DNA of 64,000 nucleotides, taken from contig SJPJ01000001.1 in NCBI GenBank assembly GCA_007859835.1, forward strand, positions 8,160,329 through 8,224,328, in the 5' to 3' direction. This DNA is from Novipirellula herctigrandis. GTDB taxonomy: Bacteria > Planctomycetota > Planctomycetia > Pirellulales > Pirellulaceae. The translations under genes were made by a program, and so were the position numbers. Below, in pieces: positions 1 to 64,000 of this stretch (position 1 is the stretch's first letter; every line of letters starts with the position of its first letter). The notes beneath the pieces are model-generated. The model made no database searches. It worked only from the letters and a program-made list of their open reading frames with translations, and was not told where the DNA came from.

Positions 1-2340
1 CGCATCGGCATCCGAAGCAAACGCGGTCACGCCAACCGTTGTTCCGTTGGCTGCGTTTTCATTGACCCCATTCGCACCGAGATCACTGTCGGAAATCGCT
101 CCTACATCGAATTCGTCGACATCGTCAATCGCGATGGCAAAAACGCGCGTCTGGAATGATCCGTCGGTGGAGGTTGCCCGAACCATGATGGATCGAGTGG
201 CTCCGTCGGTCTCGCGATCGATCGCGCCGGCGACGGTGACAATTCCAGTGCTGACGTTGATCGAGAATCGACCGCCATCGTTGTCGTCCAGTGAATAGCT
301 GATCGTATCGCTACCGTCCACGTCATCCGAGAACGCAGTCACTCCAACCGGTGTTCCGATGATCGAATTCTCGGCCACGGAATCCGACGCCACATCGTTG
401 TCGACAATCGGCGTCGCACCGGACTCGGACACGTCGGTAACGGCTATCGTGAAGTTTTGCGTATTAAAGGATCCGTCACTGCTAGTCGCCCGAACGTTCA
501 CGCTGTGGCTGGAATTCGTCTCATAGTCGAGAGTCGCATTGACGGTAATCTCGCCGGTCGAACCGTCGATCGCGAACCGTCCGCCGGCGTTATCATCGAG
601 CGTGTACGTGATTGTGTTGTTGGTCGCATCGGCGTCCGCGGCCGAGGCCGTCACGCCAACCGAGTCGCCGCTATTTGCATCCTCAGCAATTTCGTTTGTT
701 GCGCCGTCGCTGTCAGTAATCGTGCCAACATCAAATTCATCAACATCATTGACATTGATCGTCATCAATTGCGTGTTCGAACTGCCATCGCTGCTGGCGG
801 CTCGGACTGTAATGTCGTGACTGGCTGCCGTTTCCCGATCCAACAAGGTGCCGTCGGCCACGGTGACCACGCCGGTCGAACCGTCGATCGTAAACCGTCC
901 ACTAGCATCGTCGTCGAGCGAGTAGAGAATCGTGTTGTTAGTCGCATCGGCGTCCGATGCCAACGCAGTCACGGCAACCGTCGTTCCGTTCGCGGCATTT
1001 TCGTTAACGGAATTGGCAGTAGCATCATTGTCGGTGATCGCTCCTACATCGAATTCGTCGACATCGTCAATCGCGATGGCAAAGACTCGCGTCTGGAACG
1101 ACCCGTCGGTGGAGGTCGCTCGAACGGTGATCGACCGAGTGGCTCCGTCGGTTTCGCGATCGATCGCGCCGGCGACGGTGACAATTCCAGTGCTGGCGTC
1201 GATCGAGAATCGGCCACCATCATTGTCGTCTAGCGAATAGCTGACCGTATCTGTGGCGTCCACGTCATCCGAGAACGCAGTCACTCCAACCGTCGTTCCG
1301 TTTGTTGCATTCTCCGATACTGAATCGTCAGCTAAGTCATTGTCAACTATTGCGGTAGCACCCGATTCGGAAACATCGGTCACGTTGATCGTGAAGCTCT
1401 GAGTATTGAACGACCCATCGCTACTGACGGCGCGAACCACGACGATATGGCTGGAATTCGTCTCATAGTCGAGAGCCGCATTGACGGTAATCTCGCCGGT
1501 CGATCCGTCGATCGCGAACCGTCCGCCGGCGTTATCATCGAGCGTGTACGTGATTGTGTTGTTGGTCGCATCGGCGTCCGCGACCGAGGCCGTCACGCCA
1601 ACCGAGTCGCCGCTATTTGCATCCTCAGCAATTTCGTTTGTTGCAGCGTCGCTGTCAGTAATCGTGCCGACATCAAATTCATCAACATCATTGACATTGA
1701 TTGTCATCAGTTGCGTGTTAAAACTGCCATCGCTGCTGGCGGCTCGGACTGTAATGTCGTGACTGGCTGCCGTTTCCCGATCCAACAATGTGCCGTCGGC
1801 CACGGTGACCACGCCACTCGCACCGTCAATCGCGAACCGTCCGCCAGCGTTATCATCCAAACTGTAGGTGATCGTGTTATTGGTCGCGTCAGCGTCAGCG
1901 GCCAACGCAGTTACAGCAACCGTCGTGCCGTTGGCTGCATTCTCGTTGACTGAATTGCCAGCAGCGTCGTTGTCGGTAATCGTTCCTACGTCAAACTCAT
2001 CAACATCATTGACGTTGATTGTCATCACCGCCGTGTCGAAGCTGCCGTCACTGGACGTTGCCCGCACTGTAATGTCGTGACTGGCTGCCGTTTCCCGATC
2101 CAACAATGTCCCGTCGGCCACGGTGACCACGCCGGTCGAACCGTCGATTGCGAACCGTCCGCCCGCGTCATCGTCGAGCGAGTAAGTGATCACGTTGTTG
2201 GTTGCATCGGCGTCAGACGCCAACGCGGTCACGCCAACGGTTGTGCCGTTAGCCGCGTTTTCATTGAGTTCGTTGGTCGTTCCATTGCTGTCGCTGATAC
2301 TGCCGACGTCGAATTCGTCAACATCGGTAATGGTCACGCT
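1..2340 (-). repeat. Tandem cadherin-like domains with a 942-bp (314-aa) higher-order repeat
   Basis: Domain boundaries of the 'VDEFDVG' or 'VSESGA' type recur near 105, 420, 729, 1047, 1359, 1671, 1989 and 2313, so each domain is about 103-108 residues. Three consecutive domains form a superunit. 105 matches 1047, 729 matches 1671 and 539-820 matches 1481-1762, each offset by exactly 942 bp and nearly identical in DNA. This points to recent in-frame segmental duplication. Each domain has a 'YSLDDDAGGRFAIDGSTG' core and an 'RETAASHDITVRA' strand. Confidence 0.85.
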
Positions 2341-5300
2341 AATCGCCTGCGTATCGGCGGCGGTTCCATCGGATACCTGCACGGTCACTTCATAGACGCC
2401 GTTAAGATCATCATCGGTATTGCTTTCTCGATCGGGTCCGGAACCAAATGCTAGAACTCCCGTCGAGCCGTCAATCGTAAATAATGTTGCATCGGCTCCT
2501 CCGACGATCGAATACGTCAACGTTTGGGCTGGCAGGTCCACGTCAGTGGATGTGATGGTGGTGACTGCCGTCGAGTTCTCTGCCGCGTTGAGTGCCGCCG
2601 TTGCTGCGCCGCCGTCGCTGGTGATCACGGGGGAGTCATTGACCCCGTTTATTGTCACGGTGACGGTGGCCGTGTCCGTTGCACCGCTTCGGTCACGGAC
2701 GGTGTAGGAGAAGCTGTCCGTAGTGCTGTTGCCGGACGCAAGTGATTCAAACTGGCCATTTGGATCGTATTCGTACGACCCGTCAGCATTCACCGTCAGT
2801 AGCGCCCCTGAGGCCAGAGCGAACTGCGTACCGACATTGGCTGCATTGCCTTCCACTTCGCTTACCGTTAGGACGTCGCCCGTGATCGCAGCAAAATTGG
2901 TGGCGGCTTCAGCACCATCAAACGCACTTTCATAGAACCGGATGATCGCGATCTCGCCATCCAGGTTGCCACTTCCCGCAGCTGGACCAGTGGTGACGTT
3001 GGTGTATTCCTTACCCAGCCCGGTTCCATCTGGACCAGCCCATCGTGTTCCATTGATCCCTGACAAAGGCGTTGTGTCCTGAACAGCCCCGTCCACATAG
3101 AGCCGGAGCTCACCAACTTCCAGGTCGATCACTGCGATCACCTGAATGAACTCTGCGGTTGGATCGGCGTAGAGTGTCAAAAGATCAACGGCAACTTCAT
3201 CCGGCACCGCGTCTGAAGTGAGCGTGGCAAACCGGATGACCGAGCCGTCCTGATACAAGCTCGTACCATTATTGACTCCACCCGTTTCGAAAATTATGTG
3301 CTGGCCGGTGAGTGAGTCTGTACGAAACCAGACTTCGAAACTTGCAGAAGCGTCCGATGGGTTACCGCTGACGCTTTCGAGCGACGGCATCCAGGCACCG
3401 CTGTTTGTTCCGGAGAACGAATAGGCCGCAGTGATCCCGCCGTAAGAGGTCGTCGGCGATGGGTTGTAAGTGACCTCCGTCCCAAAGTTATCCAGCGTGA
3501 AGTCAAAGCCAGCTTCGGCCGTTGTATTTCCCCAGTTGCCATCGCTGTCCAGAAACGCGTCATAGTTCAGCGTGCTTCCGGGGGTTGCTGTAGCAATGAC
3601 ATCCTCATCCGTGTCGTTCGCCAATACTCCATCCGCAGCGACTGTTAGTACAGTGTCTTCATCCGTGCTGGTGTTGTCGTCGACACCAACGGGAAGCTCA
3701 TTGACATTGCTCACCGTGACCGCGAGATCCTGCGAATCCGTTCCGCCTGCACCGTCGTTGACCTCGACAATCACTTGGTAAACGTTGTCGCTGCCGACAT
3801 CCGTTGGCGTTTCGAAGTCGGGTGCGGCAATGAACGTCAGCACGCCGGTGGAACTATCGATTGTAAATTTTGCCGCATCGAGCCCGCCAGAAATTGAATA
3901 CGTAAGAGTTTGGGCTGGTACATCCGCATCGCTGGCGACGACGGTCGTCACCGTGACGCTGTTTTCATCTACGCTTACGGTGGCCGTCGCACCGCCGCCA
4001 TCGGAGCTGATGATCGGAGCGTAGTCATTAACGGAAGTAATTGTGATCGTCCCAGTAGCTGCGGTCGCGTCAAGACCACCTTCATTGTCTCTCGCAGCAA
4101 ATTGGAATGTCGTGGTGCCAATCCAATCGGCATCTGGCACAACATACAAAGTGAGCGAACCACTGCTGGCAGGAAGGTCGCCCCCGGTCGTTGCCAATAC
4201 TGTGAGAGCGGGATCAGTATAGAGAGTAACATTCGCTGGCAAATTACTAAGCACGAAACTCTCAATCGATCCATCCGAGTCGGTACCTGATAGCACAATG
4301 AGGGTCGAAGCGACATTTTTCGGAGCGGTTGTACTCGAAATTCCAGTACTCGGAAGCGCGTTCGTCGAAACCACGTTGATCGACGTTGATATCGTACTGC
4401 TAGTCCCGCCGTCTCCATCAGTCACAACGATCGAAACGGACCTCGTTGTCGTTGTTGGGGTAACAGTATCAATGTTTTCATACGTGATATTGTTCAGGAC
4501 TTGTGTGACAGTCTCGGCGGTTGCGCTCGCATTAAAGGTAATCACAAGCGGGCTTCCCCCGCTGCCGCCCGAAAAGGAACCGACCAAGACATTTTCGTAT
4601 AGTACGTCGTTGGTACTAACCGCCACTTGACCGGCCGAAATTCCTTCATGCAGGATCCCGAAGACATCTTCTGCTGAGTCACCACCGGCGGTAATGTCAA
4701 CTGTGATCGTCCCGCCGTCAAAATTTGCGGAATCGACATCCGAAACGGCCGCAGCGGTCCCCTGATCCAGTAAGACGGCTCCATCGGCTTCGTTGTAGGT
4801 AAGCGTGTCGCCGTCAAGATCCGCCACAACGGGAATGTCGTTTGCCGCAGAAATCGTAACGGTGGTACTTCCACTAATCGACAACGCTCCGCCACTGCCC
4901 TGATCCGTCACATTCCCGTCGTCAAAGCTCCAATGGATTTGCACACTTGTCGGAGGGGCACCACTGCTGTTGCTATATGCGATCGATCGCATGACTTCGT
5001 TAACCTGGGCGTTGGTCGTTCCCGCCGCAAACGTCATCGTCAGCGTCCCGGCCGCGTTGGTATAGCTGCCAATGTTTGACGATGAAAGTTCTAATGCCCC
5101 TGTATTAAAAACCAAATTGCCCGTCGCGCTAAAAACGTCTTCGGCGTTCGCTGCGCCGTTCCGTTCCAGAGTCACCGATGCGCCACCGAAATCGTCGCTC
5201 CCGCTTAGTTCTGCATCTAAGATCTGCACGTCTACGTCAAGGACAATTGACGCCCCATCTTCGACGAACGTTGGGGCGCCATCGAGCGTGTCTTCAGGAC

Positions 5301-8300
5301 CAAAACCTGTATCGAGTGTTCCGTCACTGTTCAGGCGAATGGTTATCGCATCGTAACTGGATAGTTCCCCGGTATAGCCGGAAAGTAGAATGCTGCCATC
5401 GCTCTGGATCGCAATCGCTTTGCCATATTCTTGGACGCCAAGGTCAAAGGTAGCAACACCTGTGCCTCCCGTGCCAAACCCCGTATCCAACGTGCCGTTG
5501 CTGTTGAATCGTACGGCCAGCACGTCGTTGTCAGTGCCGTTATGGGTTTCTCCGACGACAACAAACTTGCCATCGCTTTGTACTGCCAACTCCGTACCCT
5601 TGTCGGTTCCTAGTCCGATTGCCACCGTCACGTATCCAGATCCACCACCGAATGTCGCATCCAAAACACCATTGTTGTCGAAGCGTGCTACAGCGAGGTC
5701 CATCGATCCACTGACGGTTGCATATCCCGACACCAGAATCTCACCGGTCGCCAAGATCTCCATCCCTTGAATCTCATCGATCCCGCCCTCGAAATCCGTC
5801 AACACATAACCGGTTCCGCCGCCGCCAAAGCTCGTGTCGAGCGCACCCGTCGACTTGTCGTATCGAGCTAAGAAGAAGTCATAGGATGTTCCATTGTGCA
5901 TTTCACCGGCGACAACAATGTGGCCGTTTGCATCGATCCGCACCGCATTGGCCTGTTCGTCCTGCGGGCTGCCGGTTTGGACAACGCCACCGGTGCCGAA
6001 GGTTCCGTCAAGGCTTCCGTCGGTGTTGTAACGGACAATCGTGATATCCTCGTTTCCACCCCCGCTAGACGCCATCCCTGTGACGACAATTTTGTCATTC
6101 GGATCAATCACCAGATCAAAAATTCCGTCCAGTGATCCACTGAAGACGGTGGTGATCATGCCATCGTTATTGCCGTCGCCATCGAACGTTGTGTCAAGCG
6201 AGCCGTCTTGGTTGAGTCGCGCTAACAGGAAGTCGCTACCGGTCCGTCCGCCGAGAACAATTTTGCCGTCCGACTGAAGGACCATGCCGTGCAGGTAATC
6301 GGCACCACCCGTATCGACACGCGCGACCCCGTCGGTGCCGAAAGTTGGATCGAATGATCCATCGACGTTGTAACGAATGATCGTTTGGTCATACGAGTTG
6401 GTTCCGGTTCCGTATCCTCCGACAAGAATCTTACCGTCATCCTGAACGACAATCGCTTGGACAAAGTCAATCGCGCCGCTGGGGTCGGTCAGGGCTACGC
6501 CATCCGGTGCAACGAAGGTTGGAGCGTCGTTGATTGCCGTGACGTTAAACGTAATCGCGTTGCTGGTTAAATCCCGATCTTGCCCGCCGTTGGCTGTCCC
6601 GCCGTCATCCTGAACCTGGAATTCAAATGTCGCGTAACCGGTGCCGGCTTCATCGACGTTCGGAACGTAAGTTAGAAGGCCGAGCGTGATGTCGCTGGCA
6701 TCGATGTAGTTGTTCGCGGCAAACGTCGATCCGTTTAAGAGCAGGTCTCCGCTGCTGGGCAACGCAGTGATCCATACTTGCATAAAGGAATCACTGTCGA
6801 TGTCAGAAAAACCAAAATCGGCCAATGTGAACGTATGGGTTGTGTCCTCATCCACCGTGATCGTCTTATCCGTTCCGATCGGGGCATCGTTGACCGGATC
6901 AACCGTGATACTGACCGTCGCAACCGATGAATCCTCGGTTCCGTCATTGGCAACGTAAGTGAAACTGTCAGCCCCGTTGAAATTGGCATCGGGGATATAG
7001 ATGAATCCACCGTCCGACTCAAGATCCAAGACGGAAACTTCAAAGTTGCCTGAATTGTTGCCATTGAACAAAATTTGCGAGCCATCGGCGGACCAATCAG
7101 GACCGGAATCCGTGCCTGAGCTATTGGTCAGCCGCCGTAGATTGGTGCCATCCGCATCCATGATGTAGAGCTCGTTGTTTCCGTCACGATCGGTGCGAAA
7201 TGCAATCTGAGAGCCGTCAGGCGAGAATGATGCGCCGCCATCCGATCCCGGATCGTTGGTCAGCCGAGTCTGGTTCGATCCATCGGCATCCATCAGATAA
7301 AGTTCGCTATTGCCGTCCCGCTCGCTAGTGAACAGCAACTGCGATCCATCCGGGGACCAGTCCCGAGCGCTATCATCACCAACGGTAAAGGTCAAACGAG
7401 TTTGGTTCGATCCATCGACATCCATGACATAGACCTCGTAGTCACCATCGCGGTCACTGCGGAAGGCAATCTTGCTGCCGTCGGGAAACCATAACGCTCC
7501 GTTGTCTGATGATGCATCATTCGTCAGTCGAGTTTGATTCGAACCGTCGGCATCCATCACGTAGATCTCGTCGTTGCCATCTTGATCACTGTGGAACAGG
7601 ATCTTGGTTCCATCGGGGGACCATCGCGGCATTCCTTCAGTCGCGGTTCCCGTAAAGGTTAACCGAGTGACATTGGATCCGTCGGCGTCCATCACGTAGA
7701 TGTCGTCATTTCCGTCTCGGTCGCTGCGAAATGCAATCTTTGATCCATCTGGCGACCACGACGCATGTCGGTCGTCGGCTGCGTTCAGGGTCAGGTTTGA
7801 TTGGCCCGCGACACCGACCGGATTCAGCAATAATGTTCCATTGTTGGGTCCGCTAACCAGTCGAGCCGTCAGCGGATCGCCCTCGGCATCGGTGTCGTTG
7901 GACAGGATTCCCCCCGCCGTGACATCCAACGTGGTATCTTCATCGACGTTGTAGTTTTCGTCGTTGGTCGCCGGGGCGTCGTTGACCGGTGTCACGGTGA
8001 TCGTGCTGCTGGCCGTGGGACCGAGTAGACCGAGGGCATCTTGCGTTGCTAATCCTATCACACGATCGCCAGCGGTCGGGTTCAGCGAGAGATTGTCGTA
8101 CTTGATTCCCCGTATCAATGCCTGCAGATCAACCTGCGGCAACACACCGCCGCCATCCTTCTGGACACTGAACCCAGAGCCATCGAAGTCCATTTCGATA
8201 TCCGTGCTGCCGACGGTTTGGACAACCACCTCGGCCGTTCCATAGGTAAAGGTGTAACCGGCAAAGACGACCTGCTCGTCAGCGCCGTCCGAGAAGCCGA

Positions 8301-11300
8301 TTAGATTGACATTCAGATTCTGATAGGTGTTATCGTCGACGTCGGTAATCACCGCGTCTGCATCCGTCACGTTGACTGCGCCACCGGCTTCCGTGAAGGT
8401 CGTGGCAAAAGCTGTTCCGCCGCCATCGGAACCATTCAAATCGATTATTGGCGCGTCGTTGACCGAATCGACGGTGACGGCGGCGTTGGCGGAGTCGAGA
8501 TAACCGTCCGCATCGCGAACGGTATAGCGAAAACTATCGGCGCCGTGATAGTTCGAGGCCGGGTCATAGGTAACGGTGCCGTCGCCGTTGTTGGTGATCG
8601 TGGCCCCGGCGGCGGTCGTCGCCGATTGGTCGTACACCTCCATCGTGATACGGTGGAAATTGACGCTTCCTTGTTGTGCCGACGAACCAGAACCAAAGAC
8701 AACGCCCACCGTCGACGCAGTGGAATATCCGTCCCAAGTCCCGTCATCGACACGAACTCCATCGACCAGGAAGGCCGCGGTTCCAGTACCGGCATCGTAG
8801 GCGATGGCGAATTCGTGGTATTCGGCAATCCCCGTGCCGCCGCTGGTGATGGTGAGAGAGTGGCCGCCGTCGTTGTCCGGCAACGCCACCACCAGATCTC
8901 CATCAATGTTCAGGTCGAACCAAGCAAGGAATCGAGTCGTCCCGTCGCCGTAAGCAAAGTAGATGGCTCCATCGTCAGCGAGGTCGTCCGCGATCCGAGC
9001 TGTGGTCGACAACATCCAGCCATTGGCCGTCGCTAGTGCCGTGTCTGCTCCAGACAAACTGGTGGTGTACCTGACCGCTCCTGCAACATTGGAATTATCC
9101 TGTAAATTCCAGGCGTCGAAGCCGGTTCCAAGGTCATCGGCCACGGCGCCAGCCGTCACCGACCCACCGCCGATGTCGCCGTCTTCGGTTTCATCCAGTG
9201 TCCAGCTTCCGCCCGCCCCGCTGGTCGGATCGGGCGCAGCCCCGCTCGTTCCCGCGTCGTAATTGGCGACCGTGCGAGCAAACCCAAGTACCGTGATCGG
9301 CTGCGATTCCGGGTCGACGTCATTCGCCACAACGTCAAACACACCCGCTGTGTCCTCATTCGTGTTGAACGTGTCGTCCAGGGCATCAACCGCGGAAGGT
9401 ACACCGGCAACGTTTACGGTTTGCGTAACCGCATCGCAGGTTCCTCCGTCGCCGTCGGTCAGGACGAACCGCACGGTACGGGCCAGCGTGCTCGGATCCG
9501 CCGACACATTCTCGAACGTGATGTTTCGCAGCAATGCCTGCGCTGCGGCGGGTGTCGCGTTGGCGTTCAGCGTGATCACTAGCGGTGTGGCACCGTCGGT
9601 ACCGCCAGCGAAGGTGCCGATGGTAACCGCGCCGGCGCCAAAGTTATACGTTACGTCCGAGCCGCTGACACCAATTTGCCCGCCGCCCGTTCCTTCGTTG
9701 CGGATCGCCAAGCGGTCGTTCGCCGTGGCGTTGGCCGTGAAGTCAACGGTCAGAGTGCCCGTGTCGAAGTCGGCTGAGTCGGAGTCCGCCACGGTCGCCG
9801 TCGCATCGATCATCACCGCGCCGTCGCCCTCGGTGTAGTTCACTGCCGCGCCGGGCAGACCGATCGCGGGCGCTGTGTTTGACGCAGCAGCGGGCACCAG
9901 CGCTAAACCGTCCCAATCCTTGCTTCCATCGAAGCCAAAATCGGCACCTTCCATTAACAGTTCGACGGTTGCCGTTGTATTGCTAGGATGCACATCCAAT
10001 ACCAACACATCCTGTTGCAGGATTGATACTGAGTTGGTGCCCATATTGGCTGCGTCATCCATGCTGACAGCGACAATTTGCCCGGCGTTCAAAGAGGTTC
10101 CACCGAGCGTCATCGTCTGCTCCACCAGATCGATGCCACCAAAGTCGCCGAAGAAGTTGCTACCCCAACCATCGACGAGCATGAAATCGTTTCCCGCCGA
10201 GACATCGTAGAACCGAATATCCTGGTCCCCTGCGACGTACAAGAAATCGCCTGCCTGCAATGCGTTGCCACCCACGGTGACACTCGATTCGACGAGACTA
10301 AACGCGGTGATGCTAGGGATGCCGAGCGTCGAACTATCGATCACCTGCGTGAAGGTGCCGCTGCCGTAGTCGCCGGGGGTAGTGGGCTGGAAAACATAAA
10401 CATCACCTGGTTCCGGACTTACTGAATTGGCGCTGGTGTAGGCCATGTTGGTCGTTACAGTAAACAGAACGTCGCCCGCTTGTAGGTCGACGCCACCCAC
10501 GGTCATCGCGCTGCCGACGTAATGAATCGCGTTGACGTCTCCGCTGGCGTCAGCAAAATTCTCAAAGTCGATGGCGCTGGAAAAAGTGCCGTTGGAGGTT
10601 CCCGCTTCCGGTTCGAACTCCAAATTTGGATCACCCAATTTGATGACCGTCTGTTCGGTCCAGAAGGCTAACCCTGGAGCACCGCTGGGCGAGGAAACGT
10701 CGGCGCCGGTGGTCAGCCAGAGGGCGCCACCAGACGTATCGGCCGCTGCTTTGATGGATACGGCACCGCTTTCCCATTGAGTGGGTGTGGATACAGAACT
10801 GCTCATCGTCACGGACGCAGCACCAGCTTCGGTCGTTGAGACACCTCGGTGGAACACGTTCGTTTCCGTCCATACTTGAGATTGCCCCCCCCCAGTCATG
10901 TAGCCAACCGGATGGTTGTCCCAGTTCGTTACATCAATGACAAGTTCATCGCTCGCGCTTGATACAGAAAGCAATGCGATCGTACTGGTTCCACTCCCAC
11001 TAGCGTACGTTCCGGTCGGAGTCGATTGATGGACGCCGTTGTAAGTGACTGCGCCTGCGCTGATAGCGGTACTTGCGTCAAGGCTCACAACGACGTTGGC
11101 TGTTCCAACGGTCGGATTGACGAGTCGCCAGATTTCAACGGCATGGTTTCCAGCGGTTCGCCCAACCTGTGTCAATGCAACACCATCGTAAGTCACACTC
11201 GTGACGCTTGATCCTAAACCGTCGATCGAGAGGGTCACAAACATCGCTCGATTAGAACCACTTGCGACGGTATGAGACCAAGTCAAGGTTGAAGCCGAGG

Positions 11301-12288
11301 TCGATTGTTCCGACGTTGCTGTCCCATTTGCTGTGATTGCCAGGACATGTTGCCAGTCGCGCATATCATCTGCATCGATCGCATCGACGTCGATCGCGCC
11401 GGTTTGAGCTTCAAGGTCCCAGTCACCGCCGAGCGAAGCGTGCCCCGTATCGTCGCTACTGGCAGCCACATCCGCACCCGTCAAGTCAGCAACTCGCTCG
11501 ATGAACGACAATCCTTCGTGGGTGGAAGCCACATTGCAGCCGTACAGAAGCAAGTCGGCATCCGCTGATAATGCCGTTCCCCATGATGCAATGACATCCG
11601 CCTGCCACTCAACAGAGAACTGATCAATCCAAGTCGCACCAACCTGAAAAGCACCATCCACACCGTGCGAAAAAACATGAATCGCATCGATTTCTCTTCG
11701 CCCCACAAGCGATTCAGATATTTGCGTTAATCCATCCGTTTCCGAATCCAACACAACCACTTCGACACCGTCACCGAACTGACTGACAATCGACTGATAG
11801 TTTGCGACGTTGGAATCGACAAATACAATCTCACTTTGTGAGCTTGAAGTATCCGCGTCATCGGTTCGTTCGGTAACCCATTGCTCGTGATCGGGTTCCA
11901 AATCGTCCGAGGTCGCCAAGTCAGGATCAGAACTCAGGCCATCGATAACCGACAGTAGGTCGCCATTAACTTGGTCTAGTAGAGCCTGAGTGTCACTGGG
12001 CGTGCGTAACTCTTCTGCGAAGGTTTCAGCTTGGTCCGTTTCCGAAATTGCATCAGCGGACTGGGATGATGACGGCGAAGCAGCGTCCTGGTTAACATCT
12101 GCTTCAGGCGCAGCGACGATCGCGATCGGTGATGCACTCATCAGCACACGATCTTCGAGTTGGGTTAGTTCAGTGAACTTTCCCGTTTGCGTTTCGGTTT
12201 GGAAAGCACGTTCGGCTGACGCTTTAAGCTCGTCGAAAGCTAGGCGTGCTTGAATCCACCAATCATTAACGGTCATTGTCCGTATCAT
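1..12288 (-). CDS. Giant DUF4347/cadherin-like surface protein, N-terminal part (runs off window)
   Basis: One minus-strand frame is open from 12288 (alternative ATG 12276) to base 1, about 4,096 codons with no stop at any point sampled, so the C-terminus is missing. N-terminus: 'LTQLEDRVLMSASP' (residues ~42-55), the LE-x-R-xL motif of planctomycete giant proteins. DUF4347 follows at ~145-320 ('HVFSHG', 'LLLYGCNVA', ending 'DWQHVL'). Next come beta-sandwich segments, a LamG-like domain (9130-8640), cadherin-like domains with 'SVNDAP' linkers, a six-blade PD40/TolB propeller (7790-7030), delta-60 repeats (6510-5270), a second LamG-like domain (3450-2900) and tandem cadherin-like domains to the edge. 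Family knowledge suggests an exported calcium-binding adhesin or envelope protein; this is inference. No classical signal peptide is visible. No clear Shine-Dalgarno precedes either ATG. Confidence 0.93.
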   Translation of the reverse strand, partial: MIRTMTVNDWWIQARLAFDELKASAERAFQTETQTGKFTELTQLEDRVLMSASPIAIVAAPEADVNQDAASPSSSQSADAISETDQAETFAEELRTPSDTQALLDQVNGDLLSVIDGLSSDPDLATSDDLEPDHEQWVTERTDDADTSSSQSEIVFVDSNVANYQSIVSQFGDGVEVVVLDSETDGLTQISESLVGRREIDAIHVFSHGVDGAFQVGATWIDQFSVEWQADVIASWGTALSADADLLLYGCNVASTHEGLSFIERVADLTGADVAASSDDTGHASLGGDWDLEAQTGAIDVDAIDADDMRDWQHVLAITANGTATSEQSTSASTLTWSHTVASGSNRAMFVTLSIDGLGSSVTSVTYDGVALTQVGRTAGNHAVEIWRLVNPTVGTANVVVSLDASTAISAGAVTYNGVHQSTPTGTYASGSGTSTIALLSVSSASDELVIDVTNWDNHPVGYMTGGGQSQVWTETNVFHRGVSTTEAGAASVTMSSSVSTPTQWESGAVSIKAAADTSGGALWLTTGADVSSPSGAPGLAFWTEQTVIKLGDPNLEFEPEAGTSNGTFSSAIDFENFADASGDVNAIHYVGSAMTVGGVDLQAGDVLFTVTTNMAYTSANSVSPEPGDVYVFQPTTPGDYGSGTFTQVIDSSTLGIPSITAFSLVESSVTVGGNALQAGDFLYVAGDQDIRFYDVSAGNDFMLVDGWGSNFFGDFGGIDLVEQTMTLGGTSLNAGQIVAVSMDDAANMGTNSVSILQQDVLVLDVHPSNTTATVELLMEGADFGFDGSKDWDGLALVPAAASNTAPAIGLPGAAVNYTEGDGAVMIDATATVADSDSADFDTGTLTVDFTANATANDRLAIRNEGTGGGQIGVSGSDVTYNFGAGAVTIGTFAGGTDGATPLVITLNANATPAAAQALLRNITFENVSADPSTLARTVRFVLTDGDGGTCDAVTQTVNVAGVPSAVDALDDTFNTNEDTAGVFDVVANDVDPESQPITVLGFARTVANYDAGTSGAAPDPTSGAGGSWTLDETEDGDIGGGSVTAGAVADDLGTGFDAWNLQDNSNVAGAVRYTTSLSGADTALATANGWMLSTTARIADDLADDGAIYFAYGDGTTRFLAWFDLNIDGDLVVALPDNDGGHSLTITSGGTGIAEYHEFAIAYDAGTGTAAFLVDGVRVDDGTWDGYSTASTVGVVFGSGSSAQQGSVNFHRITMEVYDQSATTAAGATITNNGDGTVTYDPASNYHGADSFRYTVRDADGYLDSANAAVTVDSVNDAPIIDLNGSDGGGTAFATTFTEAGGAVNVTDADAVITDVDDNTYQNLNVNLIGFSDGADEQVVFAGYTFTYGTAEVVVQTVGSTDIEMDFDGSGFSVQKDGGGVLPQVDLQALIRGIKYDNLSLNPTAGDRVIGLATQDALGLLGPTASSTITVTPVNDAPATNDENYNVDEDTTLDVTAGGILSNDTDAEGDPLTARLVSGPNNGTLLLNPVGVAGQSNLTLNAADDRHASWSPDGSKIAFRSDRDGNDDIYVMDADGSNVTRLTFTGTATEGMPRWSPDGTKILFHSDQDGNDEIYVMDADGSNQTRLTNDASSDNGALWFPDGSKIAFRSDRDGDYEVYVMDVDGSNQTRLTFTVGDDSARDWSPDGSQLLFTSERDGNSELYLMDADGSNQTRLTNDPGSDGGASFSPDGSQIAFRTDRDGNNELYIMDADGTNLRRLTNSSGTDSGPDWSADGSQILFNGNNSGNFEVSVLDLESDGGFIYIPDANFNGADSFTYVANDGTEDSSVATVSITVDPVNDAPIGTDKTITVDEDTTHTFTLADFGFSDIDSDSFMQVWITALPSSGDLLLNGSTFAANNYIDASDITLGLLTYVPNVDEAGTGYATFEFQVQDDGGTANGGQDRDLTSNAITFNVTAINDAPTFVAPDGVALTDPSGAIDFVQAIVVQDDGKILVGGYGTGTNSYDQTIIRYNVDGSFDPTFGTDGVARVDTGGADYLHGMVLQSDGKIVLGGRTGSDFLLARLNQDGSLDTTFDGDGNNDGMITTVFSGSLDGIFDLVIDPNDKIVVTGMASSGGGNEDITIVRYNTDGSLDGTFGTGGVVQTGSPQDEQANAVRIDANGHIVVAGEMHNGTSYDFFLARYDKSTGALDTSFGGGGTGYVLTDFEGGIDEIQGMEILATGEILVSGYATVSGSMDLAVARFDNNGVLDATFGGGSGYVTVAIGLGTDKGTELAVQSDGKFVVVGETHNGTDNDVLAVRFNSNGTLDTGFGTGGTGVATFDLGVQEYGKAIAIQSDGSILLSGYTGELSSYDAITIRLNSDGTLDTGFGPEDTLDGAPTFVEDGASIVLDVDVQILDAELSGSDDFGGASVTLERNGAANAEDVFSATGNLVFNTGALELSSSNIGSYTNAAGTLTMTFAAGTTNAQVNEVMRSIAYSNSSGAPPTSVQIHWSFDDGNVTDQGSGGALSISGSTTVTISAANDIPVVADLDGDTLTYNEADGAVLLDQGTAAAVSDVDSANFDGGTITVDITAGGDSAEDVFGILHEGISAGQVAVSTNDVLYENVLVGSFSGGSGGSPLVITFNASATAETVTQVLNNITYENIDTVTPTTTTRSVSIVVTDGDGGTSSTISTSINVVSTNALPSTGISSTTAPKNVASTLIVLSGTDSDGSIESFVLSNLPANVTLYTDPALTVLATTGGDLPASSGSLTLYVVPDADWIGTTTFQFAARDNEGGLDATAATGTITITSVNDYAPIISSDGGGATATVSVDENSVTVTTVVASDADVPAQTLTYSISGGLDAAKFTIDSSTGVLTFIAAPDFETPTDVGSDNVYQVIVEVNDGAGGTDSQDLAVTVSNVNELPVGVDDNTSTDEDTVLTVAADGVLANDTDEDVIATATPGSTLNYDAFLDSDGNWGNTTAEAGFDFTLDNFGTEVTYNPSPTTSYGGITAAYSFSGTNSGAWMPSLESVSGNPSDASASFEVWFRTDSLTGQHIIFETGGVNNGTSLYQDGSVIRFATLTSDAVPDEVAVDLLTLYADPTAEFIQVIAVIDLEVGELRLYVDGAVQDTTPLSGINGTRWAGPDGTGLGKEYTNVTTGPAAGSGNLDGEIAIIRFYESAFDGAEAATNFAAITGDVLTVSEVEGNAANVGTQFALASGALLTVNADGSYEYDPNGQFESLASGNSTTDSFSYTVRDRSGATDTATVTVTINGVNDSPVITSDGGAATAALNAAENSTAVTTITSTDVDLPAQTLTYSIVGGADATLFTIDGSTGVLAFGSGPDRESNTDDDLNGVYEVTVQVSDGTAADTQAISVTITDVDEFDVGSISDSNGTTNELNENAANGTTVGVTALASDADATNNVITYSLDDDAGGRFAIDGSTGVVTVADGTLLDRETAASHDITVRATSSDGSFDTAVMTINVNDVDEFDVGTITDNDAAGNSVNENAANGTTVAVTALAADADATNNTITYSLDDNAGGRFAIDGASGVVTVADGTLLDRETAASHDITVRAASSDGSFNTQLMTINVNDVDEFDVGTITDSDAATNEIAEDANSGDSVGVTASVADADATNNTITYTLDDNAGGRFAIDGSTGEITVNAALDYETNSSHIVVVRAVSSDGSFNTQSFTINVTDVSESGATAIVDNDLADDSVSENATNGTTVGVTAFSDDVDATDTVSYSLDDNDGGRFSIDASTGIVTVAGAIDRETDGATRSITVRATSTDGSFQTRVFAIAIDDVDEFDVGAITDNDATANSVNENAANGTTVAVTALASDADATNNTILYSLDDDASGRFTIDGSTGVVTVADGTLLDRETAASHDITVRAASSDGSSNTQLMTINVNDVDEFDVGTITDSDGATNEIAEDANSGDSVGVTASAADADATNNTITYTLDDNAGGRFAIDGSTGEITVNATLDYETNSSHSVNVRATSSDGSFNTQNFTIAVTDVSESGATPIVDNDVASDSVAENSIIGTPVGVTAFSDDVDGSDTISYSLDDNDGGRFSINVSTGIVTVAGAIDRETDGATRSIMVRATSTDGSFQTRVFAIAIDDVDEFDVGAISDSDLGANGVNENAANGTTVGVTAFASDADA
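2900..3450 (-). other. LamG-like domain inside the giant protein
   Basis: The frame reads 'AAYSFSG', 'FEVWFRTDSLTGQHIIFETG', 'VIDLEVGELRLYVDGAVQD' and 'EIAIIRFYESAFDGAEAATN'. This is the strand pattern of a laminin-G/concanavalin-like lectin fold, with the usual 'decorated with Ntn..N' C-terminal turn. It separates the cadherin-like block at the edge from an upstream cadherin-like block. Confidence 0.6.
5270..6510 (-). repeat. Delta-60 repeat block inside the giant protein
   Basis: Repeats of roughly 60 residues read like 'IRLNSDGTLDTGFG' followed by 'EYGKAIAIQSDGSILLSGYT'. This is the hallmark of the delta-60 repeat family, seen in extracellular bacterial proteins and probably propeller-forming. 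About seven to eight copies are visible, including 'FDGDGNNDGMITTVFSGSLD' and 'VRIDANGHIVV'-type variants. Confidence 0.75.
7030..7790 (-). repeat. Six PD40/TolB-like propeller blades inside the giant protein
   Basis: Six successive ~43-residue units follow the pattern 'WSPDGSKIAFRSDRDGN' + 'IYVMDADGSNVTRLT'. This is the PD40 (WD40-like TolB) signature. Six blades could close one complete propeller. The units are near-identical, so they look recently amplified. Confidence 0.85.
8640..9130 (-). other. LamG-like domain inside the giant protein (first copy)
   Basis: The frame reads 'TGFDAWNLQDN', 'IYFAYGDGTTRFLAWFDLNI', 'EYHEFAIAYDAGTGTAAFLV' and 'HRITMEVYD'. This is consistent with a concanavalin-like jelly-roll domain of the kind linked to sugar binding. 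It is flanked on both sides by cadherin-like domains. Confidence 0.55.
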
Positions 12289-12742
12289 TTTTGAAGTCCA
12301 TTGCGCTCCGTTTTTTGCGCAATGCATCAATGAAACGTTACAACATGCATAGGTGGATGAGCGAAAGTGGTTTTCGGCGGGAGCGGAGAAACCACGCCGA
12401 TTTCAATCGCAAGGATGAATGTTCGGATTTTGAGGATTGATCTTGTTGTTGAAGCCGGGGAATACGTAACGCTACCCGGGCGAGAAGGAAACTCGTCGGC
12501 GTTTACAATCAGAAACTTCGTTACTACCGGCACCTTCTCTTTTGGGGGGCACCGTAACGAAATCGAATTTAGATGTGTGACTTTTGAATTACGAAAGCCG
12601 TTACGTGTCATCACCCACAAAGTCATCAGGCTGATTCTGCATTCCTTTTGTCATCACCGGTTAGCTGTTCGCCTGATCGGACTCCAGCCACGCGTTGTTG
12701 GAACCACTTTGAGACGCGGCTCGTGACGGCGTCCCGATCAGC
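12289..12742. other. Intergenic, upstream of the giant gene; nothing recognised
   Basis: The short open frames here show no family resemblance and no coding rhythm. It should contain the promoter of the giant gene, but no convincing -35/-10 pair was identified. Confidence 0.5.
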
Positions 12743-12946
12743 TCAAAATGCGGCTCGTAGGCGAACTCCGAAGAATCCGAGCCCATCAACATCTGGGTTG
12801 AACGCCGGATCGACGACCAGTGGAATGTCCGGTGTCACTGTGAAAAACTCAGTCAGCTAAAAGCGATAGAACAGCTCGTTGGTGAAATGCTCACGCAGGC
12901 TTCCGTCGGCAGGTTTCCCCCAGCCGATGCCAATGCCGTCGACATC
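12743..12946 (-). pseudogene. OprB-type porin C-terminal relic
   Basis: The minus frame ending at TGA 12743-12745 reads 'GIGIGWGKPADGSLREHF', 'TNELFYRF', a TAG stop (12857-12859), then 'LTEFFTVTPDIPLVVDPAFN' and '..DGLGFFGVRLRAAF'. This matches the last strands of carbohydrate-selective OprB-type porins and ends in the aromatic residue expected of an outer-membrane barrel. The TAG sits where homologues carry Gln ('YRFQLTEFF'), so it is a CAG-to-TAG nonsense. A second in-frame stop at 12947 cuts off the upstream part. No intact porin is present. Confidence 0.6.
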
Positions 12947-13327
12947 TCAATTTTCTTGCTGATGGCCGAGTCCTGTACTGAAGGATGTCTGCAGCCAACT
13001 ACCCAGCAACGCTGCACGGCCCGCCGAATTTCAGGATGTCCTGATAAATGCTGGGCTGGACGACAACACCGTCAAACGGACGCCCCGAAATGGCCGCATT
13101 CTGAGCCGGCCCGTCTTGCGCAATCATTTGCGTCCCCGCGACAACGGGCGTAGGCAACGGACCGAATCATCCCTGATTTCGACATGTTCATGCATAATCG
13201 ATCGGAAACGCGACTTGATACGCGTTAACGAACATCCGCGAGATCGGGTTAAGTGACCTCAAAGGAGAAAGAAATACGTACTAGGATGTCGATCTCTAAG
13301 CACTCGTAGCTTCTGCTCACCGCCCGC
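12947..13327. other. Gap with a second unrecognised minus-strand relic
   Basis: The minus strand from about 13170 to 13003 reads openly as 'GTQMIAQDGPAQNAAISGRP' followed by 'FDGVVVQPSIYQDILKFGG', then stops. It looks like decayed coding sequence, but I do not recognise the family. The rest shows nothing. The end near 13320 borders the stop of the amidohydrolase gene. Confidence 0.35.
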
Positions 13328-15172
13328 CTACTCTTGCGGCGAAAGCGTTCGACGTTGCTCCATGGCTGCGAACCGCGCTTGCAACTGGTGATACTCGCAA
13401 CAGTAACCGGCGAAGTCATTGAGTCGTTGATGATCGCCCCACCAAAATTGCTCGGATAAATTTTGCTTTGGCGTCAACTTGGATTGATCTTCACTGGCTG
13501 GTAAATTCGGTGCGGCATTCTTGCGTGGCGCGACGCCACCGGAATCAATCGTAAAGGTTTTTAGCCACATCTCTTTCGTCGCAGGAACGAATCGGCCCTT
13601 CTCTTCAACTGCAAAGCGAATCGGTTGCCCAGGCGTGACTCCTTTGAGCACCTTGGAATCACTCACCACAATTTGTCCAAAAACTAGAACGTGGGGAAGC
13701 CCGGACGAGGGCAACCCATTCTTGCCTGCGGCATACTCAGAGTTCTCCTTCACTGTTTGGGGATCGAAGACAACAATGTCAGCGATCTTTCCTTCTTGCA
13801 TCCGGCCGCGCACCTGCATCGCCTTGATCCCCGTGTCGCCCAGGTGCTTGGCCGTCCAGTAACTCAGTTGAGAGAGAGTGTGCATCAAAGGAACATTGGC
13901 CTCCCTGCCAAGTCGCAGCACTTTCGCGTGCGATCCAGAGCTCCGTGGATGTCCGGCGTAGTCTTCGAACGGTGAATCCCATGTCAGTTGTTCCCCCTTG
14001 CTGTTGACAGTCGGCATCCCATCACCCGCAACCACGAAATGAGGCAGCTTGATCCATTCTTTCAACCACTCCTTGCGCGGTGGACTAAATGCGACCAGCA
14101 TGTAACCGGGATCCTCTTTGGCCAGTTTGAGGAACTCGTCCTTGGTCAAGTACTTGTCATTTTGTGGATCGTAGATTGTTTCTTCGTACTTATAGCCCAT
14201 CGACGTTTCCCACGTTGCCGGCGCAAGAATCGAAGCGCCGGCATTTCCGGATCCGGCATCCCACGGGTACCAAGTTGACCAGATGTTGTAGCCCTTCTCG
14301 CGAGCAAGCTGGGTCTTCTCCTCAATCTCCCACCATCCGTAATCATTGTTGTGGTGAATCTGCAGCGGCGCATCAAGCAGCATCGCGTTGACAATGATCT
14401 CGTTGGCCCCGGTCGGCCCTTCCGTAGGCGTCGATGCGCTGGGGTGAAACCGATGATGGACTGCCGTCAACCGGCCGTAACGCGCCGCGGCACGCTGAGC
14501 TTCAAGCATCTCATAGGTTGTGATCCCGTGCTGGGCATAGCCGATGGTCGAACCAACCCCGAGAGCCCCTTCTCTTAGTCCTTCGTCGAGGGTAGCCGAA
14601 ATCTTGTTCATTTGCTCGGTCGTGCTTCGCGTCACGGACCATCCGTCAACGCCATCTTTGGCAGCCTCGGCACGGAAATCAAAAAAGAACGGCATCGAAA
14701 CGTCGGGGCCTTCAAGTTTCAACCCATCGTGTACTCGCATTCGTGAGAACTCTTGACCCACAACCGTCCCGAAGTTCGCTTGAAGTTTCCCATCGCGTTT
14801 TGCATACCACTGACTGATATTCAACGCTCCCACCTCGAAATCCATCTGTGTGGTCACGCCGTCACGCAGATTAACCTTGATACCCCAATCGGTCAGGCCA
14901 TGTTGTTCGGTGTCAATGAATCCCGCCGCTACAACATGTCCGGTGGCGTTGATCGTTTGCTTGCCACTAATCGGGTCCTTGGTGATTTTTGTGATCCAGC
15001 CGCCTTGAATGCCGATATTGGCAACTTCGTCGAAATCCGTTTCGGGATCCATCACTCGTCCGTTAAGGATAACGACGTCGTATTCCTGTGCTTCGGTTTG
15101 CGAAATGCCGCAAAGCCAGAACGCAAGAAGGATGCTGTATGACGCGAGTGCGCAAAATAATCTAATTCTCAT
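13328..15172 (-). CDS. Exported D-aminoacylase-type amidohydrolase
   Basis: 614 residues from ATG 15172, preceded by GGAG six bases upstream. This start gives a proper signal peptide ('MRIRLFCALASYSILLAFWL', cleavage after 'SQTEAQ'), so the longer frame to 15373 is not used. The mature protein begins 'YDVVILNGRVMDPETDFDEV', the N-terminal sandwich of amidohydrolases, then 'AAGFIDTEQHG', 'GVTTQMDFEVG', 'AVHHRFH' and 'LQIHHNND' of a TIM barrel, and ends with the 'GRMQEGKIADIVVFDPQTV' sandwich strand. The family includes N-acyl-D-amino-acid deacylases acting on D-amino-acid or peptidoglycan-derived substrates. The usual metal-binding H-x-H reads E-Q-H here, so metal content and activity are uncertain. 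It stands alone, convergent with nothing. Confidence 0.85.
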   Translation of the reverse strand: MRIRLFCALASYSILLAFWLCGISQTEAQEYDVVILNGRVMDPETDFDEVANIGIQGGWITKITKDPISGKQTINATGHVVAAGFIDTEQHGLTDWGIKVNLRDGVTTQMDFEVGALNISQWYAKRDGKLQANFGTVVGQEFSRMRVHDGLKLEGPDVSMPFFFDFRAEAAKDGVDGWSVTRSTTEQMNKISATLDEGLREGALGVGSTIGYAQHGITTYEMLEAQRAAARYGRLTAVHHRFHPSASTPTEGPTGANEIIVNAMLLDAPLQIHHNNDYGWWEIEEKTQLAREKGYNIWSTWYPWDAGSGNAGASILAPATWETSMGYKYEETIYDPQNDKYLTKDEFLKLAKEDPGYMLVAFSPPRKEWLKEWIKLPHFVVAGDGMPTVNSKGEQLTWDSPFEDYAGHPRSSGSHAKVLRLGREANVPLMHTLSQLSYWTAKHLGDTGIKAMQVRGRMQEGKIADIVVFDPQTVKENSEYAAGKNGLPSSGLPHVLVFGQIVVSDSKVLKGVTPGQPIRFAVEEKGRFVPATKEMWLKTFTIDSGGVAPRKNAAPNLPASEDQSKLTPKQNLSEQFWWGDHQRLNDFAGYCCEYHQLQARFAAMEQRRTLSPQE

Positions 15173-15734
15173 TAGAAACTCCGGGGCGGAATGGATGTAG
15201 AGGACAAGAGGATACGCAATCGCATGGTCCAAAGGGTCAATAACGGCGAATCGACATCCGCTGTTATCTCCGCCACAGGATGAAAAGCAACGCGGCTTCA
15301 ATGTGTACTCATGCGAACTTGGAAACGGCACCATACCATGGCTGATGACACGTTCATTTCCAATTCCCGGCATAACAGTGCAAGAATCCCAAAAACTCTA
15401 CCGCTGATTCAAACTGGCCGTCTCTGGCCCGTGTTGGAATCGCGTGTTGAACTTCATGCTCGCGAGTCTAAGACGCAAATTTAAATAGAGCACGCTCGCT
15501 GGCAAAGCGAAGCGAGAAGGACAGTGGGGCAATCGGCTTGCCAAGATCGGGGAACTGCGGCTAGGGCCAACGGAACTGCGTCCCCCCCAAGAGCCTCCGC
15601 GTCACAATCGATACATGAAAGACCCCGCCACTGCCGGGTAACCGTACGCCAGACCCGTTGTAGGCGCGGGAACTATGGCGACCGGTGGAAGCCATGTCCT
15701 GATTGTAGAATATTGCCGACTTTTGAAATAGCGG
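15173..15734. other. Intergenic; no gene seen
   Basis: About 560 bp between the amidohydrolase start and the first defence-gene relic. Short frames have no family resemblance. The amidohydrolase promoter must lie in the left part, but no sure elements were seen. Confidence 0.5.
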
Positions 15735-15965
15735 TCATTTTTGTTTTGCCAACGCGGCGGCGAATTCACTCTTAAGCTGGTCGAGTGTCTGGCGACTGGC
15801 GGTGCGGATCGAATCCAGTTCCGCCAGCAACGCATCCGGATCGCCGGGACCAGTGCCAGTATTGTGAGGGTTCTTGATGTCTAGGTTGTAGCCGTTCTGT
15901 TTGATCTCGGTGGCGTTGACTTTCCAAGCTCGCTCACTCGCTTGGCGCCCTTTGAATCCACGAAC
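15735..15965 (-). pseudogene. HsdM (type I restriction methylase) C-terminal relic
   Basis: The minus frame reads 'ASERAWKVNATEIKQNGYNL', 'DIKNPH', then 'GDPDALLAELDSIRTASRQT' and 'LDQLKSEFAAALAKQK' before the stop. 'YNLDIKNP' followed by a GDP-initiated helical tail is the characteristic C-terminus of type I N6-adenine methylase subunits. Roughly 75 residues remain of an expected ~500. The catalytic NPPF and SAM-binding motifs are absent. Upstream the frame enters unrelated sequence at ~15970, where a plus-strand regulator relic begins, so a deletion or rearrangement joined them. Confidence 0.7.
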
Positions 15966-15969
15966 TGAG

Positions 15970-16251
15970 AAAGTCTCCGGGGACACGCTACGCAGCCTCG
16001 CACCGCGGGTCGGTGTCGGCTTCACCTACCTCAGCAAAGTCAAAAGCGGCAAACTGGGCTACGCGGATTCCCCCTCCGCGGAACTTATCATCCGCATCGC
16101 CGAAACGCTCGACACCGACGAACGGACGCGGATGGTAGGCCGCATCCCCGACTCGATCGCTGAACGCATCCTTAAACAACCGGAGGCGTTTCGGCGATCA
16201 GCTAAATGCAACGACATGCAGCTGAGAAAGTTTGCCGCCCAAGCAGACTAG
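15970..16251 (+). pseudogene. XRE-family HTH regulator, N-terminally truncated
   Basis: The plus frame reads 'SGDTLRSLAPRVGVGFTYLS', 'KVKSGKLGYADSPSAELIIR', 'IAETLDTDERT' and 'RIPDSIAERILKQPEAFRRS'. This is the helix-turn-helix and following helix of XRE regulators of the kind found beside restriction and toxin-antitoxin genes. The first helix (normally '..FGEFLRRRRLE') is missing at the junction with the HsdM relic. An ATG at 15901 exists only in foreign sequence, so a functional product is doubtful. Confidence 0.6.
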
Positions 16252-16253
16252 AC

Positions 16254-16599
16254 AGATGCTTTCTCGACAAAATTGTGGGTGCGTTGACCCCACAATCCAT
16301 CGACTCGGTAAAACCGATTCTAGAGAAACTTTCGTACACGCACATCGAACAGATTGTTGATCTGGACGACGATTCCAAGCGGGCGTTTTATCTAACGCAA
16401 TGCGTGCAGGGAAATTGGTCGGTTCGTGAACTCAAGCGACAAATCACCCGTCGGCGTCCTGCTCTGCACGCAAAAGGACCACACGCTTGCCGAGCACGCT
16501 CTCGCAGGCATGGATAACCAACTGTTGATTTCAAAGTATCAATTGGAGTTGCCCACGAAAGAAGAGCTTCAAGCATTTGTCGACCAGCAAGCCGGTTAA
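16254..16599 (+). pseudogene. DUF1016/YhcG nuclease-family relic with internal deletion
   Basis: In one frame: 'LEKLSYTHIEQIVDLDDDSK', then 'RAFYLTQCVQGNWSVRELKR', the hallmark N-terminal DUF1016 segment. After base 16440 the frame changes and reads 'SPVGVLLCTQKDHTLAEHAL' and 'AGMDNQLLISKYQLELPTKE' to TAA 16597-16599, the hallmark C-terminal segment. The ~150 residues normally between them, which hold most of the PDDEXK core, are gone. Both ends are well preserved, so the deletion appears fairly recent. DUF1016 genes are common in defence islands. Confidence 0.75.
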
Positions 16600-16632
16600 C
16601 TCAAGTAACTGCCCACTGCCCACTGCATAGCC

Positions 16633-16880
16633 ATGGAAACAAGCACCTAAAGAAATATGCCTCTGAGGCACGTCGTGACTTCATTACTGCGGTGAAGAGC
16701 AAGGCGGCAGTGTACGGGTTGTTGTCCGATGGGGAAATTCTTCCGATGCAGGAACAGGGCGATCAGGCCATCATCGGATATCGTCCCTTTCCACCATCAG
16801 TTGCCAAGCCGCGGCATCGCGGTCGGCCAATAAAAGTGGCATCGACTGCGTCAACGTTAACGAAAACTTCTACGATCTGA
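16633..16880 (+). pseudogene. PglX/BREX-type methylase N-terminal relic
   Basis: An ATG at 16633 starts 'METST'. One frameshift later the sequence continues as 'LKKYASEARRDFITAVKSKA', 'AVYGLLSDGEILPMQEQGDQ' and 'AIIGYRPFPPSVAKPRHRGR', then decays. This resembles the N-terminus of large restriction-modification proteins of the PglX (BREX) group: 'KxYAxxARRdFi..v..rA', then a QEQGD element, then 'RPFPxSVA'. About 75 of more than 1,000 residues remain. It follows the DUF1016 relic directly, extending the defence-gene graveyard. Confidence 0.5.
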
Positions 16881-16954
16881 GATTACAGAAACCGTCAGCG
16901 ACATCGCCGTTGGTGTGCAGTCAACCAGTTGATGCCACGCATGTGCTGCCGAAT

Positions 16955-17396
16955 CTTGAGGATGTGAAGTTAAAAAAGTCAGCTTCCTGACTGATACCCT
17001 GAGTGGACTTCTGGAAAAACCCGCTGAGGTTAGCAGGGGGCTTCGAGCGACGTCGATCTTCATGATGCCCGTCTTTATTTGGATCATGCTGTTTGTCGGA
17101 CTCTATACAGGAGAAGGACCCCAGCAATAGTATGGTTCGCTGGGATGGATCATCACATACACCGTTGCTTGGGTACTGGCCAGCAACCCCCTGATCCAAT
17201 TTCAGGAACTGCCGCTTCGTACTCCGATGAGTCACGCCAATTTCAGATTGGCGGTTGTCAATACCAATGGAGAACTCGCTTCCAATCGCAACTGCTTGTC
17301 CGTTGGGCAATCGTATGGCTTCCGCTGCTTCTTCCCTTGGGTTTCTTAGCTCTATGGATGAACCGGGCGGAGACTATCGTATTTGTTTCTGCTTAG
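16955..17396 (+). pseudogene. Membrane-protein relic (possibly RDD-type)
   Basis: The plus strand reads 'DTLSGLLEKPAEVSRGLRAT', 'SIFMMPVFIWIMLFVGLYTG', a TAG, then 'GSLGWIITYTVAWVLASNPL' and 'MSHANFRLAVVNTNGELAS', and after a frame change 'FQLLVRWAIVWLPLLLPLGF' and 'LALWMNRAETIVFV'. At least three membrane segments with one stop and one frameshift are visible. The order, a conserved-looking loop followed by 'RWAIVWLPLLLP', recalls RDD-type membrane domains attached to planctomycete kinases, but this is a weak guess. Confidence 0.4.
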
Positions 17397-17499
17397 GTAT
17401 TGTCATATGTCGTGTTCTTGAATATCCGAAAAAGGTGGCGCATCCTGCTGGAATCATCACACCCCAGCGACCCGAAATGGGCACAAGGACACGTCATTA

Positions 17500-17693
17500 A
17501 TAAAACTAAGACAGACCGATCAGCGGTGCCAGTCGACGAACATCTCGATCCCGAAGTGATTTCCTTTCGGGCCAAGTTTGATCAAAAGAGTCCGCTCGAT
17601 GAAATTGTCCGAGAAGGAGCTTTTGCAAAGGAGCCGATGTTGCCGCATTTGGACGAAGATCCTGTAAATCGCATTCATAGGAATGGATGCTGA
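17500..17693 (+). pseudogene. Possible mutator-type (IS256-like) transposase N-terminal fragment
   Basis: The frame reads 'TDRSAVPVDEHLDPEVISFR' then 'AKFDQKSPLDEIVREGAF' before diverging and stopping at 17693. 'SPLDEIVREGA' resembles the start of IS256-group transposases, where '..ML..A...EV' normally follows. Only that short resemblance supports the call. No inverted repeats were found. Confidence 0.25.
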
Positions 17694-18295
17694 AATATTT
17701 TCAAATGTTGCAAAGGGATTTGTGGACGGTGAGACAAGCCGATTCGTGCGTTGAATAGGCGGCACTCACACGATGCGTTATAATGAAGTCTATTCCAGTT
17801 GAGGGACAGGCCATGGTTACACGCAGCGATACGAGAGCTTCCCGATCTAAGCCGATAAACACGTTCAAGTCGTCTGTCCGTGCGTTGAACGCAAAGCCTT
17901 GCGTCCCAGTCTGAAAGAATGGGCAGAGGATTAAAGATGGAGATCATTATGGCGTTTGCTTAAAAAAACGTAACCCGATCCGGATTTCTTCTCGAATGGG
18001 CCGATTGCCCCGTTTGGTACCACGGTTCAACAACCCAATAGGAGAAAAAGAACTCCGCGTCAGTCGCGTCTGGCCCAACTCAGTCGTCAAGTTGGAGACG
18101 AAAGCAAAACCAATTAGATTGCCACCCGATTCAAGCTGTTGTAAACTATCGGTCCGAGTTTGCTATAGCCAGTGGTGCCCAGTCGAACCTCGCATCAAAG
18201 CGGTCCTGCCCATTTTAGATTCTCCAAACCGGCCCAATGAACTTGAGAATCATCCCCACCTATCTCCTTCCTGAATATGCGGTCAACGTGACGTT
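17694..18295. other. Intergenic region upstream of the cas operon; no gene recognised
   Basis: Short frames such as 18000-18274 show no family resemblance. cas3, which precedes cas5 in most I-C loci, is not here even as a fragment. The cas promoter should lie in this stretch. No confident promoter or strong ribosome-binding site upstream of 18296 was seen. Confidence 0.45.
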
Positions 18296-18937
18296 ATGAA
18301 TTCTTACCCTATTGCCATCGAAATTGCTGGCCCCAGTGCCATGTGGACCCGACCTGACACCGGTGACGCACCTGTCAGTTACCTGGCGCCCACTTATTCC
18401 GCGGCCAAGGGAATTTTTGAATCCGTATGTTGGCTCAAGTCGGCTGTGGTTCGTCCGACGCGAGTTGAGATATGTTCAATGCCGGTTTGGCATACTTTCA
18501 CGACGAATTACGGCGGACCGCTGCGCAAATCAAAGTCGGTCAAAGAGGGCAACAGCTTTCAACTCTTAGCGACTGTATTGGTCAATGTTTGCTACCGGAT
18601 CTATGGCGAAGCAGTTGGCGTTGAACATGACCGTGGGCAAACCGAACGAAGCGGTGTGTACAGAAAAGCCAAGATCAATGGTGCCCATGCTTATCAAGAA
18701 ATATTCCAACGTCGGTTGCTCAAGGGCCAGTGGTATTCGACGCCTTGTTTAGGTTGGAAGGAATTTGTACCGAACTATGTCGGGCCGCTCCGCGACGAAT
18801 CTAAGGCATGCCCGAGCGTCAACGCTTGCTTACCAAGCATGCTGCAATCTGTTTTTTCGGAAACCAGTCACGGCACGTATTCACCAAGCTTCCGTCAAAG
18901 TGTTGAAATCCGCAAAGGAGTGCTTCACTATGCTTAA
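18296..18937 (+). CDS. cas5: Cas5 (subtype I-C, Cas5d/Cas5c)
   Basis: 213 residues, the usual size. In I-C systems, which lack Cas6, this protein is both the pre-crRNA endonuclease and the 5'-handle subunit of Cascade. Diagnostic segments: 'EIAGPSAMWTRPDTG', 'VSYLAPTYSAAKGIFESV', 'PVWHTFTTNYGGPLRKS', 'SFQLLATVLVNVCYRIY', 'AHAYQEIFQRRLLKGQ' (a His in the expected catalytic region) and 'STPCLGWKEFVPNYVGPLRD'. The stop overlaps the start of cas8c by 8 bp. It is the first gene of the operon. No other processing nuclease gene is present, in line with this role. Confidence 0.93.
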   Translation: MNSYPIAIEIAGPSAMWTRPDTGDAPVSYLAPTYSAAKGIFESVCWLKSAVVRPTRVEICSMPVWHTFTTNYGGPLRKSKSVKEGNSFQLLATVLVNVCYRIYGEAVGVEHDRGQTERSGVYRKAKINGAHAYQEIFQRRLLKGQWYSTPCLGWKEFVPNYVGPLRDESKACPSVNACLPSMLQSVFSETSHGTYSPSFRQSVEIRKGVLHYA

Positions 18938-21068
18938 CGAACTCTACGACCTGTCGAAGAGTCTCGATCGACTGGGGGTCGAAGTTGTTTCGTGGCATCG
19001 GTTTTTGAAAGAGTGCCCACGCGGGAAATCATTTTTTGTGGACTTGGGTAGAGACTCCAATGTGACTGCGATTCGCCCGATTACTGATCCAGATCGCTTA
19101 AGTAATCTACGCAAGTATGAAAAGGCAGCCGGCTATTCATTCCCATCATTCAACATTCTGCCACTATGGCAATTCGACGAGGAACAACACAGGGAAACGG
19201 CAGCTAAATTGCGAAAGTCAATGGGAAGCAAAAAGCGACCTCCGATCGAAGAAGCATCGCAACAGATTGCCGAACTTGTCGCAGTCGCACGTTCTTGCTG
19301 GGTCGATCCAAACAAGAAAAGCGGTGGACGTGACGCGATGGACAAGGTAAACGGGTGCGTCGGAAGCATTGTTGATGATGTTGCCGCGATCGTCGAAGTA
19401 AGCGACACCAAGGCATCGGCTCCGTTGCATGCAATCATTGAACGCGCCAAGCTACTCGACGGCGAACAGCTTCACAATCGCCTCTCGGCATGGCTCGTCG
19501 AGCAATTCGCAAAGCCTTCAGACAACTCGGTCACTTGGTTCGATTTACTGTTCTTCGCCAGTGGGAAAAAACCGAAGTCCTTTTCGGTCGTATTGGAACT
19601 GAGTGAACAACACGAATTTGAGTATCCCGTCAATCATCCGGCGGTTTTTGACCACCTGAATAACTGCCTTCAAGGCAGTGACGCTTCCGCGTCGGACAAC
19701 AGCAAGGCATTGCGGCCGGACGCGTTCGCAGCCACGGATGGAGGACGTGAGAAGAGTTTTCCTACGGTGAAAATGTCACGGTTTGGGAACATCAATATAA
19801 GGGCGATGTCGCGTGAATCTTTGTGTCAAGTTCGCTACGGAGTCGCTGAATCCAAATCGTTCCCGGTTGCCCAGACAATCCGGCAACAGTGCAAGAATGC
19901 ATTGGAATGGATCTCGCGAGACCAACGGAAAGATGTGACATGGTGTGACATCACATCGATTAGCGGTTCGCCGTCGATACTTTTTGCGTATCCTTCGCAT
20001 TTGCCCGAGCAGATACCTGCGCTAGCGTTCTTGCTCAATGGCGATGAAGATCCAACATCACTCCAAACGGAAGGTCAGTTTGAAGCTTGTGCTGAAACGA
20101 TTGCGAAGGCGTTGTCTGGTCGCAAGGAATCGGAGGGTTCGAAGGAAATAGTCATCTTCGTGCTCGCGAAACCGGATGGATTTCGCACCAAGGTCCTTTA
20201 CAGTCACCGGTGCAGCGAGTCGCACCTCATCAAATCAGCGGAAGATTGGCAACACGGCTGTTTGAACATTCCCGAGATCCAAGTTCGGCAATTTGGGCGT
20301 GAGAAAGGTGACAAACCACAGTGGCGCACGCCACTGATACCGTTTACCACGGAGATCATTGGTTGCCTCAACACGGTTTGGTTGCGACAGGGGACCCACG
20401 CCAGTTCTTGCAAAACCGTCGGTGTCGCCGACTCGCTTTCTATTCTACTTGACCATGGCGAAACGTTGAATCGAACAGCATCGAACCTGCTCGAAGTGAC
20501 GCTCAAGAACACAATCGGCTTGATGCTCGCAGTCGGACAAGCCAGCAGGCTTGGCCGCGTTCATGCGGTGGCTCGCAACCAGCAAAAACACCAACTTCTG
20601 ATCCCACGAATCCTGGGCTTGTTGCTCTGGAAGCTCGGCATTCCCAAAGGAGATTATATGAAGACCCCCGCGTTCTGGGTTGGTCGCATGCTCGGCCTGG
20701 CCGATCAACTTCATTTGCAATACTGCTATCATGTGCGCAAAGGAGAAATTCCACCACAGCTGGTCGGTAATTCGCTGATGTCCACGGCGCTCAGCACGCC
20801 TGAACACGCTTTGTCCGTTCTCGCTGAACGCATGCGACCGTACCAAGCATGGGCGCAAACCGTACACACGGGTGAGAACGTCGGTTTGGCGAAATACCTT
20901 TTGTCGCATCTCAGTGCCGTTTCGATCCAACTCGCCGAACTTGACATTCCGACCCGAACCAACGATTCCGATCGAGCAACGATGTTGCTCGGCTACCTAT
21001 CACGTCCTGCAAAAGATACACGTACCACCAACGGAGAGAACGAGAATGACGACAGCGACCAAGAATGA
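18930..21068 (+). CDS. cas8c: Cas8c (Csd1), large subunit of I-C Cascade
   Basis: 712 residues from ATG 18930, chosen because GGAG lies nine bases upstream and 'MLNELYDLSKSLDRLG' matches the family start; the longer frame from 18765 lies inside cas5. The large subunit recognises the PAM and recruits Cas3. Visible features: 'KCFVDLG'-type N-terminal strand ('KSFFVDLGRDSN'), central 'KPKSFSVVLELSEQHEF', 'LNGDEDPTSLQTEGQFEACA', 'TPLIPFTTEIIGCLNTVWLR', and a C-terminal helical part ('YYMKTPAFWVG'-like 'DYMKTPAFWVGRMLGLADQL') that in I-C also yields the internal Cas11 subunit. It overlaps cas5 by 8 bp and cas7 by 23 bp, so translation is probably coupled. Confidence 0.9.
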   Translation: MLNELYDLSKSLDRLGVEVVSWHRFLKECPRGKSFFVDLGRDSNVTAIRPITDPDRLSNLRKYEKAAGYSFPSFNILPLWQFDEEQHRETAAKLRKSMGSKKRPPIEEASQQIAELVAVARSCWVDPNKKSGGRDAMDKVNGCVGSIVDDVAAIVEVSDTKASAPLHAIIERAKLLDGEQLHNRLSAWLVEQFAKPSDNSVTWFDLLFFASGKKPKSFSVVLELSEQHEFEYPVNHPAVFDHLNNCLQGSDASASDNSKALRPDAFAATDGGREKSFPTVKMSRFGNINIRAMSRESLCQVRYGVAESKSFPVAQTIRQQCKNALEWISRDQRKDVTWCDITSISGSPSILFAYPSHLPEQIPALAFLLNGDEDPTSLQTEGQFEACAETIAKALSGRKESEGSKEIVIFVLAKPDGFRTKVLYSHRCSESHLIKSAEDWQHGCLNIPEIQVRQFGREKGDKPQWRTPLIPFTTEIIGCLNTVWLRQGTHASSCKTVGVADSLSILLDHGETLNRTASNLLEVTLKNTIGLMLAVGQASRLGRVHAVARNQQKHQLLIPRILGLLLWKLGIPKGDYMKTPAFWVGRMLGLADQLHLQYCYHVRKGEIPPQLVGNSLMSTALSTPEHALSVLAERMRPYQAWAQTVHTGENVGLAKYLLSHLSAVSIQLAELDIPTRTNDSDRATMLLGYLSRPAKDTRTTNGENENDDSDQE

Positions 21069-21894
21069 TGTGCAGCGAGTGACTGGATTGCTAGTGATCG
21101 AAGTCATCAACTCTAATCCCAACGGTGACCCTGACCGGGAAAGCGATCCTCGTCAGCGGCCAGATTGGCGTGGCGAGATCTCACCCGTCTCGTTTAAGCG
21201 AAAGCTGCGTGACTTAGTCGAAGACAAGGACGGAATCGTCTGGGATCAAATTTCAAGCGACTTGAAAATCGCAGCGGAAGAGTTTGGGATTCTTGAATCG
21301 CGAGGTCGTGACCGTAAAACGATTGAAGGACAAATCAAGGACGGCACTTTCAAAGACGCCTATTGGGACGGGCGAGTGTTTGGCAATACGTTTCTTGAAG
21401 AAGGCACATCTGGATCGATTAAGACGGGCGTCGTGCAAGTTGGGCTCGGCATCAGTGTGGCGCCGATTGAAATCAGCCGGCACACGAACACCAATAAATC
21501 GGGAGTTCAGGAAGGAAAAGATCGAGGAATGGCTCCGATGGGCTATCGATTCGTACCGCATGGCGTCTATTGCATGCCATTCTTCGTAAACCCATCCATG
21601 GCACCAAAATCGGGTTGTACACAGCGTGATATCGATCTGATGAAGGCACTGATTCCTCTTGCGTATTCCCATACGCGTTCTCACGCTCGCCCCATGGTGG
21701 AAATCAGGCATGCTTGGGTGATGACACACAAGTCACAGCTTGGATCTTGCTCTGACTTTGCACTCATCGATGCGCTGGCGCCGACCAAGAAGAACGAACC
21801 GGATAAAGCGTCAACAGCCTGGACTGATTACGAGGTACCAACAACGCTTCCGAAGGATTTTTCGGAAAAGGTGATGCTCGAAGATTTGGTTTGA
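21046..21894 (+). CDS. cas7: Cas7 (Csd2), backbone subunit of I-C Cascade
   Basis: 282 residues from ATG 21046 with GGAGAG upstream; the longer frame lies within cas8c. It forms the crRNA-binding filament. Family marks: 'GLLVIEVINSNPNGDPDRES' at the N-terminus (the conserved NSNPNGDP RNA-binding segment), 'DAYWDGRVFGNTFLEE', 'TGVVQVGLGISVAPIEISRH', 'MAPMGYRFVPHGVYCMPFFV' and 'SHTRSHARPMVEIRHAWVMT'. It ends at TGA 21892-21894, followed by cas3 rather than cas4, which is unusual for this subtype. Confidence 0.95.
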   Translation: MTTATKNDVQRVTGLLVIEVINSNPNGDPDRESDPRQRPDWRGEISPVSFKRKLRDLVEDKDGIVWDQISSDLKIAAEEFGILESRGRDRKTIEGQIKDGTFKDAYWDGRVFGNTFLEEGTSGSIKTGVVQVGLGISVAPIEISRHTNTNKSGVQEGKDRGMAPMGYRFVPHGVYCMPFFVNPSMAPKSGCTQRDIDLMKALIPLAYSHTRSHARPMVEIRHAWVMTHKSQLGSCSDFALIDALAPTKKNEPDKASTAWTDYEVPTTLPKDFSEKVMLEDLV

Positions 21895-21920
21895 CCTCAT
21901 CTCCAATTAATTCAGTAACC

Positions 21921-24128
21921 ATGCTTTACGCCCATAGCCCCAAAGCCAAAGACGGCATTACCGCGCAGACCTATCGCGACCACATCCAAGCGGTCTATGC
22001 AGGTGCAGTTCAGAGAGCAATGGGGGCAAGTGGGCAAACGGTGTTTGCCTCCCTTTTCAACGACGCCGTTCGCTTAGCCGCTGAGTTTCATGATCTGGGT
22101 AAGCTTGATCCATTGAATCAAGCCGTATTGTCTTCGGAAGGGAAAGGCAGGCTACCAATCAATCATGTTGATGCAGGGACTGCGGAGATGTTGCGACGAA
22201 CATCATCAAGAGCCGCAATGGTTGCGGCACTACTAATCTATTCTCATCATCGTGGGCTGCCCGATTTCTCGGAGTTGCAACAGAACCAATTGCGCGACAT
22301 TACCGTTGACGAGAGTTTGGGTCTAACCAAATTGCGAACGGATCGATTCCTAGATGAGTACGTGAACGCTCATGAGGGTGAAACCGACTTTCCGATTGCT
22401 TCATCAAAGGTGTCTTATCAATCTCCAAAAAACCTGCAATTGCTATCCCGGTTCGCATTGTCTTGTTTGGTCGACGCCGATCACTTTGATACGTCTGCGA
22501 ATTATGGACAGGCTCACCCATCGCCCCAGGTTCACCTGCGACCATCCGAGCGACTGAAGCAGTTGGATCGCTACGTCGCAAGCCTGAAGAGCAACAAAGA
22601 GGACAAACGCAATCAACTGCGAGGGAAAGTTTACGCGTCATGCCGCAGCTCAAACGTTCCGCGAGGAATCGTCGCCTGCGACAGTCCGGTTGGTTCTGGC
22701 AAGACCACAGCGGTCATGGCGCACCTACTGCAAGTCGGGCGTAAACATAAAATGAGACGAATTTTCGTCGTACTACCCTATACGAATATCATCACACAAA
22801 GTGTTGACGTTTACCGCAAGTGCCTCGTTCTAGCTGGTGAGAATCCTGAACATGTCGTTGCCGCACATCATCACCGTGCCGAATTCTCTGATCCCCAATC
22901 ACGCCATTTGACGTATCTTTGGGAAGCACCGATAGTGGTCACCACGGCAGTTCAGTTTTTCGAGACACTTGCTGCCGCACGAACAGGGACGCTACGCAAA
23001 CTGCATCAATTGGCTGCATCTGCTGTTTTTATAGACGAATCACATGCGGCACTTCCGGCATCGCTTTGGCCGATAGCGTGGAAATGGTTACAAAGTTTTC
23101 GGGACGAATGGAATTGTCATTTTGTGATGGGTTCCGGTTCCCTTTCACAATTCTGGACCCTACCCGAGTTTGCTAGCCCGCCGGTGCAAATCCCCGAATT
23201 GATTGACGAAGCGCACAGTCAAGCCAGTAGTGAATTCGAGGCGGAGCGAATTCATTACCAATCCCAGTCAGAACCGTTGGACTTGGATCAACTCGTTGAT
23301 TGGGTCGACCGGCATTCTGGGCCAAGGTTACTGATCGTCAACACAGTTCAATCCGCCGGGTACATTGCGATGCAGATCAAGGCAAAAACCGGTAGGCGGT
23401 CGGTCGAACACCTATCGACTGCGCTTGCCCCTGTTCATCGGGAGCGGACGCTATCGCGAATCCGATCACGACTTGATGACAAATCCGACACCGATTGGAC
23501 ATTGGTCGCCACATCGTGTGTCGAGGCCGGTGTGGATATCTCATTCCGGACAGGTTTCCGTGAACGCTCGTCGCTCAACAGCCTTTTGCAAACATCCGGA
23601 CGAGTAAATCGATCGGGTGAATACGGGGCTGCAGATGTTTGGGATTTTCAACTCGTCTTCGATCATCGCCTTCGGAAACATCCCGCCTTTGAAGATTCCG
23701 CGGAAGTTCTTGGTCAATTGTTTAGCGAAGACAGAGTGGCCCTTCAATTCTGCACTGAGGCAATGCGGCGAGAGATTCGACGTTGTGGAATGAAAAGCGA
23801 TGCTAAGTTGCTGTTGGAGGCCGAAGAAAAGCAACAGTTTGTAGAGGTTCAATCGCGATTCAAAGTGATCGACTCTAACACCGACGTTGCCGTCGTGCTT
23901 CCTTCGCTCAAGAATCGCTTGCGTGCCAATAAACATGTTTCGTTTCAGGATTTGCAAAGTGGCAGCGTTCAAATCTATTCGAATCGGCGAGCCGACTTTG
24001 CCTTGTCACCAATCGTTCAGCGGCCAGGCGTTTTTGAATGGACGTTGAAGTACGACAAGTTCCTGGGCTACATGGCTGGAATCATTGACAATGTCGAACT
24101 GCTCGATGGCGGTGTTGCATTTGCATAG
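21921..24128 (+). CDS. cas3: Cas3 helicase-nuclease (I-C)
   Basis: 735 residues from ATG 21921 ('MLYAHSPKAKDG'), the point where Cas3 HD domains normally begin; a TTG at 21891 overlapping the cas7 stop would add ten residues. It unwinds and degrades target DNA recruited by Cascade. N-terminal HD nuclease (~1-200): 'EFHDLGKLDPLNQ', 'INHVDAG', 'LLIYSHHRGLPD'. SF2 helicase: Walker A 'ACDSPVGSGKTTAVMAHLL', Walker B-type 'VFIDESHAALPA' (DESH rather than DEAH), 'GSGSLSQF', 'VATSCVEAGVDISF' and 'LLQTSGRVNRSGEYG'. All catalytic motifs look intact. Its place between cas7 and cas4 differs from the common cas3-first order. Confidence 0.92.
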   Translation: MLYAHSPKAKDGITAQTYRDHIQAVYAGAVQRAMGASGQTVFASLFNDAVRLAAEFHDLGKLDPLNQAVLSSEGKGRLPINHVDAGTAEMLRRTSSRAAMVAALLIYSHHRGLPDFSELQQNQLRDITVDESLGLTKLRTDRFLDEYVNAHEGETDFPIASSKVSYQSPKNLQLLSRFALSCLVDADHFDTSANYGQAHPSPQVHLRPSERLKQLDRYVASLKSNKEDKRNQLRGKVYASCRSSNVPRGIVACDSPVGSGKTTAVMAHLLQVGRKHKMRRIFVVLPYTNIITQSVDVYRKCLVLAGENPEHVVAAHHHRAEFSDPQSRHLTYLWEAPIVVTTAVQFFETLAAARTGTLRKLHQLAASAVFIDESHAALPASLWPIAWKWLQSFRDEWNCHFVMGSGSLSQFWTLPEFASPPVQIPELIDEAHSQASSEFEAERIHYQSQSEPLDLDQLVDWVDRHSGPRLLIVNTVQSAGYIAMQIKAKTGRRSVEHLSTALAPVHRERTLSRIRSRLDDKSDTDWTLVATSCVEAGVDISFRTGFRERSSLNSLLQTSGRVNRSGEYGAADVWDFQLVFDHRLRKHPAFEDSAEVLGQLFSEDRVALQFCTEAMRREIRRCGMKSDAKLLLEAEEKQQFVEVQSRFKVIDSNTDVAVVLPSLKNRLRANKHVSFQDLQSGSVQIYSNRRADFALSPIVQRPGVFEWTLKYDKFLGYMAGIIDNVELLDGGVAFA

Positions 24129-24140
24129 CGAGGGGCAAAG

Positions 24141-24800
24141 ATGAGTGACGACGACTTGCTTTCAATTCGCTACCTCAACGACTTTTTGTTTTGCGAGCGA
24201 AGGGCCGCTTTGCATTTGAATGAACAGATTTGGAAGGACAACCAGTTCACCAGCGAAGGGCTTTTGGCTCATAAGCGTGTCGACATACCGAAGAGCTTAC
24301 GTCGGTCCGATCGTCGGCAAGTGACTGGAATGTGGTTAGTTTCCTATCGACTGGGTTTAATCGGCATCGGTGACTTGGTGGAACTGCGAGACAACGATGA
24401 AGGCCCGCCGAGTCCTTATCCGGTCGACTTTAAACGAGGAAAAAAGCGACGCTGGGACAATAACGAGGCGCAACTGTGCGCTCAAGCCATGTGCTTGGAA
24501 GAGATGCTTGGCGTGGACGTGCCGGTCGGTGCGATCTTTCACATTAAGAGTCAGCATCGCGAAGAAGTTGTCTTCGACGAAACACTGCGATCTTTGACGG
24601 AAAACACAGCCAAGCGGCTGCGCGAACTTGTTGAGTCGAGTGAGACGCCGACGGCAAAGTTCAAGCAAAAGTGCAAAGGCTGTTCGTTGTTGGAGTGGTG
24701 CATGCCGAAATCGCTACGCCCTCGTGCCACTGCCGCGAAATACCTGCAATCGATTGTCGATGACGGAATTGCCGAACCTTCCGATGGGGACTCACTATGA
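24141..24800 (+). CDS. cas4: Cas4 RecB-like nuclease
   Basis: 219 residues, 12 bp after cas3. Cas4 trims prespacers and selects PAM-bearing ones together with Cas1-Cas2. Seen: 'RYLNDFLFCERRAALHLNEQ' with the first cluster Cys, 'GIGDLVEL' and 'YPVDFKRGKKRRWDNNEAQL' (RecB nuclease D and K-x-K region with the downstream Gln), and the C-terminal 'KCKGCSLLEWCMP', giving four Cys for an Fe-S cluster. The stop overlaps the cas1 ATG (ATGA at 24797-24800). Confidence 0.93.
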   Translation: MSDDDLLSIRYLNDFLFCERRAALHLNEQIWKDNQFTSEGLLAHKRVDIPKSLRRSDRRQVTGMWLVSYRLGLIGIGDLVELRDNDEGPPSPYPVDFKRGKKRRWDNNEAQLCAQAMCLEEMLGVDVPVGAIFHIKSQHREEVVFDETLRSLTENTAKRLRELVESSETPTAKFKQKCKGCSLLEWCMPKSLRPRATAAKYLQSIVDDGIAEPSDGDSL

Positions 24801-25828
24801 AGCATCACCTCAATACGTTGTTTATCTTTACGCAGGGTGCCTACTTACGGAAGGAATCCGAAACCGTAGTGGTGCGGATCGATAAGGAATCCAAGACACG
24901 GCTGCCACTGCTGAACATTGGCTCCATTGCGTGTTTTGGGCGTGTTGGCATCAGTCCTCAATTGATGGGATTCTGCGGTCAGAAAGGGATCGCGATCACA
25001 TTCATGACTGAACATGGACGTTTTTTGGCGGCGGTCCACGGATTCACGCCGGGAAACGTACTGCTGCGGCGGGAGCAGTATCGACGCGCTGATGATCAGG
25101 ATTCCGCCAAACTGATTGCACGAGCCTGCATCATCGGCAAGCTGGCAAACTATCGTACGGTTCTGCGACGTGGAGTTCGCGATCAATCAGCGTCCGATGC
25201 AACCAAACGTCTGACCCGTACGGCGAACCGCATCGACATGGCAATCCGAACGCTCAACGATTCGCTATCGCTGGATCAACTGCGTGGCATGGAAGGCGAG
25301 TTCAGTGCCGAGTATTTCGGCGTCTTCAACGACTTGATTACATCGGGTAAGGGCGAGTTTGTATTTTCCGGTCGGACACGCAGGCCTCCCAAAGACAAAG
25401 TTAACGCGATGCTATCGTTTCTCTATAGCATGTTAACGAACGATTTGCGGTCAGCCTGTGAAGCCGCTGGTTTGGACGCAGCGGTAGGCTTTTTGCATCG
25501 TGACCGGCCTGGACGGCCAAGCCTCGCACTCGATTTGATGGAAGAGTTCCGTGCTGTGTTGGTCGATCGATTAGTTCTTTCGCTAATCAATCGTGGGCAG
25601 GTCAAAGCCAACGGATTTGTCGAGGAGCCGGGAAACGGGATCCGGATGAACGAGGCAACACGCAAGACGATTGTCGCGGCTTACCAAAAACGCAAGCAGG
25701 AGACTGTCACGCATCCATTCCTGAACGAAAAGATGACGCTCGGCTTGGTGCCGCACATCCAAGGCCGACTCTTGGCAAGACACTTGCGAGGCGACTCGGA
25801 CGCCTACCCTCCGTTTGCATGGAAATAA
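24797..25828 (+). CDS. cas1: Cas1 integrase (I-C)
   Basis: 343 residues, the usual I-C length. Integrates new spacers at the leader-repeat junction with Cas2. Seen: N-terminal beta domain 'NTLFIFTQGAYLRKESETVV', 'GKLANYRTVLRRG', and the alpha domain with catalytic Glu in 'LRGMEGEFSAEYFGVFNDLI', His in 'AAVGFLHRDRPGRPSLALDL' and Asp/Glu in 'LMEEFRAVLVDRLVLSLINR'. All catalytic residues appear present. It overlaps cas4 by four bases. cas2 begins ten bases after the stop. Confidence 0.95.
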   Translation: MKHHLNTLFIFTQGAYLRKESETVVVRIDKESKTRLPLLNIGSIACFGRVGISPQLMGFCGQKGIAITFMTEHGRFLAAVHGFTPGNVLLRREQYRRADDQDSAKLIARACIIGKLANYRTVLRRGVRDQSASDATKRLTRTANRIDMAIRTLNDSLSLDQLRGMEGEFSAEYFGVFNDLITSGKGEFVFSGRTRRPPKDKVNAMLSFLYSMLTNDLRSACEAAGLDAAVGFLHRDRPGRPSLALDLMEEFRAVLVDRLVLSLINRGQVKANGFVEEPGNGIRMNEATRKTIVAAYQKRKQETVTHPFLNEKMTLGLVPHIQGRLLARHLRGDSDAYPPFAWK

Positions 25829-25838
25829 GGAGATGTCG

Positions 25839-26129
25839 ATGATGGTACTAGTCACCTACGATGTTGCAACCTCCGATCGAGTTGGTCAACGTCGATTACA
25901 AAAAGTTGCAAAAACATGTCAAAACTTTGGTCAACGCGTGTAAAATTCAGTTTTTGAGTGCGACGTTTCGATGGAGCAGTTCGTACGACTGAGAGGCGAA
26001 TTGACGGACGTGTTGGATCCGTCGTCTGATAGCCTGAGATTCTACTTTTTGGGCAACAATTGGAAGCATCGAGTGGAACACATTGGGGCTAAGCCGGTTT
26101 CACCGATGGACGATCCACTAATTCTCTAG
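25839..26129 (+). pseudogene. cas2: Cas2 with an in-frame TAA (codon 35)
   Basis: From ATG 25839 (GGAG six bases upstream; ATGs at 25833 and 25842 are in the same frame) the protein reads 'MMVLVTYDVATSDRVGQRRL', 'QKVAKTCQNFGQRV', TAA at 25941-25943, then in the same frame 'NSVFECDVSMEQFVRLRGEL', 'TDVLDPSSDSLRFYFLGNNW' and 'KHRVEHIGAKPVSPMDDPLI' to TAG 26127-26129. Length and sequence equal a complete 96-residue I-C Cas2 with the conserved Gln of 'RVQxSVFE' replaced by stop, a single C-to-T change from CAA. Everything else looks selected. Cas2 bridges two Cas1 dimers, so spacer acquisition should fail unless the stop is read through, is a sequencing error, or another cas2 exists. Confidence 0.9.
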
Positions 26130-26325
26130 CGATAAGCAAGGTAATCGACCGCGAACCCATAGCGACCGGCCGAAACGTGGTGGGATCGCGACTGTCGCAA
26201 CATGGCTGGATATCTGGCTTTACGTATGGCAGGCCGACGACTCTGCGAAATCAGGCACCAAGAAAAGATGAGTTCGCGAAATTAGACCCCTTACTCGGTT
26301 GGTCCCTAAGAGTTAAGAATGAGGG
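26130..26325 (+). promoter_or_regulatory. CRISPR leader
   Basis: The 196 bp between the cas2 frame and the first repeat lie at the 5' end of the repeats as read to GAAAC, so this is the expected leader holding the array promoter and the integration signal. No specific motif was identified with confidence. The last bases before repeat 1 are purine-rich (AAGAATGAGGG). Confidence 0.55.
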
Positions 26326-29300
26326 ATCGTTCGCTCGCGAGAGCGAACGCGGATTGAAACAAATTCCCACCCTTGTTCGATTAACTCTTTTTATCGTTCG
26401 CTCGCGAGAGCGAACGCGGATTGAAACGAAATCCCCTGCACATCCGCCACCGTAGCCGGTGATCGTTCGCTCGCGAGAGCGAACGCGGATTGAAACAAGC
26501 GAATTGGCCGCACAGATTGACGCGATCGTATCGTTCGCTCGCGAGAGCGAACGCGGATTGAAACGGAGTGCCACCAATACAACAAATTGTCGGATCGCAT
26601 CGTTCGCTCGCGAGAGCGAACGCGGATTGAAACTGCTTCAACAGCACTTCGACTGTCTTCACGTCTTATCGTTCGCTCGCGAGAGCGAACGCGGATTGAA
26701 ACTAATCAGCCAGACTTTCTCGCTGAAGTTTTCTGCATCGTTCGCTCGCGAGAGCGAACGCGGATTGAAACAGACATCGTCAGAGCTGAAATCGAAACGC
26801 AGGTATCGTTCGCTCGCGAGAGCGAACGCGGATTGAAACTCGGTCAACTTTGCATCTTTAACTTTCACCATTATCGTTCGCTCGCGAGAGCGAACGCGGA
26901 TTGAAACAATCGCTCCGTAATTGTGGTCGCTTCCGATCGTATCGTTCGCTCGCGAGAGCGAACGCGGATTGAAACAAAACTTCGTGACTGTACGTGTGAC
27001 TGCCGAACTATCGTTCGCTCGCGAGAGCGAACGCGGATTGAAACGAGTAGCATGATTTCGTGTGACACTCGCCAATAAATCGTTCGCTCGCGAGAGCGAA
27101 CGCGGATTGAAACTGTGCGACTCAGTCTCACCGATGCGTTCTCAATATCGTTCGCTCGCGAGAGCGAACGCGGATTGAAACACGAATCAGCGTCTTAATC
27201 GTCTCGTCTGCGTATATCGTTCGCTCGCGAGAGCGAACGCGGATTGAAACGGTGCAATCACTTGGTGAGAATGTTTTCTTGATATCGTTCGCTCGCGAGA
27301 GCGAACGCGGATTGAAACAGTCCAATCAGATCGTTTTCCTTGTCATGAACCAAATCGTTCGCTCGCGAGAGCGAACGCGGATTGAAACACAATCCCACTA
27401 AGATCCACCCCCGACGTCTCGCACATCGTTCGCTCGCGAGAGCGAACGCGGATTGAAACATTCGATTAGCTTTTTGCCGGTTCGTGTCTCTTCATCGTTC
27501 GCTCGCGAGAGCGAACGCGGATTGAAACATTGCTGACATAGATGATCACATCGGGGGTGAAATCGTTCGCTCGCGAGAGCGAACGCGGATTGAAACAGTC
27601 CAATCAGATCGTTTTCCTTGTCATGAACCATCGTTCGCTCGCGAGAGCGAACGCGGATTGAAACACGATAACAATTTCGCGGTGCGTTGGCTGTTGGATA
27701 TCGTTCGCTCGCGAGAGCGAACGCGGATTGAAACGTCCTGGAATGTGTCGGAGGTTGCTACGGGCGGATCGTTCGCTCGCGAGAGCGAACGCGGATTGAA
27801 ACGACGATTTGCGGATTTTTCAGTAGCCAAAGGTATCGTTCGCTCGCGAGAGCGAACGCGGATTGAAACGCCTAATGACTCGAAAGCGTTGTTGTTGCGT
27901 CGATCGTTCGCTCGCGAGAGCGAACGCGGATTGAAACTGAACCAGTGCGTGTATAGTAGGTGTGGTCGTTATCGTTCGCTCGCGAGAGCGAACGCGGATT
28001 GAAACGTAGATGTTGGACAATTCACCAACTTCATTTCCGATCGTTCGCTCGCGAGAGCGAACGCGGATTGAAACGACAACTTACTCAGTTATGCAGCGGG
28101 TTTGACCATCGTTCGCTCGCGAGAGCGAACGCGGATTGAAACATTTGTAAGTCGTCTATCATCTACTAATTCTCCATCGTTCGCTCGCGAGAGCGAACGC
28201 GGATTGAAACGGAGTGGAACGGCGATAAATGCAAGATGGTCTACGATCGTTCGCTCGCGAGAGCGAACGCGGATTGAAACTTCATTCATTACGCGCCGCC
28301 GACGTGGTCGACGATCGTTCGCTCGCGAGAGCGAACGCGGATTGAAACTCGCCAATGTCGAGAACGCGACTGGCGACGACTTATCGTTCGCTCGCGAGAG
28401 CGAACGCGGATTGAAACCGTGATGCAGCCGGCAAAGCATTCGGCGTTTCTATCGTTCGCTCGCGAGAGCGAACGCGGATTGAAACGTGACCCCATTGGAT
28501 GCAGCCTAATGACCCGAAAATCGTTCGCTCGCGAGAGCGAACGCGGATTGAAACGCCTAATTGCTCGTTTCCCGATTGTCCGGCAATCATCGTTCGCTCG
28601 CGAGAGCGAACGCGGATTGAAACACGTCGATCGAATCTATGGCTTGGCAGACTTTACATCGTTCGCTCGCGAGAGCGAACGCGGATTGAAACCACGGCCG
28701 GGTTCGCGGCGACAATCGAGGAAATCTATCGTTCGCTCGCGAGAGCGAACGCGGATTGAAACGACAGGGTAGCTTCGGTTTACAACCAGATGATTTCATC
28801 GTTCGCTCGCGAGAGCGAACGCGGATTGAAACTTGTTCATGTCGCTGTAACTACTCATTTTTCACATCGTTCGCTCGCGAGAGCGAACGCGGATTGAAAC
28901 CGAACGATGATACTTGCGGAGCAATCGAGCCATAATCGTTCGCTCGCGAGAGCGAACGCGGATTGAAACTGCTCACGTGCATTCGCTTGGTTATCGATTT
29001 TGGATCGTTCGCTCGCGAGAGCGAACGCGGATTGAAACATCGGTGTCACCGGAAAGACTTCGCTGACCCGAAATCGTTCGCTCGCGAGAGCGAACGCGGA
29101 TTGAAACAGCGAGTGCAACACCTAGGGGGCCGGTTGCGAATATCGTTCGCTCGCGAGAGCGAACGCGGATTGAAACCGCAAAACGATGGCAAGATGAAAA
29201 CATAAGCAAGATCGTTCGCTCGCGAGAGCGAACGCGGATTGAAACTCTTAGTGGACAGGGTTTTACTATGGGACAAAAGGATCGTTCGCTCGCGAGAGCG

Positions 29301-29655
29301 AACGCGGATTGAAACAGCCCAATGAGATCGTTTTCCTTGTCGTGAACCATCGTTCGCTCGCGAGAGCGAACGCGGATTGAAACATCAAAAGCTCTAGACA
29401 TCGACCGCGAATCAAAATCGTTCGCTCGCGAGAGCGAACGCGGATTGAAACAGTCTGCAACGCTTCGTCGATCGCGTCGGCAAGATCGTTCGCTCGCGAG
29501 AGCGAACGCGGATTGAAACGCGTAATCATCGATGGCAGCACCGAAGACGAATCATCGTTCGCTCGCGAGAGCGAACGCGGATTGAAACTGAGCTGGGGAC
29601 TGGTCGCAATTGCAGTTGCGATCGTTCGCTCGCGAGAGCGAACGCGGATTGAAAC
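26326..29655 (+). CRISPR. CRISPR array, 49 repeats of 35 bp, 48 spacers
   Basis: I located 49 repeats by eye. The first starts at 26326 and the last ends at 29655; all look identical, including the last. The repeat begins ATCGTTCGCTC and ends GCGGATTGAAAC; the GGATTGAAAC tail is typical of I-C repeats. It contains a perfect 9-bp inverted repeat (CGTTCGCTC / GAGCGAACG) closing on GCGA, a GNRA tetraloop. Spacers are 32-36 bp, mostly 33-34. At 35 bp the repeat is longer than the usual ~32 bp of I-C. Spacers 27319-27353 and 27597-27629 match over 33 bases and 29316-29348 is a close variant. Orientation agrees with the cas operon. Frames reading through repeats ('RSRERTRIE', 'NPRSLSRAND') are not genes. 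Confidence 0.98.
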
Positions 29656-30030
29656 TCACTTCCATGGTATCGTAAATTTGGCACTTGTGCGTAGTGCTAG
29701 CTTGGCTGTTCTTCGCGACGCAGGACACAATGTGGTTGCCTCCGCCCTTCGGACCTTCGCCACAATTCAATCGATCTACTGGAACTTCTGTTTAGAATGA
29801 AAAACTTGTTGATCTAGAGAGGGGGCTCGATTGCTTGTACCGCTGGTTGGGGCAGTGTCTAATATCCAGGGGAGTGAATTGAATCGCTGCAATGAACTCT
29901 TGCCCTACAATTGCGCCGCTTCGGAATGCCAGGCGGCGTCCGCTTCCCGCTTAAGGGTTCGTTTGCGAACGCCCAACTTGAAGCTTCCCACCCACAACAT
30001 CCCACCGACGATCGATAAAGGCAGCAAGCG
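29656..30030. other. Array trailer and intergenic region; no gene seen
   Basis: 375 bp from the last repeat to the glycoside hydrolase start. No degenerate repeats, cas fragments or recognisable frames. GGCAGC precedes the ATG at 30031 as a weak ribosome-binding site. Confidence 0.5.
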
Positions 30031-32631
30031 ATGATTCGTAAGATTATGTTTGTAGCATTGGCAGTTCTTTTGACTGCGGCTTCAACGGGTTACGGACAGG
30101 TTACACCCGCTACGGACGGCTGGTTTGTATTCGATGTGCCTGCGTTGGCCGTGCCGGACGGAGGGCTTGCCGATCTTTCTTACCTGAATTCGGGTGGGAT
30201 CCCGGATACGGGTTTTGTCAGCGTTCGGGACGGACACTTTGTGGATGCCGAGGGCCAACGGTTGCGGTTGTTTGGTACGAACGTGACCGGCGATAGCTGT
30301 TTCCCGGACCAAGGCGATGCAGCGTTGCTTGCTCGTCGGTTGCGGCAATATGGTTTCAATTGTTTGCGGCTACATTTTATGGACCACTCTTGGAGCGGTT
30401 CGAGCCGCGATAGTTTGTGGGACGATCCCGATACCGGCAAACTTTCCCAACCGAGCCTGGCCAAACTGGATCGACTGATTGCCGAGTGCGCCGCCAATGG
30501 AATCTATTTGAATCTGAATTTGCATGTCGGTCGCGAATACCCAGGGCAACCAACCGTGGCTGGTAGCCGAGCATTCCGGTACAGCAAGAATTTGGATCGT
30601 TGGCACGAACCATACATTCGCCAAATGGAAGCGTTTTGCCGTGACCTATTGGGCCATGTAAATCCCCACACCCAACGGCGGTACGCCGATGAACCGACGA
30701 TCGCTTGTGTTGAGATCAACAACGAGAATACGATGATCCGTGACGAGCTATCGGATCTGAGACGATTGCCTGAGCCGTTGATTGGTGATTTGCAGCAGCA
30801 GTGGACTAATTGGTTGCACAAAACCTACGGCTCGACCGAGGCATTACGCAAAGCATGGGATGCCGACGTTGTGCCGCTGGGCGACGAGCAGTTTACCAAC
30901 ACAGACGCATGGCAGGCACAGAACGCGGGTGGAGCAGAATCGACGTTAGAAAAGGACAACTCGCGATTGACCTGGACCGCTACACAAAGTGGCAGCGAGG
31001 ATTGGAATTTGCAGCTGCAATACAAGGATTTGCAACTGGACCCTGGCCGATACACGTTGACGTTTCGGGCCCGCAGTCGTGACTCCCTTCGTGTTAGCGT
31101 CAACGTTATGCTTGACGCGGTACCTTACGGCAACGTCGGACTTCATGAGACGATCGAGCTTTCGCCGAATTGGCAATCATTTACGTTTTCAGGACCGATC
31201 AAAGCGGCGTCGGCCCCCGGCAAGCTGCGGTTGAACATTTCGTTGCGAAACAAAACGGGCCAAGTAGAATTGGATAACGTCCGTTTGCGACCGGGAGGTG
31301 GCCAGGGGTTGATGGAGTCCGACAGTTTGGAAGACGGCGTTGGACTACCTGCGGAAACCGCCGTCGCCGCAGTGCGGTTGGATTGGATGGCGTTTCTAAT
31401 TGACACGGAAATGGCGACGACGAAGCGAATCGTGCAATTGTTGAAAGATGAAATCGGATGCAAGATGGCGGTGGCCGACACGCAGGTGTCTTACGGTGGC
31501 GTTGCGGGGGTGCTGCGTGAATCAACATTGTCCGATTACGTCGACATTCATGGCTATTGGCAACATCCATCGTACACGCGCAACGACGCTGGCCACGTAA
31601 CATCGTTTCGAATTGCGAACACTAGCCAAGTAGCCGACGCCGACGGCGGAACTTTGGCTCGGATGGGAGTCTATCGGATCGCGGGGCGTCCCTTTAGCAT
31701 TTCCGAATACAACACGCCGGCGCCCAACGACCATGGCGCGGAACTGCTTCCGCTGTTTACGGCGGTTGCCAGCATGCAGGATTGGGATGCGTTCTACAGC
31801 TACACTTATCGTGATTTTGGAAAGGACTATGCGAACACGTTCATGCGGAGTTACTTTCATTTGATCGGTCGCGCCAATGTGTTGGTTCATGCCCCGGCCT
31901 GCTCACTTGCTTTCCGCAAAGGATTAATTGCGACGTCCGCCGATGGCGCCGAATGTCGGATTCCCGTTGACCAAGTGCCACCGTTGACGTTTCAAGCCGG
32001 AACAGTGGAGGACGTTTGGCGCAGCCAAGGCGGTGACCCTGCGGCGGTGTGGCAGCGAAAGGTAACCGTGGACCTCGTCCAGTCGGGTGAGGACGCGACG
32101 CTGAGTGGAGATGCCAGCGTATCGCCGGGAGTTCGGCTTAGTGACACGAACCAAATTCGATGGAATCCGAACGATCCCGACGGATCTTGGTTCTCGTTAG
32201 ACGCTCCGGCAGTCCGTTTTTTGATTGGACATGTCGGCGGACGAACGTTTGATGTTGGCGACGTTCAGTTTGCGGTGCATGACCGGGATTGGCCTGGCGA
32301 TGTGCCGGCCTACGCATGCATTTCGCTTGTCGCGCTGGACGGCAAACCGCTGGCCGAAAGTCAGCGAATGTTGTTGGCGGCGTCGGCACGCTGCGAGAAC
32401 AGCGAAATGCCGTGGAACGAAGATCGTACTGGTTTCACCTCTAACAATTGGGGGCAATCTCCGACGGTCAGCGAAGGTGTTCCCTTGGACCTGACCGTTC
32501 CCGGTGGCCCCGTCCGAGCGTGGCGACTAACTGCGGATGCGCGAAAAGCAGAAGAATTGCCGCTGAATAATGGCATCATGCAACTGCGCCCCGAGCACGA
32601 GACGCTTTGGGTATTCTTAACGCGGCAATGA
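30031..32631 (+). CDS. Secreted glycoside hydrolase of clan GH-A (GH5-like) with C-terminal modules
   Basis: 866 residues with a signal peptide ('MIRKIMFVALAVLLTAASTG', cleavage near 'YGQ'). The barrel starts 'GHFVDAEGQRLRLFGTNVTG' and 'YGFNCLRLHFMDHSW', typical of cellulase-like GH5 relatives. The acid/base Glu is probably in 'IACVEINNENTM' and the nucleophile Glu in 'RPFSISEYNTPAPND'; 'YSYTYRDF' then resembles the final barrel strand. A carbohydrate-binding-like beta domain is inserted at ~290-420 ('YTLTFRARSRDSLRVSVNVM', 'LRLNISLRNKTGQVELDNV'). A C-terminal beta region (~640-866) is unassigned. It most likely cleaves plant or algal polysaccharide outside the cytoplasm. Substrate unknown. 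Confidence 0.8.
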   Translation: MIRKIMFVALAVLLTAASTGYGQVTPATDGWFVFDVPALAVPDGGLADLSYLNSGGIPDTGFVSVRDGHFVDAEGQRLRLFGTNVTGDSCFPDQGDAALLARRLRQYGFNCLRLHFMDHSWSGSSRDSLWDDPDTGKLSQPSLAKLDRLIAECAANGIYLNLNLHVGREYPGQPTVAGSRAFRYSKNLDRWHEPYIRQMEAFCRDLLGHVNPHTQRRYADEPTIACVEINNENTMIRDELSDLRRLPEPLIGDLQQQWTNWLHKTYGSTEALRKAWDADVVPLGDEQFTNTDAWQAQNAGGAESTLEKDNSRLTWTATQSGSEDWNLQLQYKDLQLDPGRYTLTFRARSRDSLRVSVNVMLDAVPYGNVGLHETIELSPNWQSFTFSGPIKAASAPGKLRLNISLRNKTGQVELDNVRLRPGGGQGLMESDSLEDGVGLPAETAVAAVRLDWMAFLIDTEMATTKRIVQLLKDEIGCKMAVADTQVSYGGVAGVLRESTLSDYVDIHGYWQHPSYTRNDAGHVTSFRIANTSQVADADGGTLARMGVYRIAGRPFSISEYNTPAPNDHGAELLPLFTAVASMQDWDAFYSYTYRDFGKDYANTFMRSYFHLIGRANVLVHAPACSLAFRKGLIATSADGAECRIPVDQVPPLTFQAGTVEDVWRSQGGDPAAVWQRKVTVDLVQSGEDATLSGDASVSPGVRLSDTNQIRWNPNDPDGSWFSLDAPAVRFLIGHVGGRTFDVGDVQFAVHDRDWPGDVPAYACISLVALDGKPLAESQRMLLAASARCENSEMPWNEDRTGFTSNNWGQSPTVSEGVPLDLTVPGGPVRAWRLTADARKAEELPLNNGIMQLRPEHETLWVFLTRQ

Positions 32632-33382
32632 TTTGATGTTTACGATCCTTGGCAATCGAACTTGTTCGACGCTCGGATATTCAACCCCGGCTGAAGCATT
32701 TAGTGGATCCTTTTTGATGAACGAGTCGATCCATCATCGTGATTGACTTCGTATCTTTGATCTTTCTTCGGCAGTGGGAAACAGGGGTGCCATGGAATTG
32801 CAGTAGCGATGCTGCGGCGAAGCAAAGGCGAAGGGGGCATTTGTGGGAAGCGTGCCTATTGGCCATGCTTTTCCGTGGTGGCGAACAAGCACAGGCAAAT
32901 GGTCGAGGGCGAGCAGTTGGCATTCGGCCCAAGCGGAAGAGGTCGAATGGGTCGTTTTCCAATCGGTGGTGAAGCGTTCTGAAAAATGCGTACAGCCGTC
33001 TGGATGGATAGAGACGGAGTTCTGGCGTCGCATTGCTTTGACTAAGTGCATCCTAAGTGCACCCTCCGTGCGGCCAACTTCATTGGGGCGCTTTGTTGTT
33101 GGCATTGGCGAGGCTTCTACAAATGAAACTTTTTTGTCGAGAACGGACGCGAAATGGTCTGGTTGGCGAAAAACGCCACCCTTCTACTTTTCCTGTTGGG
33201 GAAGAACGCCCCCTTCCACGCATTCTTGCTCTTGTTGATACCCGTTGTTCCGTTTTTTTCAACACGTGGGCGCTCCAAATTCAGTTTGCCGATACACTCG
33301 TCATCAAGCTACATTACTACTGCGAGCGTCACACACCACTACTGCGAGCGTCACGCACAGGCACTCATTCATCGCCCTTTCC
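32632..33382. other. Intergenic; no gene recognised
   Basis: About 750 bp before PEP carboxylase. Open frames on both strands lack family resemblance. A 16-base direct repeat (CTACTGCGAGCGTCAC) occurs near 33314 and 33337. The upstream part of the carboxylase reading frame (33245-33382) is counted here because it does not look like carboxylase sequence. Confidence 0.4.
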
Positions 33383-36226
33383 TTGGATCGCGCAGCCAGC
33401 GGGTCCCGAGAGTATTCAGCAGAGATAGAAGAATTGATCAACAAGCACGAAGATAAACTACGAAATGAGATCTCGTTTTTAGGAACCATGCTGGGCGAAA
33501 CGGTTCGTCGCATCGCGGGGGGCGCAGCGCTTGAGAAGCTAGAGAATCTGCGGCGGCTGTCTTGGAATCGCAGAACGGGATCTTCGGATGCCGAGCAGCA
33601 AATGCGTGACCAGATCGCTTCGTTTGACCATGACACGCTTCGCGTGGTGATTCGCGGCTTCAGCGTGTTTTTGGATCTGTTGAATCTGGCCGAAGACCGC
33701 CAACGTGTGCGTGTGTTGCGAGAGCGTTCGCGTGAAATCTACCCCGAAGCTCGTGCTGAATCGGTTTGGCAAGCGATCTTACAGCTCAAATCGCTTGGCA
33801 AGTCATCCGAGGATATGCAGAGCTTACTCGATCATTTGCAAGTCGAGTTGGTATTTACTGCACACCCAACCGAAGCGAAGCGTCGCAGTGTACGTCACAA
33901 GCTTCGTCGGATGCGAGAATTGTTGTCCGAGCACGACCAAGATCAATTGCCGACCGAGCGTACGCGAACCGAGCGTCAACTTCGCTCTGAAATTGCAAAA
34001 TTGTGGCAAACGGATTTTATTCGGCCGTGGCGTCCCTCGGTGATGCAAGAGGTCGGACGCGGTTTGTCATTCAAGCCAGTGTTATGGGACGAAATTCCGA
34101 AGCTACTGCAAGAACTGCGCAAGGCGTTGTCGTTCAGCTACGACGACACCGTGAAACTAACGCATCCCTGTTTGACGTTTGGTTCTTGGATCGGTGGCGA
34201 CCGCGACGGGCATCCCGGTGTAACGTCGGACGTCACGCAACAGACATTTACTTGGCTTCGACATGCTGCGATTGATTTCCATCTAGCGACTTGCCAGGAT
34301 TTGTTTGACTCGCTCAGTTTATCGCAGCGTCAAGTCAAATTTTCACCTTCATTGTTGAACGCGATCGATAATGCATGTGAGCGTTGGCCTCATTTGAAGC
34401 AGACACTCGCTGAGATTCCGCCGGATGAGCTTTGTCGGCGCTGGATCGCTGTGATTCATTGGCGGCTTAATCAAACAAAAGCCATTTCGCTCGAGGACGG
34501 GTCGATTCGCGGGTCGATTCGCGGGTCGAATAGCGAATTGGCCGAGAATGGTACTTACAATCGGCCAGCCGATTTGTCGCTCGATTTGGATATCTTGCTA
34601 GATGCGATCAGTCATTGTCCAAGCGGCATATTTATTGCTGATGAAGTTCGCACATGGCATGATCGTATTGAAGCATTCGGATTCCATTTGGCGAAATTGG
34701 ACGTCCGTCAGGATTCGCGTCAGTACTTCGAAGTCATGAACGAGATTTTCCGAGCGAGTGGAATCTGTGAAGAACCAGAAAAACTGAACGAGAACGATCG
34801 ACTGAATCTCATCGTTGCGACGTTGGGACAAAACGTTGAGTTGAAATCGAATGAACTTACCGACAATACGGTCGAATCGCTCAATCTATTCACACTTCTG
34901 CATCGCGTCGTAAAGACATTTGGTAAAGACGCCGTTGGCGGCCACGTGATTAGTATGACGCGTTGTCCGAGTGACGTGTTGACGGTGTTGTGGCTATGGC
35001 GACATACCGCGCCCGATCCAGCGGAAGAGGATGGCGACGATACCGAATATTGCCTTCCGATCGTGCCGCTATTCGAGACCATTGATGACTTGCAGAACGC
35101 GTCGGATATTTTGTCAGGCATGTTTGGTGTCACAGCGTACCGAGATTTGTTACGGCAACAGTCGGACCGCCAAATGGTAATGCTTGGGTATAGCGACAGC
35201 ACCAAGGACGGCGGTTACTTATCGGCATGTTGGTCGCTTCAACGTGCTCAGGTGCAATTAGTCGCTCGCGCGAAGCAGGACGGCGTTGGGTTAACCTTTT
35301 TCCACGGTCGTGGCGGTTCGCTTGGGCGTGGTGGGGGACCGACTGCTCGCAGTATTCTGTCTTTACCTGCGGGGACATTCGACGGAGCGTTGCGATTGAC
35401 CGAGCAAGGCGAAGTGTTGGCGGATCGGTACGATGATGAAGCGATCGCACATCGACATTTAGAGCAAGTGCTGTGGTCCGCGTTGATGGCAACGGGGCGA
35501 CAAGCGCACGGCGAACAAAAGCAGTGGAGCGAGACGATGAATCGGCTCGCGGAGATGTCGTATAACCAATATCGAAAATTGGTCGAACGGCCTGGTTTTG
35601 TGGATTTCTTTCGCCGCGCGACTCCGATTTCCGGGATTGAACAATTGCCGATTGGATCGCGACCGTCACGCCGCCGCGGTGGAAACAGCCTAAGTGATTT
35701 GAGAGCGATTCCTTGGGTATTTTCGTGGACACAGTGTCGGTTGCTGATTCCTGCATGGTACGGACTCGGTTCGGCAATACTCGAATTGAGTCGTGAAGAT
35801 GGATGTCATGAAACGTTACAAGCAATGTATCATGAGTGGCCATTTTTCCGAGCAACGATCGACAACGCCGAATTGGCACTTGCAAAAACGGATCTTGGAA
35901 TTGCCAAACATTATGCAGAGTTGGCCAGCGATGATGAGTCGTTGGAAAAAATTTCGACGATGATTTACGACGAGTTCAATCGCGCCAGCGAAGCCGTCCT
36001 GTCACTCTCCGGAAATAAGGAATTGCTCGATGGAGTGCCGTGGTTGAAAGAATCCATTCGTGTTCGAAATCGCTACATTGACCCTTTGAACTTGATCCAA
36101 GTTGAACTTCTTCGTCGGTCAAAAGAGTTCAGCGAGGATGACACCAGCGAAGATGCGGAAGAGATCCGACATTTGACCCGTTTGACAATCAATGGACTCG
36201 TGTCCGGTATGCGGACCAGCGGTTGA
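33383..36226 (+). CDS. ppc: Phosphoenolpyruvate carboxylase
   Basis: Cytosolic enzyme making oxaloacetate from PEP and bicarbonate, refilling the TCA cycle. Active-site marks: 'ELVFTAHPTEAKRRSVRHKL' (catalytic His), 'FGSWIGGDRDGHPGVTSD', 'MLGYSDSTKDGGYLSACWSL' (Lys/Asp site), 'TFFHGRGGSLGRGGGPTARS' and 'LRLTEQGEVLADRY', plus 'WVFSWTQCRLLIPAWYGLGS'. About 947 residues from TTG 33383; the frame opens at 33245, but its first ~45 residues are not family-like. TTG 33435 or ATG 33488 (AGGA upstream) are alternatives, though the last would cut the 'LRNEISFLGTMLGE' helix. A slippage-like duplication gives 'GSIRGSIRGSN' in a surface loop near 34500. C-terminus '..GLVSGMRTSG' is near the usual NTG end. 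Confidence 0.95.
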   Translation: MDRAASGSREYSAEIEELINKHEDKLRNEISFLGTMLGETVRRIAGGAALEKLENLRRLSWNRRTGSSDAEQQMRDQIASFDHDTLRVVIRGFSVFLDLLNLAEDRQRVRVLRERSREIYPEARAESVWQAILQLKSLGKSSEDMQSLLDHLQVELVFTAHPTEAKRRSVRHKLRRMRELLSEHDQDQLPTERTRTERQLRSEIAKLWQTDFIRPWRPSVMQEVGRGLSFKPVLWDEIPKLLQELRKALSFSYDDTVKLTHPCLTFGSWIGGDRDGHPGVTSDVTQQTFTWLRHAAIDFHLATCQDLFDSLSLSQRQVKFSPSLLNAIDNACERWPHLKQTLAEIPPDELCRRWIAVIHWRLNQTKAISLEDGSIRGSIRGSNSELAENGTYNRPADLSLDLDILLDAISHCPSGIFIADEVRTWHDRIEAFGFHLAKLDVRQDSRQYFEVMNEIFRASGICEEPEKLNENDRLNLIVATLGQNVELKSNELTDNTVESLNLFTLLHRVVKTFGKDAVGGHVISMTRCPSDVLTVLWLWRHTAPDPAEEDGDDTEYCLPIVPLFETIDDLQNASDILSGMFGVTAYRDLLRQQSDRQMVMLGYSDSTKDGGYLSACWSLQRAQVQLVARAKQDGVGLTFFHGRGGSLGRGGGPTARSILSLPAGTFDGALRLTEQGEVLADRYDDEAIAHRHLEQVLWSALMATGRQAHGEQKQWSETMNRLAEMSYNQYRKLVERPGFVDFFRRATPISGIEQLPIGSRPSRRRGGNSLSDLRAIPWVFSWTQCRLLIPAWYGLGSAILELSREDGCHETLQAMYHEWPFFRATIDNAELALAKTDLGIAKHYAELASDDESLEKISTMIYDEFNRASEAVLSLSGNKELLDGVPWLKESIRVRNRYIDPLNLIQVELLRRSKEFSEDDTSEDAEEIRHLTRLTINGLVSGMRTSG

Positions 36227-36298
36227 TGCGCTTTGTATGGTTGTCAATTCCTTGAAATCGATTTCTAACCAACTCGTTCTCGAAATTTGGTCCCCGCG

Positions 36299-38500
36299 AT
36301 GTCCGATACAGCGATATCCGATCCTTCGGAACCGTTCAAAGATTCATTCGTCGATCCCCTCCGTGAAGAGGTCGTTTATGCGGCGCTCGCCCGAGTGGCC
36401 GCATGTTTGCATGTTACGGTGGAACCTAACAAACTCGACTTAGGGGATGTACGCCGCGATGGTTCGGAGCCGAACGAAATTGATTTGTTGCTTGCCGGCG
36501 CGAATCATATCGGCATTTCCATTCGGCGCGTGCATTTGGCAACAGCGACGGAAGCCTACAGTTTAATTGGCGAAGGCTATGCGTTAATTTTGATTAAGCC
36601 GGATGGGGCGATTGTCGTGTTCGAACGACTCGTTGGACGAAATATCGAAGTCACCCATGTCAGGGACACTTCGAATGTTGGGGCAGGAACCACGACTTCG
36701 ACAATGCCCCGTCGTCAAGTTCGTAGCCTTTTGACCAACGAGGTTCAAGGTTGTGTGTGTGTCGCCAAGAGCGAACTTGAATGTGAATCATTGTCCGCTA
36801 CGGGTAGTGCGTCACCCTTTTACGAACAAGCGACGTTGCGGCATGCCCAGGGTCACGGGCACGGGCACGGGCACGGGCATCTATCACCGCTGAGTCGTTT
36901 CTTGACTTTGCTTCGGCTCGATGCACGCGACATTTGGACGGTAACGTTGTTTGCATTCGTCGCTGGTATCTTGGCGTTGGCGGTTCCCTTGGCAGTGGAA
37001 TCGTTGGTCAACATTGTCAGTTGGGGAACTTATCTTCAACCGTTGGTGGTCATCGGCGCGATCCTGCTTTGCTGCTTGGGGCTCGCGGGGGTGCTAAGCG
37101 TCCTGCAAACGATTGTGGTTGAAATCATTCAGTGCCGGCAATTTGTTCGAATCGTCGGTGATTTGGCGCATCGGTTTCCACGTGCAAATCAGCAATCGCT
37201 CGAAGGCGAGTATCCACGTGAAATGGCGAACCGACTGTTCGATATCATGACGATTCAAAAAGCGACGGCGACGTTGCTGCTCGATGGCGTCTCGATCGTG
37301 CTGACGACGATTTTAGGGTTGTTGCTGTTAGCGTTTTACCATCCTTTCCTGTTAGGTTTTGACATTGTTTTATTGATTAGCATGATCTCCATCACTTGGT
37401 TGCTTGGCCGTGGAGGGATTCGCACAGCAATCGATGAATCAATTGTCAAATATAAAGTCGTGCATTGGTTGCAGGATGTGATCGCGTCGCCGGCAGCGTT
37501 CAAAGTAAATGGTGGCGAAAATCTCGCGATTGATCGTGCGAATCGTCTGACAACCGAATATTTAACGGCAAGAAAAAGCCAGTTCCGGGTTATCATTCGC
37601 CAAGTCATTTTCGCGATTGGATTACACGCGATCGCATCAACCGCCGTGCTCGGCCTGGGCGGATGGTTGGTGATTCAGGGTCGATTGACTCTCGGTCAAT
37701 TGGTCGCCAGTGAATTGGTGGTGACGGTGGTCGTTGGCGCCTTTGCAAAAGCAGGCAAGTCGCTGGAAAAATACTACGACCTGATGGCGGGCATTGATAA
37801 AGTGGGGCATTTGTTAGATATTCCGGTCGACCCGCGATACGAGCTGAGCGAATTACCCAACGGACCAATTCCGGTTCGGTGGGATGACCTCCGCTTCCAA
37901 GACGCTACACGTTCGATACACATTCCTGCAGCGGAGATCGAACCTGGAAGTCGTGTTGCCATTTTGGGGAACGATTTGCCTCGAAAATCCTGGCTGGCTC
38001 AGACGCTGGCTGGTTTGACGGTACCCGACGAGGGCCTTGCCGAAGTGGCCGGATTTGAGGCTCGGCAAGCGGCGTTCGCCGGACGTGGGCGATGGGTTGC
38101 CTACGCGGGGCATCCCGAGATTTTCCATTCGACACTTCAACAGAATGTTGATTTGGGACGAGTCGGTATCGGTTACAACCGTGTTCGCGAAACCCTTCAG
38201 CAAGTTGGCTTGTGGAATACCGTGATTCGTCTTCCCGAAGGTGTCCAGACGATGCTACAGACCGACGGATTTCCGCTGGCACGTAACCATATCGCTCAAT
38301 TGGTCATTGCCCGGGCCATTGCTGCGAAACCTCGGTTGTTGGTGGTCGATCGATTGCTTGACGATTTAACACCTGAATCGCAGGAAACCGTTTGGAATAC
38401 GTTAAACGACCCCGACGCCCCGTGGACATTGGTACTGGTTACGAATCATCAATCGATTGCCGAACGATGTACCCGTAAATTGTGGTTCAAAACAGCTTAA
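36299..38500 (+). CDS. Type I secretion ABC protein with degenerate ATPase domain
   Basis: 733 residues from ATG 36299. Residues ~1-170 look like a C39-like domain without peptidase function ('NEIDLLLAGANHIGISIRRV', 'YALILIKPDGAIVVFE'). A His-Gly tract ('HGHGHGHGHGH') precedes a six-helix type-1 exporter membrane domain ('TLFAFVAGILALAVPLAVES', 'VLTTILGLLLLAFYHPFLLG', 'AIASTAVLGLGGWLVIQGRL', 'LTLGQLVASELVVTVVVGAF'). The C-terminal NBD fold is recognisable, but each motif is changed: Walker A 'LGNDLPRKSW' lacks both central Gly, Q-loop 'YAGHPEIF' lacks Gln, signature 'PLARNHIAQ' replaces LSGGQ, Walker B 'LLVVDRLLDDL' has Arg for Glu, and H-loop 'VTNHQS' lacks the His. Immediately followed by HlyD- and TolC-type genes, so it belongs to an exporter but is unlikely to hydrolyse ATP alone. 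Confidence 0.85.
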   Translation: MSDTAISDPSEPFKDSFVDPLREEVVYAALARVAACLHVTVEPNKLDLGDVRRDGSEPNEIDLLLAGANHIGISIRRVHLATATEAYSLIGEGYALILIKPDGAIVVFERLVGRNIEVTHVRDTSNVGAGTTTSTMPRRQVRSLLTNEVQGCVCVAKSELECESLSATGSASPFYEQATLRHAQGHGHGHGHGHLSPLSRFLTLLRLDARDIWTVTLFAFVAGILALAVPLAVESLVNIVSWGTYLQPLVVIGAILLCCLGLAGVLSVLQTIVVEIIQCRQFVRIVGDLAHRFPRANQQSLEGEYPREMANRLFDIMTIQKATATLLLDGVSIVLTTILGLLLLAFYHPFLLGFDIVLLISMISITWLLGRGGIRTAIDESIVKYKVVHWLQDVIASPAAFKVNGGENLAIDRANRLTTEYLTARKSQFRVIIRQVIFAIGLHAIASTAVLGLGGWLVIQGRLTLGQLVASELVVTVVVGAFAKAGKSLEKYYDLMAGIDKVGHLLDIPVDPRYELSELPNGPIPVRWDDLRFQDATRSIHIPAAEIEPGSRVAILGNDLPRKSWLAQTLAGLTVPDEGLAEVAGFEARQAAFAGRGRWVAYAGHPEIFHSTLQQNVDLGRVGIGYNRVRETLQQVGLWNTVIRLPEGVQTMLQTDGFPLARNHIAQLVIARAIAAKPRLLVVDRLLDDLTPESQETVWNTLNDPDAPWTLVLVTNHQSIAERCTRKLWFKTA

Positions 38501-38506
38501 AGAACA

Positions 38507-39856
38507 ATGAATCAGACTGAAAGATTATCGACCGCGTTCCCGGCATTACAACTCGTTCGTGCCGGGCGATTTATTCGATTCTTTTCCCGGTTGACCTTTG
38601 TGACATTGGTCCTGGCAATGGTTGCGATGATTTTTGCGCCATGGCGGCAAACGGCTCGCGGGACGGGATATGTCGTCGCACTCGACCCACAACAGCGTCC
38701 GCAGCCAGTGATGAGTCCATCCAAAGGGGTTGTCAGTTACGTGAAACCAGGACTGCGCGAAGGCAGTTACGTTGAAAATGGTGAACTGTTGCTACGGCTA
38801 ACTCCTTTTGCCGAAGGAGGCGTGTTGCAGTTGGAAACTCAAATTTCAGCAACCAAGGCGGAATTGACCGCGGCGAAATCGGGTTTGGATCTTGCTGAAC
38901 AACGCATTGAATTGCAACAGAGCGCCGGAGAAAGCATGACTCAGTCGCTCGATCAGGATTACAAAGCCGCCAACAAGAAATGGGAGCAGGCAAAAAACGA
39001 AGTGATCGCGCTGCAGGCAGAGTTGAATGACAAACGCAATCAGCTGAGGATTGCCGAAGAAGTTGTTCTCGAAGGACTTGTTTCACGCGAAGAAGTATTC
39101 TCGAAACGTCAAGCTGTCGAGGCGCAACAGGCCAAGGTGTTGAAGGCAGAGGGCGCCGTCGAAGAAGCTTATGCGGCTTTGATGTCCAAGGAAGAAGAAA
39201 TTGAGTCCAAAAAACGCGAAATCGATATTAAGAATCGAAGTGCCAATCAAAATGCTCTCGACTCGATTCAAAAGCTTCGGACGATTGAAAAGAAGTTGAT
39301 CGATTTGGAAGTGAAACGTGAAGAGTTCAATCGGCTCGACATCAAAGCTCCTCGAGCGGGCTTTATCCAACAGTGGTTCGGATTGGAGGGCAGCGACACC
39401 ATCAAAGAGGGGGACCAACTATTTATGATCGTGCCGGACACCGACGATTTGGCGGTGGAAATGCGAATTAGCGGAAATGATTTGCCTCTGATTCACGAGG
39501 GTGACAAAGTACGGCTGCGATTCGAAGGTTGGCCAGCGGTCCAATTTGTCGGTTGGCCATCGGTCGCGATCGGCACTTTTGGCGGAAAAGTCAACCGAGT
39601 TTTTCCAACTGATGATGGCAAAGGGAATTTTCGTATTGTCGTAACGCCCGATGAAGAGATTGTGGGGGAGAAAGGTTGGCCGGATGACCGATACCTTCGT
39701 CAAGGAGTGCGCGCAAACGGCTGGGTGCTGCTCAATCAGGTCTCACTTGGTTACGAAATATGGCGACAATTGAACGGATTTCCACCGACAATTGCCGAAC
39801 AGGAGCCAGGCAAATCCAACGGCAAGGTAGAAAAGGTAAAGCTGCCGAAGTTGTAG
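38507..39856 (+). CDS. HlyD-family periplasmic adaptor (membrane fusion protein)
   Basis: 449 residues, 6 bp after the ABC gene. One N-terminal membrane helix ('FIRFFSRLTFVTLVLAMVAM'), a biotinyl-lipoyl half-motif ('MSPSKGVVSYVKPGLREGSY'), a long coiled coil (~110-275, 'LETQISATKAELTAAKSGLD' to 'IEKKLIDLEVKREEFNRLDI') and the returning lipoyl half 'IKAPRAGFIQQWFGLEGSDT' with a beta-barrel domain ('AVEMRISGNDLPLIHEGDKV'). It should bridge the inner-membrane ABC protein and the outer-membrane TolC-type protein. The 3' end overlaps the open frame of the next gene but not its likely start. Confidence 0.9.
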   Translation: MNQTERLSTAFPALQLVRAGRFIRFFSRLTFVTLVLAMVAMIFAPWRQTARGTGYVVALDPQQRPQPVMSPSKGVVSYVKPGLREGSYVENGELLLRLTPFAEGGVLQLETQISATKAELTAAKSGLDLAEQRIELQQSAGESMTQSLDQDYKAANKKWEQAKNEVIALQAELNDKRNQLRIAEEVVLEGLVSREEVFSKRQAVEAQQAKVLKAEGAVEEAYAALMSKEEEIESKKREIDIKNRSANQNALDSIQKLRTIEKKLIDLEVKREEFNRLDIKAPRAGFIQQWFGLEGSDTIKEGDQLFMIVPDTDDLAVEMRISGNDLPLIHEGDKVRLRFEGWPAVQFVGWPSVAIGTFGGKVNRVFPTDDGKGNFRIVVTPDEEIVGEKGWPDDRYLRQGVRANGWVLLNQVSLGYEIWRQLNGFPPTIAEQEPGKSNGKVEKVKLPKL

Positions 39857-39894
39857 ACGTTTGCTTACGCTATGCCGGTGCCAATTCGATCCCT

Positions 39895-41757
39895 ATGCCG
39901 CTCCAGCGACGACCAATGGCCCGCGGCATTGAGAGCGTTTCGACTTTCCCGCATTTACGCGGTTTTACTCTGCCGTTTTTTGCTCTACTGCTGGCCCACG
40001 CGTTTCTTTTTCTCGGTGGTTGCGACACGGCGGTTGGGCAACGTTTTGAGTTGCTCGAATCCGATTCAGGCGTTTCAGGCCTTAACGCTGCGGATGGCGA
40101 ATCCCTTCACGTTACCGAAAACGAGTTCTTTGTGTTGCTGCAAAATGAAGCCAGGAACAACGAACGGAATGACGTTTCAAAGATTGCAGAGCCGAAATCC
40201 CCAAATTCGAAGCAAACGTCGGATCAAGATTCTGCCCCCAGCCAAGACTCTGTACCAGCCCAAATCGAAAATGAGAATGAGGATGGTGAACTTTCGTTAG
40301 CCGACGTCATCGCCAGTTTGTATCGAGCCTATCCAGAAATCGTCAAAGCTCGCCAACAACCGAACCTAGCCAGCGGCGAGCTCACTCAGGCATACGGCAG
40401 TTTTGATACCAAGCTATACGGGCACACCATTAACGAATCGCTGGGTTACTACGAGAACTATCGACATGGCATTGGCGTCGCTCGACAAACTTGGTGGGGC
40501 AGCTACGTATCGGCTGGTTACCGAATGGGCCGCGGCGAGTTTCAACCGTGGTACAAAGAACGTCAAACCGATGAAGCGGGTGAATTTAAACTCTCGTTAG
40601 CGCAGCCGCTATTGCAAGGGCGCGCAATCGACATGCAGCGGTTGGCCGTGTTTCAAGCATCATTGGCACGTCAAGCTGCCGAGCCAATGATTCAACAAGC
40701 GATTCTTGACTATTCCCGCGACGCCGCGTTGGTGTATTGGCAGTGGGTATCAGCCGGAGCGATCTGGCAAGCTCAACGTGAGCTATTAGCATTGGCAATC
40801 ATTCGCGGCAAAAAATTTGAAGTTGGTTTCAAAGCTGGCAAGTTCGCTGAAATTGATTTGCTTTTGAACCAACAATTGATCGCCGAACGTCGTGGAAAGG
40901 TGCTTGAATCCGAACAAAAATTCCGCGCGACCGCGTTCAAACTATCGTTGTATTTGCGTGATGCATTTGGCGAACCCATGGTGCCTTGCGAGGAGTGGTT
41001 GCCCGATCATTTCCCCGCCACTCGGTTACCCGAGGCAAACTATGATCAAGATCTAGCGGCAGCTCTGATGCGACGACCCGAACCAAGGTTGTTGCAATTG
41101 CAATTGCGCAGTATGCAACTTGAACGACAAGTTGCATGTAACAATTTGTTGCCGAGATTGGATCTCGTTGCCGAGGCTTCGCAGGATATTGGAAAAGCGG
41201 CTACCAAGTCAGATGACAAAAGCGAGTTCGAATTAGTGATCGGTATCCAAGGTGAAGTGCCCATCCAACGACGAAAAGCACGCGGTAAGATTCAATCGAC
41301 AACCGCAAAGATGGCCCAAATCAATCAGATGTTACTGCTGCAACGCAACAAGATCGGTGTCGAGTTGCAAACCGCCTACAACGCCCTTGTGCTTGCTGAG
41401 CAAATGGTCGAACAAGGTGACTTGTCGTTGCGGGCGGCCTTTGAGACACTCGATCGGTACCGCTTTGCTTTTGATCGCGGAAAGATCGATTTGATCTATC
41501 TAAACCTTCTTGAATCCAAGGCAAACGAAACCGAAATCAAATTGGTTGAAGCTCAACGATTTTGGTTCGTAGCTTTAGCGGAAATGCAGGTTGCACTCGG
41601 GCTTGATCCGCTTGATCAGGCGATGGCCGTCGCGGCATTGCCTGAAACAAATCGTCCCGGACCAGGTCGTTTGCCTGACCCGGTGGAAATCAAACCCGAT
41701 CTTTTGGACGACGACTGGAATCTTCACAATCAGCCGGCAGAGACGGATTCATACTAG
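39895..41757 (+). CDS. TolC-family outer-membrane lipoprotein
   Basis: 620 residues from ATG 39895; an earlier ATG (39760) would overlap the adaptor gene by ~100 bp and lacks a leader. The N-terminus 'LPFFALLLAHAFLFLGGC' ends in a lipobox (LGGC), so it is probably acylated. After a Ser/Gln-rich linker come the TolC helices: 'LSLADVIASLYRAYPEIVKA', 'GEFKLSLAQPLLQGRAIDM', 'SRDAALVYWQWVSAGAIWQA', 'LLNQQLIAERRGKVLESEQK' and 'VELQTAYNALVLAEQMVEQG', in two repeated halves. It forms the outer-membrane exit duct of the same exporter. Ends 'NLHNQPAETDSY'. Confidence 0.85.
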   Translation: MPLQRRPMARGIESVSTFPHLRGFTLPFFALLLAHAFLFLGGCDTAVGQRFELLESDSGVSGLNAADGESLHVTENEFFVLLQNEARNNERNDVSKIAEPKSPNSKQTSDQDSAPSQDSVPAQIENENEDGELSLADVIASLYRAYPEIVKARQQPNLASGELTQAYGSFDTKLYGHTINESLGYYENYRHGIGVARQTWWGSYVSAGYRMGRGEFQPWYKERQTDEAGEFKLSLAQPLLQGRAIDMQRLAVFQASLARQAAEPMIQQAILDYSRDAALVYWQWVSAGAIWQAQRELLALAIIRGKKFEVGFKAGKFAEIDLLLNQQLIAERRGKVLESEQKFRATAFKLSLYLRDAFGEPMVPCEEWLPDHFPATRLPEANYDQDLAAALMRRPEPRLLQLQLRSMQLERQVACNNLLPRLDLVAEASQDIGKAATKSDDKSEFELVIGIQGEVPIQRRKARGKIQSTTAKMAQINQMLLLQRNKIGVELQTAYNALVLAEQMVEQGDLSLRAAFETLDRYRFAFDRGKIDLIYLNLLESKANETEIKLVEAQRFWFVALAEMQVALGLDPLDQAMAVAALPETNRPGPGRLPDPVEIKPDLLDDDWNLHNQPAETDSY

Positions 41758-42427
41758 CTGGACAACGCCACTTTGATCGCGGGATATCGGTCGCAACAAC
41801 GTCGAAGCGATTGCCATTTCCAAAGTCTGGGGTGAGCGTTCTATCATGCTATTTTATTGCTCCGTTGATCAAAGCAATTTTTCTGTATGATTTCCAGGGC
41901 AATATTGAGACTGGAAAAGGAAAGTTTTGCGAGGTTCCTAAACCGGTTGGCGTCGTTGGCGAACTGCCCTTGGGCAGTATGTTTAAGCAAACAATCATCT
42001 CGATGAACTGGTTGTCAACGTTTCATTCGCCACAAGATCACGGTGAAAGCTTGCCGGTGAAAACTTGCCGGTGGCAAGCATAGTGGGAAGGGCTAAGATA
42101 ATATTTACCTGCGGTGGTGTTTGCATGGTGTATTTTTGGCGTGTCGCCGCCCACAAATGAATATTGGCGAACCACGTCCTGCGGCGCAGCGATGCACCGC
42201 AGGGGCTGGACACGGGGCGCCATCCCCTACGTCCCACCGCACCGCTACGACGTCTGGCCGCGCGACCCAAGAACACTTGCGAACACTTGCGAACAGATGA
42301 GTGAATTTGCCCACGGTAAGCCATTCTCAAACACACGCCATGTTGGTTCAGCGAGAATGGCTGAATGAAAGAATCCTGGTAAGTTAACTAGCCTCGTTTT
42401 TCCTGCAACCGAAAGAAAAGCCCAATC
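41758..42427. other. Intergenic with a palindrome-rich GC segment; no gene
   Basis: 670 bp. The left part is AT-richer and featureless apart from a short repeat around 42046-42078 (GCTTGCCGGTG / ACTTGCCGGTGG). Bases 42170-42245 are GC-rich with nested inverted repeats (CCTGCGG 42178-42184 with CCGCAGG 42197-42203; GGGGCGCCATCCCC nearby) and could be a dispersed REP-like element or the terminator of the exporter operon. Confidence 0.4.
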
Positions 42428-45400
42428 ATGCAATCTTGTTATCGACGACTGTTCGAGATAAACATTCTCGTCCTTTGCTGGTTGCCTGTGTTTGCGATTG
42501 TAGAGGCGTCGGAGCTTTTTGCTGAGCGACCCAACATCGTGTTTATCCTGACCGATGACCATCGCTGGGATTGTCTTGCCGCGGGTGGAAACGAGATAAT
42601 CGCAACGCAAAATTTAGATCGAATTTGCAAATCGGGAACGTGGTTTGAAAATGCGTTTGTAACCCTGGCAATTTGTTCGCCTAGTCGTGCGGCATGTTTG
42701 ACGGGGCGATACGGAAGTGCCAACGGCGTCACTTCGGTCGGAGTCGTCTCGTTGGCGGATGGTGAACGAACTTTTTCGCATGCGCTCAGCGAACATGGAT
42801 ACGCGACTGGGGTGGTTGGCAAATGGCACTTGAAATCAACACCGGATGAATGTGGATTCGAGTTTGCCTCGACGTGTTGGTCCAACGGTCCCTGGTACAA
42901 CCGAAAATTTACAATTGATGGTGAAACGAAGGTCATGCCAGGGTTTGTCGATGATGTCGCCGTCGAAGAATCCATTCGCTTTATCGATGGGGCCGTCAAA
43001 GAACACAAACCGTTCATGCTGTGGCTATGCACGCAAGTTCCGCACATGGATCAGAAACACACGTGGCCCGCGGACGAAAAGATCCTTGCTGAATATGATG
43101 CTGGCCAAATGCCGCTTCCCAAAACATGGAATGACGATCTGGATGGCAAGCCCGAGTATTTGAAGACATCCCGCAATCGAACGCAGGCGACAAAATACGG
43201 CTACGACGATGCAACGAATATTCGTAACCACATGCGTGACTATTACGCTAGTGTTGAGCAGATGGATGCTTCGGTGGGACGCTTGCTCGACGAGTTGGAT
43301 CGGCGGCAAATTCGCGATAAGACGTGGATCATTCTGATGGGCGACAACGGCTGGTTTCTCGGCGAGCATGGTATGACAAACAAGGTGCTTCCTTACGAGG
43401 AATCGATGCGAGTCCCAATGGCCATTGCGGGGCCGTCTACCGCTGCTCAAATCTCTGAAAAGCTCGTGCTGAATATCGATCTTACGGCAACGATTTACGA
43501 ACTCGCGGGTTTGTCTGTGCCCAGTTCACTCCACGGTTGTAGCCTGTTGCCAATCGTTGCAGGAAAATCACCAATCGATTGGCGGCGTAGTTTTCTGTAT
43601 GAGGCTCCGACGCCCCAGCTTGGAAGCGAACCTCTTTGGGCCGTCAGAAATGGCCGCTGGAAGTATGTTGAAACTGAGGTCGGGGCGGATCACGTTTTCC
43701 ATGAACTCTACGATTTGTCAACCGACCGCGTGGAATTAGAAAACGTCATGGATGAACCTGCGAATCAGGTCATCGCCGAGCGGCTTGTCACGGAACTTCA
43801 ATCACATAAAAAGCGGATAACAGCCGCATCGCCCAAGCCTAAATCTCCGTCCCAAGCTCAACCTCATGCGATTCCCCAAAATCCACCGCCAATACCACGC
43901 ACGGATCTTTTCATTAGCGGGGTCTATCCGCAGCTGACAACGTATGGCATCTACAGCCAAAATGGCGCCCACTATAAAAGTGGACACAACGAATGCGGTA
44001 TTGGTGCTATCGTTCCCTGGGCCGGAAAACTTTGGATGGTCAACTATGCCCCGCACATGCCCAAAGGAAGCGAGCATAAGCTGTTTTCGGTCGATCCGGA
44101 TTTGTCGAAACCGATGACGGTGCATTCGGAAAGCGTTGGCGGCACCCCGGCCGGTCGGATGATCCATCCGGAATCGAATCAGCTCTTGATCGCTCACTAT
44201 CTCATCGACGCCAGTGGGAAGATTCGAACGATTTCGCCGAACGTTATGCCGATGCGAGTGACGGCGATTGCGCGTCACCTGAGCGATCCGCAGGACATGG
44301 TTTACTACATTGATATGGAAGGGGCGATTTGGGAAGCCAACGTCCACACGTTGGCCGTAAAGCGTCTGTTTAAGAAACCTGTTCCCGGTTGGCACAGCAA
44401 AGGTGGGTATACGTCGCAAGGCCGATTGGTCATTTCCAACAATGGCGAACTTCACGTTGGCGACTACAACGACGTGTTGGTGGGCGGCAAGGCAAAGAAC
44501 GAAGAGGAACGCGGCGTGCTGGCGGAATTCGACGGAACCAATTGGAAGATCGTTGAACGACGTCAGTTCACGGAAGTTACTGGGCCGTCGGGCATCACCG
44601 GTGGAAGTGACGGCGATGATCCCATTTGGACCATGGGTTGGGATCGTCGCAGTGTGCGTTTGAAAGTCTTGGACGATGGCACCTGGCACACATTTTTGCT
44701 TCCGAAAGCTGCCTACTGCAACGACGCAAGTCACGGTTGGTATACCGAGTGGCCTCGCATTCGCGAAATCACCGATGATCGATGGATGATGGACATGCAT
44801 GGCATGTTCTTTGATTTCCCTAAGCATTTTTCAGCAAACATGTCGGCGGGTATCAAGCCGATCGGTAGTCACTTGCGATATGTCCCCGATTTTTGCAGTT
44901 GGAATGGAAGACTTGTTCTGGCGTCCGACGAGACCAGTATTCAGGGAAACAAGTTAGCGGGACAACCTCAGAGCAATCTTTGGTTTGGCAATTACGAAGA
45001 TTTGAAGACGTGGGGACCGGCGAGTGGATATGGTGGACCATGGATCCAAGATGATGTGAAGACCGACCAGCCGTCGGATCCATTTCTGGTCGCCGGCTTC
45101 GACCGCCGTGTTGTGCACTTGGCGGTCGGACAAAAGACGCCCCAAGCAGTTAAAACGCTTCGCACAAACGATCGGTTCAAGATCACCGCCATGCCGAACC
45201 CACTTGCTCGTTTGCCCCGAGTCACCGTCGCTCGCGGTGATTGGCACAATCCGGCTGCGGGATTCGATTTCAGAGTTGATTCACCCGTGACCGTTTATCT
45301 TGCGGTGGACCAACGAGGTAAACCAAAGCTTGATCCCGAATGGGAACCAACGGACATGACCGTAATGTGGCACAAAACATTCCGCGACCAGGTTTACCGA

Positions 45401-46699
45401 CGCGAATTTCCCATCGGAAACGTCTCCATTCCGGGAAACGATACTGAGCACACGCCCGGTTCCTATGGTATGCCTCACGCTGCGTTTGTTGCCGCAGACA
45501 ACACGGATATACAGATCATTCCTACTGCGGGTGCAATGGTCACTTGGCCAATCTCTACTCCGGCGATGGTCGAATCCGGATCCGTCACGTTCACGTTGGA
45601 AGCGGATCAAACAGGGACGGGGGACTGGGCTGAGATTGCTCAGGTCAACGTTCCGGCGGATGGTAATGTTACGTACTTTTTTCCCGATGACTTTGATGCC
45701 GTTTGGGTTCGTTTTAAAACCGACCGCGACTGTGTAGCGACTGCGTTCTTACACCAGACCACCAGCCGTTTCATCGATGGCAAGCTTCCGCAAAACAAGG
45801 AACTGTTTGCGGGTCTGGCAGAGGTTGGCGACAAGGATGTTCACGAGGCTCGCATCTATGCTGCCAAACGCAACCGCAACCTTCGAGTGATCACCGGGGA
45901 TAATCGTTTTCTTGAATTCACCAAGGCCGACTTTGTTTTTCAAACCGACAAACCGGATACGGATCTTGCTTCGTTACTGCACGTTGAACCAGAATTCACT
46001 GTCGATGAAGCATCGGTCATTCTGGAATCAGGGGATGGGGTCTTGCGACTACCAAAAGGGGATTCCGCATTCGACAAGCCGTTTGCTTCGATGTGGCCTC
46101 GTACATCGCGTGAAGTGGAATCGGAGCGTCATCTTGCCAATATTCACGGCACGTTTTATGAAGTACCTCTGGTTACCAACGGAGCGCCACCGGCATGGAA
46201 TCGAATGCGTCCGGTGTCGAGCCATTCGAAGCAGATCACTGACTTCTGTACATGGAATGGCTTGCTTGTTCTGGCAGGTGTCCGCAGCGACGCCAAAAAC
46301 GATGGTCATGTCTTTGCGGATAACCTTAATTCGGACCAGAAAGCCGATGCGGCGTTATGGTTCGGCAGTATCGACGACCTTTGGAAGTTCGGCAAACCAA
46401 TCGGAAGTGGGGGGCCTTGGCGCAATACGAAAGTCACAGCAGGTGTTCCGTCGGATCCTTATCTGATGACAGGTTATGACGAAAAATCGCTCGAATTGTC
46501 GCATGAATCACCGAATCCTGTCACCATAACTGTGGAAGTTGACATTGAGGGTAGCGGGTTGTGGGTGCCGTACCGAGCTTTTGTGGTGCGGCAAAACGAA
46601 GCACTGAGGCACGATTTTCCCTCCGGTTTCTCTGCTTGCTGGGTGCGTGCGATTAGCGATAGTGCCACTTCCGCTACGATGCAATTGACATACCGATAG
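42428..46699 (+). CDS. Sulfatase fused to a large duplicated C-terminal module
   Basis: 1,423 residues with an N-terminal signal ('LCWLPVFAIVEASE'). Residues ~35-470 are a complete formylglycine sulfatase: 'RPNIVFILTDDHRWDCLA' (metal Asp pair), 'AICSPSRAACLTGRYG' (C-x-P-S-R, Cys converted to formylglycine), 'GVVGKWHLKS' and 'TWIILMGDNGWFLGEHGM'. A Pro-rich linker ('SPSQAQPHAIPQNPPPIPR') joins ~930 residues that look like a propeller-type module, with two similar passages: 'FCSWNGRLVLAS' + 'NLWFGNYEDLKTWG' + 'GGPWIQDDVKTDQPSDPFLV', and 'FCTWNGLLVLAG' + 'ALWFGSIDDLWKFG' + 'GGPWRNTKVTAGVPSDPYLM'. I do not know that module. Probably exported and active on sulfated polysaccharide. Ordinary sulfatases are ~450-550 residues. 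Confidence 0.85.
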   Translation: MQSCYRRLFEINILVLCWLPVFAIVEASELFAERPNIVFILTDDHRWDCLAAGGNEIIATQNLDRICKSGTWFENAFVTLAICSPSRAACLTGRYGSANGVTSVGVVSLADGERTFSHALSEHGYATGVVGKWHLKSTPDECGFEFASTCWSNGPWYNRKFTIDGETKVMPGFVDDVAVEESIRFIDGAVKEHKPFMLWLCTQVPHMDQKHTWPADEKILAEYDAGQMPLPKTWNDDLDGKPEYLKTSRNRTQATKYGYDDATNIRNHMRDYYASVEQMDASVGRLLDELDRRQIRDKTWIILMGDNGWFLGEHGMTNKVLPYEESMRVPMAIAGPSTAAQISEKLVLNIDLTATIYELAGLSVPSSLHGCSLLPIVAGKSPIDWRRSFLYEAPTPQLGSEPLWAVRNGRWKYVETEVGADHVFHELYDLSTDRVELENVMDEPANQVIAERLVTELQSHKKRITAASPKPKSPSQAQPHAIPQNPPPIPRTDLFISGVYPQLTTYGIYSQNGAHYKSGHNECGIGAIVPWAGKLWMVNYAPHMPKGSEHKLFSVDPDLSKPMTVHSESVGGTPAGRMIHPESNQLLIAHYLIDASGKIRTISPNVMPMRVTAIARHLSDPQDMVYYIDMEGAIWEANVHTLAVKRLFKKPVPGWHSKGGYTSQGRLVISNNGELHVGDYNDVLVGGKAKNEEERGVLAEFDGTNWKIVERRQFTEVTGPSGITGGSDGDDPIWTMGWDRRSVRLKVLDDGTWHTFLLPKAAYCNDASHGWYTEWPRIREITDDRWMMDMHGMFFDFPKHFSANMSAGIKPIGSHLRYVPDFCSWNGRLVLASDETSIQGNKLAGQPQSNLWFGNYEDLKTWGPASGYGGPWIQDDVKTDQPSDPFLVAGFDRRVVHLAVGQKTPQAVKTLRTNDRFKITAMPNPLARLPRVTVARGDWHNPAAGFDFRVDSPVTVYLAVDQRGKPKLDPEWEPTDMTVMWHKTFRDQVYRREFPIGNVSIPGNDTEHTPGSYGMPHAAFVAADNTDIQIIPTAGAMVTWPISTPAMVESGSVTFTLEADQTGTGDWAEIAQVNVPADGNVTYFFPDDFDAVWVRFKTDRDCVATAFLHQTTSRFIDGKLPQNKELFAGLAEVGDKDVHEARIYAAKRNRNLRVITGDNRFLEFTKADFVFQTDKPDTDLASLLHVEPEFTVDEASVILESGDGVLRLPKGDSAFDKPFASMWPRTSREVESERHLANIHGTFYEVPLVTNGAPPAWNRMRPVSSHSKQITDFCTWNGLLVLAGVRSDAKNDGHVFADNLNSDQKADAALWFGSIDDLWKFGKPIGSGGPWRNTKVTAGVPSDPYLMTGYDEKSLELSHESPNPVTITVEVDIEGSGLWVPYRAFVVRQNEALRHDFPSGFSACWVRAISDSATSATMQLTYR

Positions 46700-46918
46700 G
46701 TCGGTTGGCGATCGCCTCTTGAAGTGCCTTAAGAAACTTCTTCTCACGTGTTCCGCGTGCTCTTTGATTTGTCGAATCCGCCTGCGGAGGTTTTGCGAAA
46801 CCTTTTCGGAGTACTGCGGTTTAACGATACAACGGTCCGCTAATGCACAGGTGTCGGCGGAGTGTCTTTTGGCAATCCGCACGCCAAATTCCACCACGAC
46901 GAAGAAGGTGAGTGCACA

Positions 46919-47590
46919 GTGGGCATCAAGAAGATCCTGCAAACCACAGTGTTTGTTTTGAGCATGTTTGCGGGATTTCCTGCGTTTAGTAAACAATCAA
47001 CACATGCGGTTGGACTGTTTCGCAATGAAGTGGGGGCGGTTCAGGGCTACACACTATTCGCGCCGCGTCCTAACAAGACGTTTCCCAACGCTCACTGGGT
47101 TCCTTCGCCGCGGAACGATGCCGAAAAGGTGATGGTTCTCTATAGGAATTACCGAAGCGATCATTCAACTTTCAAAGGCGGCGATATTCCGATCACAAAG
47201 AACGGGACGTTCGATTGGGCAAAGCACGCAATTTCCAAACCGATTTGCGAGCCGTTTCATGCTGGAAACATGGCCAGCGGTAATCGGTTGCCTAACGGTA
47301 ACACGTTGCTATTCGAATCCGTCAAGGGACGTATTCAGAGGCTTACGCCCGCTCCAGAAATGGTGTGGAAGTATGTCGTCCCGGTCGAACGAAGCGGGCC
47401 AATGGTCCAAGGCGAAACGATACCGGTTGACTTTGACGGCGATCATTTAACTCCGATCTGTCTTGCCTACCGCTATGCTGCGGACTATCCCGGGTTGCAA
47501 GGAAATGAACTCATTTCAAACGACGTCATCGAGAAGCAAGTTAGGTTTGTGAGCTTGCAAGGCGAATCCCCAACGCGGGGGGAAGCATAG
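46919..47590 (+). CDS. Arylsulfotransferase-like protein, shortened
   Basis: 223 residues from GTG 46919 with AAGGTGAG upstream and a signal peptide ('MGIKKILQTTVFVLSMFAGF', cleavage after 'PAFS'). It contains 'YTLFAPRPNKTFP', 'GNRLPNGNTLLFESVKGRIQ', 'LTPAPEMVWKYVVPV' and 'AYRYAADYPGL', segments of planctomycete ASST-like (arylsulfate sulfotransferase, PQQ-like propeller) proteins. Those are normally ~350-450 residues, so most middle blades are missing, probably by in-frame deletion. It follows the sulfatase fusion on the same strand. Function may be lost. Confidence 0.55.
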   Translation: MGIKKILQTTVFVLSMFAGFPAFSKQSTHAVGLFRNEVGAVQGYTLFAPRPNKTFPNAHWVPSPRNDAEKVMVLYRNYRSDHSTFKGGDIPITKNGTFDWAKHAISKPICEPFHAGNMASGNRLPNGNTLLFESVKGRIQRLTPAPEMVWKYVVPVERSGPMVQGETIPVDFDGDHLTPICLAYRYAADYPGLQGNELISNDVIEKQVRFVSLQGESPTRGEA

Positions 47591-47694
47591 AAAGATGTCT
47601 CCTTAAGTCGTCGATAAGCAAAATTTTGAAACCTTTGGCTGGCCAGTGCCGTTGGCTGCCAACAACGTTCCTTTCATCTCTCACATTTGTTCCC

Positions 47695-48933
47695 ATGGCT
47701 AAGTCACAATCTCTCAACCAACTCGTTGTCGCAATTGCTTGCTGTCTGTTTTTCAGCGGAGAACTCCTTGCTCAACCCGACGATTCGTTTGGTGGCCCGG
47801 CGTCGAAGTCATCGCTAACAACGGATAGTGGGTATCTTTTCGTGAACGGTGAATATGTTTCGCCGCCGTATCAACTAGAGCTTGGAAAAGATGTAATCGT
47901 TATCAATGGCACCGAGTACAGTCAATCGGATTTTGATCTGTCCGAATATGAAAATCGAGGTTGGGGAGCAGGCAGACGCGGCGGAGGGATTGATTGGCCT
48001 CGCGGTGATGTTGGGCCTCGCGGTGACGGTGGGCCTCGCGGTGATGTTGGGCCTCGCGGTGATGGTGGGCTTCGCGGTGATGGTGGGCTTCGCGGTGATG
48101 GTGGGCTTCGCGGTGATGGTGGGCCACGCGGTGATGGTGGGCCTCGTGGCGGCGGTGGGCCTCGCGGCGGGTTTCAAGCAAGTCCGTTGACGAGCCTGTA
48201 CCGCGACATCGGAAAACTGAAACAAAATTGTGTTGTGATCCTCACTTCAAATCAGAGGCGAATCGTCATGTACCCTAATTCACGTGCAGACGATTTTCTT
48301 GAATATCTGCTAGTGAAGTTAGCGGACGGTGGCGACGAGATCGAAGTTCCCAGTAGCGCAGGTGTGGGAGCCGATCGAGAAATTTGGCGACACATTGCCA
48401 GTCAATTTCAACCGACGGAAGAGTTTCTTTGTCGAGCTCAAAAACAAGTAGATGAGTTGAATGAGGCCCGGTTGATTGTTGATGGCGAAGTCGCCGTTCA
48501 CCAGCTTTCGCGTCGTCTTCATTACCCATTGACGATGTTGGCCTTGATCGTTGTCGTGTTTGCGGTGGGACATCTGATGACAATCGCGCAGCCAACCTTC
48601 ACAATGGATGATGCAGACCAACCGACCGACAAACTTACAGGTAACGCAATTCGCTCACTGTCGATTATCGCGATATTGTCGGCTGTTGACTTGATTTGGA
48701 CCATGTTGGCACATCAAACGGGTTCGATGAGGGAACTCAATCCAATTGGCAGCAAGTTGATTGCCGATCCATTGCAATTGTTGGCGTTTAAGATGGGAGT
48801 CACTTCCTTCGCCGTCGCTATACTTTTTTTGTATCGTCGTCTGCCGCTCACACGCAAAGCGACGTGGTGGTGTTGTCTGGTATTGACGTTACTGACGGCG
48901 CGATGGCTTACGTTTCATTCGCTGTTGGCATGA
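47695..48933 (+). CDS. Membrane protein with a collagen-like Gly-X-Y tract and DUF5658-like C-terminus
   Basis: 412 residues from ATG 47695 (signal 'LVVAIACCLFFSGELLAQ'); an upstream ATG at 47626 gives a poor leader. The N-domain 'SGYLFVNGEYVSPPYQLELG' is followed by ~19 Gly-X-Y triplets (GDV GPR GDG GPR/GLR ...), then a soluble segment ('NCVVILTSNQRRIVMYPNSR'). C-terminal membrane helices follow: 'PLTMLALIVVVFAVGHLMTI' and then 'SLSIIAILSAVDLIWTMLAH', 'MRELNPIGSKLIADPLQLLA', 'FKMGVTSFAVAILFLYRRL'. The last block has the 'D..T......ELNP' pattern of DUF5658. The topology would place the collagen-like tract outside the cytoplasm. Role unknown. Confidence 0.8.
   Translation: MAKSQSLNQLVVAIACCLFFSGELLAQPDDSFGGPASKSSLTTDSGYLFVNGEYVSPPYQLELGKDVIVINGTEYSQSDFDLSEYENRGWGAGRRGGGIDWPRGDVGPRGDGGPRGDVGPRGDGGLRGDGGLRGDGGLRGDGGPRGDGGPRGGGGPRGGFQASPLTSLYRDIGKLKQNCVVILTSNQRRIVMYPNSRADDFLEYLLVKLADGGDEIEVPSSAGVGADREIWRHIASQFQPTEEFLCRAQKQVDELNEARLIVDGEVAVHQLSRRLHYPLTMLALIVVVFAVGHLMTIAQPTFTMDDADQPTDKLTGNAIRSLSIIAILSAVDLIWTMLAHQTGSMRELNPIGSKLIADPLQLLAFKMGVTSFAVAILFLYRRLPLTRKATWWCCLVLTLLTARWLTFHSLLA
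47998..48171 (+). repeat. 18-bp tandem repeat coding Gly-X-Y triplets
   Basis: About nine and a half copies of an 18-bp unit (CCTCGCGGTGATGGTGGG and variants), encoding PRGDGG/PRGDVG/LRGDGG hexapeptides inside the preceding membrane protein. The phase keeps Gly at every third residue. The final units drift to GGC codons. Confidence 0.9.
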
Positions 48934-49377
48934 TCCGATTTCGATTGCGGACGATTGCGAATAACAATCCCTTGTACATTTGGGAATTCTCCGAAGGCGG
49001 GCATCACACGTACCAATGCAACGCCTGGAAAGTCTTATGGAAAACCAGGAAGAGTTGCGTTTGCGTTCCCCGGGGCCGGTCCACTCGCACAACTCATAAT
49101 TCATTTTTTGGGACGCAGGTCACTTAGGTTGTTTATGCTAAGCCAGGCACTATCTGGTAAATGATGAGCTGGCTCGAACCGTGGACTTGGAATGGCTGAT
49201 TTTGGGAAGAGACTTGCTTGTTGGAATCTGGTGTGCGAGACTATTTTGGGTGTGCAACACGCCCATTACCTGATTCACATCTGTGAAATGGACGTATGCT
49301 TTCCTGCCGACGCTGACTGTCTTTGCCCGTTCTTTCAAGATACCAGTCGCATCAAAATCCCACCCGAAAACTCTTAA
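48934..49377. other. Intergenic; nothing recognised
   Basis: About 440 bp. Short frames on both strands have no family resemblance and no repeats were noticed. Confidence 0.5.
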
Positions 49378-50667
49378 ATGAACTCACTCCTCTCAAGACG
49401 AGCGGCCCTGAAATCCATTGCAACGGCTTCGGCGATTCCGTTGTTGGGGGCAATCGCGAACGGCCAACAGTCACAACAACCTTGGCCTTTGGTTCGCACG
49501 ATCACACACGGCCCAAAGCACCATTGGTTCGGCTACTACGACAAGTTGGAGTTTGATCCGACGAACCGCTTTGTGCTGTCCAATCAAACCGATTTTGAAG
49601 GCCGTACGCCACGCGATAACGATGTGATCCAAGTCGGCATGGTCGATACTGGTGACAACGACAAGTGGATTGAACTGGGCACAAGTAGCGCATGGGGATG
49701 GCAACAAGGTTGTATGTTGCAGTGGCGTCCGCAGTCTGATTCGGAAGTTGTCTGGAATGATCGCGAAGGTGACAAATATGTGTGCCGAGTGATGGACGTC
49801 AAGACGCGAGAAACTCGTACGCTGCCGCGGCCCGTGTACGCACTGAGTGCTGATGGAAAATGGGCCGTAACCTCTGATTTCGCGCGCATTCAACGCATGC
49901 GACCCGGCTATGGCTATGTTGGGCTTGACGGTAGGTACCCGCAAGAACACGCTCCGGAGAACTCCGGCGTCTGGAAGATGAACATCGAGACTGGTGAATC
50001 TGAATTGATCTTCTCGCTGGCCGACGCCGCGAAGATCGATCATATGGGCAAGTCCTTGGCTGACAAATGGAACTATTTCAATCATCTGCTTATCAGCCCC
50101 GATAGCAACCGCTTCATTGTCTTGCATCGTTGGCGTGACAGCATCGGTAGCGGTGCCAACGCCGAGCCAACCGGTCGGTTCACCACGCGGATGTTCACGG
50201 TGAATATGGACGGTACACAGCGTTACATCCTCGATCCATCCGGCAACACATCGCACTTCATTTGGCGAGATTCGACGCACGTCTGTGCTTGGACTCGGCC
50301 CGCTGGAAAGAAGGATGCATTCTACCTTTTCAAAGACCAAACCGGCGAAGTACAGATCGTCGGCGAGGGTGTAATGACGCGAAACGGTCACAACACCTAT
50401 GTGCCCAATACCAACGACGAGTGGATTCTAAACGATACATATCCCGACGCAAAAACACGCGAGCAAAAGCCGTATCTGTTTCATGTGCCTTCGGGCCGCA
50501 AGGTTGAGTTGGGCGGTTTCCGCTCACCAAGGCAATACACTGGCGAATGGCGCTGCGACACGCACCCTCGCAGCAGCAACGACGGAAAGCGAGTCGCGAT
50601 CGACTCGCCACACACCGGTGAGGGGCGGCAAGTGCATCTGATTGACGTTAGCGATATCGTGGCGTAG
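49378..50667 (+). CDS. Tat-exported beta-propeller protein (PL22/TolB-like, family uncertain)
   Basis: 429 residues. Tat signal 'MNSLLSRRAALKSIATASAI'. The mature part has propeller-type blades: 'HHWFGYYDKLEFDPTNRFVL', 'YALSADGKWAVTSDFARIQR', 'HLLISPDSNRFIVLHRWRD', 'TRMFTVNMDGTQRYILDPSG', 'SHFIWRDSTHVCAWTR' and 'GEWRCDTHPRSSNDGKRVAI'. The conserved His-rich start ('THGPKHHWFGYYDK') and 'HNTYVPN' suggest a metal or ligand site. The fold recalls oligogalacturonate lyase/TolB propellers, but I cannot assign a reaction. It is probably periplasmic, handling carbohydrate like other genes nearby. Confidence 0.7.
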   Translation: MNSLLSRRAALKSIATASAIPLLGAIANGQQSQQPWPLVRTITHGPKHHWFGYYDKLEFDPTNRFVLSNQTDFEGRTPRDNDVIQVGMVDTGDNDKWIELGTSSAWGWQQGCMLQWRPQSDSEVVWNDREGDKYVCRVMDVKTRETRTLPRPVYALSADGKWAVTSDFARIQRMRPGYGYVGLDGRYPQEHAPENSGVWKMNIETGESELIFSLADAAKIDHMGKSLADKWNYFNHLLISPDSNRFIVLHRWRDSIGSGANAEPTGRFTTRMFTVNMDGTQRYILDPSGNTSHFIWRDSTHVCAWTRPAGKKDAFYLFKDQTGEVQIVGEGVMTRNGHNTYVPNTNDEWILNDTYPDAKTREQKPYLFHVPSGRKVELGGFRSPRQYTGEWRCDTHPRSSNDGKRVAIDSPHTGEGRQVHLIDVSDIVA

Positions 50668-50734
50668 TCAGAGGCAAGACGAAAGCCGCATCGAATGTGG
50701 CCATGGCGGCCAACATTCAGGGACGAACACAGAA

Positions 50735-50958
50735 CCAAAATGGCAAAGAGTGGTGAGTGTCGCCAAGCCGCAGAAACTCGTCGAGGCTCTTATGACTGTC
50801 TCGATCACCTCGCCCGTTTCGTTCCGATGGCAACATTGACCGCCCTAGGTTCAGCACGGCGGATCCAGCCAAGAACGGTGTCAGGTGAGACACGCAACCA
50901 GTTGGCAATCTCGGGTGGAATCAGAAAGAGTTCTAGCGCTTCGGACGTGGTCACGTCG
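50735..50958 (-). pseudogene. Excisionase/MerR-type HTH (HTH_17) relic with frameshift
   Basis: The minus strand reads 'LELFLIPPEIANWLRVSPDT', 'VLGWIRRAEPRAVNVAIGTK', then after a frame change 'DRDSHKSLDEFLRLGD'. This is the layout of the small helix-turn-helix domain 'L.t.eEvA.wLrvs..TV..WIr.Gel.av..g..R..ri...sLd.FL'. The frameshift and the loss of the R-Y-R-I strand suggest a dead gene. It lies just beyond the stop of the phosphatase-family gene on the same strand. Such proteins often sit in integrative elements. Confidence 0.55.
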
Positions 50959-50969
50959 AATTGTTTTGA

Positions 50970-51824
50970 TTATCGAAAAACTGCCAACTGCGGTAAGTGG
51001 TCACTCAAGGCAAAAGACTCCTTGTCGTTGATGTGTAGTCTAAAGGCTCCCTCAAACAACGGCCTTGATTCCACAATCCGATCTGCGATTGGTCCAGCAG
51101 CCATGACGTAATCGATCCGCCACTGGGGAATGTCAGACTTGATCGTGGGGCCTTCGCCGTTACCGGTCTTGGCGAACGTATCCACCCATCCAGCGTCAAT
51201 CCAATGTTTGTATTCGTCTGTGTCAGGACCGTGATTCAGATCGCCGATTAAAAGCATCGACCGCCCGGCATCGAGATCTGGTTTCATCGATTCGATCATT
51301 GCTCGGATCTCTCTCAGCCGAACCGAAGGATCGGCGGTTGGGTACAGATGTGCCGAATGCACGATGAGTTTTTCGTGGCCAGGCAATTTCACTGTGGCTC
51401 GCCCCCAATGCCGAGTGAACAATTCCTTTGGTCTCGCGCCCGTCATGGGTGCGTTCTGAGACTCGGTGATTTCAAACTTGCTCAACAGAGTTCCCGGCCA
51501 ATTTCCGCCGCTCGGTAGTCGAACATGATTCATTCCCAGAAGTTCGGCTACTTCTTTGGTCAGTTCCTCCTTGGGTGATTCTGAGAAGTTGATGATGTCG
51601 GGCTCGTGGAGAGCTAATTCCATCGCCAGCCGCTTTGTCATCTGGCCTTTGGCAACAGCTTGCTTTGCCAAGTTGCGTTGGTGTGGCCAACCGGTGAGTC
51701 CAAAAATGTTGTAGGCGATAATTCGAAGCGGCTTGGAATTCGGTTCATCCGCGAACAAATGTGCGTTGGCTACGGCGAGACCTGCTCCGAGTGCTCCGCC
51801 GAATTGTCGGCGTGAAATTGTCAT
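50970..51824 (-). CDS. Tat-exported endonuclease/exonuclease/phosphatase-family protein
   Basis: 284 residues from the ATG at 51824, which has GGAG at the right spacing; upstream in-frame ATGs add up to four residues. Tat signal 'MTISRRQFGGALGAGLAVAN'. EEP-fold marks: 'LRIIAYNIFGLTGWPHQR' (strand 1), 'PDIINFSESPKEE' (metal Glu), 'LIVHSAHLYPT', 'MLLIGDLNHGPDTDEYK' (GDxN) and the C-terminal 'FALSDHLPQLAVF' (SDH). All catalytic residues appear present, so it is probably an active phosphodiesterase or phosphatase outside the cytoplasm. Substrate unknown. Confidence 0.9.
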   Translation of the reverse strand: MTISRRQFGGALGAGLAVANAHLFADEPNSKPLRIIAYNIFGLTGWPHQRNLAKQAVAKGQMTKRLAMELALHEPDIINFSESPKEELTKEVAELLGMNHVRLPSGGNWPGTLLSKFEITESQNAPMTGARPKELFTRHWGRATVKLPGHEKLIVHSAHLYPTADPSVRLREIRAMIESMKPDLDAGRSMLLIGDLNHGPDTDEYKHWIDAGWVDTFAKTGNGEGPTIKSDIPQWRIDYVMAAGPIADRIVESRPLFEGAFRLHINDKESFALSDHLPQLAVFR

Positions 51825-51932
51825 TGGCATCTCCAAGGTTATGTTCGTCCATTCTAGCCCGACTTTGCTTGCTTCGATAGAATTAAGGCAGTCAAGAACC
51901 TGTTTGAAACGAATCGAGTTGAAGTCGCCACC

Positions 51933-52463
51933 ATGTCACACTTTTTGGCAATCACGTTCCTTTTCTTGCCTCCCATCTTGGGAATGATGAATTGCGTCAC
52001 CGCTTGCGGGGATGATCCTCCATTCAAAATCACCACAAAGCGTGATGACGACAAAGCTGAAGTCACGGTCGAACAGAACAAGGCCGTCATTTCGGTTCGC
52101 AGCCCATTCGGTATCAGTCAGGCAGTCATCGAGCGCCGTAGCAACAAATGGCCGACTACCATGATGTTGCGGTTGCACCTAAAGGGACTTGAGAATCTCA
52201 AAGTTACCAGCGGCAAAGTCACTCTTGAAGCTTCGGTTTTGAGTCAGGATGGCAAGGTGCGACTCTGGAGGGACGGCAAGGAAAATTTGCCACTGGACGT
52301 GAAGCAGCCGTTGTGGATGGAGATTCGAATGGTCGACAAGGATGGGGAACCGACGAAAACAATCCCGCTGAAGGAAGGCTACTTCGAGATGAAGTTGCCC
52401 AAAGCCTTGCTTGAGGACAATCCTAAATCGATCAGGTTAAACTGGATCGATTTTTATCGTTAA
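51933..52463 (+). CDS. Conserved exported protein of unknown function
   Basis: 176 residues with a signal peptide ('MSHFLAITFLFLPPILGMMN'). The body is a single beta-rich domain ('PFKITTKRDDDKAEVTVEQN', 'AVISVRSPFGISQAVIERRS', 'MMLRLHLKGLENLKVTSGKV', 'SIRLNWIDFYR'). I know similar small secreted proteins only from planctomycetes and related bacteria, without a function. It is 13 bp upstream of the DsbA-like gene, so could be the first gene of that operon. Confidence 0.7.
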   Translation: MSHFLAITFLFLPPILGMMNCVTACGDDPPFKITTKRDDDKAEVTVEQNKAVISVRSPFGISQAVIERRSNKWPTTMMLRLHLKGLENLKVTSGKVTLEASVLSQDGKVRLWRDGKENLPLDVKQPLWMEIRMVDKDGEPTKTIPLKEGYFEMKLPKALLEDNPKSIRLNWIDFYR

Positions 52464-52476
52464 GCAGGGAGTTGCA

Positions 52477-53124
52477 ATGAATCTTTCCGTCGATGTGATT
52501 TCCGATGTAATCTGCCCGTGGTGCTACATCGGCAAACGGCGACTTGAGAAGGCGATTAATGCCGTTGACGATCAGCATGTTGACGACCCGCACGACGTGC
52601 AGGTTCACTGGCATCCCTTCCAACTGAATCCAACGATGCCAAAAGAGGGCATCCGTCGCAAAGAATATCGGATTAGAAAATTCGGCAGTTGGGCACGTTC
52701 CATGGAACTGGACGCGCAAGTCATTGCGGTTGGTGAATCCGAAGGAATTCATTTCGCTTTCGACAAAACGGAGCGAACGCCAAACACGGTTGATGCTCAC
52801 CGGCTGATTGGGTTGGCTGGTAAAAACAATTGTCAGGACGCCATGGTGGAGGCACTGTTCCGAGCCTACTTCACGGAGGGAAAAGACATCGGTAATCGCG
52901 AAACACTCATTGACGTGACTGCGGAAGTTGGACTGGACCGGCAAGATGCTGACACCATGCTGAACGGTGATGATGGATTGGATGTTATCACCAACGGCAG
53001 AGAAATGTCTCAGCGGTATCATGTCGATGGCGTTCCATTCTTTATCATCAACAATGCGATCGCATTGTCGGGTGCTCAGGCCCCGGAGACTTTTCTCGAT
53101 GCGTTCAAACAGGCCAATCCATGA
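52477..53124 (+). CDS. DsbA-family (FrnE-like) thiol oxidoreductase
   Basis: 215 residues; GGGAG lies five bases before the ATG. 'VDVISDVICPWCYIGKRRLE' carries the CPWC active site of the FrnE/2-hydroxychromene isomerase-like branch, followed by the helical insert ('GIRRKEYRIRKFGSWARSME', 'NTVDAHRLIGLAGKNN') and the cis-Pro loop 'YHVDGVPFFIINNAIALSGA'. No signal peptide, so it acts in the cytoplasm, as usual for this branch. The stop overlaps the start of the DoxX gene (ATGA). Confidence 0.92.
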   Translation: MNLSVDVISDVICPWCYIGKRRLEKAINAVDDQHVDDPHDVQVHWHPFQLNPTMPKEGIRRKEYRIRKFGSWARSMELDAQVIAVGESEGIHFAFDKTERTPNTVDAHRLIGLAGKNNCQDAMVEALFRAYFTEGKDIGNRETLIDVTAEVGLDRQDADTMLNGDDGLDVITNGREMSQRYHVDGVPFFIINNAIALSGAQAPETFLDAFKQANP

Positions 53125-53516
53125 AACGCATCAAGCCGATCTCGAAAACCCTACTGGCGATTTTTATGATCGTGGCTGGCACGATGCACTTCGTGAACCC
53201 AGAGTTCTTCCTGAAAATTGTGCCGCCCTATCTTCCGTTTCATGGTGAATTGGTGCTGGTCAGCGGCGTTTGTGAAATTCTGCTGGGTATCCTGCTGCTG
53301 ATTCCAAAATGTTCGCATTTGGCGGCGTGGGGAATCATCGCACTGCTGATTGCCGTGTTTCCTGCCAACGTGTATCTCTACCAGCATCAGGACATTCTTC
53401 CCGCCTCGCCGATCATTCACCTGCTCCGACTTCCATTGCAGGGGGGCTTCATCCTGTGGGCCTATTGGCATACAAGACCGGATCGGGGCGTCGATTTAGA
53501 GAAGGAGCGGGCGTAG
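53121..53516 (+). CDS. DoxX-family membrane protein
   Basis: 131 residues, four membrane helices: 'TLLAIFMIVAGTMHFVNPEF', 'LVLVSGVCEILLGILLLIPK', 'AAWGIIALLIAVFPANVYLY' and 'LLRLPLQGGFILWAYWHTRP'. The 'GTMHFVNPEFFLKIVPPYLP' segment is typical of the DoxX/DUF417-like group with roles in redox or membrane homeostasis. It overlaps the DsbA-like gene by four bases and the AlkB-like gene by one base (TAGTG), so the three are one operon. Confidence 0.9.
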   Translation: MKRIKPISKTLLAIFMIVAGTMHFVNPEFFLKIVPPYLPFHGELVLVSGVCEILLGILLLIPKCSHLAAWGIIALLIAVFPANVYLYQHQDILPASPIIHLLRLPLQGGFILWAYWHTRPDRGVDLEKERA

Positions 53517-54121
53517 TGAACTCATTGCAAACCATCAAACTCACGGATGGAGGTATTCTGCTCTACGCCGAATCTTTCTTGCCTTTTGAAATCGCGGATC
53601 GGTACTTCTGCGAATTGCGGGACAACTGTGTCTGGGAACAGAAGCCGGGTATTTTCGGTCACATGCAGCCTCGTTTGACGGCTTCTTATGGGGATGAAGG
53701 TGCGACTTATCGCTATTCAGGCACCGTCAATGTCGCCCTTCCATGGACGCCGACGCTACTTGAGATCAAGGAGAAGATCGAAGCTGTTCAGGGCCAGTAC
53801 AACTACTGCCTGCTAAACCGCTACCGTTCCGGTCAAGACAGTATGGGGATGCACGCCGATGACGAGCCCGAAATGGGGAACGTAATCGGGTCGTTGTCGT
53901 TGGGAGCGACTCGGAGCTTTCGGATCAAACACAACAAGACAAAGGAAACAATGAAATTCCCGGTCGGTCACGGTACGCTCATTATCATGGCGGGAACGAT
54001 GCAACAATTCTGGAAACATGAGATTCCCAAGACAAAGCAACCGGTCGAAGAGCGGATCAATCTGACCTACCGGCAAATTGTTAAGCCTGCACAAGATTCA
54101 AAGGGTTCGCTTGGCGATTGA
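53516..54121 (+). CDS. AlkB-like Fe(II)/2-oxoglutarate dioxygenase
   Basis: 201 residues from GTG 53516, chosen for AAGGAG eight bases upstream and the one-base overlap with DoxX; the longer frame to 53309 lies inside doxX. AlkB-type enzymes remove alkyl groups from nucleic-acid bases. Marks: 'NYCLLNRYRSGQDSMGMHAD' followed by 'DE' (the H-x-D iron ligands), 'VIGSLSLGATRSFRIKHN', the second His in 'QQFWKHEIPK' and the 2-oxoglutarate Arg region 'ERINLTYRQI'. All ligands are present. Confidence 0.92.
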   Translation: MNSLQTIKLTDGGILLYAESFLPFEIADRYFCELRDNCVWEQKPGIFGHMQPRLTASYGDEGATYRYSGTVNVALPWTPTLLEIKEKIEAVQGQYNYCLLNRYRSGQDSMGMHADDEPEMGNVIGSLSLGATRSFRIKHNKTKETMKFPVGHGTLIIMAGTMQQFWKHEIPKTKQPVEERINLTYRQIVKPAQDSKGSLGD

Positions 54122-54456
54122 AGGGATCGAGCATGGACCGAAAAATCAATGTCCGTTTTGCGACTTTGATCCAGACAACATATTGCTCAAAATCGAGTTT
54201 GACTCTTGATCTGGGTTGGCTTTATTGTCTCGAAGGGCCATTCGCAGGTTGTTCCACGATTCCACGATTCCAGTTTGTTTGATTGAGAAATGGAGATGCA
54301 ACGGGTAACGTGGAATCTTGATGCTGAGGTTCGGCTACGAGCAGCTTGAGAAGGCCCATGGTCAAGTTCGGCTGACCATGGCTGAGTTTCAGCACTTGGG
54401 GTCGGGTTGGAGAGAATTGTTGGTGGCGTAGTGGCACCGACGGCAGCGTACTTTGA
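54122..54456. other. Intergenic with one copy of a degenerate shared segment
   Basis: Bases ~54340-54412 read forward as 'EQLEKAHGQVRLTMAEFQHL' + 'GSGWRELL' and match ~57020-57092 without gaps at roughly three positions in four. It looks like a decayed piece of an unknown coding or mobile sequence. Also a 10-bp tandem repeat (TTCCACGATTCCACGATTCC) near 54255. Confidence 0.4.
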
Positions 54457-55764
54457 TTACTTCACCGCACCGCCTTGAAAGGTGAATCCGGCATTCTTGT
54501 CTGGAAATGCCGTCTGCACATTTCCATTGCAGCCTTTGTCTTTCTCACAACGCCCGTTGCCCACAAGGATGCGACCGCCAGACAGACCATCGATCCCAAA
54601 AGAACAGTCGATCTCATAGCGGCCCTCGATGCGAAAGTCAGTATCCGTGACGAGCAAAAGTTTTGGGTCGCCGTAGCAGCCTAACCACCAGCGGTCATGG
54701 GCGAAGGTCGCAGTCTGAATTCCTAGATGCGTGTGGCCGCTCTGAATGACGTGCTTTGTCAGGAACTTGAAGTTTCTGTCATACTCGTAGACGTAGTTCT
54801 CTTCGATCTCATCCGGCAAACCGCCTACAACGAAGAAGTGGCCGTCCCGAATGCCGATCCCACCTGCTCCGTGGAAGACTTCCTGCGTTTCATGTCGAGC
54901 AAGTTCGGTTAGCGTCTCAGCATCATAGACATAGACCCATGAATCGGCGTTGCCCTGTGGGTCATTAAACTTGCCGAGGTTCACAGCGACGTAGAGTTTG
55001 CCCTCGTGGAAGCAGAGATCGCCATGGTGATTGGCGACCGGCACTTGCTTCAGCAACGTCCCCTCCATGTTAGTCTTAACGACCGTCGTGGTGAACGACC
55101 AAAAGATCGACTTCTCGTCGGTGCAAACGCCTTGAAGGTGATGCTTGTACGTCCCTTCGCACAACGCTTTGAACATCTCACCAAGATTGTTGCGGACCTT
55201 GATCCACTCGACTTCAAGTTTGAATGGCCCCGATTTTTTATCGCCAAGCAGAAACCCCAGACCAGTCACTTTGCTGGGATCGAGCTTTTCGTTTGGAAAG
55301 AATCGGCCTCGCCAAGTGGCCACGAATTTGTTTTCCGGAAACTCGACTTCGATCCATTCACCTTTCTTTGTCTGAAATGATTGGCGATAGGAATACCCTC
55401 CGAGGTTGGGCTGCGTGTAGACGTTCACCGTGTACTCTCTACCGTCACCACGGACTCGGGCCACAATCACGTCGTCACTTTCCAGTGCGAGATTCCCTTG
55501 TCTGGCTCGGACCGAAGCGAAGCCGCCGTTATTCTCCAGCGACAAGCTGCCAAAGAACTGCATATTCTTGTCTTCGTTGATTTTGAAGCGACCATCAGAG
55601 CGACCGCCCATCACGCCGTCGTTCACGGTCCGCCAAGGTTTGGCGTCGTCAGGCTTGTCAAACTTGAATAGGATTCGCTCTTCAGCGTTCGCTGGCATGC
55701 CTGCTGCGATCAATAACGCTGCTAAAAGAAATGTCGCTCGATTCATTTGGCTTATCCTTTTCAT
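54457..55764 (-). CDS. CIA30-like domain fused to a beta-propeller, exported
   Basis: 435 residues from ATG 55764 with GGAG nine bases upstream; ATG 55746 is an alternative. Signal 'FLLAALLIAAGMPANA'. Residues ~30-185 are a CIA30-like (NADH:ubiquinone oxidoreductase intermediate-associated protein 30) jelly roll: 'WRTVNDGVMGGRSDGRF', 'FFGSLSLENNGGFASVRAR', 'WIEVEFPENKFVATWRGRF'. Residues ~200-435 form propeller-like blades ('GDLCFHEGKLYVAVNLGKF', 'DSWVYVYDAETLTELARHE', 'HFFVVGGLPDEIEENYVYEY'), ending in a Cys-rich 'GRCEKDKGCNGNV'. In bacteria CIA30-like domains occur in carbohydrate-binding contexts. The exact role is unknown. Confidence 0.75.
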   Translation of the reverse strand: MKRISQMNRATFLLAALLIAAGMPANAEERILFKFDKPDDAKPWRTVNDGVMGGRSDGRFKINEDKNMQFFGSLSLENNGGFASVRARQGNLALESDDVIVARVRGDGREYTVNVYTQPNLGGYSYRQSFQTKKGEWIEVEFPENKFVATWRGRFFPNEKLDPSKVTGLGFLLGDKKSGPFKLEVEWIKVRNNLGEMFKALCEGTYKHHLQGVCTDEKSIFWSFTTTVVKTNMEGTLLKQVPVANHHGDLCFHEGKLYVAVNLGKFNDPQGNADSWVYVYDAETLTELARHETQEVFHGAGGIGIRDGHFFVVGGLPDEIEENYVYEYDRNFKFLTKHVIQSGHTHLGIQTATFAHDRWWLGCYGDPKLLLVTDTDFRIEGRYEIDCSFGIDGLSGGRILVGNGRCEKDKGCNGNVQTAFPDKNAGFTFQGGAVK

Positions 55765-55970
55765 CGGTACTATCTCCAATCCGGCAATCTACGCCAAACC
55801 GCCTAATTTGTTCTTGCTGCATCAAACTCTTCAGGATCAAACTTGCCTGCCCATTCTACAATGTCGTCATGTTGCTGATGCATCGGATCGGCGATGGATT
55901 TCAGGAATTCGGCGTAGCCCCAGACTCCGCAAAATGCTCGTCGTGAAACAGGCATGGTTCGTCATTGCTG

Positions 55971-56732
55971 TCAGTGGACTAATTGGTCAAGTATATCCAA
56001 TACACCTTCAACTTCGTCGTGTGGCGAAACGTAGGTGGCTGCCTTTTTAATCTCGGCTTCGGAATTCGCTGGACATCCGAACCACGAAACACGCTCCGCG
56101 ATAAACCTATCACCCATCGTATCGCCAATCCCTGCGGTTCGTTCCGGCTTGATGCTGTTTTGAGCTATCAGTCGATCTATCGCAGTCGCCTTGTTGATGT
56201 GCTGGAGATCGCAATTGATATAGAGCCAAGTCATCGAAACTCGTATCGGCCAGTTCCGTTTCTGAAACTCCTGGGCAATCGTTGGCACGATGGACCGGAG
56301 AAAAGCCGTATCGGGATGGTAGAGAGCCACCGACGCTGACTTTCCCGGTTGCTGAATCACTCCATTCGCTTCAAAAAGTGAGCGTAGAAGTTTCCGAGCC
56401 TGATGCACGACTTCCATGTGCTCGTCGGTAATGGCCGGATCACATTCGAACGAATTGTCGGCCGGTCGCCAGAGCCAGACCCCGTTTTCCCCGATACAGG
56501 GAATCAAGGTGTTCTGGATGAGCCGACAGAGACACTCGACAAAGCCAATTGGTCTGCCGCTGCAAAGCGTGACGACAGGGCGATCACGATTTTGAATCGC
56601 AAGACGGTTGTGTTCGGCGATCTTCGCCAGTCCCGAAATGTTGATTGGGGCGTGTGACTCGGGAGATAGGCAACCGTCAATGTCACAGATGACAAGATCG
56701 TATTTCCCTGTTATTCGAAACGGCATGGCCAA
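55971..56732 (-). CDS. HAD-superfamily phosphatase (Cof/sucrose-phosphatase-like)
   Basis: 253 residues (ATG 56726 is also possible). Motif I 'LVICDIDGCLSPESHAP' (nucleophile Asp and acid Asp), motif II 'VVTLCSGRPIGFVE', motif III Lys in 'LQHINKATAIDRLIAQN' and motif IV 'TAGIGDTMGDRFIAE' are intact. The C2-type cap and size fit sugar-phosphate phosphatases. Cytoplasmic, single gene. Substrate unknown. Confidence 0.9.
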   Translation of the reverse strand: MAMPFRITGKYDLVICDIDGCLSPESHAPINISGLAKIAEHNRLAIQNRDRPVVTLCSGRPIGFVECLCRLIQNTLIPCIGENGVWLWRPADNSFECDPAITDEHMEVVHQARKLLRSLFEANGVIQQPGKSASVALYHPDTAFLRSIVPTIAQEFQKRNWPIRVSMTWLYINCDLQHINKATAIDRLIAQNSIKPERTAGIGDTMGDRFIAERVSWFGCPANSEAEIKKAATYVSPHDEVEGVLDILDQLVH

Positions 56733-57139
56733 AACCTTGTGAGCTATTTTGTTCTGTTCGTGTTGAACTTCTTCGGCACGAGTCTGATCGATAACCTTGA
56801 AATGAGGAAGTGAGCGAGATGGCTAGATTCCAAAATATTAGCCGGAAGAATTCGCCTCAAAAGATCACACGAACGCATACCGCCAAGTTTTGTTGGGAAC
56901 CTTGATTGGTCTCAGCCCAATTCTTCTTCCAGATATTCCATACCGGGGGTGACGAACGACAGTGATGCCGCCAACACCTGAAGAGTAAAGTGGGCCTATG
57001 ATCACAGTGGATCTATGACCAAGTTGAGAACGCCAATGGGAAGGTCTGGCTGAACAATGAGGTGTCTCAGCACTTAGGGTCGAGGTGGAGCGTGTCGCTG
57101 GTCGGCGTCGTCGGTTCCTATGCGTATTGACGCACAGAG
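56733..57139. other. Intergenic with second copy of the degenerate shared segment
   Basis: Bases ~57020-57092 read 'DQVENANGKVWLNNEVSQHL' + 'GSRWSV' and match ~54340-54412. Otherwise nothing recognised. Both copies lie just past the 3' end of a minus-strand gene. Confidence 0.4.
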
Positions 57140-58462
57140 CTACTCCAGCGGATTGGTGATTCTTCCTAGAAACATGATTGCCTGTGTCCGGTTGTCACGA
57201 ATCATGAACACAAACGGATGGTCTGCTCGGAATATGGGTGCTTGCTTCGGTTCCGTCTCGACACCGCCCCCAAAGGCCATGTTGTCAGTCGCCGCAGCCG
57301 CCTCCGTTCCTTGCTCATTCACATCAACAAAGGCTTTGTGGATCACCGCAGAAATGAACAGATCCTTGTCACCCGTCATGCCAGAGAAGTCGGCGGTATT
57401 AGCATCAAATGCCGACTTCATCCCCATGGTCTCAAGCGTGCGGCTCATTTCGAACTCGGAGGATGTATTGAACTTTGGCATGAAGACTCTTACTTCGTCT
57501 TCATGTCTGACGCTCGCCATCCATCGCTTCAAATTGGGGAAGCTAAGATTGGTTTCAAGATCAGCGAGTCCATCGACGGCTTTTGGAAGCAGCACGACCA
57601 TTGACAAGCTGCCATCGCCATACGGCAGTTCGAGAATTTGAATATCGTCAATGTCGCCGTATCGGTACTCGTCGGTGCGTCGCATCATCGGGGCTTTGAT
57701 CGTGTCCGTTGCCGCTAAGTGGAAGTCCTCCTCTTTGGTGAGTCTTTCTTTAAACGGGTCTCGCCAAGTGCCATAGAAGTAAACGGCATTCGTCAAAACA
57801 AGTTTGGTATGCAACGTGATTGCCCCTGCTGGGATGAGACCGGTGATCTTGTTTTCGGTTTGATCTTCAACCCATGCATTGATCGTTTGACGAGCGTTCT
57901 CACTTTGAGCGAAATCCAGCTGAGAAAGTTCCGCATCGTACTGATCACGAGTGACCCCCAAAAACTCCGGCAAGAACTCAAAGCTTTCTTGACCCCACAA
58001 GCGGTTTGCCAAATTCAGTTTGATGCCTTTGCTGGGGGCGGGCAACTTCCAAAAGTCTTGTAGCGTCTTCATCCCTTCATGCAGTCGTTCGTTGGGCATT
58101 TGGATGCGAAGCGTACTCGCTATTTCTGCCTCCGTTTCGCCAGCCGCCCCAGCGTAAGTCATCGCAAGAGCAGTCGAGATGCTGCTGGGTGAAAAGAAAA
58201 GATTTCCCTCTTTGGTTCGCAGTTGTTGGTACAAATCCAAGGCGAATTGGTTGCTACCATCTACAATTTCCGACAGGTCAGCCACGACAGTAAACAGTGG
58301 CTTGCCGGAAGGGTTCGAATGGTAGTTTTGCAGTGCAAGTTCGATCCACTTGAGATGCGCTTCGTTTTTTTGGGCCTCAGCTTCTTTCCGCCTAGCTTCT
58401 TCAGCTTGGTTGCAGCCGAGGCAACACACAGTAAACAAAATGCAGATGGTCCAAGCACGCAT
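57140..58462 (-). CDS. Serpin (lipoprotein)
   Basis: 440 residues, AAGGAA before the ATG. Signal with lipobox ('MRAWTICILFTVCCLGC', Cys 17), a charged helical linker ('ARRKEAEAQKNEAHLKW'), then a full serpin fold from ~65: 'NLFFSPSSISTALAMTYAGA', 'LVLTNAVYFYGTWRDPF', 'MVVLLPKAVDGLADLE', 'ISAVIHKAFVDVNEQGTEAA' and 'FRADHPFVFMIRDNRTQAIM'. The hinge 'EQGTEAAAATD' has the small residues typical of inhibitory serpins. Counting from Glu P17 puts P1-P1' in the 'FGGG' stretch, so protease specificity is unclear. It would guard the cell surface against serine or cysteine proteases. Confidence 0.93.
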   Translation of the reverse strand: MRAWTICILFTVCCLGCNQAEEARRKEAEAQKNEAHLKWIELALQNYHSNPSGKPLFTVVADLSEIVDGSNQFALDLYQQLRTKEGNLFFSPSSISTALAMTYAGAAGETEAEIASTLRIQMPNERLHEGMKTLQDFWKLPAPSKGIKLNLANRLWGQESFEFLPEFLGVTRDQYDAELSQLDFAQSENARQTINAWVEDQTENKITGLIPAGAITLHTKLVLTNAVYFYGTWRDPFKERLTKEEDFHLAATDTIKAPMMRRTDEYRYGDIDDIQILELPYGDGSLSMVVLLPKAVDGLADLETNLSFPNLKRWMASVRHEDEVRVFMPKFNTSSEFEMSRTLETMGMKSAFDANTADFSGMTGDKDLFISAVIHKAFVDVNEQGTEAAAATDNMAFGGGVETEPKQAPIFRADHPFVFMIRDNRTQAIMFLGRITNPLE

Positions 58463-58616
58463 TGCCGTTCCTTGTTGTAAAGTAACTTTTTCGTCATTGT
58501 CAGCCTTTGAGGGTGGGAATGCAAATGGGTAACCGATTACCGAAGCTCTTGCTGCTCGACGGCTATAGCGGTGAGTGATCGCAGATTTTTGCCGAAACTT
58601 TGAAAGTCATAACACA
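58463..58616. other. Short intergenic spacer; nothing recognised
   Basis: The serpin ribosome-binding site lies at its left edge. Nothing else seen. Confidence 0.4.
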
Positions 58617-58982
58617 ATGTCAAACATTGTCTTCATTGCTGCCAGCCTGGATGGGTACATCTCAGACAAGGATGACGGATTGGACTGGCTTCAATCCGTA
58701 CCCAGAGGCGACATCGAGCAACAGTTCATCATCGCATGTATTACCACTAGGCAATGCTTAGGCTCCTTCCCACCGATCTCGGCATACTCAAGGATTTTGA
58801 CTAGAATCAATTTTACTCGTCTGCTGGGTGTCAATTGCACGGTTCTTTGTTCTCGAAGTGGTCGTTTAAATAAGACACCTGCGATGGAGTCACAGCAAGC
58901 GACACCAAAGTTAAGAACATCTTTGCGTCCCAACCGGCACTTCAACGGACAGAACTCGGATCTATTTCGGCACGTCAGATAA
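58617..58982 (+). pseudogene. RibD/dihydrofolate-reductase-like N-terminal relic
   Basis: ATG 58617 starts 'MSNIVFIAASLDGYISDKDD' and 'GLDWLQSV', the standard opening of RibD C-terminal/DHFR-like proteins (~170-180 residues). After residue ~35 the frame continues to 58982 without resemblance ('TTRQCLGSFPPISAYSRILT' and a basic tail). The NADPH-binding and core strands are absent. A 5' fragment joined to foreign sequence. Product probably nonfunctional. Confidence 0.55.
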
Positions 58983-59050
58983 AATGCCTTGCGTCACTTG
59001 TAGCAGAACACCAGTTCTCAACAGAATTGTTTCAACCGGGATCCAGAATC

Positions 59051-59824
59051 ATGAACAAAGACCCCACACGCAGCATCCTCGACCACGTAGCGGTCAGTGG
59101 TCACTACCTGTTTCCGCAATCACGTTTTGTCAAAGATCCGTTCATGGTTGATGCCGGTGATGCTGAGTTGGCGTGTTACCGAAGAATCATCGATCTCAAC
59201 AACTTCACGTTGGTTCACTTCCACGGCAATGGTGAAACCGTATCTGACTACGTTCCCGACATGGCGGATCTGTTCGAGGAATTCGGGCTGAACTCGTTGT
59301 TTGTTGAGTATCGTGACTACGGTGCTTCCACGGGCGAGTCCAAGCTGGTCGCTATGTTGGGTGACGGAGAAGCGGCGATCAACGAAGCGGGGGTCACACC
59401 TGAAAAGGCGATTGTCTTTGGAAGATCAATTGGTTCGCTTTACGCCATTGAACTAGCTCATCGCCAACCGAAGATAGCGGGACTGATTTTGGAAAGCGGC
59501 ATAGCCGATCCCTATGAGCGGTTTCTAGTCAATGCCGATCTTTCATCAACGAATTTTTCTGATGACGAACTCCGTGTCGAAACCAAAAAACACTTCAATC
59601 ACAAAAAGAAGCTGGCTGAGTATAAAAATCCATTGCTCGTGATGCACACCGAGAATGATGGATTGATCGACATTTCGCACGCTGAGCGAAATTATAGATG
59701 GGGTGGATCAAGGCAAAAGCAACTGTTGCGATTTCCGGTTGGCAATCACAACACGATCTTCGGAAGGAACATGAAGCAATATGTTGATGCGATTGGAAGT
59801 TTTGCGCGAAGCCTTCAACGATGA
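59051..59824 (+). CDS. Alpha/beta hydrolase
   Basis: 257 residues from ATG 59051 ('MNKDPTRSILDHVAVSG'); ATG 59027 adds eight. 'FTLVHFHGNGETVSDYVPDM' carries the HGNGE oxyanion segment, 'AIVFGRSIGSLYAIELAHR' the nucleophile elbow (G-R-S-I-G), 'PLLVMHTENDGLIDISHAER' the acid Asp and 'RFPVGNHNTIFG' the catalytic His. Resembles ABHD-type serine hydrolases. Cytoplasmic. Substrate unknown. Confidence 0.9.
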   Translation: MNKDPTRSILDHVAVSGHYLFPQSRFVKDPFMVDAGDAELACYRRIIDLNNFTLVHFHGNGETVSDYVPDMADLFEEFGLNSLFVEYRDYGASTGESKLVAMLGDGEAAINEAGVTPEKAIVFGRSIGSLYAIELAHRQPKIAGLILESGIADPYERFLVNADLSSTNFSDDELRVETKKHFNHKKKLAEYKNPLLVMHTENDGLIDISHAERNYRWGGSRQKQLLRFPVGNHNTIFGRNMKQYVDAIGSFARSLQR

Positions 59825-60021
59825 GCAACTTCGTTTGTTTTGATCGACGACATTGCCGACCAAAACCACTCAAAGCGATCGCGTTACTATCGGAAATCCA
59901 GTAAAAACGCGTTGGACAACGCCATTCGTACCTGACGCCTTTCTTTCGTCAACGAGCGTTGTTGGAAGTGTCTAGACTAGTTGATCATGCGGATTTCGAG
60001 TTTTTGATAACGGGATAAAAA

Positions 60022-60660
60022 ATGAAGACAAAATCATTCTCGATTGCCATGGTGGCGTGCGTGCTACTGGTTTCTGTGGGCTCAGCGAAAAGCGGTGATA
60101 TTCCGGATCAGCCGCAGTCACTGGATTCGCGGGTATTGACCGCTGTTGATCAACACGCCACCGATGTCCGATCGCTCGACCGAAGATTCTTGGATTCGAT
60201 GCGGAGCCTGGAAGAAGATTATTCAAAAGGAAGAATGAAGCTGCGAGATGAGCTCGTGAAATTGCTAAATCGAGAGCTTAAGGCGGCGACCCAGAAAGGT
60301 GGCCTAGACCAAGCCATTGCGGTGCGAGATCAAATTCGAAGGACCGAAGCTTTGGAAATCATTCCGCCTGCATCCGAAGAAAACCATGCCCCGGGTCGCG
60401 TCACCAGTCGGTCGTCACCACTCCAAGGCATCCTTGGTCGATGGCGATGGAACAACGGGGTCGATATCACGAACCTGCAAGGCGGGCGTACAAGCGGCAA
60501 TGGAACTTGGCGGTCAGTGAATCCGCAAAGTAGCACTTACGAATTCCGCTGGAAAAGCATCCCTGCGGATCGTGTTCAATTATCGGCGAATGGACGAGTG
60601 CTAGAGGGAACGAAATCGGACGACCCGAGCTTTCGCGTCTGGGCCGTTCGTCTCGACTGA
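60022..60660 (+). CDS. Exported planctomycete protein with a helical stalk domain
   Basis: 212 residues with a signal peptide ('MKTKSFSIAMVACVLLVSVG', cleavage after 'SAKS'). Residues ~40-110 are a helical hairpin ('RRFLDSMRSLEEDYSKGRMK', 'LNRELKAATQKGGLDQAIAV', 'RDQIRRTEALEI') of a kind often seen in planctomycete secreted proteins. The C-terminal ~80 residues ('ILGRWRWNNGVDITNLQGGR', 'TWRSVNPQSSTYEFRWK') form a small beta-domain. Function unknown. GGGAT precedes the start. Confidence 0.75.
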   Translation: MKTKSFSIAMVACVLLVSVGSAKSGDIPDQPQSLDSRVLTAVDQHATDVRSLDRRFLDSMRSLEEDYSKGRMKLRDELVKLLNRELKAATQKGGLDQAIAVRDQIRRTEALEIIPPASEENHAPGRVTSRSSPLQGILGRWRWNNGVDITNLQGGRTSGNGTWRSVNPQSSTYEFRWKSIPADRVQLSANGRVLEGTKSDDPSFRVWAVRLD

Positions 60661-60976
60661 GTTGGACCGACAACCGGTGTGATCCCTGGTCAGATAATCC
60701 CATTGCGTCAGAAAGCTTCGTCATCCAGTGGGCCTGAAATTGCGGACTCGCGTCGCATCACCAATGGCATACGTCTCGGCGATCAGAGAGTTGATTTTAG
60801 TATCCAGCAAAGGGTCTTCGGCCATGCCGAATGTCTGCTCCGTGGGATTGGAGAAACGGTTAACGAGTTCCAACTGCTTTGCGAGCCGATGTTAAGTCGA
60901 AGATCGAAAGCAATGACGCCGTGTGCATCACCGATAATGGAACACGCCGCGGTTTGAAAAACTGCCAACGAAGTAG
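60661..60976. other. Intergenic; only faint minus-strand relic
   Basis: The minus strand around 60890-60730 reads 'LAKQLELVNRFSNPTEQTFG' and 'INSLIAETYAIGDATRVRNF'. 'YAIGDA' recalls the FAD-binding end of pyridine-nucleotide oxidoreductases, but nothing else supports it. Confidence 0.25.
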
Positions 60977-61276
60977 TGCGATCTATTAGAACAGTTTTGC
61001 GAAGCAGGTAAAACGAATGAACACGAATCGGAAACCAATGATGAAGTCAGTATTCATCACGCCATTCAGGCGATCAAGTGGCTCGACAATTGGAAGGGCC
61101 TGAGGGATGCCCCTTTCTTCACGGACTACATCTTCTCCACCATTCTTGAAGTGACGGGTGTTCCGCGGCCAGATTGTGTCAACGCGCAAGAGGTGCAGGA
61201 GCCGGCTGGTAATTCGTTAACGTACGCGTGGGATCAGCCTGATGCCAAAACCAACCGCTCCCCCCCAGTATTTTAA
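60977..61276 (+). pseudogene. Unrecognised coding relic, no start codon
   Basis: A 100-codon stop-free frame reads 'CDLLEQFCEAGKTNEHESET', 'NDEVSIHHAIQAIKWLDNWK', 'GLRDAPFFTDYIFSTILEVT' and 'GVPRPDCVNAQEVQEPAGNS' to TAA 61274-61276. It has a natural protein composition, but no ATG in frame and a TAG directly upstream. It looks like the 3' part of a broken gene. I do not recognise the family. Confidence 0.35.
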
Positions 61277-61302
61277 AATGTTAGGATACATGACGAGCGG
61301 GC

Positions 61303-61669
61303 AATGACCTCGGACTACATCGCCGGTAACGTGAATACAAACCACGTCGACATCCGCCGCATTCTTGCATCACTTGGAAGGGTGGGGGTGGTTTCATCCA
61401 CGGAGGGAGCGTGAGCCGGCACAACGCGAGCCGGCACAACGCGCGCCCAATCCGCCAAATGAATCACTCTTGGCGACGTGTACCGAGCGATGGAACCGGG
61501 CAACCTATGCGGTGAACCCCGAAACGATCCGAACCCGCTTTGCTCGGTTGGCCGCTGCGTCCAGACCTTGCTGAAGGAACACGTTGAGCATTTCGAGACG
61601 GCGTTGAAAATGACGATGGACAAGGTTACTGTAACCCATATTCTCGCTGACATGCATACATCGAAATAG
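61303..61669 (+). pseudogene. Rrf2-family regulator relic with frameshift
   Basis: ATG 61303 opens 'MTSDYIAGNVNTNHVDIRRI' and 'LASLGRVGVVSSTEGA', the winged-helix of Rrf2 (YwnA-like) repressors. The frame then stops, and in another frame 'ITLGDVYRAMEPGNLCGEPR', 'NDPNPLCSVGRCVQTLLKEH' and 'VEHFETALKMTMDKVTVTHI' continue to TAG 61667-61669. Between them the expected wing strand is replaced by two 15-bp tandem copies (AGCCGGCACAACGCG), so a local rearrangement broke the gene. The first ~15 residues are also missing. Confidence 0.65.
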
Positions 61670-61723
61670 CGTGGACGTTTTTTACCTGCAATCGTAACTC
61701 GTTTAGTTTCACAAAGGTCCAAA

Positions 61724-63283
61724 ATGAATCAGCAGCTTCTTGATCAGACGGGCAGACATCGCCCACTAGCCAGAATCCTAATCGTTTCGTTTGCCGCTGC
61801 CCTTTGCCTTGTGACTTACACGGTGAAGGGAGACGAAACGGAGGTGTCGCTGGGCACATCTGCTCCTGCTCCAACCAAATCAGAAAAAGATGCCGAGGTG
61901 GATGCAATCAAGGGGCAGATTGCTAAGTATCTGCGTTCGGTTGACGACGCAGACACGCAGTTGGCGTCCGAGGTTTGGCTGAGCTCCCCGGAGGTTTCAT
62001 TCATTCAGCCTCGGGGGCATCAGCACGGCTGGAAGCAGGTGAAGCGGAGTTTCTATGAGCAGACGATGGGAGGCAATTTCTCTGAACGCACACTGCGGAT
62101 CATTGGCGACGTGTCCGTTCACGTCTACGGAGATACTGCCTGGGCTGAGTTCTACTGGGACTTCAAAGCCAAGTTCGAGGAGGACGGGAAGACGCTGAAC
62201 ACCAAGGGCCGGGAAACCCAAATCTTCCGCAAAGTGGCGGGGGATTGGCGGTTGGTCCACGTCCATTACTCGGGTATGCCGGTAAAGGGTGAAGAGAAAG
62301 CGTGTTGTCCGAGCGCTGCACTCAAGACACCACAACTTGCCATTGAACTTCCTGCCGAGTACAAGAATCCTGATGGCATGACGATTCAGGATGGATTGAT
62401 TTGGCTAGTCGTCAACAATGGCGTGCAAGATGCGCCAAGTTGTATCGTGAAGATAACGGCTGACAATAAGCTAGAGAAGGTCATTGACCTTCCCGTAAAT
62501 CCAGATACAGGGATAGTCAGTGCTCTATGTTTGGTTTTTGCCTCTGACGGACATTTGTATGTCTCAGATAACCAGAATATCAAGGGCAAAAAGGAACATG
62601 GGCAATCACGAATACTGCGTGTCGTGATGGAAGATGGCAAAGCTACTGGCGTTGAAGTCGTGGCTACTGGAGTCAACAAAGCCAATGGTGTTGCTGCAAA
62701 GGGCGACAGCCTTTTTGTTAATGAGTCGAGCTTTGGTGCGGCAGTCCCAACAATCAGTGGAACTTATCAGTTCAACTTATCTGATTTGAAGGCTGATGAT
62801 CCCGTTAGAGTAGATGGCACGGCAAACGATCCACATGTTATTCTCACAATGGAGTCAGAGGGTAAGTATCCTATTGGAGCGAATGGAATTTGTTTTGACG
62901 GCGAAGGCAACATGTATGTTTCGAACTTTGCTGATTGCGAGATTTGGAAAGTCGCTTTCTCTGAAGCAGGCAAAGCCCAAAAGGGGGCGCTCTTTGCTAA
63001 GGTCGATTGCGCTGAGAGTGTTGGCGGGATGCAATATGATGGCAAGGGGGAAATTTGGTTTGCCGACTTTGATGGTTGTGCTGTTGGCAAAGTATGCGTG
63101 AAGAGCGGGGAGTCATGCTTGGTAGCAAAGAACGCTCCTTGCGATGGAGTTAATGGAGAGTTGGATGCCCCGTCTGAGTGCATTAGGTTTGGAAACAAAG
63201 TCTATGTCTCCAATGTTGACATCACACTTGGACCTAACATCGCTGACGAAACTCATACAATCTCCGTGATTGATCTCGATTAA
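61724..63283 (+). CDS. Exported SnoaL-like + SMP-30/NHL-type propeller fusion
   Basis: 519 residues. Membrane-signal segment 'ILIVSFAAALCLVTYTVKG'. Residues ~60-190 are a SnoaL/NTF2-like cone ('IAKYLRSVDDADTQLASEVW', 'SVHVYGDTAWAEFYWDFKAK', 'QIFRKVAGDWRLVHVHYSGM'). Residues ~205-519 are an SMP-30/gluconolactonase-like propeller ('EYKNPDGMTIQDGLIWLVVN', 'ALCLVFASDGHLYVSDNQN', 'GANGICFDGEGNMYVSNFAD', 'GGMQYDGKGEIWFADFDGCA', 'DAPSECIRFGNKVYVSNVDI'). From about 62330 onward the codons turn visibly AT-richer, so the propeller may have a separate origin. The junction 'EKACCPSAALK' marks the switch. Function unknown. Confidence 0.75.
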   Translation: MNQQLLDQTGRHRPLARILIVSFAAALCLVTYTVKGDETEVSLGTSAPAPTKSEKDAEVDAIKGQIAKYLRSVDDADTQLASEVWLSSPEVSFIQPRGHQHGWKQVKRSFYEQTMGGNFSERTLRIIGDVSVHVYGDTAWAEFYWDFKAKFEEDGKTLNTKGRETQIFRKVAGDWRLVHVHYSGMPVKGEEKACCPSAALKTPQLAIELPAEYKNPDGMTIQDGLIWLVVNNGVQDAPSCIVKITADNKLEKVIDLPVNPDTGIVSALCLVFASDGHLYVSDNQNIKGKKEHGQSRILRVVMEDGKATGVEVVATGVNKANGVAAKGDSLFVNESSFGAAVPTISGTYQFNLSDLKADDPVRVDGTANDPHVILTMESEGKYPIGANGICFDGEGNMYVSNFADCEIWKVAFSEAGKAQKGALFAKVDCAESVGGMQYDGKGEIWFADFDGCAVGKVCVKSGESCLVAKNAPCDGVNGELDAPSECIRFGNKVYVSNVDITLGPNIADETHTISVIDLD

Positions 63284-63509
63284 GTGCTGCTTGGCATATC
63301 CGAAGGAAGTGCTCTTCCGCCACAACGCTTCGCCTGTGATGCTCACAATGGCCTCATAGGCGAGACTTTGGATCGACTCGTCTTCGAGCTTCCTTCTCAA
63401 TGAGGGAACGGCCTCGAATGGCTAACGAGCTGAGTTGTCCAAGAGTTCAGCCTGAATGACCCTGAATTCCATAGTCGCTCTTCTTTATGGAAGCCAAATA
63501 ACTTCAGAT
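63284..63509. other. Short intergenic region with a possible HEAT-repeat scrap
   Basis: On the minus strand ~63415-63320 reads 'FEAVPSLRRKLEDESIQSLA' and 'YEAIVSITGEALW', which resembles one HEAT-type helical repeat. Too short to call a gene. Confidence 0.3.
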
Positions 63510-63962
63510 TCACCTACGCCAGCTTGAAAGAGGTTTGCAAATCGAGATCCAAAAAATCCGCCGTGGGAAAAAATGGACGAGCCGTAGGGTCGCCACAATG
63601 GCTTGCAAATTGCAGGTAAGCTCAGGGCTTATGGCGATCGCCTTACCCTGTGGCACCGCCTTGGATAACCGAAATGTAAAGTAGCCTGAACCAGACCCTC
63701 GATCCACGACCGTTTCGGTTCCCTTGAGTTCCAACGCCTGCACAACTGCTTCTGACTTTTGCCATTCCGCTCGATCTGAACGCTCAAGGAACTTGATGTA
63801 ATCCTGGACTTCTTCGAACGGCTTCAGCTTCGTCTTGTCGATTCCGGCCTTGCTGAGTGGGCATTCGATGGGAGGAAGAGCTTGAGTGTCGTCAGCAGCC
63901 TGAATACTGGAGCAGCTTTCAAGGGTTAAAAACGTGACAATGATAGTGGCTAGACGCACCAT
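63510..63962 (-). pseudogene. Exported class I methyltransferase, truncated
   Basis: From ATG 63962 a signal-like segment ('MVRLATIIVTFLTLESC') precedes 'EEVQDYIKFLERSDRAEWQK', 'SEAVVQALELKGTETVVDRG' and 'SGSGYFTFRLSKAVPQGKAI', the SAM-binding motif I of class I methyltransferases (here DRGSGSG rather than D-x-G-x-G-x-G). After 'AISPE' the sequence becomes unrelated and stops at 63510. Motifs II-IV are missing, so only ~115 genuine residues remain. Planctomycetes have intact exported homologues of ~250 residues. Confidence 0.6.
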
Positions 63963-64000
63963 GCCCCAACACCGGACAGATGGCAACAGGTTTGACAGTC

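Follow-up and report, generated by a model that had tools for sequence, protein, structure and literature searches.

Primed adaptation in type I CRISPR systems is marked by unequal use of protospacers and by re-capture near a partly matched site. The closest described case is the type I-C array of Legionella pneumophila Toronto-2005, in which newer spacers match the element LME-1 perfectly, whereas older ones, directed at overlapping sites, are mismatched in the seed or the PAM. There, 2 of 23 independently acquired spacers fell on the same protospacer after priming, and the authors read the pattern as escape followed by primed capture (PMC5071653).

The locus described here lies in a window of 64,000 nucleotides from Novipirellula herctigrandis (contig SJPJ01000001.1), the whole stretch of DNA that was analysed, from whose first letter all positions are counted. 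Its features are as follows.

18296..18937, forward strand, cas5c (PADLOC Cas5c, 8.9e-21; Pfam PF09704)
18765..21068 (listed ORF), forward strand, cas8c (PADLOC Cas8c, 3.1e-139)
20872..21894 (listed ORF), forward strand, cas7 (PADLOC Cas7b, then Cas7c; PF05107, 8.9e-50)
21891..24128, forward strand, cas3 (PADLOC Cas3c, 2.7e-107)
24141..24800, forward strand, cas4 (PADLOC Cas4c, 3.1e-67)
24797..25828, forward strand, cas1 (PADLOC Cas1c, 1.2e-148)
25839..26129, forward strand, cas2 with an in-frame TAA at 25941-25943, both pieces matching Cas2c and PF09827
26130..26325, forward strand, presumed leader, placed by its position between cas2 and the first repeat
26326..29655, forward strand, CRISPR array of 49 identical 35-nt repeats and 48 spacers of 32-36 nt

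The genes cas5c, cas8c, cas7, cas3, cas4 and cas1, upstream of the array and on the same strand, give the locus a type I-C make-up. Systems of this type generally lack cas6, the repeat being processed by Cas5c, and recognize a TTC PAM on the 5′ side of the spacer. PADLOC and Pfam together identified the defining set of cas3, cas5c, cas8c and cas7 as well as cas4, cas1 and cas2; the interruption of cas2 bears on present function, not on the type I-C subtype. The best PADLOC match of cas7, Cas7b, is labelled both I-B and I-C, and the family match starts at residue 69 of the listed ORF. For cas8c the Pfam Cas_Csd1 match falls below the cut-off, and the true start is probably further in than that of the listed ORF, since the family match begins only at residue 56. 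The repeat scan tolerated up to 6 substitutions, and still all 49 repeats were identical over 35 nt. Nineteen spacers are 33 nt long, 19 are 34, 6 are 35, 3 are 32 and 1 is 36 nt (n = 48). With up to 3 mismatches allowed, the repeat was found in 1 of 40 genomes, its own, so that there is no sister array among these. Several family genomes contain stretches 64-75% identical to the array (L049-L055, L066, L067), which are probably arrays whose repeats are related to these; the array-like stretches fetched from them contain no match, within 8 mismatches, to any of the 48 spacers. A second array in the same genome, at C1:7520668, was ruled out, there being no direct repeats at that place.

Cas2 is needed for spacer acquisition. 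Aligned to the 74-position Pfam Cas2 model, the two pieces of cas2 span positions 1-29 and 31-73; in the 95-position PADLOC Cas2c model they span 1-34 and 36-95. Since the genome contains no Cas2 match besides this gene, reported with one TAA inside, the acquisition of new spacers is probably off at present, unless the TAA is a sequencing error. The interference genes keep open frames while the acquisition module is probably inactive, and the interrupted cas2 suggests a system still able to defend but no longer to learn.

Three spacers of the array are related to one another.

27319..27353, forward strand, spacer 15, 35 nt, allele A of the target
27597..27629, forward strand, spacer 19, 33 nt, allele A, equal to the first 33 nt of spacer 15
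29316..29348, forward strand, spacer 44, 33 nt, allele B, with three differences from allele A that are silent in reverse frame 1

Recomputation of the array returned exactly the coordinates and lengths (35, 33 and 33 nt) that the earlier note had given, and likewise the identity of spacers 15 and 19 over 33 bases and the departure of spacer 44 at three. These mismatches lie at spacer positions 3, 9 and 27 (3/33), and all three spacers begin at the same left edge. The ungapped pair scores among them are 33, 25.5 and 25.5, far above the best pair score of 14.5 in 30 shuffles of all 48 spacers, which bears out the proposal that one site was recorded repeatedly in two allelic forms. The next-best observed pair, spacers 23 and 32, scored 13.5, a value matched by 1 of the 30 shuffles. 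Spacers 23, 32 and 33 (27870-27902, 28486-28519 and 28555-28588) have GCCTAATnnCYCG-like stretches in common, located at the same edge in spacers 23 and 33; GCCTAATGACYCGAAA, common to spacers 23 and 32, occurred among 149 genomes in the array only.

In reverse frame 1 both alleles are open and read VHDKENDLIG(L), the final L being given by the two letters CT. The differences CAT/CAC, CTG/CTC and GGA/GGG are as the earlier note had them and are silent in this frame. The start methionine that it had read was not upheld: the ‘M’ corresponds to TTG, is present in the 35-nt spacer alone and is Leu unless it serves as a start codon. Chance alone would put three differences in one codon phase in 9% of cases. 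When three random substitutions were made in each of 40,000 simulated trials and an all-silent result was accepted in any open frame, such triples made up 1.3%, 2.1% and 3.3% at transition weights of 1, 2 and 4. A target that is non-coding, or coding in another frame, would have to owe its silent pattern to chance of this order, and we regard this as very improbable, given that reverse frame 1 is open in both alleles and that forward frame 0, the only other frame with third-position changes, is spoiled by a stop and an I/M replacement. The target is probably a coding sequence on the opposite strand. The claim that it encodes a protein is thus likely, if short of proof, and the three silent differences hint at the purifying selection that was claimed with it.

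Which protein this would be cannot be named from a 12-residue motif, because Peptidase_S74 tails fit the motif but so do other families. The candidate favoured at first was a phage tail fibre or spike, more exactly its intramolecular-chaperone tail (Peptidase_S74), in which the motif would form the strand after the GFIAQEV helix, LVHDKENDLIGL(N/K). The viral pattern DKEND[LF]IGL had a single match, an S74 tail (L027), and [DN][KR]END[LF]IGL had five, two of them S74 tails (L027 and L045) that read DKENDFIGL and NKENDFIGL in register after a GFIAQEV or GFIAQDV helix; by eye, the other three were not S74, nor were any of the three matches of another loose viral pattern. Against 80 tails, picked by the GFIAQEV helix pattern only (80 loci of at least 120 stretches) and not each Pfam-confirmed, the motif reached a best score of 30. 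In sets of 5000, 79 shuffles and 60 random coding 12-mers scored at least as high (1.2-1.6%), but ORFs of these loci that are not S74 scored higher still, at 32 and 31. A TTC PAM makes the next codon AAN (N or K), and N or K stands there in 5 of the 15 tails, out of 78, that fit [hydrophobic]-x-[LVMIAF]-x-Y; with a profile of the 78, however, 222 random and 174 shuffled peptides, out of 4000 each, scored at or above the target (4-6%). Further evidence against S74 came from a looser motif in species genomes, where none of 10 matches was S74 and two were PF00144, and from VHDKEND, which recurs in seven other viral contigs, again without an S74 protein: three belong to one group (one tested, DUF3310), three to a second (one tested, no Pfam family) and one is a ParB_N-like protein below the cut-off. 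The S74 domain was found in 6 of 100 family genomes but not in the genome itself, and the bare motif matched no family in Pfam or PHROGs. A natural S74 fragment had no relative in 240 family genomes, a search made without a positive control, so that its empty result shows nothing. On the strength of the species-genome, profile and VHDKEND results we downgraded S74 and now consider it rather unlikely. A gene of the PF00144 beta-lactamase family, with a C-terminal strand like W[VI]D[KR]ENDLIGL, is hardly credible as the target. Two unrelated bacterial proteins of this family do contain DKENDLIGL or DRENDLIGL (L197, L201), and a profile of 15 segments was reached by 61 of 4000 shuffles of the motif, but the same profile was reached by 501 of 4000 random coding peptides, the segments of relatives mostly have DP in place of DK, and the genes are chromosomal. 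Chromosomal genes are an uncommon source of spacers. The leads from the looser viral patterns were at odds with one another. Eleven of the 13 matches of one loose viral pattern were discarded as not coding in the searched frame: they share near-identical DNA around TAAGATAATGATTTGATAGGGTTTCATTATCTAATCCC (L036-L044, L046, L047), with ORFs of only 12 or 26 residues.

Searches of phages, plasmids, viral contigs and the species, family and phylum genomes returned no convincing protospacer for spacers 15, 19 or 44. The whole array gave 5 phage and 2 plasmid records, all with E about 3; with spacer 15 alone, phages yielded 8 records (E 0.4 to 4) and plasmids 2 (E 1), in both cases at chance level. 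The best single-spacer match (E 0.4) covers 22 of 35 bases. Spacer 44 alone had no match among phages. An 85% match of spacer 44 to a plasmid of Rhizobium sp. CB3090 was rejected, as it continues into the repeat for 11 bases and, in the predicted orientation, gives VLGKEDDLIP, and so was the longest single-spacer match, to Klebsiella phage RCIP0096 (E 4, 85% with gaps), which lies in a 72-residue hypothetical protein and reads FYDKEKDLWTV. The back-translated motif had no match in viral contigs and species genomes, and with up to 3 mismatches the spacer was found solely in the array itself among its own genome, 241 family genomes and 294 phylum genomes, the latter including its own. Elsewhere in the array, spacer 31 (28418-28450) agrees in 30 of its 33 bases with a stretch of a genome from the same family (G179:C22:1992-2025, L058). 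The three mismatches are silent in either of two frames, of which one reads RDAAGKAFGVS, and the 5′ flank of this sole close match is GCC, not TTC. Spacer 46 (29452-29484) differs at 7 of 33 bases from another same-family genome (L061), probably a chance resemblance.

Separate capture of spacers 15, 19 and 44 is the reading that we favour, because the repeats are unchanged, the lengths unequal and the neighbours unrelated. Spacer 44 is unlikely to be a mutated copy made within the array, since it carries 3 changes in 33 bases against 0 in 1715 bases of the repeats (Fisher P 6e-6), although gene conversion could maintain repeat identity and so weaken this comparison. The two other spacers pose a closer question, for they are identical over 33 nt and their difference in length, 35 against 33 nt, comes down to a two-base difference within a run of A at the spacer–repeat junction (CCAAATCG versus CCATCG), where slippage after duplication is a conceivable explanation. 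They might then be copies that arose when repeats recombined, with neighbours lost afterwards and a two-base slip, spacer 44 being the only separate capture. Such recombination copies whole units, however, and should leave equal lengths, and with unrelated flanking spacers it would take at least two events plus an indel; we therefore find copying distinctly unlikely. Spacers 14, 16, 18 and 20, the neighbours, are absent from the similar pairs, that is, they show no duplication, and 35 and 33 nt are both regular lengths in this array (6 and 19 of 48 spacers). A common left edge with a variable right edge is, moreover, what PAM-anchored capture would be expected to leave. Independent capture rather than copying, as the earlier note had argued, is thus favoured by the unequal lengths and the unduplicated neighbours.

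The polarity of the array follows from the cas side and from the repeat orientation, which is used for this purpose in type I-C arrays. On these two grounds spacer 44, fifth from the far end as counted from the cas side, is probably the oldest of the three. The proposal that the variant lies nearest the old end is supported to this extent, but the repeats are perfect at both ends of the array (26326-29655), and the presumed leader, with 47% AT, is no richer in these bases than the far flank, with 51%. The seed of type I systems includes spacer position 3. Priming by spacer 44 against allele A is plausible, since the presumed older spacer mismatches allele A at this seed position. In the history that we propose, spacer 44 would have been captured first, from allele B. 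An element with allele A, which spacer 44 matches everywhere except at the seed position 3 and at positions 9 and 27, would have arrived later, and the imperfect match may have primed new capture at the same site, yielding spacer 19 and then spacer 15. Each capture would have been anchored at its left edge by the PAM, TTC being expected, with the far edge free to fall at 33 or 35 nt, and acquisition would afterwards have stopped through the stop codon in the only cas2. To this account as a whole, comprising capture from allele B, primed recapture from allele A, a coding target and later loss of cas2, we assign a probability of roughly 0.7.

A different history, in which two related elements with their own alleles were met at different times, would involve neither escape nor priming. 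The order of capture is supported by array position alone, and three silent differences in 33 bases amount to 9% divergence, which would suit separate lineages better than quick escape. The mismatch at a seed position and the re-use of an identical edge fit priming or a capture hot spot instead, and the same pattern is found in the type I-C system of Legionella (PMC5071653). We take the encounter with two elements to be a serious possibility, if somewhat below even odds. The primed history could also be extended, tentatively and with considerable doubt, to an array that is the frozen time series of one constrained viral coding site. Allele B would have been recorded once and allele A then twice, with silent changes only, the protein being unable to change; returns with a seed mismatch, or a favoured site, would have driven re-capture, and loss of cas2 would have ended the record.

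The mechanism is an ordinary one, and the array is a well-recorded instance of a type I-C system making repeated captures. It provides a natural example, within a single genome, of such a system returning to one and the same protospacer, captured in two forms that differ silently, and the target, once known, would permit a direct test of seed-mismatch priming at the priming site itself. Like the array of Legionella Toronto-2005, it is of type I-C, holds spacers against overlapping or identical sites and includes an older spacer mismatched in the seed. In Legionella the target element LME-1 is known and was tested (PMC5071653); the present array differs also in that both newer spacers record one sequence and that its cas2 carries an interruption.
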